Shown piece after piece: positions 1-38,437 of a stretch of 38,437 nucleotides of DNA. This DNA is from Deltaproteobacteria bacterium. Its GTDB lineage: Bacteria; Campylobacterota_A; Desulfurellia; JAGGSF01. Numbering within the stretch: position 1 is the first letter of the stretch; the number at the start of each line of letters is the position of its first letter. The stretch lies in contig JAGGSB010000080.1 of NCBI GenBank assembly GCA_021159305.1, forward strand, positions 1 through 38,437, read 5' to 3'. Both the position numbers and the translations under genes were made by a program. The notes beneath the pieces were generated by a model, which saw only the letters and a list, made by a program, of their open reading frames with translations, ran no database searches and was not told where the DNA came from.

Positions 1-12
1 GATAGATTTTTC

Positions 13-41
13 TTGCTTTTCTTTTAAAAAGCGAATATTAT
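13..41 (+). promoter_or_regulatory. Sigma70-type promoter for the RRM gene
   Basis: A TTGCTT box (13-18) and a TATTAT box (36-41) are separated by 17 bases. Transcription would start near 48. A GGAGGG ribosome binding site at 63-68 precedes the ATG at 72. This is a motif match only. Confidence 0.5.
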
Positions 42-71
42 CTTAGCGATAGAAACTTTTTTGGAGGGAAA

Positions 72-326
72 ATGAAGACCAGTAAGTTGTATGTCGGCAA
101 CCTCAGTTACAGGACAACAGAGGAAACCGTAAGGGATACCTTTGCACAGTATGGAAATGTAGTCTCTGTGAGAGTATTCGAAGGTAAGGGATTTGGATTT
201 GTAGAAATGGGCACTATTGAAGAAGCCGAAGCAGCAAAAGAAGCACTAAATGAAACAGATTTAGAGGGAAGAAATATCAGGGTAGATGAAGCAAGGCCCC
301 GTCAGGAAAGACCATATCGCAGATAG
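72..326 (+). CDS. Small RRM-domain RNA-binding protein
   Basis: An 84-residue protein that is essentially a single RNA recognition motif. RNP2 (LYVGNL) is at residues 6-11 and RNP1 (KGFGFVEM) at 39-46. The aromatic residues that stack on RNA bases in this fold (Tyr7, Phe41, Phe43) are present. A short Arg/Pro-rich tail (residues 75-84) replaces the longer Gly-rich tail of cyanobacterial and eukaryotic relatives. Bacterial single-RRM proteins of this size bind single-stranded RNA and are often linked to cold or stress responses; the RNA target here is unknown. The gene stands alone behind its own promoter, has a strong GGAGGG site, and converges with mazG, whose stop lies 20 bases away. No terminator hairpin is seen between them. 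Confidence 0.93.
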   Translation: MKTSKLYVGNLSYRTTEETVRDTFAQYGNVVSVRVFEGKGFGFVEMGTIEEAEAAKEALNETDLEGRNIRVDEARPRQERPYRR

Positions 327-346
327 AATAATTTTTAATAAAAAAA

Positions 347-1126
347 TTAAATAGATTTCGCTTTCTCATAAAGCTCTTCTACTGTCTGGCGGTTTAACTG
401 TTCCAATTCTTTCCCATGTAGTTTGCGTGCCATTTCTTCCGCCTTTTTAACACGGTCGGCGAATTTTTCTATCGTTTTGTTCAGTGCTCTATGCGGATCG
501 ATATCTTCTTTGCGAGCGATGTTTGCTACTGTAAACAAAACATCTCCCAACTCTTCTTCTCTATCCTCAGCCTTTGCGTATTTCAGCTCTTTTATTTCCT
601 CGTCCAATTTAGAAAAAACATCTTCTAAGGTATCCCAATCCAGCTTTTCCTGTGCGACCTTTTCACCTACACGATAAGCTTTAATCAAAGCAGGGAGATG
701 CTTGGGCACACCTTCAAGCACGGATTTCGTTTCCTTTTCTTTTTTCTTCAATGCTTCCCAGTTTTTCAAAACATCCTTCACTCCTGTTACTTTTACATTA
801 CCAAATACATGAGGATGTCTGTAGACAATCTTTTGAGAAATGGCATCTATCACATCTTCTATGTCAAATTTATTCTCTTCCTTTGCCATCTGCGCATGAA
901 AAACAACCTGTAGTAAAACATCACCCAATTCTTCCTTTAATTCTGAAAATTCTTCACACTCAATGGCATCTATTACCTCATATACCTCTTCAATAAAGTT
1001 TTTCTCCACAGATTTGTGTGTTTGTACCTTATCCCAGGGACAACCATTTTCTCCTCTCAATCTTTCTACTATTTCTACAAATTCTACAAATGCCTTTGCT
1101 ATTCTATCTTTCTTGGATGTATCCAT
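347..1126 (-). CDS. mazG: MazG nucleoside triphosphate pyrophosphohydrolase
   Basis: Hydrolyses (d)NTPs to the monophosphate and pyrophosphate, which in other bacteria limits misincorporation and tunes nucleotide and ppGpp pools. At about 259 residues it has the usual two-domain length. The N-terminal half carries the Mg-binding acidic pairs EEVYE (about residues 47-51) and EELGD (65-69), and the sequence after GENGCPWD is typical of the family. The C-terminal half repeats the acidic helix (EEELGDVLF, near residue 200). The ATG at 1126 is preferred over the in-frame TTG at 1132. It overlaps the 3' end of the radical SAM gene by 23 bases, so the two are probably translationally coupled. Last gene of the hldD-like/radical SAM/mazG operon. 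Confidence 0.95.
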   Translation of the reverse strand: MDTSKKDRIAKAFVEFVEIVERLRGENGCPWDKVQTHKSVEKNFIEEVYEVIDAIECEEFSELKEELGDVLLQVVFHAQMAKEENKFDIEDVIDAISQKIVYRHPHVFGNVKVTGVKDVLKNWEALKKKEKETKSVLEGVPKHLPALIKAYRVGEKVAQEKLDWDTLEDVFSKLDEEIKELKYAKAEDREEELGDVLFTVANIARKEDIDPHRALNKTIEKFADRVKKAEEMARKLHGKELEQLNRQTVEELYEKAKSI

Positions 1127-1976
1127 TTTCAAACCCCAAATTAAAAAATGTCTCTTTCACTTCTTCCCATTCTTCTTCTGTAATTTTTCTGTTTATCTCA
1201 GGGAATTCAGCTGCCCTGTAAGCAGGAAAATACTGACTCATTAAAGAAATGTAGCTGCTTTTTGACAGATTTTCTCTTATCCAATCAAGTATCTTTTTAA
1301 CCTGACGGGCAAGGGAAGGCAAAACCAATATCCTTATTAAAAGTCCTTTATATGCAATATTATCCTTCGTCTTTAAATCTCCAACCTGCTCATACATCTT
1401 TTTCAATGCCTTTTTTGCCACATCTGGATAATCAAAAGCATTGGAATATTTTTTTGCCACATTGTTGTCAAAATATCTAAAATCCGCCAGATAGATGTCC
1501 ACAAGACCTTCTAAAAGGTCAATAACCTCTTCTTTGTCATAAGAAGAGGTATTGTAAACAATAGGAATATGTAGTCCTCTTTTACGAGAGAGAAATATAG
1601 CCTCTGCTACATTGTGAACAACATGAGAAGGGGTAACGAAATTTATATTGTGCGCACCACTTCTTTGAAGGTGAAGTATTGTATCCACCAATTCATCTAC
1701 TGTAATTTCCCTTCCTGTATTTCGCAACTGAGAAATGGGATAATTCTGGCAATAAACACAAGCCATATTGCAGCCTACAAAGAATATAGTGCCAGAACCA
1801 TTTACTCCAGAGATGGGCGGCTCTTCCCCCAAATGCAAGGTTGCACTGGCTACCACAGGACTCCATCCTATGCCGCAAAAACCTTTTTTTTCATTTTCTC
1901 TGTCTGTTTTACATTCTCTGGGGCAAAGGATACATGTCTTTGCCATATTCTTCAGTTTCTCAATTCTTTCTCTCAT
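1104..1976 (-). CDS. Radical SAM protein, PflA/PflX-like (COG1313 type)
   Basis: A radical S-adenosylmethionine enzyme related to pyruvate formate-lyase activating proteins. The [4Fe-4S]/SAM motif C-x3-C-x2-C is at Cys69, Cys73 and Cys76 (CNMACVYC). An N-terminal cysteine cluster (Cys15, Cys18, Cys22, Cys34) looks able to hold a second metal or cluster, as in COG1313 members. The length of 290 residues is normal. No glycyl radical enzyme is encoded nearby, so the substrate cannot be inferred and naming it a PflA would be unsafe. The ATG at 1976 is chosen; a TTG one codon upstream is also open. It overlaps the hldD-like gene by 17 bases and mazG by 23, implying co-transcription. Confidence 0.88.
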   Translation of the reverse strand: MRERIEKLKNMAKTCILCPRECKTDRENEKKGFCGIGWSPVVASATLHLGEEPPISGVNGSGTIFFVGCNMACVYCQNYPISQLRNTGREITVDELVDTILHLQRSGAHNINFVTPSHVVHNVAEAIFLSRKRGLHIPIVYNTSSYDKEEVIDLLEGLVDIYLADFRYFDNNVAKKYSNAFDYPDVAKKALKKMYEQVGDLKTKDNIAYKGLLIRILVLPSLARQVKKILDWIRENLSKSSYISLMSQYFPAYRAAEFPEINRKITEEEWEEVKETFFNLGFENGYIQER

Positions 1977-2874
1977 CAATAAAACCTATTTTCCTTAAAT
2001 AATCTTTTATTCCTTCTCTTATATTGTAAAAAGCGGAGAAATTTAATTCTTGTTTTGTTTTTTTCATGTCTGCCAATGTTTCGCACTGATAAAATCTTTC
2101 ATAGGGATTGTCAATATATGTTGTTTCCTTATTTGCCTGCAAAAGTTTATTGAGAATCTCTACAACTTCATTAAATGTAGTTTTTTCACCCGTTCCTACA
2201 TTGAATATCCCTTTTGCATTTGATCTCATGGCCACAATATTTGCTTCTACCACATCAAAAACATAGATAAAATCTCTAAACTGCTCACCATATTTGAATA
2301 ATTTAGGATTTTTTCCTTCCTTTATCTGATGTGCAAGTTGCAATATCATACTAGAGGCTTTGCCTTTATGCTCTTCATGTGGACCATAAACATTAAAATA
2401 CCTCAAACCTATAATATCTGTTCCTCTTTCTATTTCCCTTAAGGCAATTAAATCCATCATATACTTAGAAAATGCATAGGCATTTAAGGGTTTTGCCCTT
2501 TGTTCCTCTTTCATAGGAACTTCTCCCTTACCATAAACACCCGCACTGGTAGCGTAGACAAGCTTTGTATTATTCTTTCTGCAAAACTCCATTATTTTTT
2601 TAAAACCGTCCACATTGTTTCTCAACATCTCTTTATCATCTTTAAAAGTGGTATCAGTATTGGATGCCTCATGAAAAACCACATCCATTTTTTTACCAAT
2701 GTTTATCTCTTCTTTAGATACATCTAATTTGATTACCTCTCCTCTAAATCCTTTTAAATTATTAAGATTTGCAGAAATGAAATTATCCACTACATAAACT
2801 TGAGCTAAATCCTGCAATTTTAAGGCTAATTGAGAACCGATAAACCCTGCCCCGCCTGTAATTAGAACATTCAT
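1960..2874 (-). CDS. NAD(P)-dependent sugar-nucleotide epimerase, HldD-like
   Basis: Extended short-chain dehydrogenase of the sugar epimerase type. The Rossmann motif GGAGFIG is at residues 7-13 and the catalytic Tyr-x3-Lys at Tyr133/Lys137, with Ser110 upstream. The stretch RYFNVYGPHE followed by HKGKASS and later FRDFIYVFDV closely resembles ADP-L-glycero-D-manno-heptose 6-epimerase (HldD/RfaD), which makes the heptose of LPS inner core; no other heptose gene lies in the window, so the substrate is inferred. The ORF opens at 2886, but the ATG at 2874 has a GGGAGGG site just upstream and starts directly with the Rossmann strand, so 304 residues is preferred. First gene of a three-gene operon. 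Confidence 0.9.
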   Translation of the reverse strand: MNVLITGGAGFIGSQLALKLQDLAQVYVVDNFISANLNNLKGFRGEVIKLDVSKEEINIGKKMDVVFHEASNTDTTFKDDKEMLRNNVDGFKKIMEFCRKNNTKLVYATSAGVYGKGEVPMKEEQRAKPLNAYAFSKYMMDLIALREIERGTDIIGLRYFNVYGPHEEHKGKASSMILQLAHQIKEGKNPKLFKYGEQFRDFIYVFDVVEANIVAMRSNAKGIFNVGTGEKTTFNEVVEILNKLLQANKETTYIDNPYERFYQCETLADMKKTKQELNFSAFYNIREGIKDYLRKIGFIDERKN

Positions 2875-2902
2875 TTTCCCTCCCATTCAACAGAATATTC
2901 AA

Positions 2903-2911
2903 ATTATACCA
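2903..2911 (-). promoter_or_regulatory. Extended -10 promoter for the hldD-like operon
   Basis: On the minus strand a TATAAT box (2908-2903) is preceded by TG plus one base (2911-2909), an extended -10 element. No good -35 box is seen, as is common for such promoters. The leader would be about 22 bases and contains the GGGAGGG site. Confidence 0.5.
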
Positions 2912-2914
2912 TAT

Positions 2915-2943
2915 TTGCATAACAAAAGAAAAACAGCTATATT
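2915..2943 (+). promoter_or_regulatory. Promoter for the pyrG operon
   Basis: TTGCAT (2915-2920) and TATATT (2938-2943) are separated by exactly 17 bases. This predicts a leader of about 54 bases ending in a GAGGAG ribosome binding site (about 2990-2995). It lies back to back with the hldD-like promoter. Confidence 0.55.
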
Positions 2944-3003
2944 AATTGCATAGAGTATGAAAATATTAAAAGACAAAATAAAAATATTGAGGAGATATTC
3001 TGC

Positions 3004-4656
3004 ATGAAAAATAGCAATACAAAGTTTATGTTTGTTATGGGTGGTGTTGTATCGTCCTTAGGTAAGGGTATTGCCTCAGCATCCACCGCTTATCTTCTTC
3101 AGTCTAGAGGAATAAACCTTATTATGCTAAAGATTGACCCTTACATAAATGTAGATCCCGGAACAATGAATCCGTATCAGCATGGTGAAGTTTATGTTTT
3201 GGATGATGGTGCAGAAACAGACCTGGATTTAGGACACTATGAACGATACACAAACCTTACCCTCACTCAAAAAAACAACTTTACTTCAGGACAGATATAT
3301 CAAACCGTAATCACAAAAGAGAGAAGAGGAGATTACCTGGGAAAAACCGTCCAGGTAGTGCCACATATTACAGATGAAATAAAAAAAAGAATTTTTGATG
3401 TAGCAGAAGGAAAAGACCTGATAATAGTAGAAATCGGCGGCACAATTGGAGACATTGAAGGACAACCATTTATAGAGGCAATCAGACAAATGCGGTTTGA
3501 TGTGGGAAGGGAAAACACATTGTATGTTATACTTACACTCATCCCTTATATCAGGGTATCCGGTGAACTAAAAACAAAGCCCACTCAACACAGCGTGAAG
3601 GAATTGCAATCTTTAGGTATTCAACCCGATATCATCTTGTGCAGAACAGAAAAGCCGCTAACAAACGAGATAAAGGGGAAAATTTCCTTATTCTGTAATG
3701 TAGAAAAAGAAGCAGTAATCACTGCCATAGATGTAAAAAATGTATATGAAATACCACTAAAATTCCACCAGGAGGAATTAGAAAACCTTGTCATAAAAAA
3801 ACTAAATTTGAAATGCAATTCTCTTTCCATTGATGAGTGGAAAAAAATGGTGTATCGCATAAAACATCCTAAAGACACAGTAAACATAGCTTTTGTAGGA
3901 AAATACATCAAACTAAAAGAATCATATAAAAGTCTAATAGAGGCATTCGTCCACGCTGGCGCAAAACTCAATGTTCATGTAAATCTGAATTGGGTTGATG
4001 CGGAGCAAATCGATTCATCCAGCACAAAGAATATTTTATCAAACATGGATGGGATGCTTGTTCCAGGGGGCTTTGGTGAAAGAGGAATAGAAGGAAAGAT
4101 CAAAGCCATTAAATATGCTCGTGAAAACAAAGTGCCTTTTTTAGGTATATGCCTGGGTATGCAATGTGCAGTTATTGAATTCGCCAGAGATGTTGCTCAT
4201 CTGAACAATGCGGATTCGGAAGAATTTCGTCCTGAAGCACCACGCAAAATCATCCATTTAGCCAAAAAATGGACAAAAGATGAGAAAATTATTGAAAGAG
4301 ATGAGAAAAGTGAAAAAGGAGGGACAATGCGCCTGGGTGCATATCCCTGCCAGATAAAGAAAGGAACAAAAGCTTATCAAGCTTACAACAAAGAACTAAT
4401 TTATGAAAGACATAGACACCGCTATGAATTTAACAATGATTATCGCAAAGTGCTGGAAGAAAAAGGATTAATCATTTCCGGCGAATCTCCTGATGGCGAG
4501 TTTGTAGAGATTGCCGAAATCAAAAATCATCCTTTCTTTGTGGGCACTCAATTTCACCCTGAATTTAAATCCCGACCCCTTTCTCCCCATCCTCTTATCT
4601 TAGAGTTTGTAAAGAATGCGTATGAAAAGAGAAGAACTAAAGAAAAACATTCATGA
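3004..4656 (+). CDS. pyrG: CTP synthase
   Basis: Converts UTP to CTP with ATP and glutamine, the last step of pyrimidine nucleotide synthesis. At 550 residues it is full length. The N-terminal amidoligase domain opens with GGVVSSLGKG and holds the UTP/ATP-binding signature around MNPYQHGEVYV. The C-terminal class I glutamine amidotransferase domain has GGFGERG, the nucleophile Cys in GICLGMQC, and the His/Glu of the triad in QFHPEF. The ATG at 3004 follows a GAGGAG site. First gene of a four-gene operon; its last 41 bases overlap holA in another frame, an unusually long overlap that suggests coupled translation. Confidence 0.98.
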   Translation: MKNSNTKFMFVMGGVVSSLGKGIASASTAYLLQSRGINLIMLKIDPYINVDPGTMNPYQHGEVYVLDDGAETDLDLGHYERYTNLTLTQKNNFTSGQIYQTVITKERRGDYLGKTVQVVPHITDEIKKRIFDVAEGKDLIIVEIGGTIGDIEGQPFIEAIRQMRFDVGRENTLYVILTLIPYIRVSGELKTKPTQHSVKELQSLGIQPDIILCRTEKPLTNEIKGKISLFCNVEKEAVITAIDVKNVYEIPLKFHQEELENLVIKKLNLKCNSLSIDEWKKMVYRIKHPKDTVNIAFVGKYIKLKESYKSLIEAFVHAGAKLNVHVNLNWVDAEQIDSSSTKNILSNMDGMLVPGGFGERGIEGKIKAIKYARENKVPFLGICLGMQCAVIEFARDVAHLNNADSEEFRPEAPRKIIHLAKKWTKDEKIIERDEKSEKGGTMRLGAYPCQIKKGTKAYQAYNKELIYERHRHRYEFNNDYRKVLEEKGLIISGESPDGEFVEIAEIKNHPFFVGTQFHPEFKSRPLSPHPLILEFVKNAYEKRRTKEKHS

Positions 4657-5539
4657 TGGAAATATAGAGAATTTCTACATATTCTGCGGCTCAATAGATT
4701 GGCTGAAAAAAATATACATCAAGAGATTAGAAGAAGCATTTTTAGGAAAAGATAAAAAATGTGAAAAGATAGAGCTGCAAAATGAAGAAGAATGGGAAAA
4801 TATAAAGAATGACCTCTCCTCCAGCTCTTTATTTTCTCACCATCAGATCTTTCACATCATTATGAATTTTCCCATAAAAAAACTTTCCCCCATCCATTCC
4901 AAAAACCTCATTTTAATCGATACGGAAAAGTGTCTCCCTACATTTGATAAAAAATATACTGTACCTATGGAGAAAATTGGAAATGATGAATTGATAAAAT
5001 ATATCGAATATGTGTTCTCCAAATATAAAAAGAGCTTCAATGCTCAGCTACCGCAGTATATTGTGGATAACTTACCAGACCCTGCTTTTTTAGAAAAATT
5101 CTTAGAAAAATTAATACTATATATGGGTGAAGAAAAAGATATAGTCCGCAACACTGTAGATACATTTCTATCATTTGCCCCTCAGACCACTGCTTTAAAT
5201 GTAATTCAAGCCATCTTAGACAAAGATTTACCCCGAACATTAAGCGAAATAGACAACCTCTCTTTCCTTGATATACATCCCTCCATATTGGTTGCTACTG
5301 CCGCTACAATTTTTTCCCGTATAGTAATATGCAAGGTGGCAAGCATAGAAGAAATTAAACATATGAAAGACGGATGGAAAATTTTGAAATATAAAAGAAA
5401 AGCTGATAAGATAAGCCTGGATGAACTAACAAAGCTTGTCTTGATTTTTTATGATTTTGACCTGTTTTTAAAGAAAACAGGAGAAAAAGGAGCTTACTCA
5501 ATTTTGAAGGGGATGCTCATAAAATGGATAAGTACATAA
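4616..5539 (+). CDS. holA: DNA polymerase III delta subunit (clamp-loader wrench)
   Basis: Likely the delta subunit of the clamp-loader complex, which opens the beta sliding clamp. The evidence is the overall pattern: about 307 residues, an N-terminal segment (residues 18-40) of the form FYIFCGSIDWLKKIYIKRLEEAF that corresponds to the family's 'fly-nucleic-acid hook' strand and helix, an AAA+-like middle without a Walker A motif, and a C-terminal helical domain ending in ILKGMLIKW. Delta subunits are divergent, so conservation is weak but consistent. The ATG at 4616 lies inside pyrG; a second ATG two codons later is equally possible. It overlaps the GH57 gene by 16 bases. Confidence 0.82.
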   Translation: MRMKREELKKNIHDGNIENFYIFCGSIDWLKKIYIKRLEEAFLGKDKKCEKIELQNEEEWENIKNDLSSSSLFSHHQIFHIIMNFPIKKLSPIHSKNLILIDTEKCLPTFDKKYTVPMEKIGNDELIKYIEYVFSKYKKSFNAQLPQYIVDNLPDPAFLEKFLEKLILYMGEEKDIVRNTVDTFLSFAPQTTALNVIQAILDKDLPRTLSEIDNLSFLDIHPSILVATAATIFSRIVICKVASIEEIKHMKDGWKILKYKRKADKISLDELTKLVLIFYDFDLFLKKTGEKGAYSILKGMLIKWIST

Positions 5540-7512
5540 ATTTTGTCTTCATCGTGCACAATCATCAACCAGTGGGAAACTTTGAATCTACACTGAATGA
5601 AGCCTTTGAAAAAGCATACCGACCATTTATAGAAAGCCTGTATAATCATCCATCCATAAGAGTAGGGTTGCATTTCTCGGGCTACCTCCTTCAGTGGATA
5701 TGCGAGAAAAAACCGCAATTTATAGAGAAAATCAAGGAACTTATACGCATAAAACAGGTAGAGATATTGGGAGGAACAATCTATGAAGCTGTTTTCTCTT
5801 CTATAGATGAATTTTCTCAAAGAAAACAGATTCAAAAAATGAATAATCTTATAAACAATGTATTCCATGTAAAGCCGGAGGGAATGTGGATTGCTGAAAG
5901 AGCATGGGAACCCCATATAGTTTCGGCTATCGCCAAAGAAGGCATAAAATACACCATTGTAGATGATATACACCTGAGGAGAAGTGGTATGGAAGAAAAA
6001 GATATTGCCAGAGGCTATTTCATCACAGAACATGAAGGGAATTCCCTGTTTATATTTGCAGGAAATGAAAACCTGAGATATTCCATACCATTTAAGTTGC
6101 CTCATGAAACATCCTCTTATTTAAATTCCTTTACAAAAGATTCTTTGTTGGTATTTGCAGATGATGGAGAAAAATTCGGGATATGGCCGGGAACACACAA
6201 ATGGGTATACGAAGAGAAATGGCTGGAAAGATTCTGGCAAGAGATAGAAAGCTGCTCCTGGATAAAAATGGTTTTGCCTAACGAAATAATAAAGAGAAAA
6301 AAACCGCAAAAACTTATATACCTTCCTGCCTGTTCCTATAGAGAGATGGATGAATGGGTAATTCTTACGAAAGGACAAGAAATATACAGCAGACTAACAG
6401 AAACATTAAAGAAAATGAATATGTATGAAGAATGTAAACCATTCATAGCAGGTGGAATGTGGAGGAATTTTTTCTCCAAGTATGAAGAATCAAACAATAT
6501 GGACAAAAGATGTTTATATGCAGTAGAAAAATATAAGAGCCATCCAAGAGAAAATGCTCTGGATTATATTCTGCGTGCTCAATGTAACGATGCTTATTGG
6601 CATGGCGTATTCGGAGGATTATATCTGCCGCATTTGAGAGATGCCATATACAGAAACATCATTCAGGGAGAAAATCTTTTGAATCAAAAACAGGAAATAA
6701 TCATCAGGGACATGGACAAAGACGGATACGAAGAAGCAATTATGGGAAATGAACACTATAATCTATACATAAAGCCCCGCTATGGAGCAGCATTATACGA
6801 ATGGGACATAAAAAAGAAGGCATTTAATATTCAAAATACATTGAGAAGATACAAAGAGGCATATCATAAAAAAATATACTACACTGGAAAAGATGGGGAA
6901 CATAAAAGCATACACGAACAGGTAGCGGCTAAAGAAGAAGGGTTGAAAGAATACCTTATCTACGACCGTCGGCATAGATATTCATTTATTGAACACCTAT
7001 CGAATGATATAAACGAAGAAGAGGTCTACAGAGACAACTTTTATTCCCGGACCACATATAACCCATGTTCTTTGATTAAAAGAGAAAATTCATCTCTGAC
7101 ATTCCTATCACCATTGCACAAAATAGAGAAAACCTATACTCTTTCCGGTAGAAAAATCATTGTTCATTATAAAATGAATGAAACAGAAAATATGCCCTTT
7201 TTGTTTGTTGAACTCAACCTTACCTTGCTTACCGACAAAACAGAGGATAGATACTTTACAGTGGATGAAAAGAGATATCCGATGAATTACAGGGGTAAAT
7301 TTTCTCATGTAGAGTCTTTTACATTATTTGATGAATGGCAAAAGATAACACTGAATTTCGAAATTCAAGCAGATAAGTTTATCACAGCCCCCATCTACAC
7401 CGTATCATTGTCTGAAGAAGGATTTGAAAAGCTGTATCAGGAAACAACATTTATGATCGGATGGAAATTGCCATTTAAGGAAAAAAATATTATTATAACG
7501 GGGAAATGGTAG
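5524..7512 (+). CDS. Glycoside hydrolase family 57 (4-alpha-glucanotransferase/alpha-amylase type)
   Basis: A retaining alpha-glucan enzyme of about 662 residues, the length of the Thermococcus litoralis 4-alpha-glucanotransferase and Pyrococcus amylase. The GH57 regions are visible in order: HNHQP (residues 12-16), the EILGGTIYE region (80-88), WIAERAWEP with the nucleophile Glu125, and FADDGEKFGIWP with the acid/base Asp214. These positions match the characterised Thermococcus enzyme closely (Glu123, Asp214). The region after about residue 300 corresponds to the DUF1925/DUF1926 beta-rich domains. No signal peptide is present, so it acts on cytoplasmic glucan, probably glycogen or maltodextrin. 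No other glycogen gene is nearby. Sequence alone does not separate amylase from transferase activity. Confidence 0.93.
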   Translation: MDKYINFVFIVHNHQPVGNFESTLNEAFEKAYRPFIESLYNHPSIRVGLHFSGYLLQWICEKKPQFIEKIKELIRIKQVEILGGTIYEAVFSSIDEFSQRKQIQKMNNLINNVFHVKPEGMWIAERAWEPHIVSAIAKEGIKYTIVDDIHLRRSGMEEKDIARGYFITEHEGNSLFIFAGNENLRYSIPFKLPHETSSYLNSFTKDSLLVFADDGEKFGIWPGTHKWVYEEKWLERFWQEIESCSWIKMVLPNEIIKRKKPQKLIYLPACSYREMDEWVILTKGQEIYSRLTETLKKMNMYEECKPFIAGGMWRNFFSKYEESNNMDKRCLYAVEKYKSHPRENALDYILRAQCNDAYWHGVFGGLYLPHLRDAIYRNIIQGENLLNQKQEIIIRDMDKDGYEEAIMGNEHYNLYIKPRYGAALYEWDIKKKAFNIQNTLRRYKEAYHKKIYYTGKDGEHKSIHEQVAAKEEGLKEYLIYDRRHRYSFIEHLSNDINEEEVYRDNFYSRTTYNPCSLIKRENSSLTFLSPLHKIEKTYTLSGRKIIVHYKMNETENMPFLFVELNLTLLTDKTEDRYFTVDEKRYPMNYRGKFSHVESFTLFDEWQKITLNFEIQADKFITAPIYTVSLSEEGFEKLYQETTFMIGWKLPFKEKNIIITGKW

Positions 7513-7913
7513 AGAAAATAGATGTAATCACCCATAAATCAAGAGAACTTATAGATATTACACCTCATATTGAGAAAATAGTTGAAAAAACTAAAATAAG
7601 AGAAGGCATTGTCATTCTATATGTTCCCCATACTACCGCTGGCTTGATCATCAACGAAGGCGCAGATCCTGCGGTAAGAGATGACATATTAAATACACTT
7701 TCCTATCTTATTCCTCGTAACAAGAATTACAAACATCTGGAAGGAAATGCCGATGCCCATATTCAAAGTTCTGTCATTGGATGTGAAAAAACAATATTTA
7801 TAGAAAACGGAACAATACTTTTGGGAAGATGGCAAGCGATATTCTTCGCCGAATTCGATGGACCAAGGCAAAGGGAAGTCTATATCAAAATCGTTGAAAC
7901 ATCAAAACATTAA
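7506..7913 (+). CDS. YjbQ/UPF0047 family protein
   Basis: A 135-residue protein of the UPF0047/YjbQ family (COG0432), annotated in some databases as secondary thiamine-phosphate synthase. The family landmarks are PHTTAGLIINEGADP (about residues 39-53), the GNADAHIQSS segment with conserved His, and ENGTILLGRWQ followed by FFAEFDGPR near the C-terminus. Members form small trimeric barrels; the thiamine role rests on weak complementation evidence, so the physiological function should be treated as open. It overlaps the stop of the GH57 gene by 7 bases and ends the pyrG operon. A palindromic repeat block begins 4 bases after its stop codon. Confidence 0.9.
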   Translation: MVEKIDVITHKSRELIDITPHIEKIVEKTKIREGIVILYVPHTTAGLIINEGADPAVRDDILNTLSYLIPRNKNYKHLEGNADAHIQSSVIGCEKTIFIENGTILLGRWQAIFFAEFDGPRQREVYIKIVETSKH

Positions 7914-7916
7914 ATA

Positions 7917-8150
7917 ACCCCGCCGTTTGCTGTGGGGTATCATTAGATGTCATTCCGCCCCGCATCGGTGTGCGGGGTAATATTCTTTCCTTCTGTCATT
8001 CCGTGCCTGACACGGAATCTGGAAAGAATATTAGCCTCTGGATTCCCGTTTTCACGGGAATGACACAAAACAAAGATTTGGTCGTAAAAACTGGAGGTTT
8101 TTATGACACAAATCGCAACTTTGGTCGTAAAAACTGGAGGTTTTTACGAC
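7917..8150. repeat. Mosaic palindromic repeat, family 1 copy A
   Basis: A chain of hairpins fills this gap. The segments are: a CCCC/GGGG hairpin (7917-7938); CCCCGCA/TGCGGGG (7958-7977); a 13-base inverted repeat (7978-7990 with 8021-8033) enclosing ATTCCGTG-CCTGA-CACGGAAT (7998-8018); ATTCCC-N8-GGGAAT (8042-8061); and two 27-base hairpins with arms GTCGTAAAAAC/GTTTTTACGAC and loop TGGAG (8081-8107, one mismatch; 8124-8150, perfect) spaced 43 bases apart. The block is markedly more GC-rich than its surroundings at its left end. It matches copies at 13.3 kb and 38.1 kb in architecture. The ATTCCC-N8-GGGAAT unit has the same form as the Neisseria dRS3 repeat, but homology is not implied. Confidence 0.9.
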
Positions 8151-8194
8151 ACAAAACGCGGCAAGCTGCGGGGAATTAACCCTACTATATGTAA

Positions 8195-9223
8195 TTAAAT
8201 CGGGTTGTAGGTACAGGAAGTATCCTCTTGCATATAGTCTTCATACATTGCATCTGCCTTTACCCTGCATCCTCCGCAAACACTGAGATATTTGCATCTT
8301 CCGCATTTTCCCTTATATTTTTTGTAGTTACGCAGATTTCTAAATATCTCGCTTTTCTCCCATATATCTGAAAAAGACTGCTGTTTTAGATTCCCTGCAT
8401 TTCTCAAAAAATAACTACAGGGCTTTACATTTTCTTCTTCATCTATAAAAGCGATAAATTGGCCTGCCACACATCCCTTGAATCCGCCTGGTGAAAATTT
8501 TAATGTTTTTCTATTTAAAAACTTTTCCTCCTCTATAAGACGGTAGTAGTATGGAGCACAGGTAGGTCTCATAATCATTTCCTTTTCTTTCAATTCTGTC
8601 TCCAGATGCCATCTTAAGACCTGTTCTATCTGTTTTCCGTCCAGCAGCTCTTCAAAGATATCCTTTGCTCTGCCGGTAGGAACAACAGTAAACATATACC
8701 AGGCAACAGGTTTTAATTCTCTACATAACCTGTACACATTTTCTACATCGTGTATATTCCTCTTTGTAAAAGAGGAATTTATGAGAAACGGAATATTATA
8801 TTCGTGGAATTTGCTTACTGCTTTCATCACACCATCAAATGCCCCTTTTTGTTGTCTGAAATCATCGTGTACCTCAGCGCACGAGCCATCAATGGATAGA
8901 GAAACCACCTGAATACCGCTTTCTTTTATCATCTCGCATATCTTATTATTCACCAATGTGCCATTTGTAGCAAGACACATCTTCAAACCCTTTTTTGTCC
9001 CATATTTAGCAATGTCAAATACATCTTTTCTCAATAATGGTTCGCCGCCCGTTAGAACAATGGTGGGACTTGCATAGCTTGATATATCATCCAATATTCT
9101 CAAAGCTTCCTTAAATGTAAGATTATCCTTTTTGTTTATATCTGCCTTTGTTCTACAATGGATGCAGCGTAGGTTACATCTCTGCGTGATTTCCCATGCT
9201 ATCCAGCGAGGCTCAAACCTCAT
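8195..9223 (-). CDS. Radical SAM/SPASM protein, AhbC/AhbD/NirJ-like
   Basis: A radical SAM enzyme with the C-x3-C-x2-C motif at Cys16, Cys20 and Cys23 (CNLRCIHC) and a C-terminal SPASM-type region for auxiliary Fe-S clusters. Visible there are CVAGQF, KPCSYF and the dense CGRCKYLSVCGGC run with a final Cys in EDTSC. The opening RFEPRWIAWEITQRC strongly resembles AhbD/AhbC/NirJ enzymes that modify sirohaem-derived porphyrins, but no haem or sirohaem gene lies nearby, so a peptide-modifying or other role is possible. A GTG at 9247 is open, but the ATG at 9223 has an AGAGGCGG site before it and is preferred. It overlaps the topA stop by 11 bases. Last gene of the yihY-dprA-topA operon. Confidence 0.85.
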   Translation of the reverse strand: MRFEPRWIAWEITQRCNLRCIHCRTKADINKKDNLTFKEALRILDDISSYASPTIVLTGGEPLLRKDVFDIAKYGTKKGLKMCLATNGTLVNNKICEMIKESGIQVVSLSIDGSCAEVHDDFRQQKGAFDGVMKAVSKFHEYNIPFLINSSFTKRNIHDVENVYRLCRELKPVAWYMFTVVPTGRAKDIFEELLDGKQIEQVLRWHLETELKEKEMIMRPTCAPYYYRLIEEEKFLNRKTLKFSPGGFKGCVAGQFIAFIDEEENVKPCSYFLRNAGNLKQQSFSDIWEKSEIFRNLRNYKKYKGKCGRCKYLSVCGGCRVKADAMYEDYMQEDTSCTYNPI

Positions 9224-11390
9224 CTTCCGCCTCTTTTTTCCAGCCACACTTTGGACATTTCAACCATTTTTTTTCTTTTACCAAAAATTCATTTTTGCAC
9301 TGAGGACATTTCTGTTTAACTATCTCTCCTCTCACTATGAATTTACATTCCGGATAGCGCGAGCAGCGATAAAACTTCCCATTTTTTGAACCCCTTTCTG
9401 TCAATTCTCCTTTCTCGCACTGAGGACATTTTATTCCTATAGAATATGGTTTGGTGTTCTTACATTTCGGATAACCTGAACAGGCTAAAAATCTCACTCC
9501 GTATTTGTTGTGCTTTACAACCATCGGCCTCCCACATTTCTCACATATCTCATCTGTTTCTTCCTTTTTTAAGGGTTTTGTATTTCTACATTTTGGAAAG
9601 TTTGAACAAGCCAGAAATTTCCCGTATCTCCCTTCTCTGATAACCATAGGCGCACCGCATAACTCACATACCTTGTCCGTAGGTTGAGGGGGAGGTTTAA
9701 GACTTTTAATATTTTCATAAGCCTTGTTCAAAAGATCTGCAAAAGGGGCATACCATTTGTTTAATACCTCATTCTCTTTCTTTTTTCCTTGAGCTATTTC
9801 ATCCAACTCTTCTTCCATCTTTTTGGTAAAATCCGTGTTGATTATATCATCAAAGCCCAAAGAGAGTATGTTGGAAACCGTTTTCCCTAATTCGGTAGGA
9901 TAAATTTTCCTCTTTTCCAATTTGATATATTTACGATTAAATAATGTCTTGGAAATTGAAGCATAAGTAGAAGGTCTCCCTATACCATAGGACTCCAATA
10001 TTTTTATGAGACTGGCTTCGGAATATCTGGAAGGGGGTTCCGTTGTATGCTCTTCTATTTTTATCTTTTCCACCCTGCCCTCTTCTCCTTTCTTTATATT
10101 CTGCAAAACCGAAGGTAATCTCTGTTTCTCTTCGCTTAAGATGAGAAACCCAGGAAAGATAATATCTGTCTCAGAGGCTTTCGCCTCAAATCCGTTGCCG
10201 CCAAATGTTACGGTGAGCGTTTTTTCCTTTGCAGGTGTCATTTGGGAAGCTAAAAATCTGTTCCAGATAAGAGTATATAACTTTCGTTCATCTGTCGTGA
10301 GAAATTTAGCCATACTCTCTGGAGTGCGAAACGAAGATGTAGGATGAATAGATTCGTGTGCTTCCTGAGCACTACGCACTTTTGTTTTATATACATTGGG
10401 TTTAGGAGGAACAAATTCCTTACCTATATTCTTTTTGATAAAATCCACCGCCTCTTTTTGCGCTTGACCGGAAACACTCATAGAATCTGTCCTCATATAG
10501 GTGATAAGACCTATCCTTTGATTGCCTATATCTTTTCCATCATAGAGTCCCTGGGCGATGGTTTGTGTTTTTGAAGGTGAAAAGTGAAGTTTTGTAGATG
10601 CTTCTTGCTGCAAGGTAGAGGTTGTAAATGGAGGATTGGGTTTTCTCGTCTTTTCTTTCTTCTTTATTTCTGTGACTTCAAAGCAAAAATCTTGAAGATC
10701 CTTTTTTATCTGCTTTGTCCTATCTTCAGATAAATCAAATTTTCCTATTTTTCTACCATCTATGGAGGTGAGCACTGTTTCTACAACAGCATTTTGTATG
10801 TGGATATAGGGATGAACGGTCCAGTACTGTCTGGGTTTGAATTTCTCTATTTCTTTTTCCCTTTCCACAATAAGCTTCAAGGCTACAGATTGCACCCTCC
10901 CCGCAGAAAGTCCTCTCTGTATTTTTTTTGCCAAAAAAGGACTCAGTTTATATCCTACAATGCGGTCTAAAATTCTGCGTGCCTCCTGACTCTTCACCAT
11001 ATCCATATTTATGGAACGAGGATTTTTCACTGCCTCATTTAAGGCTTCCTTTGTAATCTCATGGAAAACAACCCTCTTTATATCACCGTGAGGTTTAATA
11101 GTTTCTACTATATGCCAACCTATAGCCTCCCCTTCCCTATCTTCATCCGAGGCAATAAACAACTCATCTGTTTCTTTAACCATTTTTTTTAACATATCTA
11201 CAACTTTTTTCTTACCCTTGGGCACTACATAAGTTGGTTTAAAGTCTTGTTTTATGTTCACTCCAAATCGTTTTTCCGGCAAGTCCCTTACATGACCATA
11301 TGAGGCTACTACCTTAAATTTATTGTCTAAGAAAGAAGAAATAGTCCTCGCCTTGGCCGGCGATTCTACAACCATAACCTTTTTTTTCAT
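9213..11390 (-). CDS. topA: DNA topoisomerase I
   Basis: Type IA topoisomerase that relaxes negative supercoils by nicking and passing one strand. The Toprim domain opens the protein, with Glu9 in VVESPAKA and the acidic motif ASDEDREGE (Asp82, Asp84, Glu86). The catalytic Tyr is Tyr298 in GLITYMRTDS. After the four core domains come four C-terminal zinc-ribbon modules (about residues 585-720): three follow the pattern C-x2-C...C-x4-C and the last one is a shorter C-x2-C pair. At 725 residues it is of normal bacterial length. The ATG overlaps the dprA stop as ATGA, so translation is coupled to dprA. The dprA-topA pairing is common in bacteria. Confidence 0.98.
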   Translation of the reverse strand: MKKKVMVVESPAKARTISSFLDNKFKVVASYGHVRDLPEKRFGVNIKQDFKPTYVVPKGKKKVVDMLKKMVKETDELFIASDEDREGEAIGWHIVETIKPHGDIKRVVFHEITKEALNEAVKNPRSINMDMVKSQEARRILDRIVGYKLSPFLAKKIQRGLSAGRVQSVALKLIVEREKEIEKFKPRQYWTVHPYIHIQNAVVETVLTSIDGRKIGKFDLSEDRTKQIKKDLQDFCFEVTEIKKKEKTRKPNPPFTTSTLQQEASTKLHFSPSKTQTIAQGLYDGKDIGNQRIGLITYMRTDSMSVSGQAQKEAVDFIKKNIGKEFVPPKPNVYKTKVRSAQEAHESIHPTSSFRTPESMAKFLTTDERKLYTLIWNRFLASQMTPAKEKTLTVTFGGNGFEAKASETDIIFPGFLILSEEKQRLPSVLQNIKKGEEGRVEKIKIEEHTTEPPSRYSEASLIKILESYGIGRPSTYASISKTLFNRKYIKLEKRKIYPTELGKTVSNILSLGFDDIINTDFTKKMEEELDEIAQGKKKENEVLNKWYAPFADLLNKAYENIKSLKPPPQPTDKVCELCGAPMVIREGRYGKFLACSNFPKCRNTKPLKKEETDEICEKCGRPMVVKHNKYGVRFLACSGYPKCKNTKPYSIGIKCPQCEKGELTERGSKNGKFYRCSRYPECKFIVRGEIVKQKCPQCKNEFLVKEKKWLKCPKCGWKKEAEDEV

Positions 11391-12415
11391 GTCTTTATAA
11401 ATATATTTCCTCCACTTCTTTTTACAACTCCTGATAATTCTAAATCAGTCAAGATTTCAGATAATTCCTTTGCCTCCATTCCTGTTTTTTCCACCAATTC
11501 ATCAAAATAGGTCTCACCTTCCATATTTCTCAATACCAAATCCTCTTTATCGCCCAGCAATCTTTTCTCTTCCGCTGTTGTCTCTTGCACCCTTTTCAGG
11601 TCGGGATAAAATCTCAACAGTATATCTTCTAATCCTGTCAAAATACAAGCTCCTTCCGAAATTATCTTATTGGTACCTTGACTACGCTTAGAAAATATTT
11701 CTCCCGGCACAGAAAACAACATTCTGTTCTGTTCTACGGCATAATGAGCGGTAATGAGAGAACCAGATCTTATTCCTGCCTCCGTCACTACAGTAGCCAG
11801 AGAAAGTCCACTGATAATGCGATTTCTCGAAGGAAAATTGAATGCGTAGGGTGGGGTTTGAGGCTCATATTCGCTAATTATTACACCGTTTTCGCAGATC
11901 GACTCGTAAAGCTTGCGGTTCTCCGGCGGATATACTACATCTACGCCGCTTCCTAAAACAGCTACAGTATATGTTTTAGACAAAAGAGCATATTTATGAG
12001 CAATACTATCTATTCCCCTTGCCATACCACTTACAATTGTAAATCCCAATCTTCCCAACTCTGTAGCGAGTAATTTTGTTGTCTGTTCTCCATATCCAGA
12101 TGGATATCTTGTTCCCACAATGGCTATAGGAAGTTTATATTTCTTCCATACACCTTTAACAAACAATACAACTGGAGGATTGATAATCTCTTTGAGGGGT
12201 GAAGGATAACACTTACTCCAGAAATCTAAAACAATAATGCCTTTTTCTTTTGCCTCATTGGCAACATCCTCACACTCGGAAATATCTACCTTTTCGGATT
12301 TAACGACACCAGAAAAAGCCTCGTCTAAAGTTTTAAATTTATTTAAAAATGTGACATCCTTTTTCCCTTTGCCCCAGGCCCTTCCTGTTGCTATAGCTAA
12401 TATTTCTCTTTTCAT
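11387..12415 (-). CDS. dprA: DNA processing protein DprA (Smf)
   Basis: Binds incoming single-stranded DNA and loads RecA during natural transformation; also kept in many bacteria not known to be competent. About 342 residues. The Rossmann-like core shows VGTRYPSGYG, SGMARGIDSIAH, LGSGVDVVYPPENR, FPSRNRIISGLS, EAGIRSGSLITA and VPGEIFSKRSQGTN, all typical of the family. A C-terminal winged-helix region (DLVLRNMEGETYFDELVEKTG onwards) matches the Z-DNA-binding-like domain of longer DprA proteins. The ATG at 12415 is preferred over a TTG two codons upstream because an AGG lies at a suitable distance. No other competence gene is visible here. It overlaps topA by 4 bases. Confidence 0.96.
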   Translation of the reverse strand: MKREILAIATGRAWGKGKKDVTFLNKFKTLDEAFSGVVKSEKVDISECEDVANEAKEKGIIVLDFWSKCYPSPLKEIINPPVVLFVKGVWKKYKLPIAIVGTRYPSGYGEQTTKLLATELGRLGFTIVSGMARGIDSIAHKYALLSKTYTVAVLGSGVDVVYPPENRKLYESICENGVIISEYEPQTPPYAFNFPSRNRIISGLSLATVVTEAGIRSGSLITAHYAVEQNRMLFSVPGEIFSKRSQGTNKIISEGACILTGLEDILLRFYPDLKRVQETTAEEKRLLGDKEDLVLRNMEGETYFDELVEKTGMEAKELSEILTDLELSGVVKRSGGNIFIKT

Positions 12416-12449
12416 AGACAACCTAAAATAGCTTTTGCCGGCTCAAAAC

Positions 12450-13262
12450 TCAAGTCCGTTTGTGTTTATAAAAAATACAATTTTCTTCAATAACTCTTGC
12501 CGCCGCAACACCGAATAAAACAATGTTCCAGAATAAAAAAAGCCAGATGAGAATAACAGGTAAAATGCTTAAACTTCCATAAATTACATTATAAAAAGCA
12601 AGTTTCAAATAAATATGAAAACCGGATTTAAGCATATGTAAGAAAACAGTTACAAGTAGAGAAGATATGATATTTGTAAATACATGCATTTTTACATTCG
12701 GCACTATGTGATACCCTATAAATAAAGTCCCCCACCAGATAAAAAACGGTAATAATTTAATATGAATTTTAACTGGATACTCAGGCAAAGTGATAGGCAA
12801 CAGCACATTTAAAGCAATAAATAAAGAGGGCAAAATGATAAAACTTACTATTATAAACAGAAAAATAGCAAACTTTTTCAGTAAATTTCTTTTTTCTTCA
12901 ACGCCCCAGATAGAATTCACACATTTCTCAAAGGTATTAAAAAATGCAAAAACCACAAAAACAAAGAAAATAGTACTAAATATACCTATTTTAGATACAT
13001 TCTTGATAAATATATCCATATAATGGAAGATTTGATCAGAATATGTAGGTATTATATTTACAATAAGTCCCTTTGCCTGTGAAAAATAATTAGAAACAAT
13101 AGGCATTCTGGAAGAGACAAAAACGAGCATATAACTAATAGGCACGATAGCTAATGCCGTTAAATATGTCAAAAACGCTGACCACAGGATTATGTTCTTT
13201 TCTTTAAATAATGTGAAAGCCTTGTTGATAGAACCTGGTAACCCTACTCTTGTCTTGCCCAT
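12450..13262 (-). CDS. YihY/BrkB family inner-membrane protein
   Basis: A polytopic membrane protein of about 270 residues. Six hydrophobic segments are visible, the last two in the family signature region YGSLSILPVILIWLFLFW followed by IVLFGVAAA. The family was once called ribonuclease BN, wrongly; its real function is unknown, with transport or envelope roles proposed. The start is uncertain: the ATG at 13262 and the TTG at 13274 both lack a clear ribosome binding site. The family 1 repeat upstream contains an ATG that opens a 23-codon reading frame ending just before the TTG. First gene of the yihY-dprA-topA-radical SAM set. Confidence 0.88.
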   Translation of the reverse strand: MGKTRVGLPGSINKAFTLFKEKNIILWSAFLTYLTALAIVPISYMLVFVSSRMPIVSNYFSQAKGLIVNIIPTYSDQIFHYMDIFIKNVSKIGIFSTIFFVFVVFAFFNTFEKCVNSIWGVEEKRNLLKKFAIFLFIIVSFIILPSLFIALNVLLPITLPEYPVKIHIKLLPFFIWWGTLFIGYHIVPNVKMHVFTNIISSLLVTVFLHMLKSGFHIYLKLAFYNVIYGSLSILPVILIWLFLFWNIVLFGVAAARVIEENCIFYKHKRT

Positions 13263-13325
13263 ATTAATTTGCAACTACACACATATATACAAATGCCCTC
13301 TTTCCTTTTTAAGTTCTTTTACGCT

Positions 13326-13500
13326 CAAATCAAAGATTTGTGTCATTCCCGTGAAAGCATGCCCTCGACCTGATCGGGGGCGGGAACCCAGAATCCAGAT
13401 TCCGCATCAAGTGCGGAATGACAGAAGGAAGTAATGTCACCCCGTACTTGATACGGGGGCGGAATGACATCCAGTGATACTCCGCTGCTTGCGGCGGGGG
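13326..13500. repeat. Mosaic palindromic repeat, family 1 copy B
   Basis: This block has the same architecture as copy A, in inverted orientation. Its hairpins are CAAATC-AAA-GATTTG (13326-13340), ATTCCGCA-TCAAG-TGCGGAAT (13399-13419), CCCCGTA-CTTGA-TACGGGG (13440-13458) and CCGC-TGCTT-GCGG (13482-13494), separated by the same TGTCATTCCG and TTCCTTCTG backbone sequences. As with copy A, one edge lies a few bases after a stop codon (the hypothetical gene ending at 13507). The 232-base gap between yihY and that gene holds nothing else recognisable. Confidence 0.88.
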
Positions 13501-13506
13501 TTTTTA

Positions 13507-14001
13507 TTATTCTACCTCATATTTTATAACACACCAATCACCTTCTTTTTTCAATATCTTATTATCCACTCTCATTATCTTTACTTTTTTGCTACAAAAG
13601 TGATTTATAAACTCTTCTATGAGTCCGGGGAAAGGACAGATTGTGCCTTCTAATTCCGCTTCTCCCACACCCTTGGGACAGAATTTACATTTACTATTTC
13701 TTATCTTTACAACGATATTGTCATATTCTTTTTCTACATTTATATCGCTGGAAATAGACAATACAGAGTTAAGAGATGCTAACACTTGTTCACATTCTTC
13801 CTTAACACCTTTGCTCTCATCAATTTTTAGAGGATTTTTTACCTCCTCAAACATCGCCAAATACTTTCCTGCTCGGCGTGCTGCGATGTTCATCACCGCC
13901 TGATTCAATATACCAAACTCATTAAGACCTGCGAAAAAAGAGGCCACAAAAACATCATCTGCATTAAGGTCTCTCTCCTCTATACTTTCCTTGAAACCCA
14001 T
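13507..14001 (-). CDS. Cysteine-containing protein of unknown function, possibly V4R-like
   Basis: Not firmly recognised. About 164 residues, soluble, with a helical first half and a C-terminal half containing SKCKFCPKG, then GTICPFPGLIEEFINHFC. The order of a C-x2-C pair, a second Cys before FPGLIEEF and an AARRAGKYLA helix resembles the V4R/methanogen output-domain families that bind small hydrophobic ligands, but this is pattern similarity only. Two ATGs are adjacent; the second (14001) stands 6 bases after an AGGAGG and is preferred. It follows the M23 peptidase gene by about 13 bases, so it is probably the last gene of the rpsU operon. A repeat block begins just after its stop. Confidence 0.75.
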   Translation of the reverse strand: MGFKESIEERDLNADDVFVASFFAGLNEFGILNQAVMNIAARRAGKYLAMFEEVKNPLKIDESKGVKEECEQVLASLNSVLSISSDINVEKEYDNIVVKIRNSKCKFCPKGVGEAELEGTICPFPGLIEEFINHFCSKKVKIMRVDNKILKKEGDWCVIKYEVE

Positions 14002-14014
14002 CATATACCTCCTG

Positions 14015-15370
14015 TTAATATTTACTCAATTTACCAATTGCTAAATTTTCCTTTGCCTCTTCAATCTTGTTCATAATATGAGTGTCTATCCATCTTCCGT
14101 CCCACCATTCCAAGGGATTAACGAACAAACCATTCACCAGAATGGAAAAATGCAAGTGATCTCCAAATGCCAAACCCGTAGTATCAGTGCAAGCGATGCG
14201 TTGTCCTTTTTTTACATTTTGTCCCGTTTTTACATATATGTTACCCAAATGTGCATATAGACTAAACAAACCAAAACCGTGATCAACAATTATTGTATTT
14301 CCATAAATACCTAAGAAACCTGTCCACTTCACAATACCATCGTTTGCAGCGATAACAGGTGCATTTCTTACAGATGCCAAATCATACCCTAAGTGATGTT
14401 CTCTATCTATTTTCCTGCCATTATAAATATAATCTCTTATCTCAAAGGTAGATGTCACTTTGCAACCGCGAGAATGAATAAATCTACCATGCCACAACAT
14501 CTTTGTTACAGAATCCTGACATACCTTCTCAATCTGTTCATTGTTTTTCTCCCGCATGTTCCTGTTTGCCGAAATAAAAGATTGTAGAAGATTTTGAGGA
14601 TTAAAATTATCCCCCAAAACCTCCTTAATCTTTCCTTCTATAAATGATTTTGTTACCTTGACATTGCGTCTTTTGGGTTTAAAACTCTCCCAGAAAACAG
14701 GCACATGAGCAAGAAATATATTCCCCGCTTTATCTGTAGCTACCGCCGTTGTTCTCCAAATCTTCAGTTTGTTCACAATATCATATCCAAAAAAGCTAAG
14801 ATAAACATAATCTTCACCAAATAAGGATTTCACAGGATAAGCTTTAAACTTTCTTTCGTTTACTGTCAGATAGACAGAACTCAAATTCTTATCTTTTGCC
14901 TGAAATATAGCCACACCCGCTCCGCCAACTTTAACCCTATTCGCTCCACTCAAAATAACTATATGAGGAGAGATGGTGTCTATAACTATTTTCTTTTCTA
15001 CATTTAGCACATTTCCCCTAAACAAATTTTTTGTGCTGTGATTCCTTACGCGGACAAGTAAATATGCCTTTCCCTGTGGCAACTGCTTCTTTACTTGCAA
15101 CCTCAAGTTTATACTTTTCATGTCTTTATCTTCAAAATGCCTTTTATACAACTCTATTGGTGTATCTAATGTCATAAGCTTCACTTCAATATCCTTTATC
15201 CCCGCTCGTTTATCTTTTATGCTTAAAATAATGGGTTTTTTGTTTGTGAAATACTCCATAGGATACTTAATATTTATAGATATAGGATTTTTCCCTATGG
15301 GCACAAATAGATAAACCAAAATACCAATTAGGATTATAACAATAAAAACGGAAATTAGACCCTTTTTCAT
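14015..15370 (-). CDS. Membrane-anchored M23 family metallopeptidase
   Basis: A LytM-type peptidoglycan endopeptidase of 451 residues. An N-terminal transmembrane anchor (residues 5-24) places the rest in the periplasm. A long beta-rich region resembling Ig-like folds precedes the C-terminal M23 domain. The zinc ligands are complete: His326 and Asp330 in HHLGYD, and the His405-Leu-His407 pair, with the conserved His374 in LYAHLG. It should therefore be catalytically active, unlike the degenerate EnvC/NlpD types. The pattern of a large N-terminal module plus active LytM suggests cell wall remodelling. The ATG has a GGAGG about 10 bases upstream. Between cvpA and the hypothetical gene on the same strand. 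Confidence 0.92.
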   Translation of the reverse strand: MKKGLISVFIVIILIGILVYLFVPIGKNPISINIKYPMEYFTNKKPIILSIKDKRAGIKDIEVKLMTLDTPIELYKRHFEDKDMKSINLRLQVKKQLPQGKAYLLVRVRNHSTKNLFRGNVLNVEKKIVIDTISPHIVILSGANRVKVGGAGVAIFQAKDKNLSSVYLTVNERKFKAYPVKSLFGEDYVYLSFFGYDIVNKLKIWRTTAVATDKAGNIFLAHVPVFWESFKPKRRNVKVTKSFIEGKIKEVLGDNFNPQNLLQSFISANRNMREKNNEQIEKVCQDSVTKMLWHGRFIHSRGCKVTSTFEIRDYIYNGRKIDREHHLGYDLASVRNAPVIAANDGIVKWTGFLGIYGNTIIVDHGFGLFSLYAHLGNIYVKTGQNVKKGQRIACTDTTGLAFGDHLHFSILVNGLFVNPLEWWDGRWIDTHIMNKIEEAKENLAIGKLSKY

Positions 15371-15386
15371 CTACAATTTTCCTCCA

Positions 15387-15893
15387 TTATTTATGATTTA
15401 AATCTGCTTTATACTGGGCTATAAAACTTAATATTTGTTTTTTGGCGACATGGACATTTATCCAGGCATAAATATGAGACTTTCTGCTTAATGAGCAGGA
15501 AAGAGAATTGGTCAAAGGAAATTGAGAGATAAGCAAAGAAATAATAGCTAAAAAAATAAGTACTTTTATGGGCCCAAGAACTGCACCCGATATTTTATCC
15601 ACAAATCCCAGATGGATACTCTTCAAAAACAGTTGGATAAAATAGGAAGCAATAAAAAATAAGATGTAAACTCCGATAAATATTAAAATAAACGCAACAA
15701 AAATACCCATAGAAGGAGATATTTGAAATAGCTCTGTTATTTTTTTTGCTACCTGAATATAAAATGTATGTGCTAAAAACAAAGAAAATAAAAGAGAAAA
15801 CAAACCACACAATTCTCTTGCTAACCCTCTCATTGAGCCTCTTATGGCAAATATAAGAAAAATAAAAACGATTACTATATCAAGAGTCAGCAT
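15387..15893 (-). CDS. cvpA: CvpA family membrane protein
   Basis: About 168 residues with four hydrophobic segments, beginning LTLDIVIVFIFLIFAIRGSMRGLARELCGL, which is the CvpA signature (a helix, a short RG loop, then a second helix). CvpA was named for colicin V production in Escherichia coli and is linked to envelope integrity. The last segment is amphipathic and the C-terminus is short. The ATG at 15893 is preferred over a TTG two codons upstream; it overlaps the rqcH stop by 14 bases. Family membership is clear but the biochemical role is not known. Confidence 0.85.
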   Translation of the reverse strand: MLTLDIVIVFIFLIFAIRGSMRGLARELCGLFSLLFSLFLAHTFYIQVAKKITELFQISPSMGIFVAFILIFIGVYILFFIASYFIQLFLKSIHLGFVDKISGAVLGPIKVLIFLAIISLLISQFPLTNSLSCSLSRKSHIYAWINVHVAKKQILSFIAQYKADLNHK

Positions 15894-17457
15894 TTTCAAC
15901 CCTTATGGTATGAAAGTGCGCATATATAACCATTCCCTTCTTTGCTCCCTTAGGTTTCCTTACATACTTTTTCTGTGTATAATCTACATCCACATAAGCA
16001 TTCTTGTTTGCACTGTGCACTGCTGCCATTCTCGCTGCCTCCATTATAATGCCCTCAGGCAATTCTTTCAACTTCTTTTCATTCCTTATTACTACATGAG
16101 CACCGGGGCAAGCTCTGACATGAAACCAAAAATCAGTGGGATTAGCCATATCCATTGTTACAATATCATTACCAATAGCATTTTTACCTATAAAAGTAGT
16201 AAATCCACCTATCTTTAACTGCTCAACAACCTCTTTGGGGTGTACCTTTTTCCGCTTTTTCTCCTGCTTGAGCAAACCTTTCAAACGATTCAACTCTTCT
16301 ACAGAATGCGCATTTTCTACATCAAATTTAATCTGTTGCAAAAATTCCAACTCTTTTTCTATTCCCTTACCCCTTTTTTCTAAATTGCCCTTTGTTCTAT
16401 TGAGTTTCTTGTATTTTTTAAAATAATATTGAGCATTCTCTACCAATGTCCTATTCTCTTTGAGCAGAATGGTAATGGGTTTTTGACTGTATATATCTAT
16501 AACCTGTATATCTTTTAATCCTCTATTAAGAGGCTCAGGAATAGAAAGAAGATTCTCTGCCCATCTTTTATATATTTCCTTCTGTTCACATTCTTTGATG
16601 CCCTTCTCGACATCTTTTCTTATTTTACATATTCTTCCCGCTTTCTTATCTATCAGTTTATTTAGTCTTTCTTTCCCTTGCCTCACAACTCCCTGCAAAG
16701 GCTTTTCTACATAATATTCCCACAAAATATCAGGTGAAGCTTTTAAAAACATATATGGAAGTTCAATAGGATAAATAAAGTATTTTTTACCATTTGTGTA
16801 GAATCTAAATTGTAGATTTTGCTCATCAAATGCACATCTTACATGTCTTATAAATTGTATAAACTCTTCTTTACTTTTCACACAATTATTCAAGAATGCA
16901 TCCCACCCTAAAATCTGCTTTACTTTTTCCTCTTCGTAAGCTCCTTCTAATTGACTGAGAGAAGATGTAAATAGGTCTAATTCTTTTGAAGGAGGCGGTG
17001 TATACTTCGCACCTGGGACGATTTTACGTATGTTTTTCAATATGTGTTTGGCTGATTCCCGTATTTTACCATCTTTATCCGCAATAATGATGTTGCTTCT
17101 CTTTTCCATTATTTCTACAATTAATTGGTATATCTCTTTTGCCTCACCCCTTTGTTGTTTGAGAATTAATGTAACTATTCTTTCTGCACCTTTCTGTATT
17201 ACATCGCTTATTTCAAAGTTCAATAGATGCTTTCTTAAAAAATCAACAAAATTAGTAGATAGACCGTGAGAAATCTTAGAGGTAACGAATATAGATGCAT
17301 AAACCGGATCTATACTTATGAAAAGATTCTTCCATTCCTTCTTTTTTCTCAAGCAAAATATCCAGGACCTTGTATTAAGCTGAATAATGCTCGTAATACT
17401 GAATCCAATAAGATATTTTATCTCCCTTGTTGAGGCTTTAAAACTAAGGGAGTTCAT
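15880..17457 (-). CDS. rqcH: RqcH/NFACT family ribosome quality-control protein
   Basis: RqcH binds stalled 50S subunits with peptidyl-tRNA and directs alanine tailing for degradation; older annotation calls it fibronectin-binding. At 525 residues the domains are in order: NFACT-N (residues 1-150, with KHLL and RSNIIIADKDGKI), helix-hairpin-helix-like and a long coiled coil (about 240-400, with repeated Lys/Glu), then NFACT-R with NPTDFWFHVRACPGAHVVIR (about 440-460). The DR motif used by Bacillus RqcH for tRNA binding appears here as Glu-Arg in KGAERI, a conservative change. The start ATG at 17457 lacks a strong ribosome binding site and lies 15 bases from the rpsU stop, suggesting coupling. 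Confidence 0.9.
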   Translation of the reverse strand: MNSLSFKASTREIKYLIGFSITSIIQLNTRSWIFCLRKKKEWKNLFISIDPVYASIFVTSKISHGLSTNFVDFLRKHLLNFEISDVIQKGAERIVTLILKQQRGEAKEIYQLIVEIMEKRSNIIIADKDGKIRESAKHILKNIRKIVPGAKYTPPPSKELDLFTSSLSQLEGAYEEEKVKQILGWDAFLNNCVKSKEEFIQFIRHVRCAFDEQNLQFRFYTNGKKYFIYPIELPYMFLKASPDILWEYYVEKPLQGVVRQGKERLNKLIDKKAGRICKIRKDVEKGIKECEQKEIYKRWAENLLSIPEPLNRGLKDIQVIDIYSQKPITILLKENRTLVENAQYYFKKYKKLNRTKGNLEKRGKGIEKELEFLQQIKFDVENAHSVEELNRLKGLLKQEKKRKKVHPKEVVEQLKIGGFTTFIGKNAIGNDIVTMDMANPTDFWFHVRACPGAHVVIRNEKKLKELPEGIIMEAARMAAVHSANKNAYVDVDYTQKKYVRKPKGAKKGMVIYAHFHTIRVENADS

Positions 17458-17472
17458 TGCAGGTTTAAAATG

Positions 17473-17685
17473 TTACAAATATCTTCTTGATCTTTCCATT
17501 ATTTTTCTTCTCTTGATCGCCTTTTTCCGGGCCGCGAGCATCTTCCTCTTCTTCTTTTCACTGGGTTTCTCATAATATTCGCGTCTTTTAATATCGGATA
17601 AAACACCCGCTCGCTCGCATTGCTTTTTAAATCTCCTTAAGGCTTCCTCAAATGACTCATTCTCATATACTACAACACCTGGCAC
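17473..17685 (-). CDS. rpsU: 30S ribosomal protein S21
   Basis: Small basic protein of 70 residues, standard length for S21. The N-terminal [19 protein letters not shown] and the following [16 protein letters not shown] are family hallmarks. It joins the 30S platform near the 3' end of 16S rRNA and affects initiation. The start is a GTG preceded by GGGGGA, fixed by the universally conserved beginning of S21. First gene of the rpsU-rqcH-cvpA-M23 set. Confidence 0.97.
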
Positions 17686-17716
17686 ACTTCATCCCCCTTC
17701 ATTGAAATCTGAAATT

Positions 17717-17744
17717 ATTATAAACAAAAAACCGATTTTGTAAA
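17717..17744 (-). promoter_or_regulatory. Promoter for rpsU
   Basis: On the minus strand a TTTACA box (17744-17739) and a TATAAT box (17722-17717) are separated by 16 bases. This predicts a leader of about 25 bases, which contains the GGGGGA site before the GTG start. Confidence 0.6.
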
Positions 17745-17745
17745 G

Positions 17746-19686
17746 CTAAAGAAAATTCATGGGATCAACATCACATATTGTTCTGATGTTGTATTGTATT
17801 TTTTCCTGGCTTTCATTGATTCTTTTCAGTGTGTTTTTAACATCATCTGTCTTGATTAAAATATGATATCGGTACTCATTCTTTATCATATATATAGGTG
17901 CTTTCACTGGACCATAGATTATTTCCCTTTTTATCTTTTCTTTTAATAATGCGGCAAATTTTTGCGCCTGTTCCCTCAGTTTTTTCTCTCCTCTTCCTCT
18001 AAATACAAATCTAATGAGATGAGTAAAGGGTGGATACAGAAGATCTTTTCTATTTTTCAACTCTTCTTCAGCAAATGTTCTCCAATCATATTTCTTTACA
18101 TACCTAAACAGAGGATTATCAGGATTTAAAGATTGAATAATAACTTTACCAGGCATCTCTCTGCCCGCTCTTCCTGCCACCTGAATAATCAAAGAAACTG
18201 CTTTTTCCGTTGCTCGCACATCAGGTGAGGAAAGTAACGCCTCAAAAGATGCAACCACTGCCAGGTTGATATGCGGATAATTATGTCCTTTTGATACCAT
18301 CTGCGTGCCTACTATTATATCTGCCGTCTTTTCTTCTATTTCTTTCAAAACTCGCTGAAAATCTTTCTTTTTCCTCGTTGTGTCCCTGTCTACGCGTGTA
18401 ATATGAGCTTGAGGAAATAAACCTTCGAGCGTCTTTTGCACTCTCTCTGTTCCCATTCCGCAGGAAATGAGCTGAAAACCACCGCAGCGAGGACACATAT
18501 TAGGTAGAGAATAGGTTGCACCGCAGAAATGACACTTAAGAATATGGTCATCTTTATAATATGTCAGAGAAACGCTGCATTTAGAGCAAGTAAATATATA
18601 ACCACATTCCTTGCAAATAATAAACGAATTAAAACCTCTTCTATTTACAAGCACAATGACGCTTTTTTTGCTGCGCAGTGTGTTTCTTATCTCTCTTTTT
18701 GCAGCAGAAGTAATTAATCCTCCTCCTTTTAAAGAAACAATATTCATCTGCGGCAACAGCACATTTTGACTGCGCCCTTTAAATTCAATAAGCTTATACT
18801 CGCCATTTTTCGCCTTGTATAAAGACTCCAGAGAGGGAGTAGCAGAAACAAGCATGATGGGAATATGGCTGTCTTTCGCCCGCACAACAGCCACATCTTT
18901 AGCATTGTACAAAGGCACGGTTTCTTGTTTATAAGACTCATCCTGCTCATTGTCTACCACAATAAATTTTATGTTCTTCAATGGCATAAACACAGCGGAA
19001 CGTGTACCAACAAGAACTTTTATTGCTCCTGTCCTTACTCTACACCACACATCAAACCGCTCTTTTGGCGTAAGTCGTGAATGGGTTACAGCCACTACCT
19101 TCTTTCCAAATCTTTTAGTAAACAGTTTGACAAGCTGAGGCGTGAGAAATATCTCTGGAACAAGAACGAGAACTGAACCTCCATTTTTTAATGCATACTC
19201 AACAAGCCTTAGACAAAGCTCCGTTTTCCCGCTACCTGCTGCGCCAAAGAGTAAAAAAGGTTGAGATACAGACTCTTTAATATAGGGGTTAACTTCACGA
19301 TATGCTTCTTCCTGTTCCTTTGAAAGTTCACCTTTTTCTCCCCATACTATTTTTGTATTTTCTTCCACATCTATACTTGTTTTTTGAAAGAGCTTTTTAG
19401 GAAAAGCACTTTTGATAACCATACCTAAAGGAGCATTATAATATGAGGATGTAAATTGTATGCTTTTCATAAGACCTTCTTCTATCAATGGTTCTTCGTC
19501 TATTATTTTTTTTATCTTCTTCGTTTCAAACAACGGATTTTCTACCTTCTCCCATACAATACCTACCTTTTTTTCTCCGCGAAGATCCACTTCTACTCTA
19601 ACACCTTTTTTTATTTCACTATCATACTCATACACAAAACCATCCTTTATATTAAGAGGAAAAATCACTTTAAAGTAACAAATCAT
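17746..19686 (-). CDS. priA: Primosomal protein N' (replication restart helicase)
   Basis: PriA recognises stalled forks and reloads the replicative helicase. The protein has about 646 residues, somewhat short because the N-terminal DNA-binding domain is compact. Visible are the Walker A motif GAAGSGKTEL, the Walker B-like VVDNEQDESYK (family DEEH position changed to DNEQ), the eight-cysteine zinc module (CKECGYIFTCSKCS ... CHFCGATYSLPNMCPRCGG) and the helicase motifs GTQMVSKGHNY and QVAGRAGR. The ATG at 19686 stands 8 bases after AGGAGG; the upstream TTG at 19692 is too close to it. The Walker B change from Glu to Asn deserves checking against other PriA proteins. Its promoter region (TATAAT at 19715-19710) overlaps that of the divergent PNP gene. 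Confidence 0.97.
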   Translation of the reverse strand: MICYFKVIFPLNIKDGFVYEYDSEIKKGVRVEVDLRGEKKVGIVWEKVENPLFETKKIKKIIDEEPLIEEGLMKSIQFTSSYYNAPLGMVIKSAFPKKLFQKTSIDVEENTKIVWGEKGELSKEQEEAYREVNPYIKESVSQPFLLFGAAGSGKTELCLRLVEYALKNGGSVLVLVPEIFLTPQLVKLFTKRFGKKVVAVTHSRLTPKERFDVWCRVRTGAIKVLVGTRSAVFMPLKNIKFIVVDNEQDESYKQETVPLYNAKDVAVVRAKDSHIPIMLVSATPSLESLYKAKNGEYKLIEFKGRSQNVLLPQMNIVSLKGGGLITSAAKREIRNTLRSKKSVIVLVNRRGFNSFIICKECGYIFTCSKCSVSLTYYKDDHILKCHFCGATYSLPNMCPRCGGFQLISCGMGTERVQKTLEGLFPQAHITRVDRDTTRKKKDFQRVLKEIEEKTADIIVGTQMVSKGHNYPHINLAVVASFEALLSSPDVRATEKAVSLIIQVAGRAGREMPGKVIIQSLNPDNPLFRYVKKYDWRTFAEEELKNRKDLLYPPFTHLIRFVFRGRGEKKLREQAQKFAALLKEKIKREIIYGPVKAPIYMIKNEYRYHILIKTDDVKNTLKRINESQEKIQYNIRTICDVDPMNFL

Positions 19687-19738
19687 TTCCAAAACCTCCT
19701 ATTTGGTGTATTATAACCTAAAAATTAGAAAGGGAAAA

Positions 19739-20569
19739 ATGCTTACGAAATTAAGAGAGTCAGTGGACTATATAACAAAAAGAACAGATGGATTTAAACC
19801 CTTGGTAGGCATTGTTCTGGGAACAGGATTGAACGATAGTCTAAATATAACTGCAAAATCTTCTATTCCCTACGCCGATGTTCCGCACATGCTTCCATCT
19901 ACCACTGCAGGACATAAAGGTTGCTTTCTATTTGAAAAGATAGAAAATGTAAATACTGTTTGTATGCAGGGAAGGTTGCATTTTTACGAAGGATACAAGT
20001 TGAAGGATATCACTTATCCCATAAGGATTATGGGTCTTTTAGGTATTAAGTTTCTCATCGTAACAAATGCCAGCGGAGGACTGAACCCCTCTTTTTCTGC
20101 TCGGGATATAATGGTTATCACCGATCATATAAACTTCTGTGGAGAAAATCCACTGAGAGGAAAAAACACAGAGGAGTTAGGAGAACGCTTTCCTGATATG
20201 TGTGAACCTTATGACAAAAAATTATACCTAAAAGCATTAGAAATAGGAGCAAAACAAGGAATAATATTAAGACAGGGAGTCTATGTTTGGGTATGCGGAC
20301 CATCGATGGAGACACCTGCCGAAACAAGGATGTTGAGACAGGTAGGAGGAGATGCAGTGGGCATGTCCACAGTGCCGGAGGTTATAGTTGCTCGACACAT
20401 GAATATCAAGGTATTGGGCCTTTCTATCATTTCAAATGTCAATAAACCGGATTGTATGCAACCCGCTCCTATAGAAATGGTGATAGAAAATGCTCGTCTG
20501 GCATCCCCAAAGTTGGCTTCGGTTATAAGAAGTATTTTGAAGGAGGCCTTTAATGAATCTATTAATTAA
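19739..20569 (+). CDS. punA: Purine nucleoside phosphorylase (trimeric, PNP-I type)
   Basis: Cleaves purine nucleosides with phosphate to the free base and ribose 1-phosphate. About 276 residues from the ATG at 19739, which stands after GAAAGGG; the ORF runs back to a TTG at 19703 but the family starts here. It aligns with human-type PNP along its length: GTGLND, TTAGHKG, MQGRLHFYEGY, NASGGLNPSF, ENPLRG, GPSMETPAE and VGMSTVPEVIVARH. The base-binding Glu (in GPSMETPAE) and Asn (in SIISN) are kept, indicating 6-oxopurines (inosine, guanosine) rather than methylthioadenosine. It overlaps the deaminase gene by 17 bases: deamination of adenosine-like nucleosides would feed this enzyme. Confidence 0.93.
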   Translation: MLTKLRESVDYITKRTDGFKPLVGIVLGTGLNDSLNITAKSSIPYADVPHMLPSTTAGHKGCFLFEKIENVNTVCMQGRLHFYEGYKLKDITYPIRIMGLLGIKFLIVTNASGGLNPSFSARDIMVITDHINFCGENPLRGKNTEELGERFPDMCEPYDKKLYLKALEIGAKQGIILRQGVYVWVCGPSMETPAETRMLRQVGGDAVGMSTVPEVIVARHMNIKVLGLSIISNVNKPDCMQPAPIEMVIENARLASPKLASVIRSILKEAFNESIN

Positions 20570-21824
20570 AGGTATCATTGTCACGCCTCAAGATGCAATA
20601 GATGGATATGTAGGGATAAAAGGTTCTCAGATTGTCTATGTGGGAAAAGAAAAGAAAAAAGCAAAAAAAACAATAGAAGATCCCCATCTCCTTATTATCC
20701 CTGGTTTAATAAATACCCACACCCATTTAGCAATGTCTCTGTTTAGAGGACTGGTTGATGATTTAAAATTAAAAGACTGGTTATACAATTATATTTTCCC
20801 ACTGGAGAAGAAATTCATCAACAAAAATTCTGTTTATTGGTGCAGCCTGCTATCTATGGTAGAACTTGTAAGGGGTGGTGTAACCACATTTGTAGATATG
20901 TATTTTTTTGAAGATGAGGTAGCTCGAGCATGTAAAAATATAGGTATGAGAGGGTTTATAGGAGAAGGGATATTAGATTTTCCTACACCTGATGCAAAAA
21001 ACTCGGACCAATCCATAGAAAAAACGAAAGAACTATTAGAGAAATTCAAGGAAGACAAGCTTATAAGCATTATTGTAGCACCTCATTCTACCTATACCGT
21101 GGAAAGGAAAACACTGGAAAGATGTAAACAGCTAAGTTTAGATAAAGAAATGTTATTTAACATACATGCCGCAGAGACAAAAGACGAAATTAAAATAGTA
21201 AAGGAAAAAACAGGAAAAACGCCAATAAAATACCTGAATGATATACATATATTAGATGAATATACTATCTTAGCCCACTGCACCCATGTTACAGACCAGG
21301 AGATAGAAATGTTAAAAGAAAAAAGGTCAACAGTTTGTTGTGTTCCAGAAAGTAATATGAAACTTGCCTCTGGCATTGCACCTGTCTGGAAAATGATAAA
21401 AAATAATGTGAATGTAACCATAGGTACAGATGGCAGCGCAAGTAATAACAATTTGGACCTGTTTCAGGAAATGGATACAATATCTAAAGTGCAGAAGCTT
21501 TACACTATGGATTCCACTGCAATGGATGCAAAAAATACCTTATTTTTAGCTACAGCAAATAGCGGGAAAGCGCTTCATAAAAAAATAGGCAAAATAGAGG
21601 AAGGTTATATCGCAGATTTAGCGATTATAGATTTAAATGATATAAACCTTATACCATATTTTAATCCTTATTCTCATCTCATCTATTCTGCTTCAGCTTC
21701 TAATGTGAAAATGACAATAATTAATGGGAAAATTATCTATGAAAATGGCAGGATGGTTACCGTGGACGAAGAAGAAATAAAACAAAAGGTAAGAGAAATT
21801 GCATCAAAGGTTGCTAAAGGTTAA
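20553..21824 (+). CDS. mtaD: 5'-methylthioadenosine/S-adenosylhomocysteine deaminase
   Basis: Zinc amidohydrolase of 423 residues that deaminates methylthioadenosine, S-adenosylhomocysteine or adenosine to the inosyl form. The metal ligands are HTH in NTHTHLAM, the His in HAAET, the His in LAHCTHVT and the Asp in IGTDGSASNNNLD, in the expected order. The GTDG-x-ASNNNLD signature is typical of MtaD rather than guanine or cytosine deaminases. Placed directly after the nucleoside phosphorylase, it suggests a route from the by-products of SAM use (the window encodes two radical SAM enzymes) to hypoxanthine. The ATG lies 17 bases before the PNP stop. Confidence 0.93.
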   Translation: MNLLIKGIIVTPQDAIDGYVGIKGSQIVYVGKEKKKAKKTIEDPHLLIIPGLINTHTHLAMSLFRGLVDDLKLKDWLYNYIFPLEKKFINKNSVYWCSLLSMVELVRGGVTTFVDMYFFEDEVARACKNIGMRGFIGEGILDFPTPDAKNSDQSIEKTKELLEKFKEDKLISIIVAPHSTYTVERKTLERCKQLSLDKEMLFNIHAAETKDEIKIVKEKTGKTPIKYLNDIHILDEYTILAHCTHVTDQEIEMLKEKRSTVCCVPESNMKLASGIAPVWKMIKNNVNVTIGTDGSASNNNLDLFQEMDTISKVQKLYTMDSTAMDAKNTLFLATANSGKALHKKIGKIEEGYIADLAIIDLNDINLIPYFNPYSHLIYSASASNVKMTIINGKIIYENGRMVTVDEEEIKQKVREIASKVAKG

Positions 21825-22665
21825 ATCTTTCGCCAAGTTAAACCTGTTTTTGTATGTACTGAGCAAAAGAGAAGATGGTTACCACGAACTATTTTCTCTC
21901 TTAAACAAAATAGACCTACATGATGTACTGTTGTTTAAAAAATCAAATAGAATTATAGTGAACTCCAATATAAAGGAGCTATGCGGAAGGGAAAATATCG
22001 TATACAAAGTGGCTTCATTTTTAAAGAAGCATTTTGACATAGATGAGGGAATAGAAATCTATGTGGACAAACATATTCCTGTAGGCAGCGGTTTAGGTGG
22101 AGAAAGTAGCAACGCCGCCTATACACTATTGGCACTAAACAAGATATGGCACTTGAAAATGAGCAAAGAAGAAATGATAAAAATATCTCTCCTCTGGGGC
22201 AGCGACATTCCCTTTTTTATTTCTGCCAATGCTGCGCTGCTTAAAGGAAGAGGCGAACTTGTTCATCCCTTAAGAGTGAAAGGCAAACACTTCGCTTTAA
22301 TTGTATTTCCAGAAATTCCTGTATTTACCAAAGATGTATATGCAGGAAAAATCCAGTTGACAAACAAGATATTTGCCCATAGAATTTCAACGAATGTTTT
22401 CCGGGAAAATGACATAAATATGAGGTGTATTCTTAAGTACATGCATAACGATTTGGAACACAGTGCTTTTTCTCTTTATCCCAAACTAAAACAATATAAG
22501 GAGAAAGCAGAAAAACAATTAGGAAAAAATCTTATCATGTCTGGTAGTGGTTCGGCATTTTTCACTATACTATTCCAGGATGAGGAGGTGCAAAAGGCAG
22601 TAAACAAATGTAAGATGTTGCAAAAAGAAGGTATAAACTGTGTTAAAGTAAAGCTTTTATGTTAA
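21799..22665 (+). CDS. ispE: 4-diphosphocytidyl-2-C-methyl-D-erythritol kinase
   Basis: GHMP kinase of the MEP isoprenoid pathway. About 288 residues, normal length. The catalytic Lys lies in SFAKLNLFLYV and the catalytic Asp in LLWGSDIPFF. The Gly-rich ATP loop reads GSGLGGESSNAA, where most members have GGGSSDAA, so one Gly is a Glu and one Asp is an Asn. The third motif MSGSGSAFF is intact. The start is not certain: TTG at 21799 or TTG at 21811, both inside the end of mtaD. It precedes spoVG, tRNA-Gln and prs, an order found in Firmicutes and, in part, Deltaproteobacteria. Confidence 0.95.
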   Translation: MHQRLLKVKSFAKLNLFLYVLSKREDGYHELFSLLNKIDLHDVLLFKKSNRIIVNSNIKELCGRENIVYKVASFLKKHFDIDEGIEIYVDKHIPVGSGLGGESSNAAYTLLALNKIWHLKMSKEEMIKISLLWGSDIPFFISANAALLKGRGELVHPLRVKGKHFALIVFPEIPVFTKDVYAGKIQLTNKIFAHRISTNVFRENDINMRCILKYMHNDLEHSAFSLYPKLKQYKEKAEKQLGKNLIMSGSGSAFFTILFQDEEVQKAVNKCKMLQKEGINCVKVKLLC

Positions 22666-22677
22666 AGGATGGAGAGA

Positions 22678-22995
22678 ATGGAAATTACAGAAGTAAGGAT
22701 TAATTTAGTGGAAGGAGATGAAAAGTTATTAGCTTTCGCTACGGTAACTTTTGATAACTGTTTTGTAGTTAGAGACCTAAAGGTTATTAATGGGAAAAGA
22801 GGGTATTTCGTAGCTATGCCTTCTAAAAGAATGAAGGATGGAAGTTTTAGAGATATCGCTCATCCTTTAAATAACGAAACGAGGAAAAAATTAGAAGAGA
22901 GAGTTATTCAAGAATATGAGAAAGTGAAAGGAAGCGAAAAAGGAAGCGAAGAAGAAAATGTAGGAAACATTGCAGAAGTGGAAACTAACGATTAA
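22678..22995 (+). CDS. spoVG: SpoVG family RNA/DNA-binding regulator
   Basis: About 105 residues. The core MEITEVRINLV, TFDNCFVVRDLKVINGKRGYFVAMPSKR and FRDIAHPLN matches SpoVG. SpoVG is a small nucleic acid-binding protein affecting septation and sporulation in Bacillus and virulence genes in other species, and it also occurs in many non-sporulating lineages. The tail after residue 80 is acidic and low complexity. The ATG at 22678 is chosen over one three codons upstream because an AAGGA stands 8 bases before it and the family starts with ME(V/I)T. Its stop codon ends one base before the tRNA gene, so both must lie in one transcript or the tRNA promoter lies inside spoVG. Confidence 0.93.
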   Translation: MEITEVRINLVEGDEKLLAFATVTFDNCFVVRDLKVINGKRGYFVAMPSKRMKDGSFRDIAHPLNNETRKKLEERVIQEYEKVKGSEKGSEEENVGNIAEVETND

Positions 22996-22996
22996 T

Positions 22997-23071
22997 TGGG
23001 GTGTAGCCAAGTGGCAAGGCACGGGACTTTGAATCCCGCATTCGGTGGTTCGAATCCACCCGCCCCAGCCA
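22997..23071 (+). tRNA. tRNA-Gln (anticodon TTG)
   Basis: All four arms fold: the acceptor UGGGGUG pairs with CGCCCCA (with one G-U), the anticodon stem is CGGGA/TCCCG around loop CTTTGAA giving anticodon TTG, and the T arm is GGTGG/CCACC around TTCGAAT. The discriminator is G73 and CCA is encoded. Length with CCA is 75 bases, like Escherichia coli tRNA-Gln. It sits one base after the spoVG stop codon and 51 bases before prs, so processing from a mixed mRNA is likely. Confidence 0.97.
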
Positions 23072-23122
23072 AAAAAATATTTATCTTTAAGGAAACGGGT
23101 ATTTAAATGTGGAGATTTTGAA

Positions 23123-24049
23123 ATGAAGCTTATTACGGGCAATGGAAATAGAGAATTAGCGGAGGAAATCAGTGATTACTTGAATATTCCTCTCGCCCCT
23201 ACTATTGTTAATACTTTTAGCGATGGGGAGATAAATGTACGAATTGAAGAAAGTGTAAGAGGTGATGATGTTTATGTTATTCAATCTCTCTCCCGCCCCG
23301 TGAGTAAGAACATATTGGAAATGCTCATTATCATAGATGCATTGAAGAGAGCATCTGCTGGGTCCATTACGGCAGTTATGCCTTATTACGCTTACGCTAG
23401 ACAGGATAGAAAGGTAGAACCGCGAGCACCTATCACTGCGAAATTAATTGCTGATTTGCTCACGGCCTCCGGGGCAAGCCGAGTCTTATGTATGGACTTG
23501 CATGTAGGTCAAATTCAAGGTTTTTTCAACATCCCGGTAGATCATTTGTATGCATTTCCAATTATATTGGATTATATTAAATTAAATATGTTAGATAATT
23601 TGGCTATTGTTTCACCGGATGCAGGTGGTGTAGAAAGAGCAAGAAGCTATGCCCGAAAGCTTAACGCATCCCTGGCTATCATAGATAAAAGGAGACCTGA
23701 ACCCAATGTCTCGGAAGTATTGCATGTTATAGGAAAAGTAAAAGGAAAAACTGCAATAATAGTAGATGATATGATAGATACAGGCGGAACATTGGTCAAT
23801 GCAGCAGAGGCACTGGAAGAGGCGGGAGTAGAAAAAGTATACGCTTGCTGTACCCATCCTGTTCTTTCCGGTAATGCTATTGAGAAAATAGAGAATTCTC
23901 CCATAGAGAAATTAATCGTTACCAATACCATTAAGCTTCCTGCAGATAAAACATCATCTAAGATCAAAGTGCTGTCTGTAGCTTCGCTATTTGGAGAAGC
24001 CATAAAAAGAATATCCAACAAAGAATCGGTAAGCTCGCTTTTTTTATAA
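23123..24049 (+). CDS. prs: Ribose-phosphate pyrophosphokinase
   Basis: Makes PRPP from ribose 5-phosphate and ATP for purine, pyrimidine, His and Trp synthesis. About 308 residues from the ATG at 23123, which follows a GGAG site; the open frame extends back into the tRNA gene, which cannot be coding. Motifs are complete: MKLITGNGNRELA at the start, NTFSDGE, YARQDRK with the ATP-binding residues, DLHVGQIQGFF, and the PRPP loop IVDDMIDTGGTL. The C-terminal region keeps the class I shape. Directly upstream of rplY. Confidence 0.98.
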   Translation: MKLITGNGNRELAEEISDYLNIPLAPTIVNTFSDGEINVRIEESVRGDDVYVIQSLSRPVSKNILEMLIIIDALKRASAGSITAVMPYYAYARQDRKVEPRAPITAKLIADLLTASGASRVLCMDLHVGQIQGFFNIPVDHLYAFPIILDYIKLNMLDNLAIVSPDAGGVERARSYARKLNASLAIIDKRRPEPNVSEVLHVIGKVKGKTAIIVDDMIDTGGTLVNAAEALEEAGVEKVYACCTHPVLSGNAIEKIENSPIEKLIVTNTIKLPADKTSSKIKVLSVASLFGEAIKRISNKESVSSLFL

Positions 24050-24068
24050 ATCTTCAAAGGAGAAGAAA

Positions 24069-24689
24069 ATGAATGTTCACTTGAGAAAAGAAACAGGCAA
24101 GGGTTACGCTAAAAGGTTGCGTAAAGAGGGGATGATTCCTGCCGTCATATATGGCTGGGAAAAAGAAAGCAAATCCTTAGAGGTAAACGAAGAAGAATTT
24201 ACCAAATTCTATGGAAATAGCGCAAAAAATACCATATACAAACTGAACATAGAAGGCGAAGAAATAGATGCAATTCTAAAAAATATACAAAGAAACCCTG
24301 TAACAGACAAAATAATACACGTAGATTTTTATCAAATCTCTCCAGAGCGAATGATACAGGTAGATGTACCTGTAGAACTTATGGGTGAAGCAATAGGAGT
24401 AAAGAGAGGTGGAAATTTTTATCAGCCGAGAAAGTATATTAAGGTCACTGCCTATCCTCAAGATGTGCCTTCTTCTCTTCAGACAGATATAAGTTCATTG
24501 GATATTGGAGATACAATTCATGTTATGGATTTAGATCTACCAAAAGGAGTGCAAATAAAGGAAAAAAGAAATTTCACCATTGTAGCCATTTTAGGTAGAG
24601 AAGAAGAGGAAAAAGAAGAGGAGGAAGAAGAGGAAAAAGAAGAGGAGGAAGAAGAGGAAAAGATTACAAAAGAGGAAACAGAAAAATAA
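24069..24689 (+). CDS. rplY: 50S ribosomal protein L25 (Ctc/TL5 type)
   Basis: 5S rRNA-binding protein of the large subunit, the long CTC/TL5 form. Residues 1-90 form the 5S-binding domain (RKETGKGYAKRLRKEG, IPAVIYGW) and 95-180 the beta-rich TL5 domain. The last 30 or so residues are almost only Glu with periodic Lys, encoded by a 24-base tandem repeat (see separate entry). Many longer L25 proteins have acidic tails; this one is unusually pure. The ATG follows AAAGGAGAAG. Gap of 19 bases after prs. Confidence 0.95.
   Translation: MNVHLRKETGKGYAKRLRKEGMIPAVIYGWEKESKSLEVNEEEFTKFYGNSAKNTIYKLNIEGEEIDAILKNIQRNPVTDKIIHVDFYQISPERMIQVDVPVELMGEAIGVKRGGNFYQPRKYIKVTAYPQDVPSSLQTDISSLDIGDTIHVMDLDLPKGVQIKEKRNFTIVAILGREEEEKEEEEEEEKEEEEEEEKITKEETEK
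24600..24661 (+). repeat. 24-base tandem repeat within rplY
   Basis: About 2.6 copies of a 24-base purine-only unit, each encoding EEEEKEEE in frame. The two full units look identical at the DNA level. A period that is a multiple of three keeps the frame whatever the copy number. Confidence 0.85.
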
Positions 24690-24692
24690 GAA

Positions 24693-25259
24693 GTGTTTCT
24701 AGTAGTTGGCTTAGGAAATATTGGATCTGATTATGCAAAAACACGCCATAATGTAGGGTTTGTGTTGGCGGATAAGTTTTGCGGCTGTTTAAACTTAAGT
24801 TTTTTATATCGGGCAGATATTTCCTCTTCTTGCGCAATTGGTAAAAAGGTTATACTAATAAAACCAGCAACATGGGTAAACCTAAGCGGGGAAGCGGTGG
24901 AACAAGCAGTAAGTGTATTTTCTCCAGAAGAGATTATTCTGATTCATGATGATATGGATATACCCTTGGGAAGTTTAAAAATAAAAAAAGGCGGAGGAGA
25001 CGGCGGCCATAAAGGTGTGCGTTCTGTTATCCAACATATCGGCGAAGATTTTATTAGAATAAGGATAGGCATAGGTAAACCCAGAGGTGATGTAGTAAAT
25101 TATGTATTGGGAGAATTTACAAAAGAGGAAAAAATTGTAATAGAACAGGTGATAGATGTAGCAATACATGCTATATTAGATATTGTGGAAAATGGGTTAA
25201 GTTATGCAATGAATAAATATAATTCACACATAGAGGTCAAGCAAGATGAAGGAATATAA
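24693..25259 (+). CDS. pth: Peptidyl-tRNA hydrolase
   Basis: Releases peptides from peptidyl-tRNA that has dropped off the ribosome. It has 188 residues, standard length. The catalytic His lies in KTRHNVGF, the conserved Asp in IHDDMDIPLG, and GGGDGGHKGVRS with RIRIGIGKP follows as expected. The start is a GTG at 24693, three bases after the rplY stop. It overlaps asd by 14 bases. RqcH in this window also deals with peptidyl-tRNA, though in a separate operon. Confidence 0.97.
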   Translation: MFLVVGLGNIGSDYAKTRHNVGFVLADKFCGCLNLSFLYRADISSSCAIGKKVILIKPATWVNLSGEAVEQAVSVFSPEEIILIHDDMDIPLGSLKIKKGGGDGGHKGVRSVIQHIGEDFIRIRIGIGKPRGDVVNYVLGEFTKEEKIVIEQVIDVAIHAILDIVENGLSYAMNKYNSHIEVKQDEGI

Positions 25260-26268
25260 TGTAGCTGTTGTAGGCGCCACCGGTATGGTAGGCGAAGAGA
25301 TGGCTTTAATTTTAGAAGAGCGTAATTTTCCCATAAAGAAAATAAATTTTCTTGCCTCTGAAAAGTCTGTGGGAAAAACTATACATTTCAAAGGTAAAGG
25401 AGTACCGGTAAATGTATTGGACAAAAATTCCTTTAGAGGAATAGATGTTGCCCTCTTCTCGGCAGGAGGAAAAGTAAGTAAAGAATATGCACCTATCGCC
25501 GTAAAAAGCGGAGCAGTGGTAATAGACAACACCAGTTATTTCCGTATGGATGAGGATGTACCGCTGGTTGTCCCAGAAGTAAACCCAGAAGACATTGCTC
25601 AATATAAAAACAGAGGAATAATCTCCAATCCCAACTGTTCTACTATTCAAATGGTAGTAGCATTAAAGCCTATTTATGATAACTTTGGCATAAAAAGGAT
25701 AGTAGTAGCTACATATCAAGCAACATCAGGAGCAGGCAAAAAAGCAGTAGATGAACTTATATATGAGACAAAAGCATTTTTTGAGTTTAAACTTAGCGAT
25801 TATAAACCTGTGGCTTTCCCCCATAAAATTGCATTTAACTGTCTCCCGCATATAGATGTATTCCTTGAAGATGGTTACACGAAAGAAGAAGAAAAAATGG
25901 TAAATGAGACAAGAAAAATATTCCATAACAAAAATATAAAAATTACAGCCACATGTGCAAGAATACCGGTTATTAGAAGCCATTCAGAGGCGATAAATGT
26001 AGAAACAAAAAAGGTATTTGACATAGAAAAACTAAAACAGCTAATTGCTTCTCAGGAAGGTTGTAAATTGCTTGACAACCCGGATAATTCACTTTATCCG
26101 CTGGCACTTGATGCATCCGGGAAGGATGAAGTCTTCGTAGGTAGAATAAGGATAGACAAATCGATAAAAAACGGTATAAATATGTGGGTAGTTTCTGATA
26201 ACTTAAGAAAAGGGGCGGCACTTAATGCAGTGCAAATTGCAGAAAGACTTACAGAACAATATTTATAG
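25246..26268 (+). CDS. asd: Aspartate-semialdehyde dehydrogenase
   Basis: Reduces aspartyl phosphate to the semialdehyde, the branch point to Lys/diaminopimelate, Met and Thr. At 340 residues it is full length. The NADP-binding loop is VGATGMVGEE at the N-terminus, the active Cys lies in NPNCSTIQMV and the active His region is VIRSHSEAINVE. The KDEVFVGRIRID segment marks the C-terminal domain. The ATG follows a GAGG site within the end of pth. Its position after pth is not the usual one (often with dapA/lysC), so this may be a lineage feature. Confidence 0.97.
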   Translation: MKEYNVAVVGATGMVGEEMALILEERNFPIKKINFLASEKSVGKTIHFKGKGVPVNVLDKNSFRGIDVALFSAGGKVSKEYAPIAVKSGAVVIDNTSYFRMDEDVPLVVPEVNPEDIAQYKNRGIISNPNCSTIQMVVALKPIYDNFGIKRIVVATYQATSGAGKKAVDELIYETKAFFEFKLSDYKPVAFPHKIAFNCLPHIDVFLEDGYTKEEEKMVNETRKIFHNKNIKITATCARIPVIRSHSEAINVETKKVFDIEKLKQLIASQEGCKLLDNPDNSLYPLALDASGKDEVFVGRIRIDKSIKNGINMWVVSDNLRKGAALNAVQIAERLTEQYL

Positions 26269-26277
26269 GAGGAAAAA

Positions 26278-26733
26278 ATGGAATTTAAAAAAGTAGACAT
26301 AAAAACAATTATGGTACCTACCGACCTTTCGGAAAATGCAGAGTATGCACTCTTATTTGCTAAAAGTGTGGCGGAGAAATTGGGAGCAAGGCTTATTGTT
26401 TATCATTGTTTAACAGATATAGACAAATCTATTGGTTATGTCCCGGGCCTTCCCGGCGAACAGATAGAAAAGAGCTTGCGTGATGAAGCAATGAAAGAAC
26501 TTACAACCTTGAAAAATAGATATCAATTAGGCTCTGATGTAGAAATCGTGGTGGAAAAGGGAGAGGCTTATAGAAAAATTGTGGATTTCGCTCAGTCTCG
26601 CCATGTAGATCTTATAATCATAGGTGCACGAGGAAAAACAAAGCTGGAAAAATTCATCTTCGGCAGTGTAACAGAGAAAGTGGTCAGGATATCTGATATT
26701 CCTCTGCTGGTGGTTAAAATACCAAAGGAGTAA
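26278..26733 (+). CDS. Universal stress protein (UspA family), first copy
   Basis: About 151 residues, single Usp domain. It opens IKTIMVPTDLSENAE and ends with the ATP-binding motif GARGKTKLEKFIFGSVTEKV (G-x2-G-x9-G-S), so it should bind ATP. A strong AGGAGG site lies 7 bases before the ATG, 9 bases after asd. It ends three bases before the stop of the convergent EF-G-like gene, leaving no room for a terminator between them. A second, different Usp lies at 37195. Confidence 0.94.
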   Translation: MEFKKVDIKTIMVPTDLSENAEYALLFAKSVAEKLGARLIVYHCLTDIDKSIGYVPGLPGEQIEKSLRDEAMKELTTLKNRYQLGSDVEIVVEKGEAYRKIVDFAQSRHVDLIIIGARGKTKLEKFIFGSVTEKVVRISDIPLLVVKIPKE

Positions 26734-26736
26734 TTA

Positions 26737-28734
26737 CTACTTTTCCTGTTCTTTATTCTTTTCTATAATTTTTTGCGCTAACGAAGGCGGTACTTCTTCG
26801 TAGGTACTAAATTTCATTGTAAAGTATCCTTCCCCCTGTGTGATAGCGCGTAATGCGAGGGCATATTCCAATGTTTCCACATGAGGAGCAATTGCCTTTA
26901 TACAATTATATCCCTCTCCTTGAGAATTCATCCCAATCACTTTTCCTCGGCGAGAATTAAGATCACTAACTACATCACCAGTGCACCTATCCGGCACATA
27001 TATTTCTATTTCCATCATGGGTTCTAAAAGAACAGGTTTGCAGTTGTTGATGCCTTCTTTAAAAGCAATAGAACCAGCCATTTGAAAGGCAACATCTGAA
27101 GAGTCAACGGGATGATACATGCCGTCATACAACGTTATTTTCACATCGGTCATAGGGTAATTAGCTAATACTCCTTTTTGTATTGCAGCCTTTATTCCTT
27201 TTTCTACAGAAGGTATAAATTGTCGAGGAATAGTACCTCCTGTAATCTTGTCTACAAACTCAAACCCCCCTCCTCTAGGCAAGGGTTCAATTTCTATCCA
27301 GCAATCACCAAACTGTCCATGACCACCGGTCTGTTTCTTGTATCTTCCATGAGACTTTGCTTTTTTTTTGATTGTCTCTCTGTATGCAATTTTTGGTATA
27401 GTAAGTTCAGTGTCCACACCGAATTTGTTTTTCAGTTTAGATGCTGTTATTTCAAGATGCATTTTGCCCATTCCCTTCAGTAAAAATTCCTGCGTTTCTA
27501 TATTTTTCTCAAAAACCAGCGACGGATCTGATTCTATTATCTTAGATACTGCGGTACCGATTTTCTCTTCATCGCCCTTAGATTTCGCGTGAACAGCATA
27601 TGAAATTTGAGGGATAGGTGTATCCACAAAATCATATCTTACAGAATTGCCCTTTTCAACCAATGTGTCTCCTGTTTGAGTAACTTTTAGTTTAAGACAA
27701 GCGACAATTTCTCCTTGTTCTGCATTCTCTACAGAAGTTGTGTTTTTCCCCTGTAATTTCATCAATGTACCTATTCTCTCTGTTGTATCTTTATTTACAT
27801 TAAAATAAACGGTATCCGAGTTGATAGTCCCTGTACATACTTTCATACAGCTGATTTTACCCGTTAAAGGATCATTGTAGGTTTTAAAAACTAACACAGA
27901 CGGCTTCTCAATTTTTTCTTGCTGCGGTAGATAATCTATAATACCAGAAAGAATAACATCCGTGCCTATACCTTTTAAAGCAGATACAGGAAAAACAGGT
28001 GTAATTTTTAGATTTTGTATTGCCTTTTTTAGTGTTTTCAGGAGTTCTTTTTCATCAATAACTTCCCCTTCTAAATACTTCTCTAAAAGTTCATCATTCT
28101 CCTCTACTGTTGCTTCTACAATTTTTGATCTAAAATCATCAAACTTTTCTTTTTCTGCATCCGGGATTGCCACCTCCTGTTTCTTTCCATCCTTATAACT
28201 ATAGGCTTTCTGAGCCATTACATCTATAATACCCCCAAATTCTGCTTCTTTTCCTAATGGCAAAAACAAGGGCATTGCCTTTGGCGCAATATTTTGCTTG
28301 ATAGCAGAAAGTGTATTGTAAAAATCAGCATGTTCCTTATCCAGCATGCTTATCGCAATAAAGCTCAGTTTTTGCTTTTGCATAAGCCATTTAAAAAACT
28401 TGTTTGTTTCTGCTTTTATCCCACTTAATGCATCTACAAGCAGCAATGCACCATCAGCCACTCTTGCTCCGCAAAATGCATCAGTAATAAAATCTCCATA
28501 CCCTGGTGTGTCTATAATATCTATGCGATGTCCTTCCCAATCTGTATATCCTATTGCCAATTGTAAGGAAAGCTTTCTCTGTATCTCTTCATTGTCAAAA
28601 TCCATCGTCGTATTTCCATTATCCGTACTACCTTTTCTACTTATTTTTTTAGCAAGAAATAAAATATCCTCTACCAATGTTGTTTTCCCGCTTCCTCTTC
28701 CACCTAACACAACTATGGTTCCCTTCTCACTCAT
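26737..28734 (-). CDS. EF-G-like translational GTPase paralogue
   Basis: About 665 residues with the EF-G domain order: G domain (1-260), domain II, then III, IV (KQTGGHGQFGDCWIEIEP, PRQFIPSVEKGIKAA) and V (CTGDVVSDLNSRRGKVIG). The P-loop reads GGRGSGKTT and G3 reads DTPGYGDF. The G4 motif, normally NKxD, is SMLD in FIAISMLDKEHADF: only the Asp remains. This places it in the divergent FusA2-type group found in Thermotogales and actinobacteria, not the main EF-G. The true role in those bacteria is unsettled. The ATG overlaps the stop of the hypothetical gene by 4 bases. Last gene of the dedA set. Confidence 0.92.
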   Translation of the reverse strand: MSEKGTIVVLGGRGSGKTTLVEDILFLAKKISRKGSTDNGNTTMDFDNEEIQRKLSLQLAIGYTDWEGHRIDIIDTPGYGDFITDAFCGARVADGALLLVDALSGIKAETNKFFKWLMQKQKLSFIAISMLDKEHADFYNTLSAIKQNIAPKAMPLFLPLGKEAEFGGIIDVMAQKAYSYKDGKKQEVAIPDAEKEKFDDFRSKIVEATVEENDELLEKYLEGEVIDEKELLKTLKKAIQNLKITPVFPVSALKGIGTDVILSGIIDYLPQQEKIEKPSVLVFKTYNDPLTGKISCMKVCTGTINSDTVYFNVNKDTTERIGTLMKLQGKNTTSVENAEQGEIVACLKLKVTQTGDTLVEKGNSVRYDFVDTPIPQISYAVHAKSKGDEEKIGTAVSKIIESDPSLVFEKNIETQEFLLKGMGKMHLEITASKLKNKFGVDTELTIPKIAYRETIKKKAKSHGRYKKQTGGHGQFGDCWIEIEPLPRGGGFEFVDKITGGTIPRQFIPSVEKGIKAAIQKGVLANYPMTDVKITLYDGMYHPVDSSDVAFQMAGSIAFKEGINNCKPVLLEPMMEIEIYVPDRCTGDVVSDLNSRRGKVIGMNSQGEGYNCIKAIAPHVETLEYALALRAITQGEGYFTMKFSTYEEVPPSLAQKIIEKNKEQEK

Positions 28735-29396
28735 ATATCAGCCCCCATTCTTAAAAACTTATTCCATAATGGACAATCTCTCTTCTTGAAAAATGAACAG
28801 CCCAAACATTTCTGCTCAAAATATTTGTTATCTTTTTCTGATTCCTCTCTAATCTGGCGTAAGCTTTTTGATTTACTGATAAATAAATCTATTTCGTTTT
28901 TTGTCATTTTCAGTTTTTCCAACCATTCCTGCAAAAGGTCAGCATACTCGGGATGATTTATGCTGTTGCTTTTCATGATTTTATCCTGCAAATTATATAC
29001 ACCTGTAATTTCTGTTATGTCTATTACCTGTGAAGTAAAGTGCGCCTCCACCGCTGACAAAATATATACACCGGGTTTAATTTCTTTATAATTTTTACCA
29101 TCTGTTTTGCAGTATCCAATAAGGAAATCATGATAGCCATATCGCACTCTAAACAAAAAGTACGCCATGGCATATTCCTGTATAAGCTCACTAATTTCCT
29201 CAAAGTAGAAAAGATAATCTATCTGCCCATCATTCCTATATCCCTCAAGATACGGACCATTTTCTATCTCCCCTTTTCTTCGTGGGTAACAGTGAAGAAT
29301 ATCTCTTACAATTATGCCATTTTCCTTAACAATCCTGCATCCTTCTGGGAACAACGGAAGAGGATAAAATGGAGAAGAAATCAACAGCGTTTCCAT
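28731..29396 (-). CDS. Protein of unknown function with C-terminal Cys motif
   Basis: Not recognised. It has 221 residues, soluble and mixed alpha/beta, with no obvious enzyme motif. The last 30 residues contain KCLGCSFFKKRDCPLW, a C-x2-C followed by a third Cys, which might bind zinc or an Fe-S cluster. The central part (about 75-130) is strand-rich. It is locked between dedA (16-base overlap at its start, with an AGGAG 7 bases ahead of the ATG) and the EF-G-like gene (ATGA overlap at its end), so the three are very likely translated in a coupled manner. Confidence 0.8.
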   Translation of the reverse strand: METLLISSPFYPLPLFPEGCRIVKENGIIVRDILHCYPRRKGEIENGPYLEGYRNDGQIDYLFYFEEISELIQEYAMAYFLFRVRYGYHDFLIGYCKTDGKNYKEIKPGVYILSAVEAHFTSQVIDITEITGVYNLQDKIMKSNSINHPEYADLLQEWLEKLKMTKNEIDLFISKSKSLRQIREESEKDNKYFEQKCLGCSFFKKRDCPLWNKFLRMGADI

Positions 29397-29998
29397 AAAA
29401 TTTCTCCTTTCTTATTAAAATAACAATATACCAAAATTACACCAACAATAAATGCAATTGCTGCACCTTTCCCTAAATAAGAGTGTACGACCTTCCATTC
29501 TCTACCTGCAAAATAACCTAAAAAAACATATATAGATGCCCAGCACACTCCACCTGCTACATTATATATAAGAAATGTCTTGTATCTCATATGTGCAATA
29601 CCAGCTACAAAGGGGGCAAACGACCTCAAGACAGAAGCAAATCGCCCAAAGAAAATTGTCTTTCCGCCATGATTACTAAAAAAAGCTCTTACAATACGAT
29701 AGTATTTCTCGTTGAACAAAAAATACTTCCCATATTTTATTATCACAGGTTTACCAATTTTCCGTCCTAAAAAATACCCGAAACTATCTCCTAATATCGC
29801 ACCAGATAGAGAAACAACAACAGTTAAATAGAAGTTTAGTATACCCTGCGATGCAAAAACACCGCCTAATACAACTGCCATTTCCCCAGGAACAATTAGT
29901 CCCGCAAAAGCTGATGATTCCAAAAAGGTCAATACAAATATAGCACCTTCACCGTATCGCGATACCCACTCTATTGCTGTGTTTGTCATGTTCAACAT
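29381..29998 (-). CDS. DedA family membrane protein
   Basis: Polytopic inner-membrane protein of about 205 residues. The family signature is visible: ESSAFAGLIVPGEMAVVLGG, GDSFGYFLGRKIG and FFGRFASVLRSFAPFVAGIAHM, the conserved Arg residues lying in GRFASVLR. DedA proteins are implicated in proton-dependent lipid carrier recycling, including undecaprenyl phosphate and phosphatidylethanolamine flipping. A strong promoter ends 11 bases before the ATG and no ribosome binding site is seen, so the message may be almost leaderless. A second ATG three codons later is possible. First gene of a three-gene coupled set. Confidence 0.93.
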   Translation of the reverse strand: MLNMTNTAIEWVSRYGEGAIFVLTFLESSAFAGLIVPGEMAVVLGGVFASQGILNFYLTVVVSLSGAILGDSFGYFLGRKIGKPVIIKYGKYFLFNEKYYRIVRAFFSNHGGKTIFFGRFASVLRSFAPFVAGIAHMRYKTFLIYNVAGGVCWASIYVFLGYFAGREWKVVHSYLGKGAAIAFIVGVILVYCYFNKKGEILWKRC

Positions 29999-30009
29999 CA
30001 GATGCTTTT

Positions 30010-30038
30010 ATTATAAGTGAAATATAGATTTATATCAA
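30010..30038 (-). promoter_or_regulatory. Promoter for the dedA operon
   Basis: On the minus strand TTGATA (30038-30033) and TATAAT (30015-30010) are 17 bases apart. TTGATA belongs to the end of the palindromic repeat at 30036-30064. The predicted start is only about 5 bases before the dedA ATG. Confidence 0.7.
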
Positions 30039-30064
30039 GCAATTCTGCGAAGTAGAATTGCTTG
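30036..30064. repeat. Family 2 hairpin (CAAGC...GCTTG)
   Basis: The arms CAAGCAATTCT and AGAATTGCTTG are perfectly complementary, with two further pairs around a GAA loop. In inverted reading it has the same TTTGCAAGC and GCTTGA ends as the hairpins at 31.0 and 33.1 kb. Confidence 0.85.
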
Positions 30065-30095
30065 CAAACACTATAAACATTATTTAAATTTAAAT

Positions 30096-30124
30096 TTTAC
30101 ATTTAACAAATTTCCACTTATAAT
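30096..30124 (+). promoter_or_regulatory. Promoter for the HTH regulator
   Basis: TTTACA (30096-30101) and TATAAT (30119-30124) are exactly 17 bases apart. The ATG begins 10 bases after the -10 box, so the mRNA would have at most 2-3 leader bases and no ribosome binding site. Confidence 0.7.
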
Positions 30125-30133
30125 AAACACATT

Positions 30134-31015
30134 ATGGAGAATCCACTTTTAACAACTAAAGAAGTATCAAAATATTTAAAAATCAACGAAAAAAAAGTAT
30201 ATCAACTGATAAAAGAAGGAAAAATTCCCTGCACAAGAATCGCCGGAAAATGGCTTTTTCCTAAAGAATCCATAGAAAAATGGATTAGAGAAAGCGTGGA
30301 AAGTGAAAAAGATATATTTATTGCTGGCAGTGATGATTTAATCTTAAAACAACTGATAAATAAATATATAGAAAAAAACTTTCCTCAATCATTGGCTTAT
30401 TATGCAGATGTAGGCAGCCTTAAAGGCATCCTTGCTTTGTCCTGTGGAAAGGCATTTATCGCCGCCACCCACCTGTTTGATGCAGAAACAGGAGAATACA
30501 ATCTTCCTTATCTTTCCAAATATCTGCAAAATGAAGAGTATACGGTGATCAATCTCTCTTATAGAAATCAGGGGCTCATCGTAAATAAGGGAAATCCTCT
30601 GGAGATAAAAGAAATAGGAGATATAGCCAAAAAGAAAGCACACTTTATTAATCGCAATCCGGGCTCAGGCACCAGGGTTTTATTTGATTATTATTTAAAC
30701 AAGTTAAGCATAAACCCCGAAGACATAATAGGTTATAAAGACGAGGTAAACAAACATCTTGATGCAGGTTTGAAGATTCTTCATGGAGAAGCAGATGTAA
30801 GCTTAGGGATTGAATCTGTTTCCGATATTCTCCAATTGGATTTTATCCGCATCACACAGGAACGGTTTGATCTTGTCATCTCCAAACAACACCTCTACAC
30901 AAAGCCGGTGAGGGATTTTCTTTCCCTTATAGATCCTGTATTTATACATACCCTGTTTAAAAAACCCACTGGTTACGACCTCAGGGATACGGGGAAAATC
31001 ATCTATCATTCTTAA
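30134..31015 (+). CDS. HTH (excisionase-type)/periplasmic-binding-like domain regulator
   Basis: A 293-residue cytoplasmic protein. Residues 1-55 are a MerR/excisionase-like helix-turn-helix (LLTTKEVSKYLKINEKKVYQLIKEGKIP, then RIAGKWLFPKESIEKW). The rest is a PBP-like domain (PF12727 type) with FIAGSDDLILKQL, a middle part LSYRNQGLIVNKGNP and NRNPGSGTRVLFDYYL, the anion-binding loop of such domains. In other bacteria this pair of domains regulates molybdate, tungstate or related genes, but no such gene is near, so the ligand is unknown. It is divergent from dedA over mirror-image promoters, which suggests autoregulation and control of the dedA operon. Confidence 0.88.
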   Translation: MENPLLTTKEVSKYLKINEKKVYQLIKEGKIPCTRIAGKWLFPKESIEKWIRESVESEKDIFIAGSDDLILKQLINKYIEKNFPQSLAYYADVGSLKGILALSCGKAFIAATHLFDAETGEYNLPYLSKYLQNEEYTVINLSYRNQGLIVNKGNPLEIKEIGDIAKKKAHFINRNPGSGTRVLFDYYLNKLSINPEDIIGYKDEVNKHLDAGLKILHGEADVSLGIESVSDILQLDFIRITQERFDLVISKQHLYTKPVRDFLSLIDPVFIHTLFKKPTGYDLRDTGKIIYHS

Positions 31016-31036
31016 ATCATGTAAAAAAATATGTTA

Positions 31037-31133
31037 CTTGACAAGCACTTTGTGCTTGCAAGTGATTTTGCAAGGCAAAATTACTTGACAAACGCGAGCT
31101 TGCAAGGGAATTCTCTAAAAGAGAATTCCCTTG
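31037..31133. repeat. Array of three family 2 hairpins
   Basis: Three different hairpins stand side by side: CAAGCAC-TTT-GTGCTTG (31042-31058); a 13-base stem around loop AAG with one G-T pair (31059-31087); and a perfect 14-base stem around loop AAA (31103-31133). The stems are unrelated in core sequence, but CTTGCAAG or CTTGACAA junctions separate or flank each. The 182-base gap between the HTH regulator and the zinc-ribbon gene is made mainly of this array plus a promoter. Confidence 0.9.
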
Positions 31134-31158
31134 ACAAATCTTGTTCACAGCCTATATT
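31131..31158 (+). promoter_or_regulatory. Promoter for the zinc-ribbon gene, -35 from a hairpin end
   Basis: A perfect TTGACA (31131-31136) and TATATT (31153-31158) are separated by 16 bases. The TTGACA spans the edge of the third hairpin and the conserved base pair following it. The leader of about 33 bases ends in AAAGGAG, 5 bases before the ATG at 31198. Confidence 0.65.
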
Positions 31159-31197
31159 GACCCTTCGGATTTTGAATAAAGTTTCAAAGGAGTGCGT

Positions 31198-31380
31198 ATG
31201 GAAGATTTAGAGGTTTTGTATTGTGGCTTCTGCCCCATTTGCAGAAGACCGGTGGAGAAAATATCAAGTGTAAAGTTTCACTGCCCTTCATGTCAAAAAA
31301 CATGGCATTTGCATGTGCCCGGTAGGAAAACGCTGGAGAGTATAGAAGATAAAGCAAAGAACTGGAAAAAAGCCTCATAA
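31198..31380 (+). CDS. Small zinc-ribbon protein
   Basis: A 60-residue protein from the ATG at 31198 (an in-frame GTG two codons earlier overlaps the ribosome binding site and is rejected). Two C-x2-C knuckles, CGFCPIC and CPSC, are spaced about 17 residues apart, followed by WHLHVP; this is a zinc-ribbon fold. The C-terminal 20 residues are charged and helical. Function unknown; the size suggests a nucleic acid- or protein-binding partner. It has its own promoter and converges with yggS, with one base between their stops. Confidence 0.8.
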   Translation: MEDLEVLYCGFCPICRRPVEKISSVKFHCPSCQKTWHLHVPGRKTLESIEDKAKNWKKAS

Positions 31381-31381
31381 T

Positions 31382-32050
31382 CTATTTTTCTCTTTCCCCA
31401 AATATTTTTGTGCCTATACGAACGATATTAGCACCCTCTTCTATGGCAATCTGGTAGGAATTCGTCATTCCCATAGACAAATATTTCATCTCTACATTAG
31501 GAATGTTGAGCCTCTCTATCTTATCAAATATCTTTTTCGTCCCTATAAAGTAAGGCCTGGAGTCTTCCGGATTGCCAAAACGAGGTCCCATTGTCATAAG
31601 TCCCATTATCTTCATATTTTTAAGTTGAGCAACTTTCCTGATTAAACTTTCTACATCTTCTGGCATCACACCTGACTTTTGCGGTTCTCTGCCACTGTTT
31701 ACCTCTATCAAGACAGGCATTATTTTATTAATACTTTTACATCGTTTATCTATTTCTTCTGCTATTTCCACTGAATTAATAGTCTCTATCATATCAAATA
31801 TTTCTAAGTTTTTCCTCTTTAAAAGATCATGTTTCTGCGTTTCAGGAGTTCCAATAAAATGCCACTTTGCTTTTTTCCCTATTACGGGGTAAACTTTTTT
31901 CACATCTCTCATGTAGTTTTCCCCAACAATTTTTATTCCCGCTTTAACCGCTTCCAATACTTCTTCTGCTGTTCTTGTTTTTGCTGCCGCTTCCAATTCC
32001 ACACCTTGTGGTATCTCTTCCAACAACTTTTTTACATTTTCTCTAATCAT
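31382..32050 (-). CDS. yggS: YggS/PLPBP family pyridoxal phosphate-binding protein
   Basis: About 222 residues, a fold-type III PLP protein without known catalysis that keeps vitamin B6 pools balanced. The PLP Lys is Lys24 in AAAKTRT. The conserved GENYMRDV (family GENRVQE), WHFIG, LIEVNSGREPQKSG and the C-terminal YLSMGMTNSYQIAIEEGANIVRIGTKIFG are in order. After WHFIG the family usually has LQxNK; here it is TPETQK. The ATG follows a GGGGG-rich leader. Divergent from the patatin gene over an 83-base gap. Confidence 0.93.
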   Translation of the reverse strand: MIRENVKKLLEEIPQGVELEAAAKTRTAEEVLEAVKAGIKIVGENYMRDVKKVYPVIGKKAKWHFIGTPETQKHDLLKRKNLEIFDMIETINSVEIAEEIDKRCKSINKIMPVLIEVNSGREPQKSGVMPEDVESLIRKVAQLKNMKIMGLMTMGPRFGNPEDSRPYFIGTKKIFDKIERLNIPNVEMKYLSMGMTNSYQIAIEEGANIVRIGTKIFGEREK

Positions 32051-32098
32051 CCCAACACCCCCTCAATTACTTTATTGAGTTTTTATACCTGCGTCAAG

Positions 32099-32127
32099 TT
32101 GCTAAAATTCTCAGATTATTTTAAAAT
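32099..32127 (+). promoter_or_regulatory. Promoter for a probably leaderless patatin mRNA
   Basis: TTGCTA (32099-32104) and TAAAAT (32122-32127) are exactly 17 bases apart. The ATG at 32134 starts 7 bases after the -10 box, where transcription itself would be expected to begin. No ribosome binding site precedes the ATG. Confidence 0.55.
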
Positions 32128-32133
32128 AAAGAT

Positions 32134-33048
32134 ATGATTTTACCTAAGCCTGTAATAGGTCTTGCCTTAGCTGGAGGTGGAGCAAAAGGCATAGCCCATA
32201 TTGGTGTAATAGAAATACTTGAAGAAGAAGGCATAAACATAGATAGAATTGCAGGAACAAGCATAGGTGCAATCATAGGCGCAATGTATGCCTTGAATCC
32301 TAATGTTTGTCTGTTAAAACAAAAAATAAAAGAGATGGCTAGTTTGGATGCATACCAAAAATTGGCATTGGGAAAATTCAAACCAAGAAAAGGCGAAACA
32401 TGGTTTGATAAATGGGTGAATAGGTTTCAGGAAGGTGCGTTATTTACAGAGCTGCTTACCAAGAACGCTCTTCTCTCAAAAAAGGAAACAGACGAAATTT
32501 TCCATCATATATTTGGTGAAAAAACTTTTAATGACACAAAAATTCCCTTTGCCAGCACAGCCCTTGACCTTTTAACAGGCAAAGATGTAATAATGAAAAA
32601 AGGAAACCTGTGGGAAGCGGCAAAAGCCAGTACTGCTATACCTGCTATTTTCCCACCCGTAAAACGAAAAGATACATTATTAGTCGATGGCGGCGTGACA
32701 ACTAATATACCTGTTAAATTAGCGTTTGATCTGGGTGCAAATATTGTAATTGCCGTGATGCTCAAAAATAAACCTTCCCCACCAGGGAAACTAAATACAG
32801 CATTGGAAATATATATGCGTAGTGAGGAACTTGCACAAATCAAACTCTGCAAAATACTTTCGAAAAAAGCAGACATTATTATAAAACCTGATGTAAGGGA
32901 AGTTCATTGGACAGATTTTAATAAAATAGACTTTTGTATAAAAAAGGGCAAAGAAGCAACAAAAAAACACCTAAAACAAATAAAAGCGGTAATTTCAAGG
33001 GAATACCTTGTCTATAAAAAACTGTTTGGTAAACATAAAAGTTTATAA
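32134..33048 (+). CDS. Patatin-like phospholipase (RssA-like)
   Basis: Serine acyl hydrolase of 304 residues. The oxyanion loop GGGAKG is at residues 14-19, the nucleophile Ser43 in GTSIG and the catalytic Asp185 in VDGGVTTNIP, so the dyad is complete. No signal peptide, so cytoplasmic or membrane-associated; bacterial members act as lysophospholipases or esterases and the substrate here is not known. The C-terminal 60 residues are basic and helical. It stands alone, converging with mutM; a hairpin repeat lies between the two stops. Confidence 0.93.
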   Translation: MILPKPVIGLALAGGGAKGIAHIGVIEILEEEGINIDRIAGTSIGAIIGAMYALNPNVCLLKQKIKEMASLDAYQKLALGKFKPRKGETWFDKWVNRFQEGALFTELLTKNALLSKKETDEIFHHIFGEKTFNDTKIPFASTALDLLTGKDVIMKKGNLWEAAKASTAIPAIFPPVKRKDTLLVDGGVTTNIPVKLAFDLGANIVIAVMLKNKPSPPGKLNTALEIYMRSEELAQIKLCKILSKKADIIIKPDVREVHWTDFNKIDFCIKKGKEATKKHLKQIKAVISREYLVYKKLFGKHKSL

Positions 33049-33062
33049 CTGCAAAGGGTTTG

Positions 33063-33093
33063 CAAGCTCAAATCTCCTTGAGATTTAAGCTTG
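33063..33093. repeat. Family 2 hairpin overlapping the mutM stop
   Basis: A 14-base stem (one C-A mismatch) with loop CTT, ends CAAGCT and AGCTTG. Its right arm contains the stop codon and last codons of mutM. No U-run follows on either strand, so it is not a classical terminator even though it lies between convergent genes. Confidence 0.85.
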
Positions 33094-33867
33094 ACAAACC
33101 GGACAGAAATAACAACTTCTCCCTGCTATAATCTCTCTTTTAAGCTTATGATTTTTATTCCGGGGACATCTCATGTCTCTACCTCGATGAACAATGAGCC
33201 AGGATGAATCAAAATACATATTACAATCAATTGCTTCTTTTAATACCATTTTCATACTCTTGTATAGTTTTTCTCTTTGCTCTGAACCGATAGTTTCAAT
33301 ATTTTTATGAGGATTTATCTTAGCTTTAAATAATATTTCATCAGAATAAACATTTCCAATTCCGGCAATATCCCTTTGATCTAATAAAAAGGCTTTTATG
33401 TTCTTTCGCTGGTGTTTATCTAAGATTTTGAAAAAGTCCTTTTTAGAAATGGTCAAGGGTTCTGGCCCCATTTCTTTTATCAGCTTTATCTCCTCTGGGT
33501 CTTTTACTAAATAGATTTTACCTAACTTTCTTATACTAAGCCACTTAAGTTCATATCCATTCTCAAATTTTATAACGAGACGGGTAAACCTATCTTTTTT
33601 TGTTCTTTGTTTCACATAGTGCAAATCTCCTGTCATTCCAAAATGAAATATAAGTTTTTCAGGAACATCCTTAATCTCACAGATCAAAAACTTCCCTCTC
33701 CTGTTAACATCTATAAAACTTCTCCCTACAAGCTTACTCTTTAAATCTTTAAAATTTATATTTTTAATCAAATCTTTACAGCTGCATTGAACATCAGCGA
33801 TAACTTTATCGAGGGAGCTTTCCTCAAAATATGTTTTAAAAGATTCAACATCTGGTAATTCTGGCAT
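33085..33867 (-). CDS. mutM: Formamidopyrimidine-DNA glycosylase
   Basis: Removes 8-oxoguanine and ring-opened purines, then cuts the abasic site. The true start is set by the catalytic N-terminal Pro: MPELPDVE begins at 33867, giving 260 residues, although the frame runs 10 codons further. Glu3, Lys59 (RRGKF) and the helix-two-turn-helix (DQRDIAGIGNVYSDEILFKAKINPHK) are present. The zinc finger ends CPVCQ and has Arg in AGRSC, but its first ligand pair looks like C-x5-H (CPRNKNH) instead of C-x2-C. Its last codons lie in a repeat hairpin. Its upstream region holds a duplicated segment. Final gene of the damage-protection operon. Confidence 0.94.
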   Translation of the reverse strand: MPELPDVESFKTYFEESSLDKVIADVQCSCKDLIKNINFKDLKSKLVGRSFIDVNRRGKFLICEIKDVPEKLIFHFGMTGDLHYVKQRTKKDRFTRLVIKFENGYELKWLSIRKLGKIYLVKDPEEIKLIKEMGPEPLTISKKDFFKILDKHQRKNIKAFLLDQRDIAGIGNVYSDEILFKAKINPHKNIETIGSEQREKLYKSMKMVLKEAIDCNMYFDSSWLIVHRGRDMRCPRNKNHKLKREIIAGRSCYFCPVCQA

Positions 33868-33956
33868 TGTCTCTACAAAAATTCCTAATTTTTGCAAGCA
33901 ATTCTACGAAGTAGAATTGTCTCTACAATTGCAAGCTTAAATCTCTTTGAGATTTA
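33866..33956. repeat. Partial family 2 hairpins and 13-base direct repeat upstream of mutM
   Basis: The sequence ATTGTCTCTACAA occurs at 33866-33878 and 33916-33928, 50 bases apart. Between and beyond lie CAATTCTAC-GAA-GTAGAATTG (33899-33919, with a CAAG end on one side only) and TAAATCTC-TTT-GAGATTTA (33938-33956). Both hairpins have lost one conserved end, as if truncated by a duplication or deletion. Confidence 0.8.
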
Positions 33957-33969
33957 TGTGTCTCATATA

Positions 33970-34452
33970 TTAAATTTCCTCTATTGCACTTTTAAAAGAA
34001 TTGAAACGCAGATCGGGTAATTTAGTTATATCAAAGAATTTTACATCCTGAGCGTCATCTCCAGCAATTGGCGTTCCACCATTCAATTCAACAAGATACA
34101 TGATAACTAATATATCTCCATAGATTTTTGCACTTTCCCTATATACTCCGAGCAACCTTTCTACTTCTCCAGACATACCAGTTTCTTCCTTCAGTTCTCT
34201 TAAAACAGCTTTTTCCGGAGTTTCCCCCAGCTCCACAAAACCAGAGGGAGGCGCCCAAATTCCTTTTCCTGGCTCAACTCCTCTTTTGATCAATAAAACT
34301 TTATCTTCTTTTACAGCAATGGCACCAACAGAAGGCAAGGGATTTTTATAGTTAATAAAAGCACAATAGGGACAATATTTCCTCTCCTTACCATTAAAAA
34401 TTCCTACTTTAAGAATATTCCCGCAAATTGGACAATACTTATATTCTTCCAT
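33970..34452 (-). CDS. Nudix hydrolase with N-terminal zinc ribbon
   Basis: About 160 residues. A zinc ribbon (CPICG ... YCPYC, residues 7-29) precedes a Nudix domain whose box reads GFVELGETPEKAVLRELKEETGM, matching G-x5-E-x7-R-E-U-x-E-E-x-G-U. Such zinc-ribbon Nudix enzymes resemble NudC-like or ADP-ribose-type pyrophosphatases; the substrate is not settled by the sequence. Two bases after the dsbC-like stop, it is in the same operon. With mutM and the glycosylase it fits a sanitising role for damaged nucleotides, which is inference. Confidence 0.9.
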   Translation of the reverse strand: MEEYKYCPICGNILKVGIFNGKERKYCPYCAFINYKNPLPSVGAIAVKEDKVLLIKRGVEPGKGIWAPPSGFVELGETPEKAVLRELKEETGMSGEVERLLGVYRESAKIYGDILVIMYLVELNGGTPIAGDDAQDVKFFDITKLPDLRFNSFKSAIEEI

Positions 34453-34454
34453 GT

Positions 34455-35324
34455 TTATCTTGCAGCTTTTTCAACAAAATGCCGCAATAAGCCAAAACTT
34501 GCACCTCTTACTATATAAGAATCTACAACAAATGTCGGGGTGCCGTTGGAATGCAGTGTTTTAAGCATTTCCTTTTCGTTTGCTTCTATGATATTTTTGG
34601 TTTTCTTGCTCTGTGCTATTTTAACCAACTTTGCATAATCAATCTTATTCTTTTTACAATAATCCTTTATTTTTCCTACTATTTCTTCTTTTTTTCGATT
34701 GGCGTTTAAGAAAAGCAGAGAAGAAATGTCCTGTCTAAAATGAGACATGGCAATGAACATCTCAGTTAGAAAACGGTTTTTTTCAGTGGTATGAATTAGA
34801 ACCGGTTTTATATAAACATCTACAGGCCATTTTTCTTCTTTGACCAGGCTTAAAACCCCATCTCGGCTTATCCTGCAATAAGGACACTCAAAATCAAGAT
34901 ACATAACAATATTAAATTTAGAATTGTTTGCCTTGTGAACTATTACAGCATTTTTGACAGACACACTAATTTTGTTTTTTTCAGCAAGGGCAGCAGAAAG
35001 AATGGGATAATGATTTTTCCCCTCAACTTGAATCGCACTGGTAATAACCATATCTCCGTTAGAAGCAAAAGGCATGATCTTTTGTTGTTTATCCTTCTTT
35101 AAAGTAATGGTTACTAGATGAAATCCCTGAAGTCCAGATATTTTGCCTTCATCTTTTACTTTTACCTCTATTCCTCTTGCAGAATATTGTTTTATTTGCT
35201 TTTCAAAAATAGAGTTAACCGCCTCTTTGGGCGAAGCTGCATAAACCAAAACTGGCAACATAAGTATTGCTAACACCAAACAAAATTTTAAAAAATGTCG
35301 CTTCAAATCTATGATTTGTGTCAT
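34455..35324 (-). CDS. Secreted DsbC/DsbG-like thiol-disulfide protein
   Basis: Periplasmic thioredoxin-fold protein of 289 residues. A signal sequence with Lys8/Arg9 and a hydrophobic core (about residues 11-28) ends in YAAS. An N-terminal dimerisation-like region precedes the thioredoxin domain with active site Cys147-Pro-Tyr-Cys150 and cis-Pro263 in NGTPTF. Cys223 is an additional Cys. It resembles DsbC/DsbG and the DsbA-like proteins of anaerobes; the redox partner is not found here. The first seven codons (MTQIIDL) and the ATG are identical to a family 1 repeat fragment, and an AGGGG lies 5 bases before. It sits between two genes of the same operon. Confidence 0.9.
   Translation of the reverse strand: MTQIIDLKRHFLKFCLVLAILMLPVLVYAASPKEAVNSIFEKQIKQYSARGIEVKVKDEGKISGLQGFHLVTITLKKDKQQKIMPFASNGDMVITSAIQVEGKNHYPILSAALAEKNKISVSVKNAVIVHKANNSKFNIVMYLDFECPYCRISRDGVLSLVKEEKWPVDVYIKPVLIHTTEKNRFLTEMFIAMSHFRQDISSLLFLNANRKKEEIVGKIKDYCKKNKIDYAKLVKIAQSKKTKNIIEANEKEMLKTLHSNGTPTFVVDSYIVRGASFGLLRHFVEKAAR
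35304..35324 (-). repeat. Family 1 repeat fragment forming the dsbC-like start
   Basis: These 21 bases match 38193-38213 exactly on the opposite strand. They comprise the ATG and a CAAATC/GATTTG hairpin with loop ATA (written as the coding strand). The match stops at codon 7 of the gene. Confidence 0.85.
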
Positions 35325-35340
35325 AAAAACCCCTTATAAA

Positions 35341-35973
35341 TTAAGATTTACTTTCCTTAAAACTATCACTCAAATAACGATGAATTTCATCTAAAGCAGG
35401 AGGAGCTATATAAAAAACCTCTATGTCGGATGGAAACTGAAACTGATTGTTTTCTAAAACAAATAACAATCCTGCCTCCCCATCTTGAAGCGTTTCGGCT
35501 ATTTTGTTTACGACATATTCGTTTCTCTTTTCAGCAGCCTTATTATAAGCCTCAGAAACAATCTTCGTCGCATTCTGGCTCTCAACACCTATCATCATAC
35601 ACCGTTGCCAATCTAAGGTTTCCTTTAATGTTTCGTCATCTTCTACAGCAAAAAGTTTTACTCCCCTATCCAACATCTCTTTAACGATCTTAAAACTGCT
35701 CTGGTTTAAATTTTCAATTATTTTCAATCCCTCTTCTCCTTCCTTTGAAACAAACTCATGATAAATGTTTTTGACCTGCCCCATCTTAAGTTCCAAATTT
35801 TCTATTTGTTCTTTAGCCTGTTTCCAGTAGTCCTCAAATTTTTTCTCATACTCCTCTTGCTTCTCCTTAACATCCAATCCTGTCATTGAAGATATAAGCG
35901 GAACAAGATATAACCTTTTCTTATCCTTAAACTTTTCAACTGAAGGTTTTTTTACCTTACCTAATTCTGGCAT
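35341..35973 (-). CDS. Conserved protein of unknown function, coiled-coil
   Basis: Not recognised by function. It has 210 residues, starting MPELGKVKKPSVEKFKDKKR and then LYLVPLISS. Residues 35-75 are a Lys/Glu-rich coiled coil and the C-terminal third is predicted mixed, with NNQFQFPSDIEVFYIAPP. There is one Cys and no signal peptide or membrane segment. I believe similar proteins occur in other anaerobes, but I cannot name a family. One base after the coaE stop and 16 bases before the dsbC-like ATG, so part of the operon. Confidence 0.8.
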   Translation of the reverse strand: MPELGKVKKPSVEKFKDKKRLYLVPLISSMTGLDVKEKQEEYEKKFEDYWKQAKEQIENLELKMGQVKNIYHEFVSKEGEEGLKIIENLNQSSFKIVKEMLDRGVKLFAVEDDETLKETLDWQRCMMIGVESQNATKIVSEAYNKAAEKRNEYVVNKIAETLQDGEAGLLFVLENNQFQFPSDIEVFYIAPPALDEIHRYLSDSFKESKS

Positions 35974-35974
35974 A

Positions 35975-36574
35975 TCATCCTCCTTTAATTGTTTTATTCC
36001 AGATGTTTTTTACCTGCTTAAAGGTATCATTTTGTGTTCCTCTATTGTCTATAATAATCTGTGCCTTTTTCTTCTTCTCCTCTATATCCATCTGTAACTT
36101 TAATCTCTTTTCTGCTCCTTCTTCAGAAATCTTATTTCTTTCCATTATTCTTTTTATCTGTGTCTTTCTATCTACATAGACCACAATAATCGTATCAAAC
36201 ATATTTTCCATCTTTTTTTCATAAAGTAAAGGAACATCATATATAATAACCGCATCTTTATCCTTTTTCTTCACATTTTCTATAAATGCATCTCTCATCT
36301 CTGCTATCTTGGGATGAACGACACTCTCTAAAAATCTTAATTCTTTTCTATCGTTTATTACAATCCTGCCCAATTTTTTCCTGTCTACTTCTCTATTTTT
36401 ATTTAATATATCACTTCCAAAATGTTTTAACAACTTCTGATAAACATCCTTTTGATATAATGTTTTATGAGACAATTCATCCGCATCCAATGTATATGCA
36501 CCCAATTCTTCAAACATCTTTCTTACTGTAGTTTTGCCCGAAGCGATACCGCCAGTAAGGCCAATGAACCTCAT
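35975..36574 (-). CDS. coaE: Dephospho-CoA kinase
   Basis: Phosphorylates dephospho-CoA, the last step of coenzyme A synthesis. It has 199 residues, usual length. The P-loop is GGIASGKTT (residues 8-16), followed by LDADELSH, and DVPLLYEKKMENMFD with VVYVDRKTQIKRIMERN is the CoA-binding and lid region. The ATG follows the preceding gene by one base, so it is translated in a coupled operon. Its presence among repair genes has no obvious functional reason and may reflect simple operon packing. Confidence 0.97.
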   Translation of the reverse strand: MRFIGLTGGIASGKTTVRKMFEELGAYTLDADELSHKTLYQKDVYQKLLKHFGSDILNKNREVDRKKLGRIVINDRKELRFLESVVHPKIAEMRDAFIENVKKKDKDAVIIYDVPLLYEKKMENMFDTIIVVYVDRKTQIKRIMERNKISEEGAEKRLKLQMDIEEKKKKAQIIIDNRGTQNDTFKQVKNIWNKTIKGG

Positions 36575-36575
36575 A

Positions 36576-37202
36576 TTATAAAAATTCCTTCAAGGGACAT
36601 ACATCACACCGAGGATTTCTCTTACAGTATGTTTTACCCAACTCAACAATTAACGCATGATAATTCTTATATAATTCAATATCTAAAGGAATGTTCTCCA
36701 TAAATAATTTTTGTATCTCATCATAGCCCAATGCAGACATAACTTTGTGTCTGTGAACTAATCTTTTGGTATATGCATCAACCACAAAAAAGGGACAAGA
36801 AAGAACATACAACAAGATAGAATCTGCCGTTTCTTTACCTATGCCTTTAATGGAAAGAAATTCCAAACGCAACTCTTCACAAGAATATTTTTTTAACCCC
36901 GAAAAGCCCTTTTTATGGTGTAACCAAGATGCAAAATTTTTTAAATATTGTGCCTTGGAATTGAAAAAACCTGCGGGTGAAATAAGTTTCTTTATCTTTT
37001 CTTCTTCTACACTAAAAATAGCAGAAAAACTACACAGGTTTACCTGTTTTAAGTTTTGAATTGCCTTTTCTACATTTTTCCAGGCTGTATTCTGAGTAAG
37101 AATAGCGCCAATTGCTATCTCATCATCCGTTTCCCCTGGCCACCAGTTCTGATGACCAAAAGCAGAGAACAATTTTTCATAAATAAAAATAAGATCAGGC
37201 AT
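36576..37202 (-). CDS. Endonuclease III-related DNA glycosylase (COG2231/MagIII type)
   Basis: HhH-GPD glycosylase of 208 residues. The entry HQNWWPGETDDEIAIGAILTQNTAWKNVEKAI is characteristic of COG2231, whose Helicobacter member MagIII removes 3-methyladenine. The HhH motif SIKGIGKETADSILLYVL has Glu124 where endonuclease III has its catalytic Lys, and Asp142 in VVDAYTKR is kept, so a monofunctional glycosylase is expected. The Fe-S tail has only three Cys (193, 199, 202); the protein stops at residue 208, where a fourth Cys would be expected, so the cluster may be absent or altered. Overlaps usp by 8 bases and precedes coaE by one base. Confidence 0.9.
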   Translation of the reverse strand: MPDLIFIYEKLFSAFGHQNWWPGETDDEIAIGAILTQNTAWKNVEKAIQNLKQVNLCSFSAIFSVEEEKIKKLISPAGFFNSKAQYLKNFASWLHHKKGFSGLKKYSCEELRLEFLSIKGIGKETADSILLYVLSCPFFVVDAYTKRLVHRHKVMSALGYDEIQKLFMENIPLDIELYKNYHALIVELGKTYCKRNPRCDVCPLKEFL

Positions 37203-37656
37203 TTTTCCAATATTGGGTTAGTTTTTTCTTCACTTCCTTAGGCTTAACAATGGTAACAGGTATAGGAGATTTTCTTGTCACTTTTACAGCTACACTACCC
37301 ACAAACATCTCCTTTAACATTCCTTTACCATGTGAAGAAATAATTATATGATCTATCTTTTTCTCAATAGCTGTTTTAACAATCTCATCCGAGGGTTCAC
37401 CTAATCTTATAATGTGTTTTACATCTAAGCCTTGTTCTTTAAATTTTTTCTCTATATCCCCCAGTCTTTTTTCTGCCTCTCGCTGAATGATACCCTGCAG
37501 CTCTGCTGCACTGGTATAGATCGCAGAAATAATACCCCTAATATCTACTACATAAACAAGGATAATGTTTCCCTTTCTTAGTTGTTCATTCTGCATAATA
37601 AACTCTACTGCCTCCAGAGATACTTCAGAAAGATCAGTAGGAATAAGGATTTTCAT
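37195..37656 (-). CDS. Universal stress protein (UspA family), second copy
   Basis: About 153 residues. It begins MKILIPTDLSEVSLEAVEFI and keeps the nucleotide motif SSHGKGMLKEMFVGSVAVKV (G-x2-G-x9-G-S). It differs well from the first copy at 26278, sharing only the family pattern. An AAAGGAG lies 7 bases before the ATG and a TATAAT box (37708-37703) lies about 47 bases upstream without a clear -35 box. First gene of the seven-gene operon down to mutM, whose products deal largely with DNA or redox damage. Confidence 0.92.
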   Translation of the reverse strand: MKILIPTDLSEVSLEAVEFIMQNEQLRKGNIILVYVVDIRGIISAIYTSAAELQGIIQREAEKRLGDIEKKFKEQGLDVKHIIRLGEPSDEIVKTAIEKKIDHIIISSHGKGMLKEMFVGSVAVKVTRKSPIPVTIVKPKEVKKKLTQYWKNA

Positions 37657-37740
37657 CTTTCAACTCCTTTTTATTTTTTAACTTATGGTATCAAATTTTG
37701 CAATTATAAACAACATTGTTAAATAGTAATCGTATGTTAA

Positions 37741-38007
37741 ATTAATACCAGACCACTTTATTAACTTCCTGCTGGTTTGTTATGTAAAACGCCTTGAAAT
37801 TCTAAAAGCCCCGCCTGTTTCATTAAAGGAAAAAGATTATAATTATGGGAAAATAATAAAGATAGACAAAGATGCCTTTTATATCTGTTGTAAAGATGGT
37901 GCTTTAAAAGTAGAACAAGTTCAAATGGAAGGCAAAAAGGTTATGGATGCCTCTTCCTTTTGAGCAATACGGTAATGACGACTGGTAAAAAATTGATAGG
38001 AACGTGA
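37741..38007 (+). pseudogene. fmt: Remnant of methionyl-tRNA formyltransferase C-terminal domain
   Basis: A recognisable Fmt C-terminal domain without its catalytic part. In one frame (37784-37963) it reads VKRLEILKAPPV, then GKIIKIDKDAFYICCKDGAL, then KVEQVQMEGKKVMDASSF and a TGA. Compare the family pattern GxIL...CGDGxLxLxxLQxxGKKxMxAxxFL. With one more T in the run at the stop, the frame continues as LSNTVMTTGKKLIGT to a stop at 38005-38007, the expected end. Upstream, an in-frame stop lies at about 37724-37726 and a further shift seems to occur. The N-terminal 200 residues are absent and no gene-like ORF covers it. The 37657-37740 stretch before it holds only the usp upstream region. Confidence 0.75.
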
Positions 38008-38027
38008 ACTCGATATTTGTCGCAAAT

Positions 38028-38051
38028 GTGGAATATTCTGGAGTATTCCAC
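38028..38051. repeat. Hairpin GTGGAATA/TATTCCAC
   Basis: An 8-base perfect stem with an 8-base loop and a G-run after it. It lies between the fmt remnant and the repeat block. No coding region is seen around it. Confidence 0.55.
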
Positions 38052-38108
38052 GGGGGGAAATTGATGGTTGATAGAAAAGCCATAAACTAATTATTCTGAG
38101 GCAAAAGA

Positions 38109-38286
38109 AAAGAATATTAGCCTCTGGATTACACCTCCTGTCATTCCGTGCTTGACACGGAATCTGGAGTCTGGATTCCCGCATTCGCGGGAATGACACA
38201 AATCATAGATTTGGTCGTAAAAATTCCCTTAAAATTTTATGACACAAATCGCAGATTTGGTCGTAAAAACTGGAGGTTTTTACGAC
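38109..38286. repeat. Mosaic palindromic repeat, family 1 copy C
   Basis: It starts with 22 bases identical to 8023-8044 (AAAGAATATTAG, then CCTCTGGATT). It then holds the hairpins ATTCCGTG-CTTGA-CACGGAAT (38143-38163), ATTCCC-GCATTCGC-GGGAAT (38175-38194), CAAATC-ATA-GATTTG (38199-38213), a GTCGTAA/TTATGAC type element (38214-38243) and the perfect GTCGTAAAAAC/GTTTTTACGAC hairpin (38260-38286). The units come in a different order and number from copy A, so the element is a mosaic. Confidence 0.88.
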
Positions 38287-38319
38287 AGAAAAAAGGGAAT
38301 CCTGCTGATTGACTCATCC

Positions 38320-38346
38320 TTACTTTTTGAAAAGACCAAAAAGTAA
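38320..38346. repeat. Hairpin TTACTTTTTG/CAAAAAGTAA
   Basis: A 10-base perfect stem around a 7-base loop. It lies in the last 150 bases, where no gene is seen. The rest of 38347-38437 shows nothing I can identify. Confidence 0.6.
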
Positions 38347-38437
38347 CAAAAAGTCTTCTTGCCAATGAAAATTTATTAAAAATGCTTATATTATGCTAAA
38401 AAAACAAAACTCACTAACACTCAAACATTGTTTTTTC

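Follow-up and report, generated by a model that had tools for sequence, protein, structure and literature searches.

The locus raises the question of what kind of sequence can keep its ends and its fold while its interior changes freely from copy to copy. The window, the whole stretch of 38,437 nucleotides analysed, is one complete contig (C80) of the 1.08-Mb draft genome G000; the genomes compared with it, G001 and G002, are congeners. The original prediction listed five hairpins, and all five were found (30036-30064, 31042-31058, 31059-31087, 31103-31133 and 33063-33093), as were the partial members at 33899 and 33938. The boxes CAAG/CTTG, TTGCAAG and CTTGACAA recur, while the inner arms differ yet stay self-complementary. 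As had been suspected, this is not the layout of a standard REP, BIME or MITE. The best explanation, to which we assign a probability of roughly 0.6, is a family of mobile insertion elements, very small and confined to the genus.

Hairpins of the window

A two-unit array occupies 31037-31137 of the plus strand and ends at the promoter of a small gene (31198-31380). Unit 1 consists of a hairpin of type B (31042-31058, CAAGCAC TTT GTGCTTG) and one of type A (31059-31087, CAAG + TGATTTTGC AAG GCAAAATTA + CTTG); in unit 2 a degenerate B hairpin (31089-31102, CAAACGCGAGCTTG) precedes an A hairpin with a perfect 14-bp stem (31103-31133). TTGACA (31131-31136) both closes unit 2 and serves as the -35 box, and the -10 box, TATATT, lies at 31153-31158. 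Single-strand DNA folding of the 102-nt array at 31037 gave z = -7.95, and none of the shuffles folded as well. A covariance model of the unit matches positions 31042-31088 within it. The same site holds a shorter form in G002 and, in G001, a different core at the same -35. The hairpin at 31103 shows a compensated base-pair change between G000 (GGGAATTC/GAATTCCC) and G002 (GGAAATTC/GAATTTCC).

The A-type hairpin at 30036-30064 lies on the minus strand, where it ends in CTTGATA. It supplies the -35 (TTGATA, 30033-30038) of the promoter of a VTT-domain gene (29381-29998), with a spacing of 17 to the -10, TATAAT, at 30010-30015. G002 has no hairpin at the matching site. A further A-type unit on the plus strand (33060-33097: TTGCAAG, the hairpin 33063-33093 and CTTGACAA) overlies the 3′ end of fpg, where, as read from the sequence, the codons for the terminal CPVCQ are covered by its CTTGACAA; this is thus coding sequence and not a -35 box, an exception to the promoter rule described below. 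Neither G001 nor G002 has the unit, and in both the neighbours are separated by other genes as well. Upstream of fpg, a 50-bp unit (33876-33925, plus strand) comprises a hairpin (33876-33894), the linker CAAG (33895-33898), a second hairpin (33899-33919) and TCTCTA. The direct repeat ATTGTCTCTACAA stands on both sides of it (33866-33878 and 33916-33928), and both congeners are missing the unit. It adjoins an older, partly decayed A-type hairpin (33929-33955, plus strand) that is common to all three genomes.

We note that gene content between the same neighbours varies among the three genomes exactly at hairpins (31016-31198 and 33049-33090), as if the elements coincided with rearrangement breakpoints. 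A different perfect hairpin, GTCGTAAAAAC-TGGAG-GTTTTTACGAC, occurs in two copies 30 kb apart (8123-8150 and 38259-38286). A DNA uptake sequence was considered and ruled out: in the window, four of the five CTTGACAA copies belong to hairpins and the word is not scattered through genes.

Architecture of the unit

Arrays compared side by side resolve into a single unit of two hairpins and a 4-nt linker: CAA-B core-TTG, CAAG, the A core hairpin and (T)CTTGA. The unit is about 42-48 bp long and occurs in tandem, with a common array period of 48. The B hairpin is usually 19 nt (CAA, a core of about 5 bp, a 3-nt loop, the complement and TTG, giving an 8-bp stem); the A stem, that of hairpin 2, is longer and more variable. 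The predicted scheme of constant ends and exchangeable cores stands, with two refinements. What had been taken for a spacer between hairpins usually folds into a shorter hairpin of its own (CAA-N13-TTG), which makes the unit a pair. The constant ends do recur, but most of the outer CTTGA belongs to the target, in the usual case a -35 box, with the terminal bases of the element added.

Covariation was measured on 16 aligned 48-nt units, picked for equal length. Since the structure was drawn from these same sequences, the slid control flatters the 96.3% of cells that pair, and the better evidence is the 40 double-sided changes, against 10.8 ± 3.2 in shuffles. The covariation score was 0.380, against 0.145 in shuffles and at most 0.085 for slid pairings. 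In 30 distinct 13-nt B cores, pairing summed over five positions was 4.03, compared with 2.17 ± 0.18 when partners were shuffled. The 61 units contain 45 distinct B cores, 50 distinct A cores and 58 distinct core pairs; the B and A modules thus combine almost freely.

Distribution and position at promoters

In G000, the pattern TTGCAAG-N12-40-CTTGACAA has 38 exact matches (reversed-pattern control, 0), CTTGACAA-N5-20-TTGCAAG has 39 (control, 0) and TTGACAA-N10-20-TTGCAAG has 38 (control, 0), the intervening stretches of the last being self-complementary by inspection, some imperfectly. The covariance model gave 60 matches in G000, 28 in G001 and 13 in G002, including some two-strand duplicates of one place, so that element counts are lower; 22 further genomes of the class gave no match. 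The copies in G000 are therefore many, not the few that would have spoken against the prediction. Contigs C15, C35 and C36 end inside arrays, as expected because repeats break assembly. A scan of the collection returned 31 stretches; self-complementary ones occur only in two congener MAGs and one 4-kb 'Aerophobetes' contig, and the others were judged by eye to be chance matches, mostly coding, so a wide spread of the element was rejected. The viral sequences searched for carriers gave one match, judged to be chance. The element family is genus-restricted.

On the 'Aerophobetes' contig, JAGGXI010000030.1 (4069 bp, assigned to Candidatus Aerophobetes by binning), the same units form an array close to ORFs that by eye are secD/secF-like, DUF5320-like and ArsR-like. 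Either misbinning or transfer between lineages would explain them there. Near two arrays (G000:C1 and G000:C5) lies a different repeat family, GTCATTCCCGC...GCGGGAATCC, in appearance a REP-type palindrome of the usual sort.

The final CTTGA of an array mostly occupies the place of a -35 box. A -10-like hexamer (at least 4 of 6 matches to TATAAT) lies 16-18 nt after TTGACA at 38 of 43 ends, which are not fully independent because orthologous ends were counted separately. The best -10 match averages 4.37, compared with 3.00 ± 0.15 when flanks are shuffled; other -35/-10 spacings score about 2.4-3.5. Several promoters carry hairpins in two or three species. The genes downstream of units form no evident class.

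Precise gain and loss

At CTTGA-like sites the genomes differ by exact blocks, each a unit gained or lost. At C18, G001 is empty and reads GTTTGTATTGA|TTTGCTG...TATAAT, and G000 has an additional 47 bp there with the -35 restored. Insertion regenerates the -35 at this one site and probably does so elsewhere; promoters would tolerate the unit because the box is rebuilt. Units also lie in frame inside coding genes, as 14-16 codons without conserved sequence. C61a is a 48-bp block in frame in ksgA (RrnaAD) of G000; G001 is empty and G002 differs at the site, which leaves gain or loss undecided. C87, a 42-bp block in an AddB-like ORF (PD-(D/E)XK) of G000, is most simply a gain in G000, as both congeners are empty; a second unit in the AddB-like ORF is common to G000 and G001 and absent from G002. 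At C83b there are 2, 1 and 0 units in G000, G001 and G002. C89b, at the 5′ end of an ORF that by eye is glyQ-like, has two units in G000, a shorter form in G001 and none in G002, and the C61b unit is absent from both congeners. An empty site can also arise by precise loss between short repeats; direction is therefore limited to sites where the congeners agree, and gain is argued only where both are empty (C87, C61b and upstream of fpg).

On both sides of units 4-6 bp are repeated. The element end and the target are alike, so that at most sites duplication and a carried end are indistinguishable. The unit upstream of fpg repeats TCTCTA, not CTTGA, a pattern that duplication of the target explains better than a carried end does. 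Recent transposition would predict copies, but no newly placed unit exactly reproduces one at another locus; the cores of such units recur elsewhere in the genus, at distant loci.

The position at the -35 (38 of 43 ends), the promoters that carry hairpins in more than one species and the covariation could also describe functional promoter hairpins, cis-regulatory or insulating structures selected just upstream of the -35 with their structure constrained and their sequence not. We nevertheless consider such a function an unlikely explanation of the family, since orthologous promoters can be without units (C18; 30036 in the window), units occur in frame within coding genes and at the 3′ end of fpg, and no class of downstream genes is evident.

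Replacement of the cores

The orthologous sites, and the unit next to the -35, were compiled by hand and chosen after the alignments had been seen; at 9-11 such sites in G000 and G001, median identity was 0.95 in the flanks, 0.53 in the A core and 0.54 in the B core. Random pairings of cores gave means of 0.54 (A) and 0.53 (B). For the A core the mean of 0.62 lies above the null (about 6 in 1000 shuffles), an excess owed to a few sites (C28, C50, C5) at which the core has persisted; for the B core the mean stays within its null (0.16). Replacement is the usual fate of a core, the pairing within the hairpin being preserved, and some change is compensated drift, as at 31103. Descent of the cores from one ancestor by simple drift, which would have told against the original prediction, fails at most orthologous sites.

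Fold-back copying had been offered as the mechanism. In a general form, template switching at replication forks makes and re-perfects hairpins from short inverted repeats, with no mobile element, which would agree with palindromes kept while their arms change, with tandem copies, with a linker that is the reverse complement of the flank, like an inverted copy of the target, and with loop inversion, if weak, in B hairpins (2 where 0.43 was expected, strand-controlled). In A hairpins, however, loop inversion is not significant (2 against 0.84 expected, strand-controlled). Inserted cores are not derived from the empty-site sequence, and cores recur at distant loci. The two hairpins of one unit have unrelated arms, and upstream of fpg the linker CAAG lies beside TCTCTA, so this linker is no copy of its target. 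Because complete two-hairpin units are inserted or lost, cores recur in the genus and loop inversion is weak, fold-back copying is improbable as the main process. Fold-back correction could contribute to core drift; it is not needed to explain dispersal. Small inverted triplication, which is related to the fold-back/template-switch mechanism (PMC13334657), was ruled out on account of the same unrelated arms.

Linker, target and candidate mechanism

Most units combine the linker CAAG with the flank CTTG. C83b and C87 have the linker CCAG and the left flank CTGG, one other unit has TCAG and CTGA, and C61c has TTAA(G) with CTTAA on the left. A single cut behind the fourth base of a TCTTGA-like target would account for each of the repeats TTGA (C18), TCTG (C87) and TCTTGA (C61a). 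Each hairpin of IS608 has at its base a tetranucleotide that pairs with the cleavage site, and altering this tetranucleotide redirects insertion (PMC5934647); in one TnpAREP system an altered tetranucleotide alters the cleavage dinucleotide (PMC8266576). Given this guide pairing and the match of linker and flank, a Y1-type reaction is our preferred mechanism, in which the linker would act as a target guide as in Y1/IS200-type transposition. The linker variants are few, and complementarity to the flank also just lengthens the hairpin-2 stem. The least probable of the alternatives is spread of structured modules through RNA or recombination, with hairpins merging and shuffling and no dedicated hairpin transposase: the 58 distinct pairs in 61 units would suit it, as would yeast GC42, of the same length and with short direct repeats, merger and shuffling (PMC4478555), and an RNA intermediate suggested for Allomyces elements (as cited in PMC2800124), but the defined target, and the match of linker to flank, point to specific recognition at some step.

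For the mobile-element reading, movement would plausibly proceed by a single-strand, hairpin-recognising reaction of the Y1/HUH type. The linker at the foot of hairpin 2 would find the target by pairing, in the manner of the guides of IS200/IS605 and REP systems. The enzyme would read structure plus a few foot bases, which would leave cores free to drift by compensated changes, and array turnover (insertion at a new CTTGA, deletion between repeats) would replace cores wholesale. A stronger version, which we put forward tentatively and consider possible rather than probable, is that the units, about 42-48 bp long, make up a class of elements not described before, self-masking and DNA-guided. 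The linker would pick the target by pairing, usually a -35, insertion would restore the box, and only the structure of both hairpins would be recognised, leaving the sequence free. Such units would be a bacterial counterpart of mitochondrial mobile hairpins and among the smallest mobile elements. We found no description of such a bacterial element in the open-access literature that we searched, which does not in itself prove that it is undescribed.

G000 and G002 each have one RAYT-like Y1 gene at the same place (G000:C37, L146 1462-2430; G002:C6, L145 1462-2430). Its protein contains PF01797 and a DnaA-C-like C-terminal HTH (PF08299 just under cut-off). The HUH region reads S-C-F-H, against N-H-Y-H in a relative from the class, with the first HUH histidine changed to cysteine; the motif looks degenerate and the protein is possibly domesticated. 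No units lie beside the gene. In G001 neither the gene nor its neighbouring sequence was found, which may reflect an assembly gap. Among element-free members of the class Y1 genes are frequent, and there is no phyletic link. The expected linked RAYT/Y1 transposase was thus not borne out, the gene being present in two of three carriers and away from the elements, and RAYT as a proven partner is unsupported.

Relation to known elements

The closest analogues are REP/RPE elements, mitochondrial GC clusters and double-hairpin elements. GC42 of yeast mitochondria, a palindrome of 42 nt, has short direct repeats and undergoes merger and shuffling (PMC4478555), and hairpin and double-hairpin elements are found in sponge and fungal mitochondria (PMC2800124). 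Tiny mobile palindromes, merger and shuffling of modules, short direct repeats (GC42) and presence or absence between close relatives are common to these and to the present units. The mitochondrial elements are organellar, however, and the yeast ones GC-rich; the parts of that literature consulted describe neither -35 targeting nor linker-flank covariation for them. What we find, a two-hairpin mobile unit of tens of bp with shuffling, is what characterises the mitochondrial type; the likeness is one of behaviour, and we claim no homology.

REP/BIME elements with TnpAREP (RAYT) are likewise small palindromes with a foot tetranucleotide, arranged as singlets, pairs and clusters. Their palindromes are recognised as single strands, a likeness that by analogy may extend to the present units. 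They differ in the tag, GTAG or CGTC in REP (PMC3733652) and here CAAG, rarely CCAG or TCAG. Copies of a REP family share stem sequence, whereas the cores here are unrelated between copies; here insertions also occur inside ORFs, and the Y1 gene is unlinked, with its apparently degenerate HUH, where in REP systems the RAYT gene is flanked by repeats. IS608, of the IS200/IS605 family, inserts 3′ of a tetranucleotide that a guide at the foot of the hairpin selects by pairing (PMC5934647), and here the linker matches the flank, the two changing together in a few variants; the present units, in contrast, encode no transposase, measure only 42-48 bp and repeat the target at their right end. A MITE has the terminal inverted repeats of a known transposon, for which the only candidate here is the CAA/TTG at the ends. 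Palindromic insertions in frame inside protein genes are known from Rickettsia (PMC10969869) and are shared with the present units, but RPEs are about 150 bp with a conserved peptide, as against 42-48 bp, variable sequence and most copies at promoters.

Conclusions

If this reading is correct, a sequence parasite of fewer than 50 bases persists in the promoters of important genes by targeting and rebuilding the -35 box, and this rebuilding could explain its spread at little cost. Sites caught empty, single, in tandem and with swapped cores, together with co-changed linkers and flanks, make the spread of REP-like palindromes testable. The same series makes it testable whether structure-only recognition frees the sequence of a mobile element. 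The units would also provide natural guide-target pairs for a minimal DNA-guided insertion reaction.
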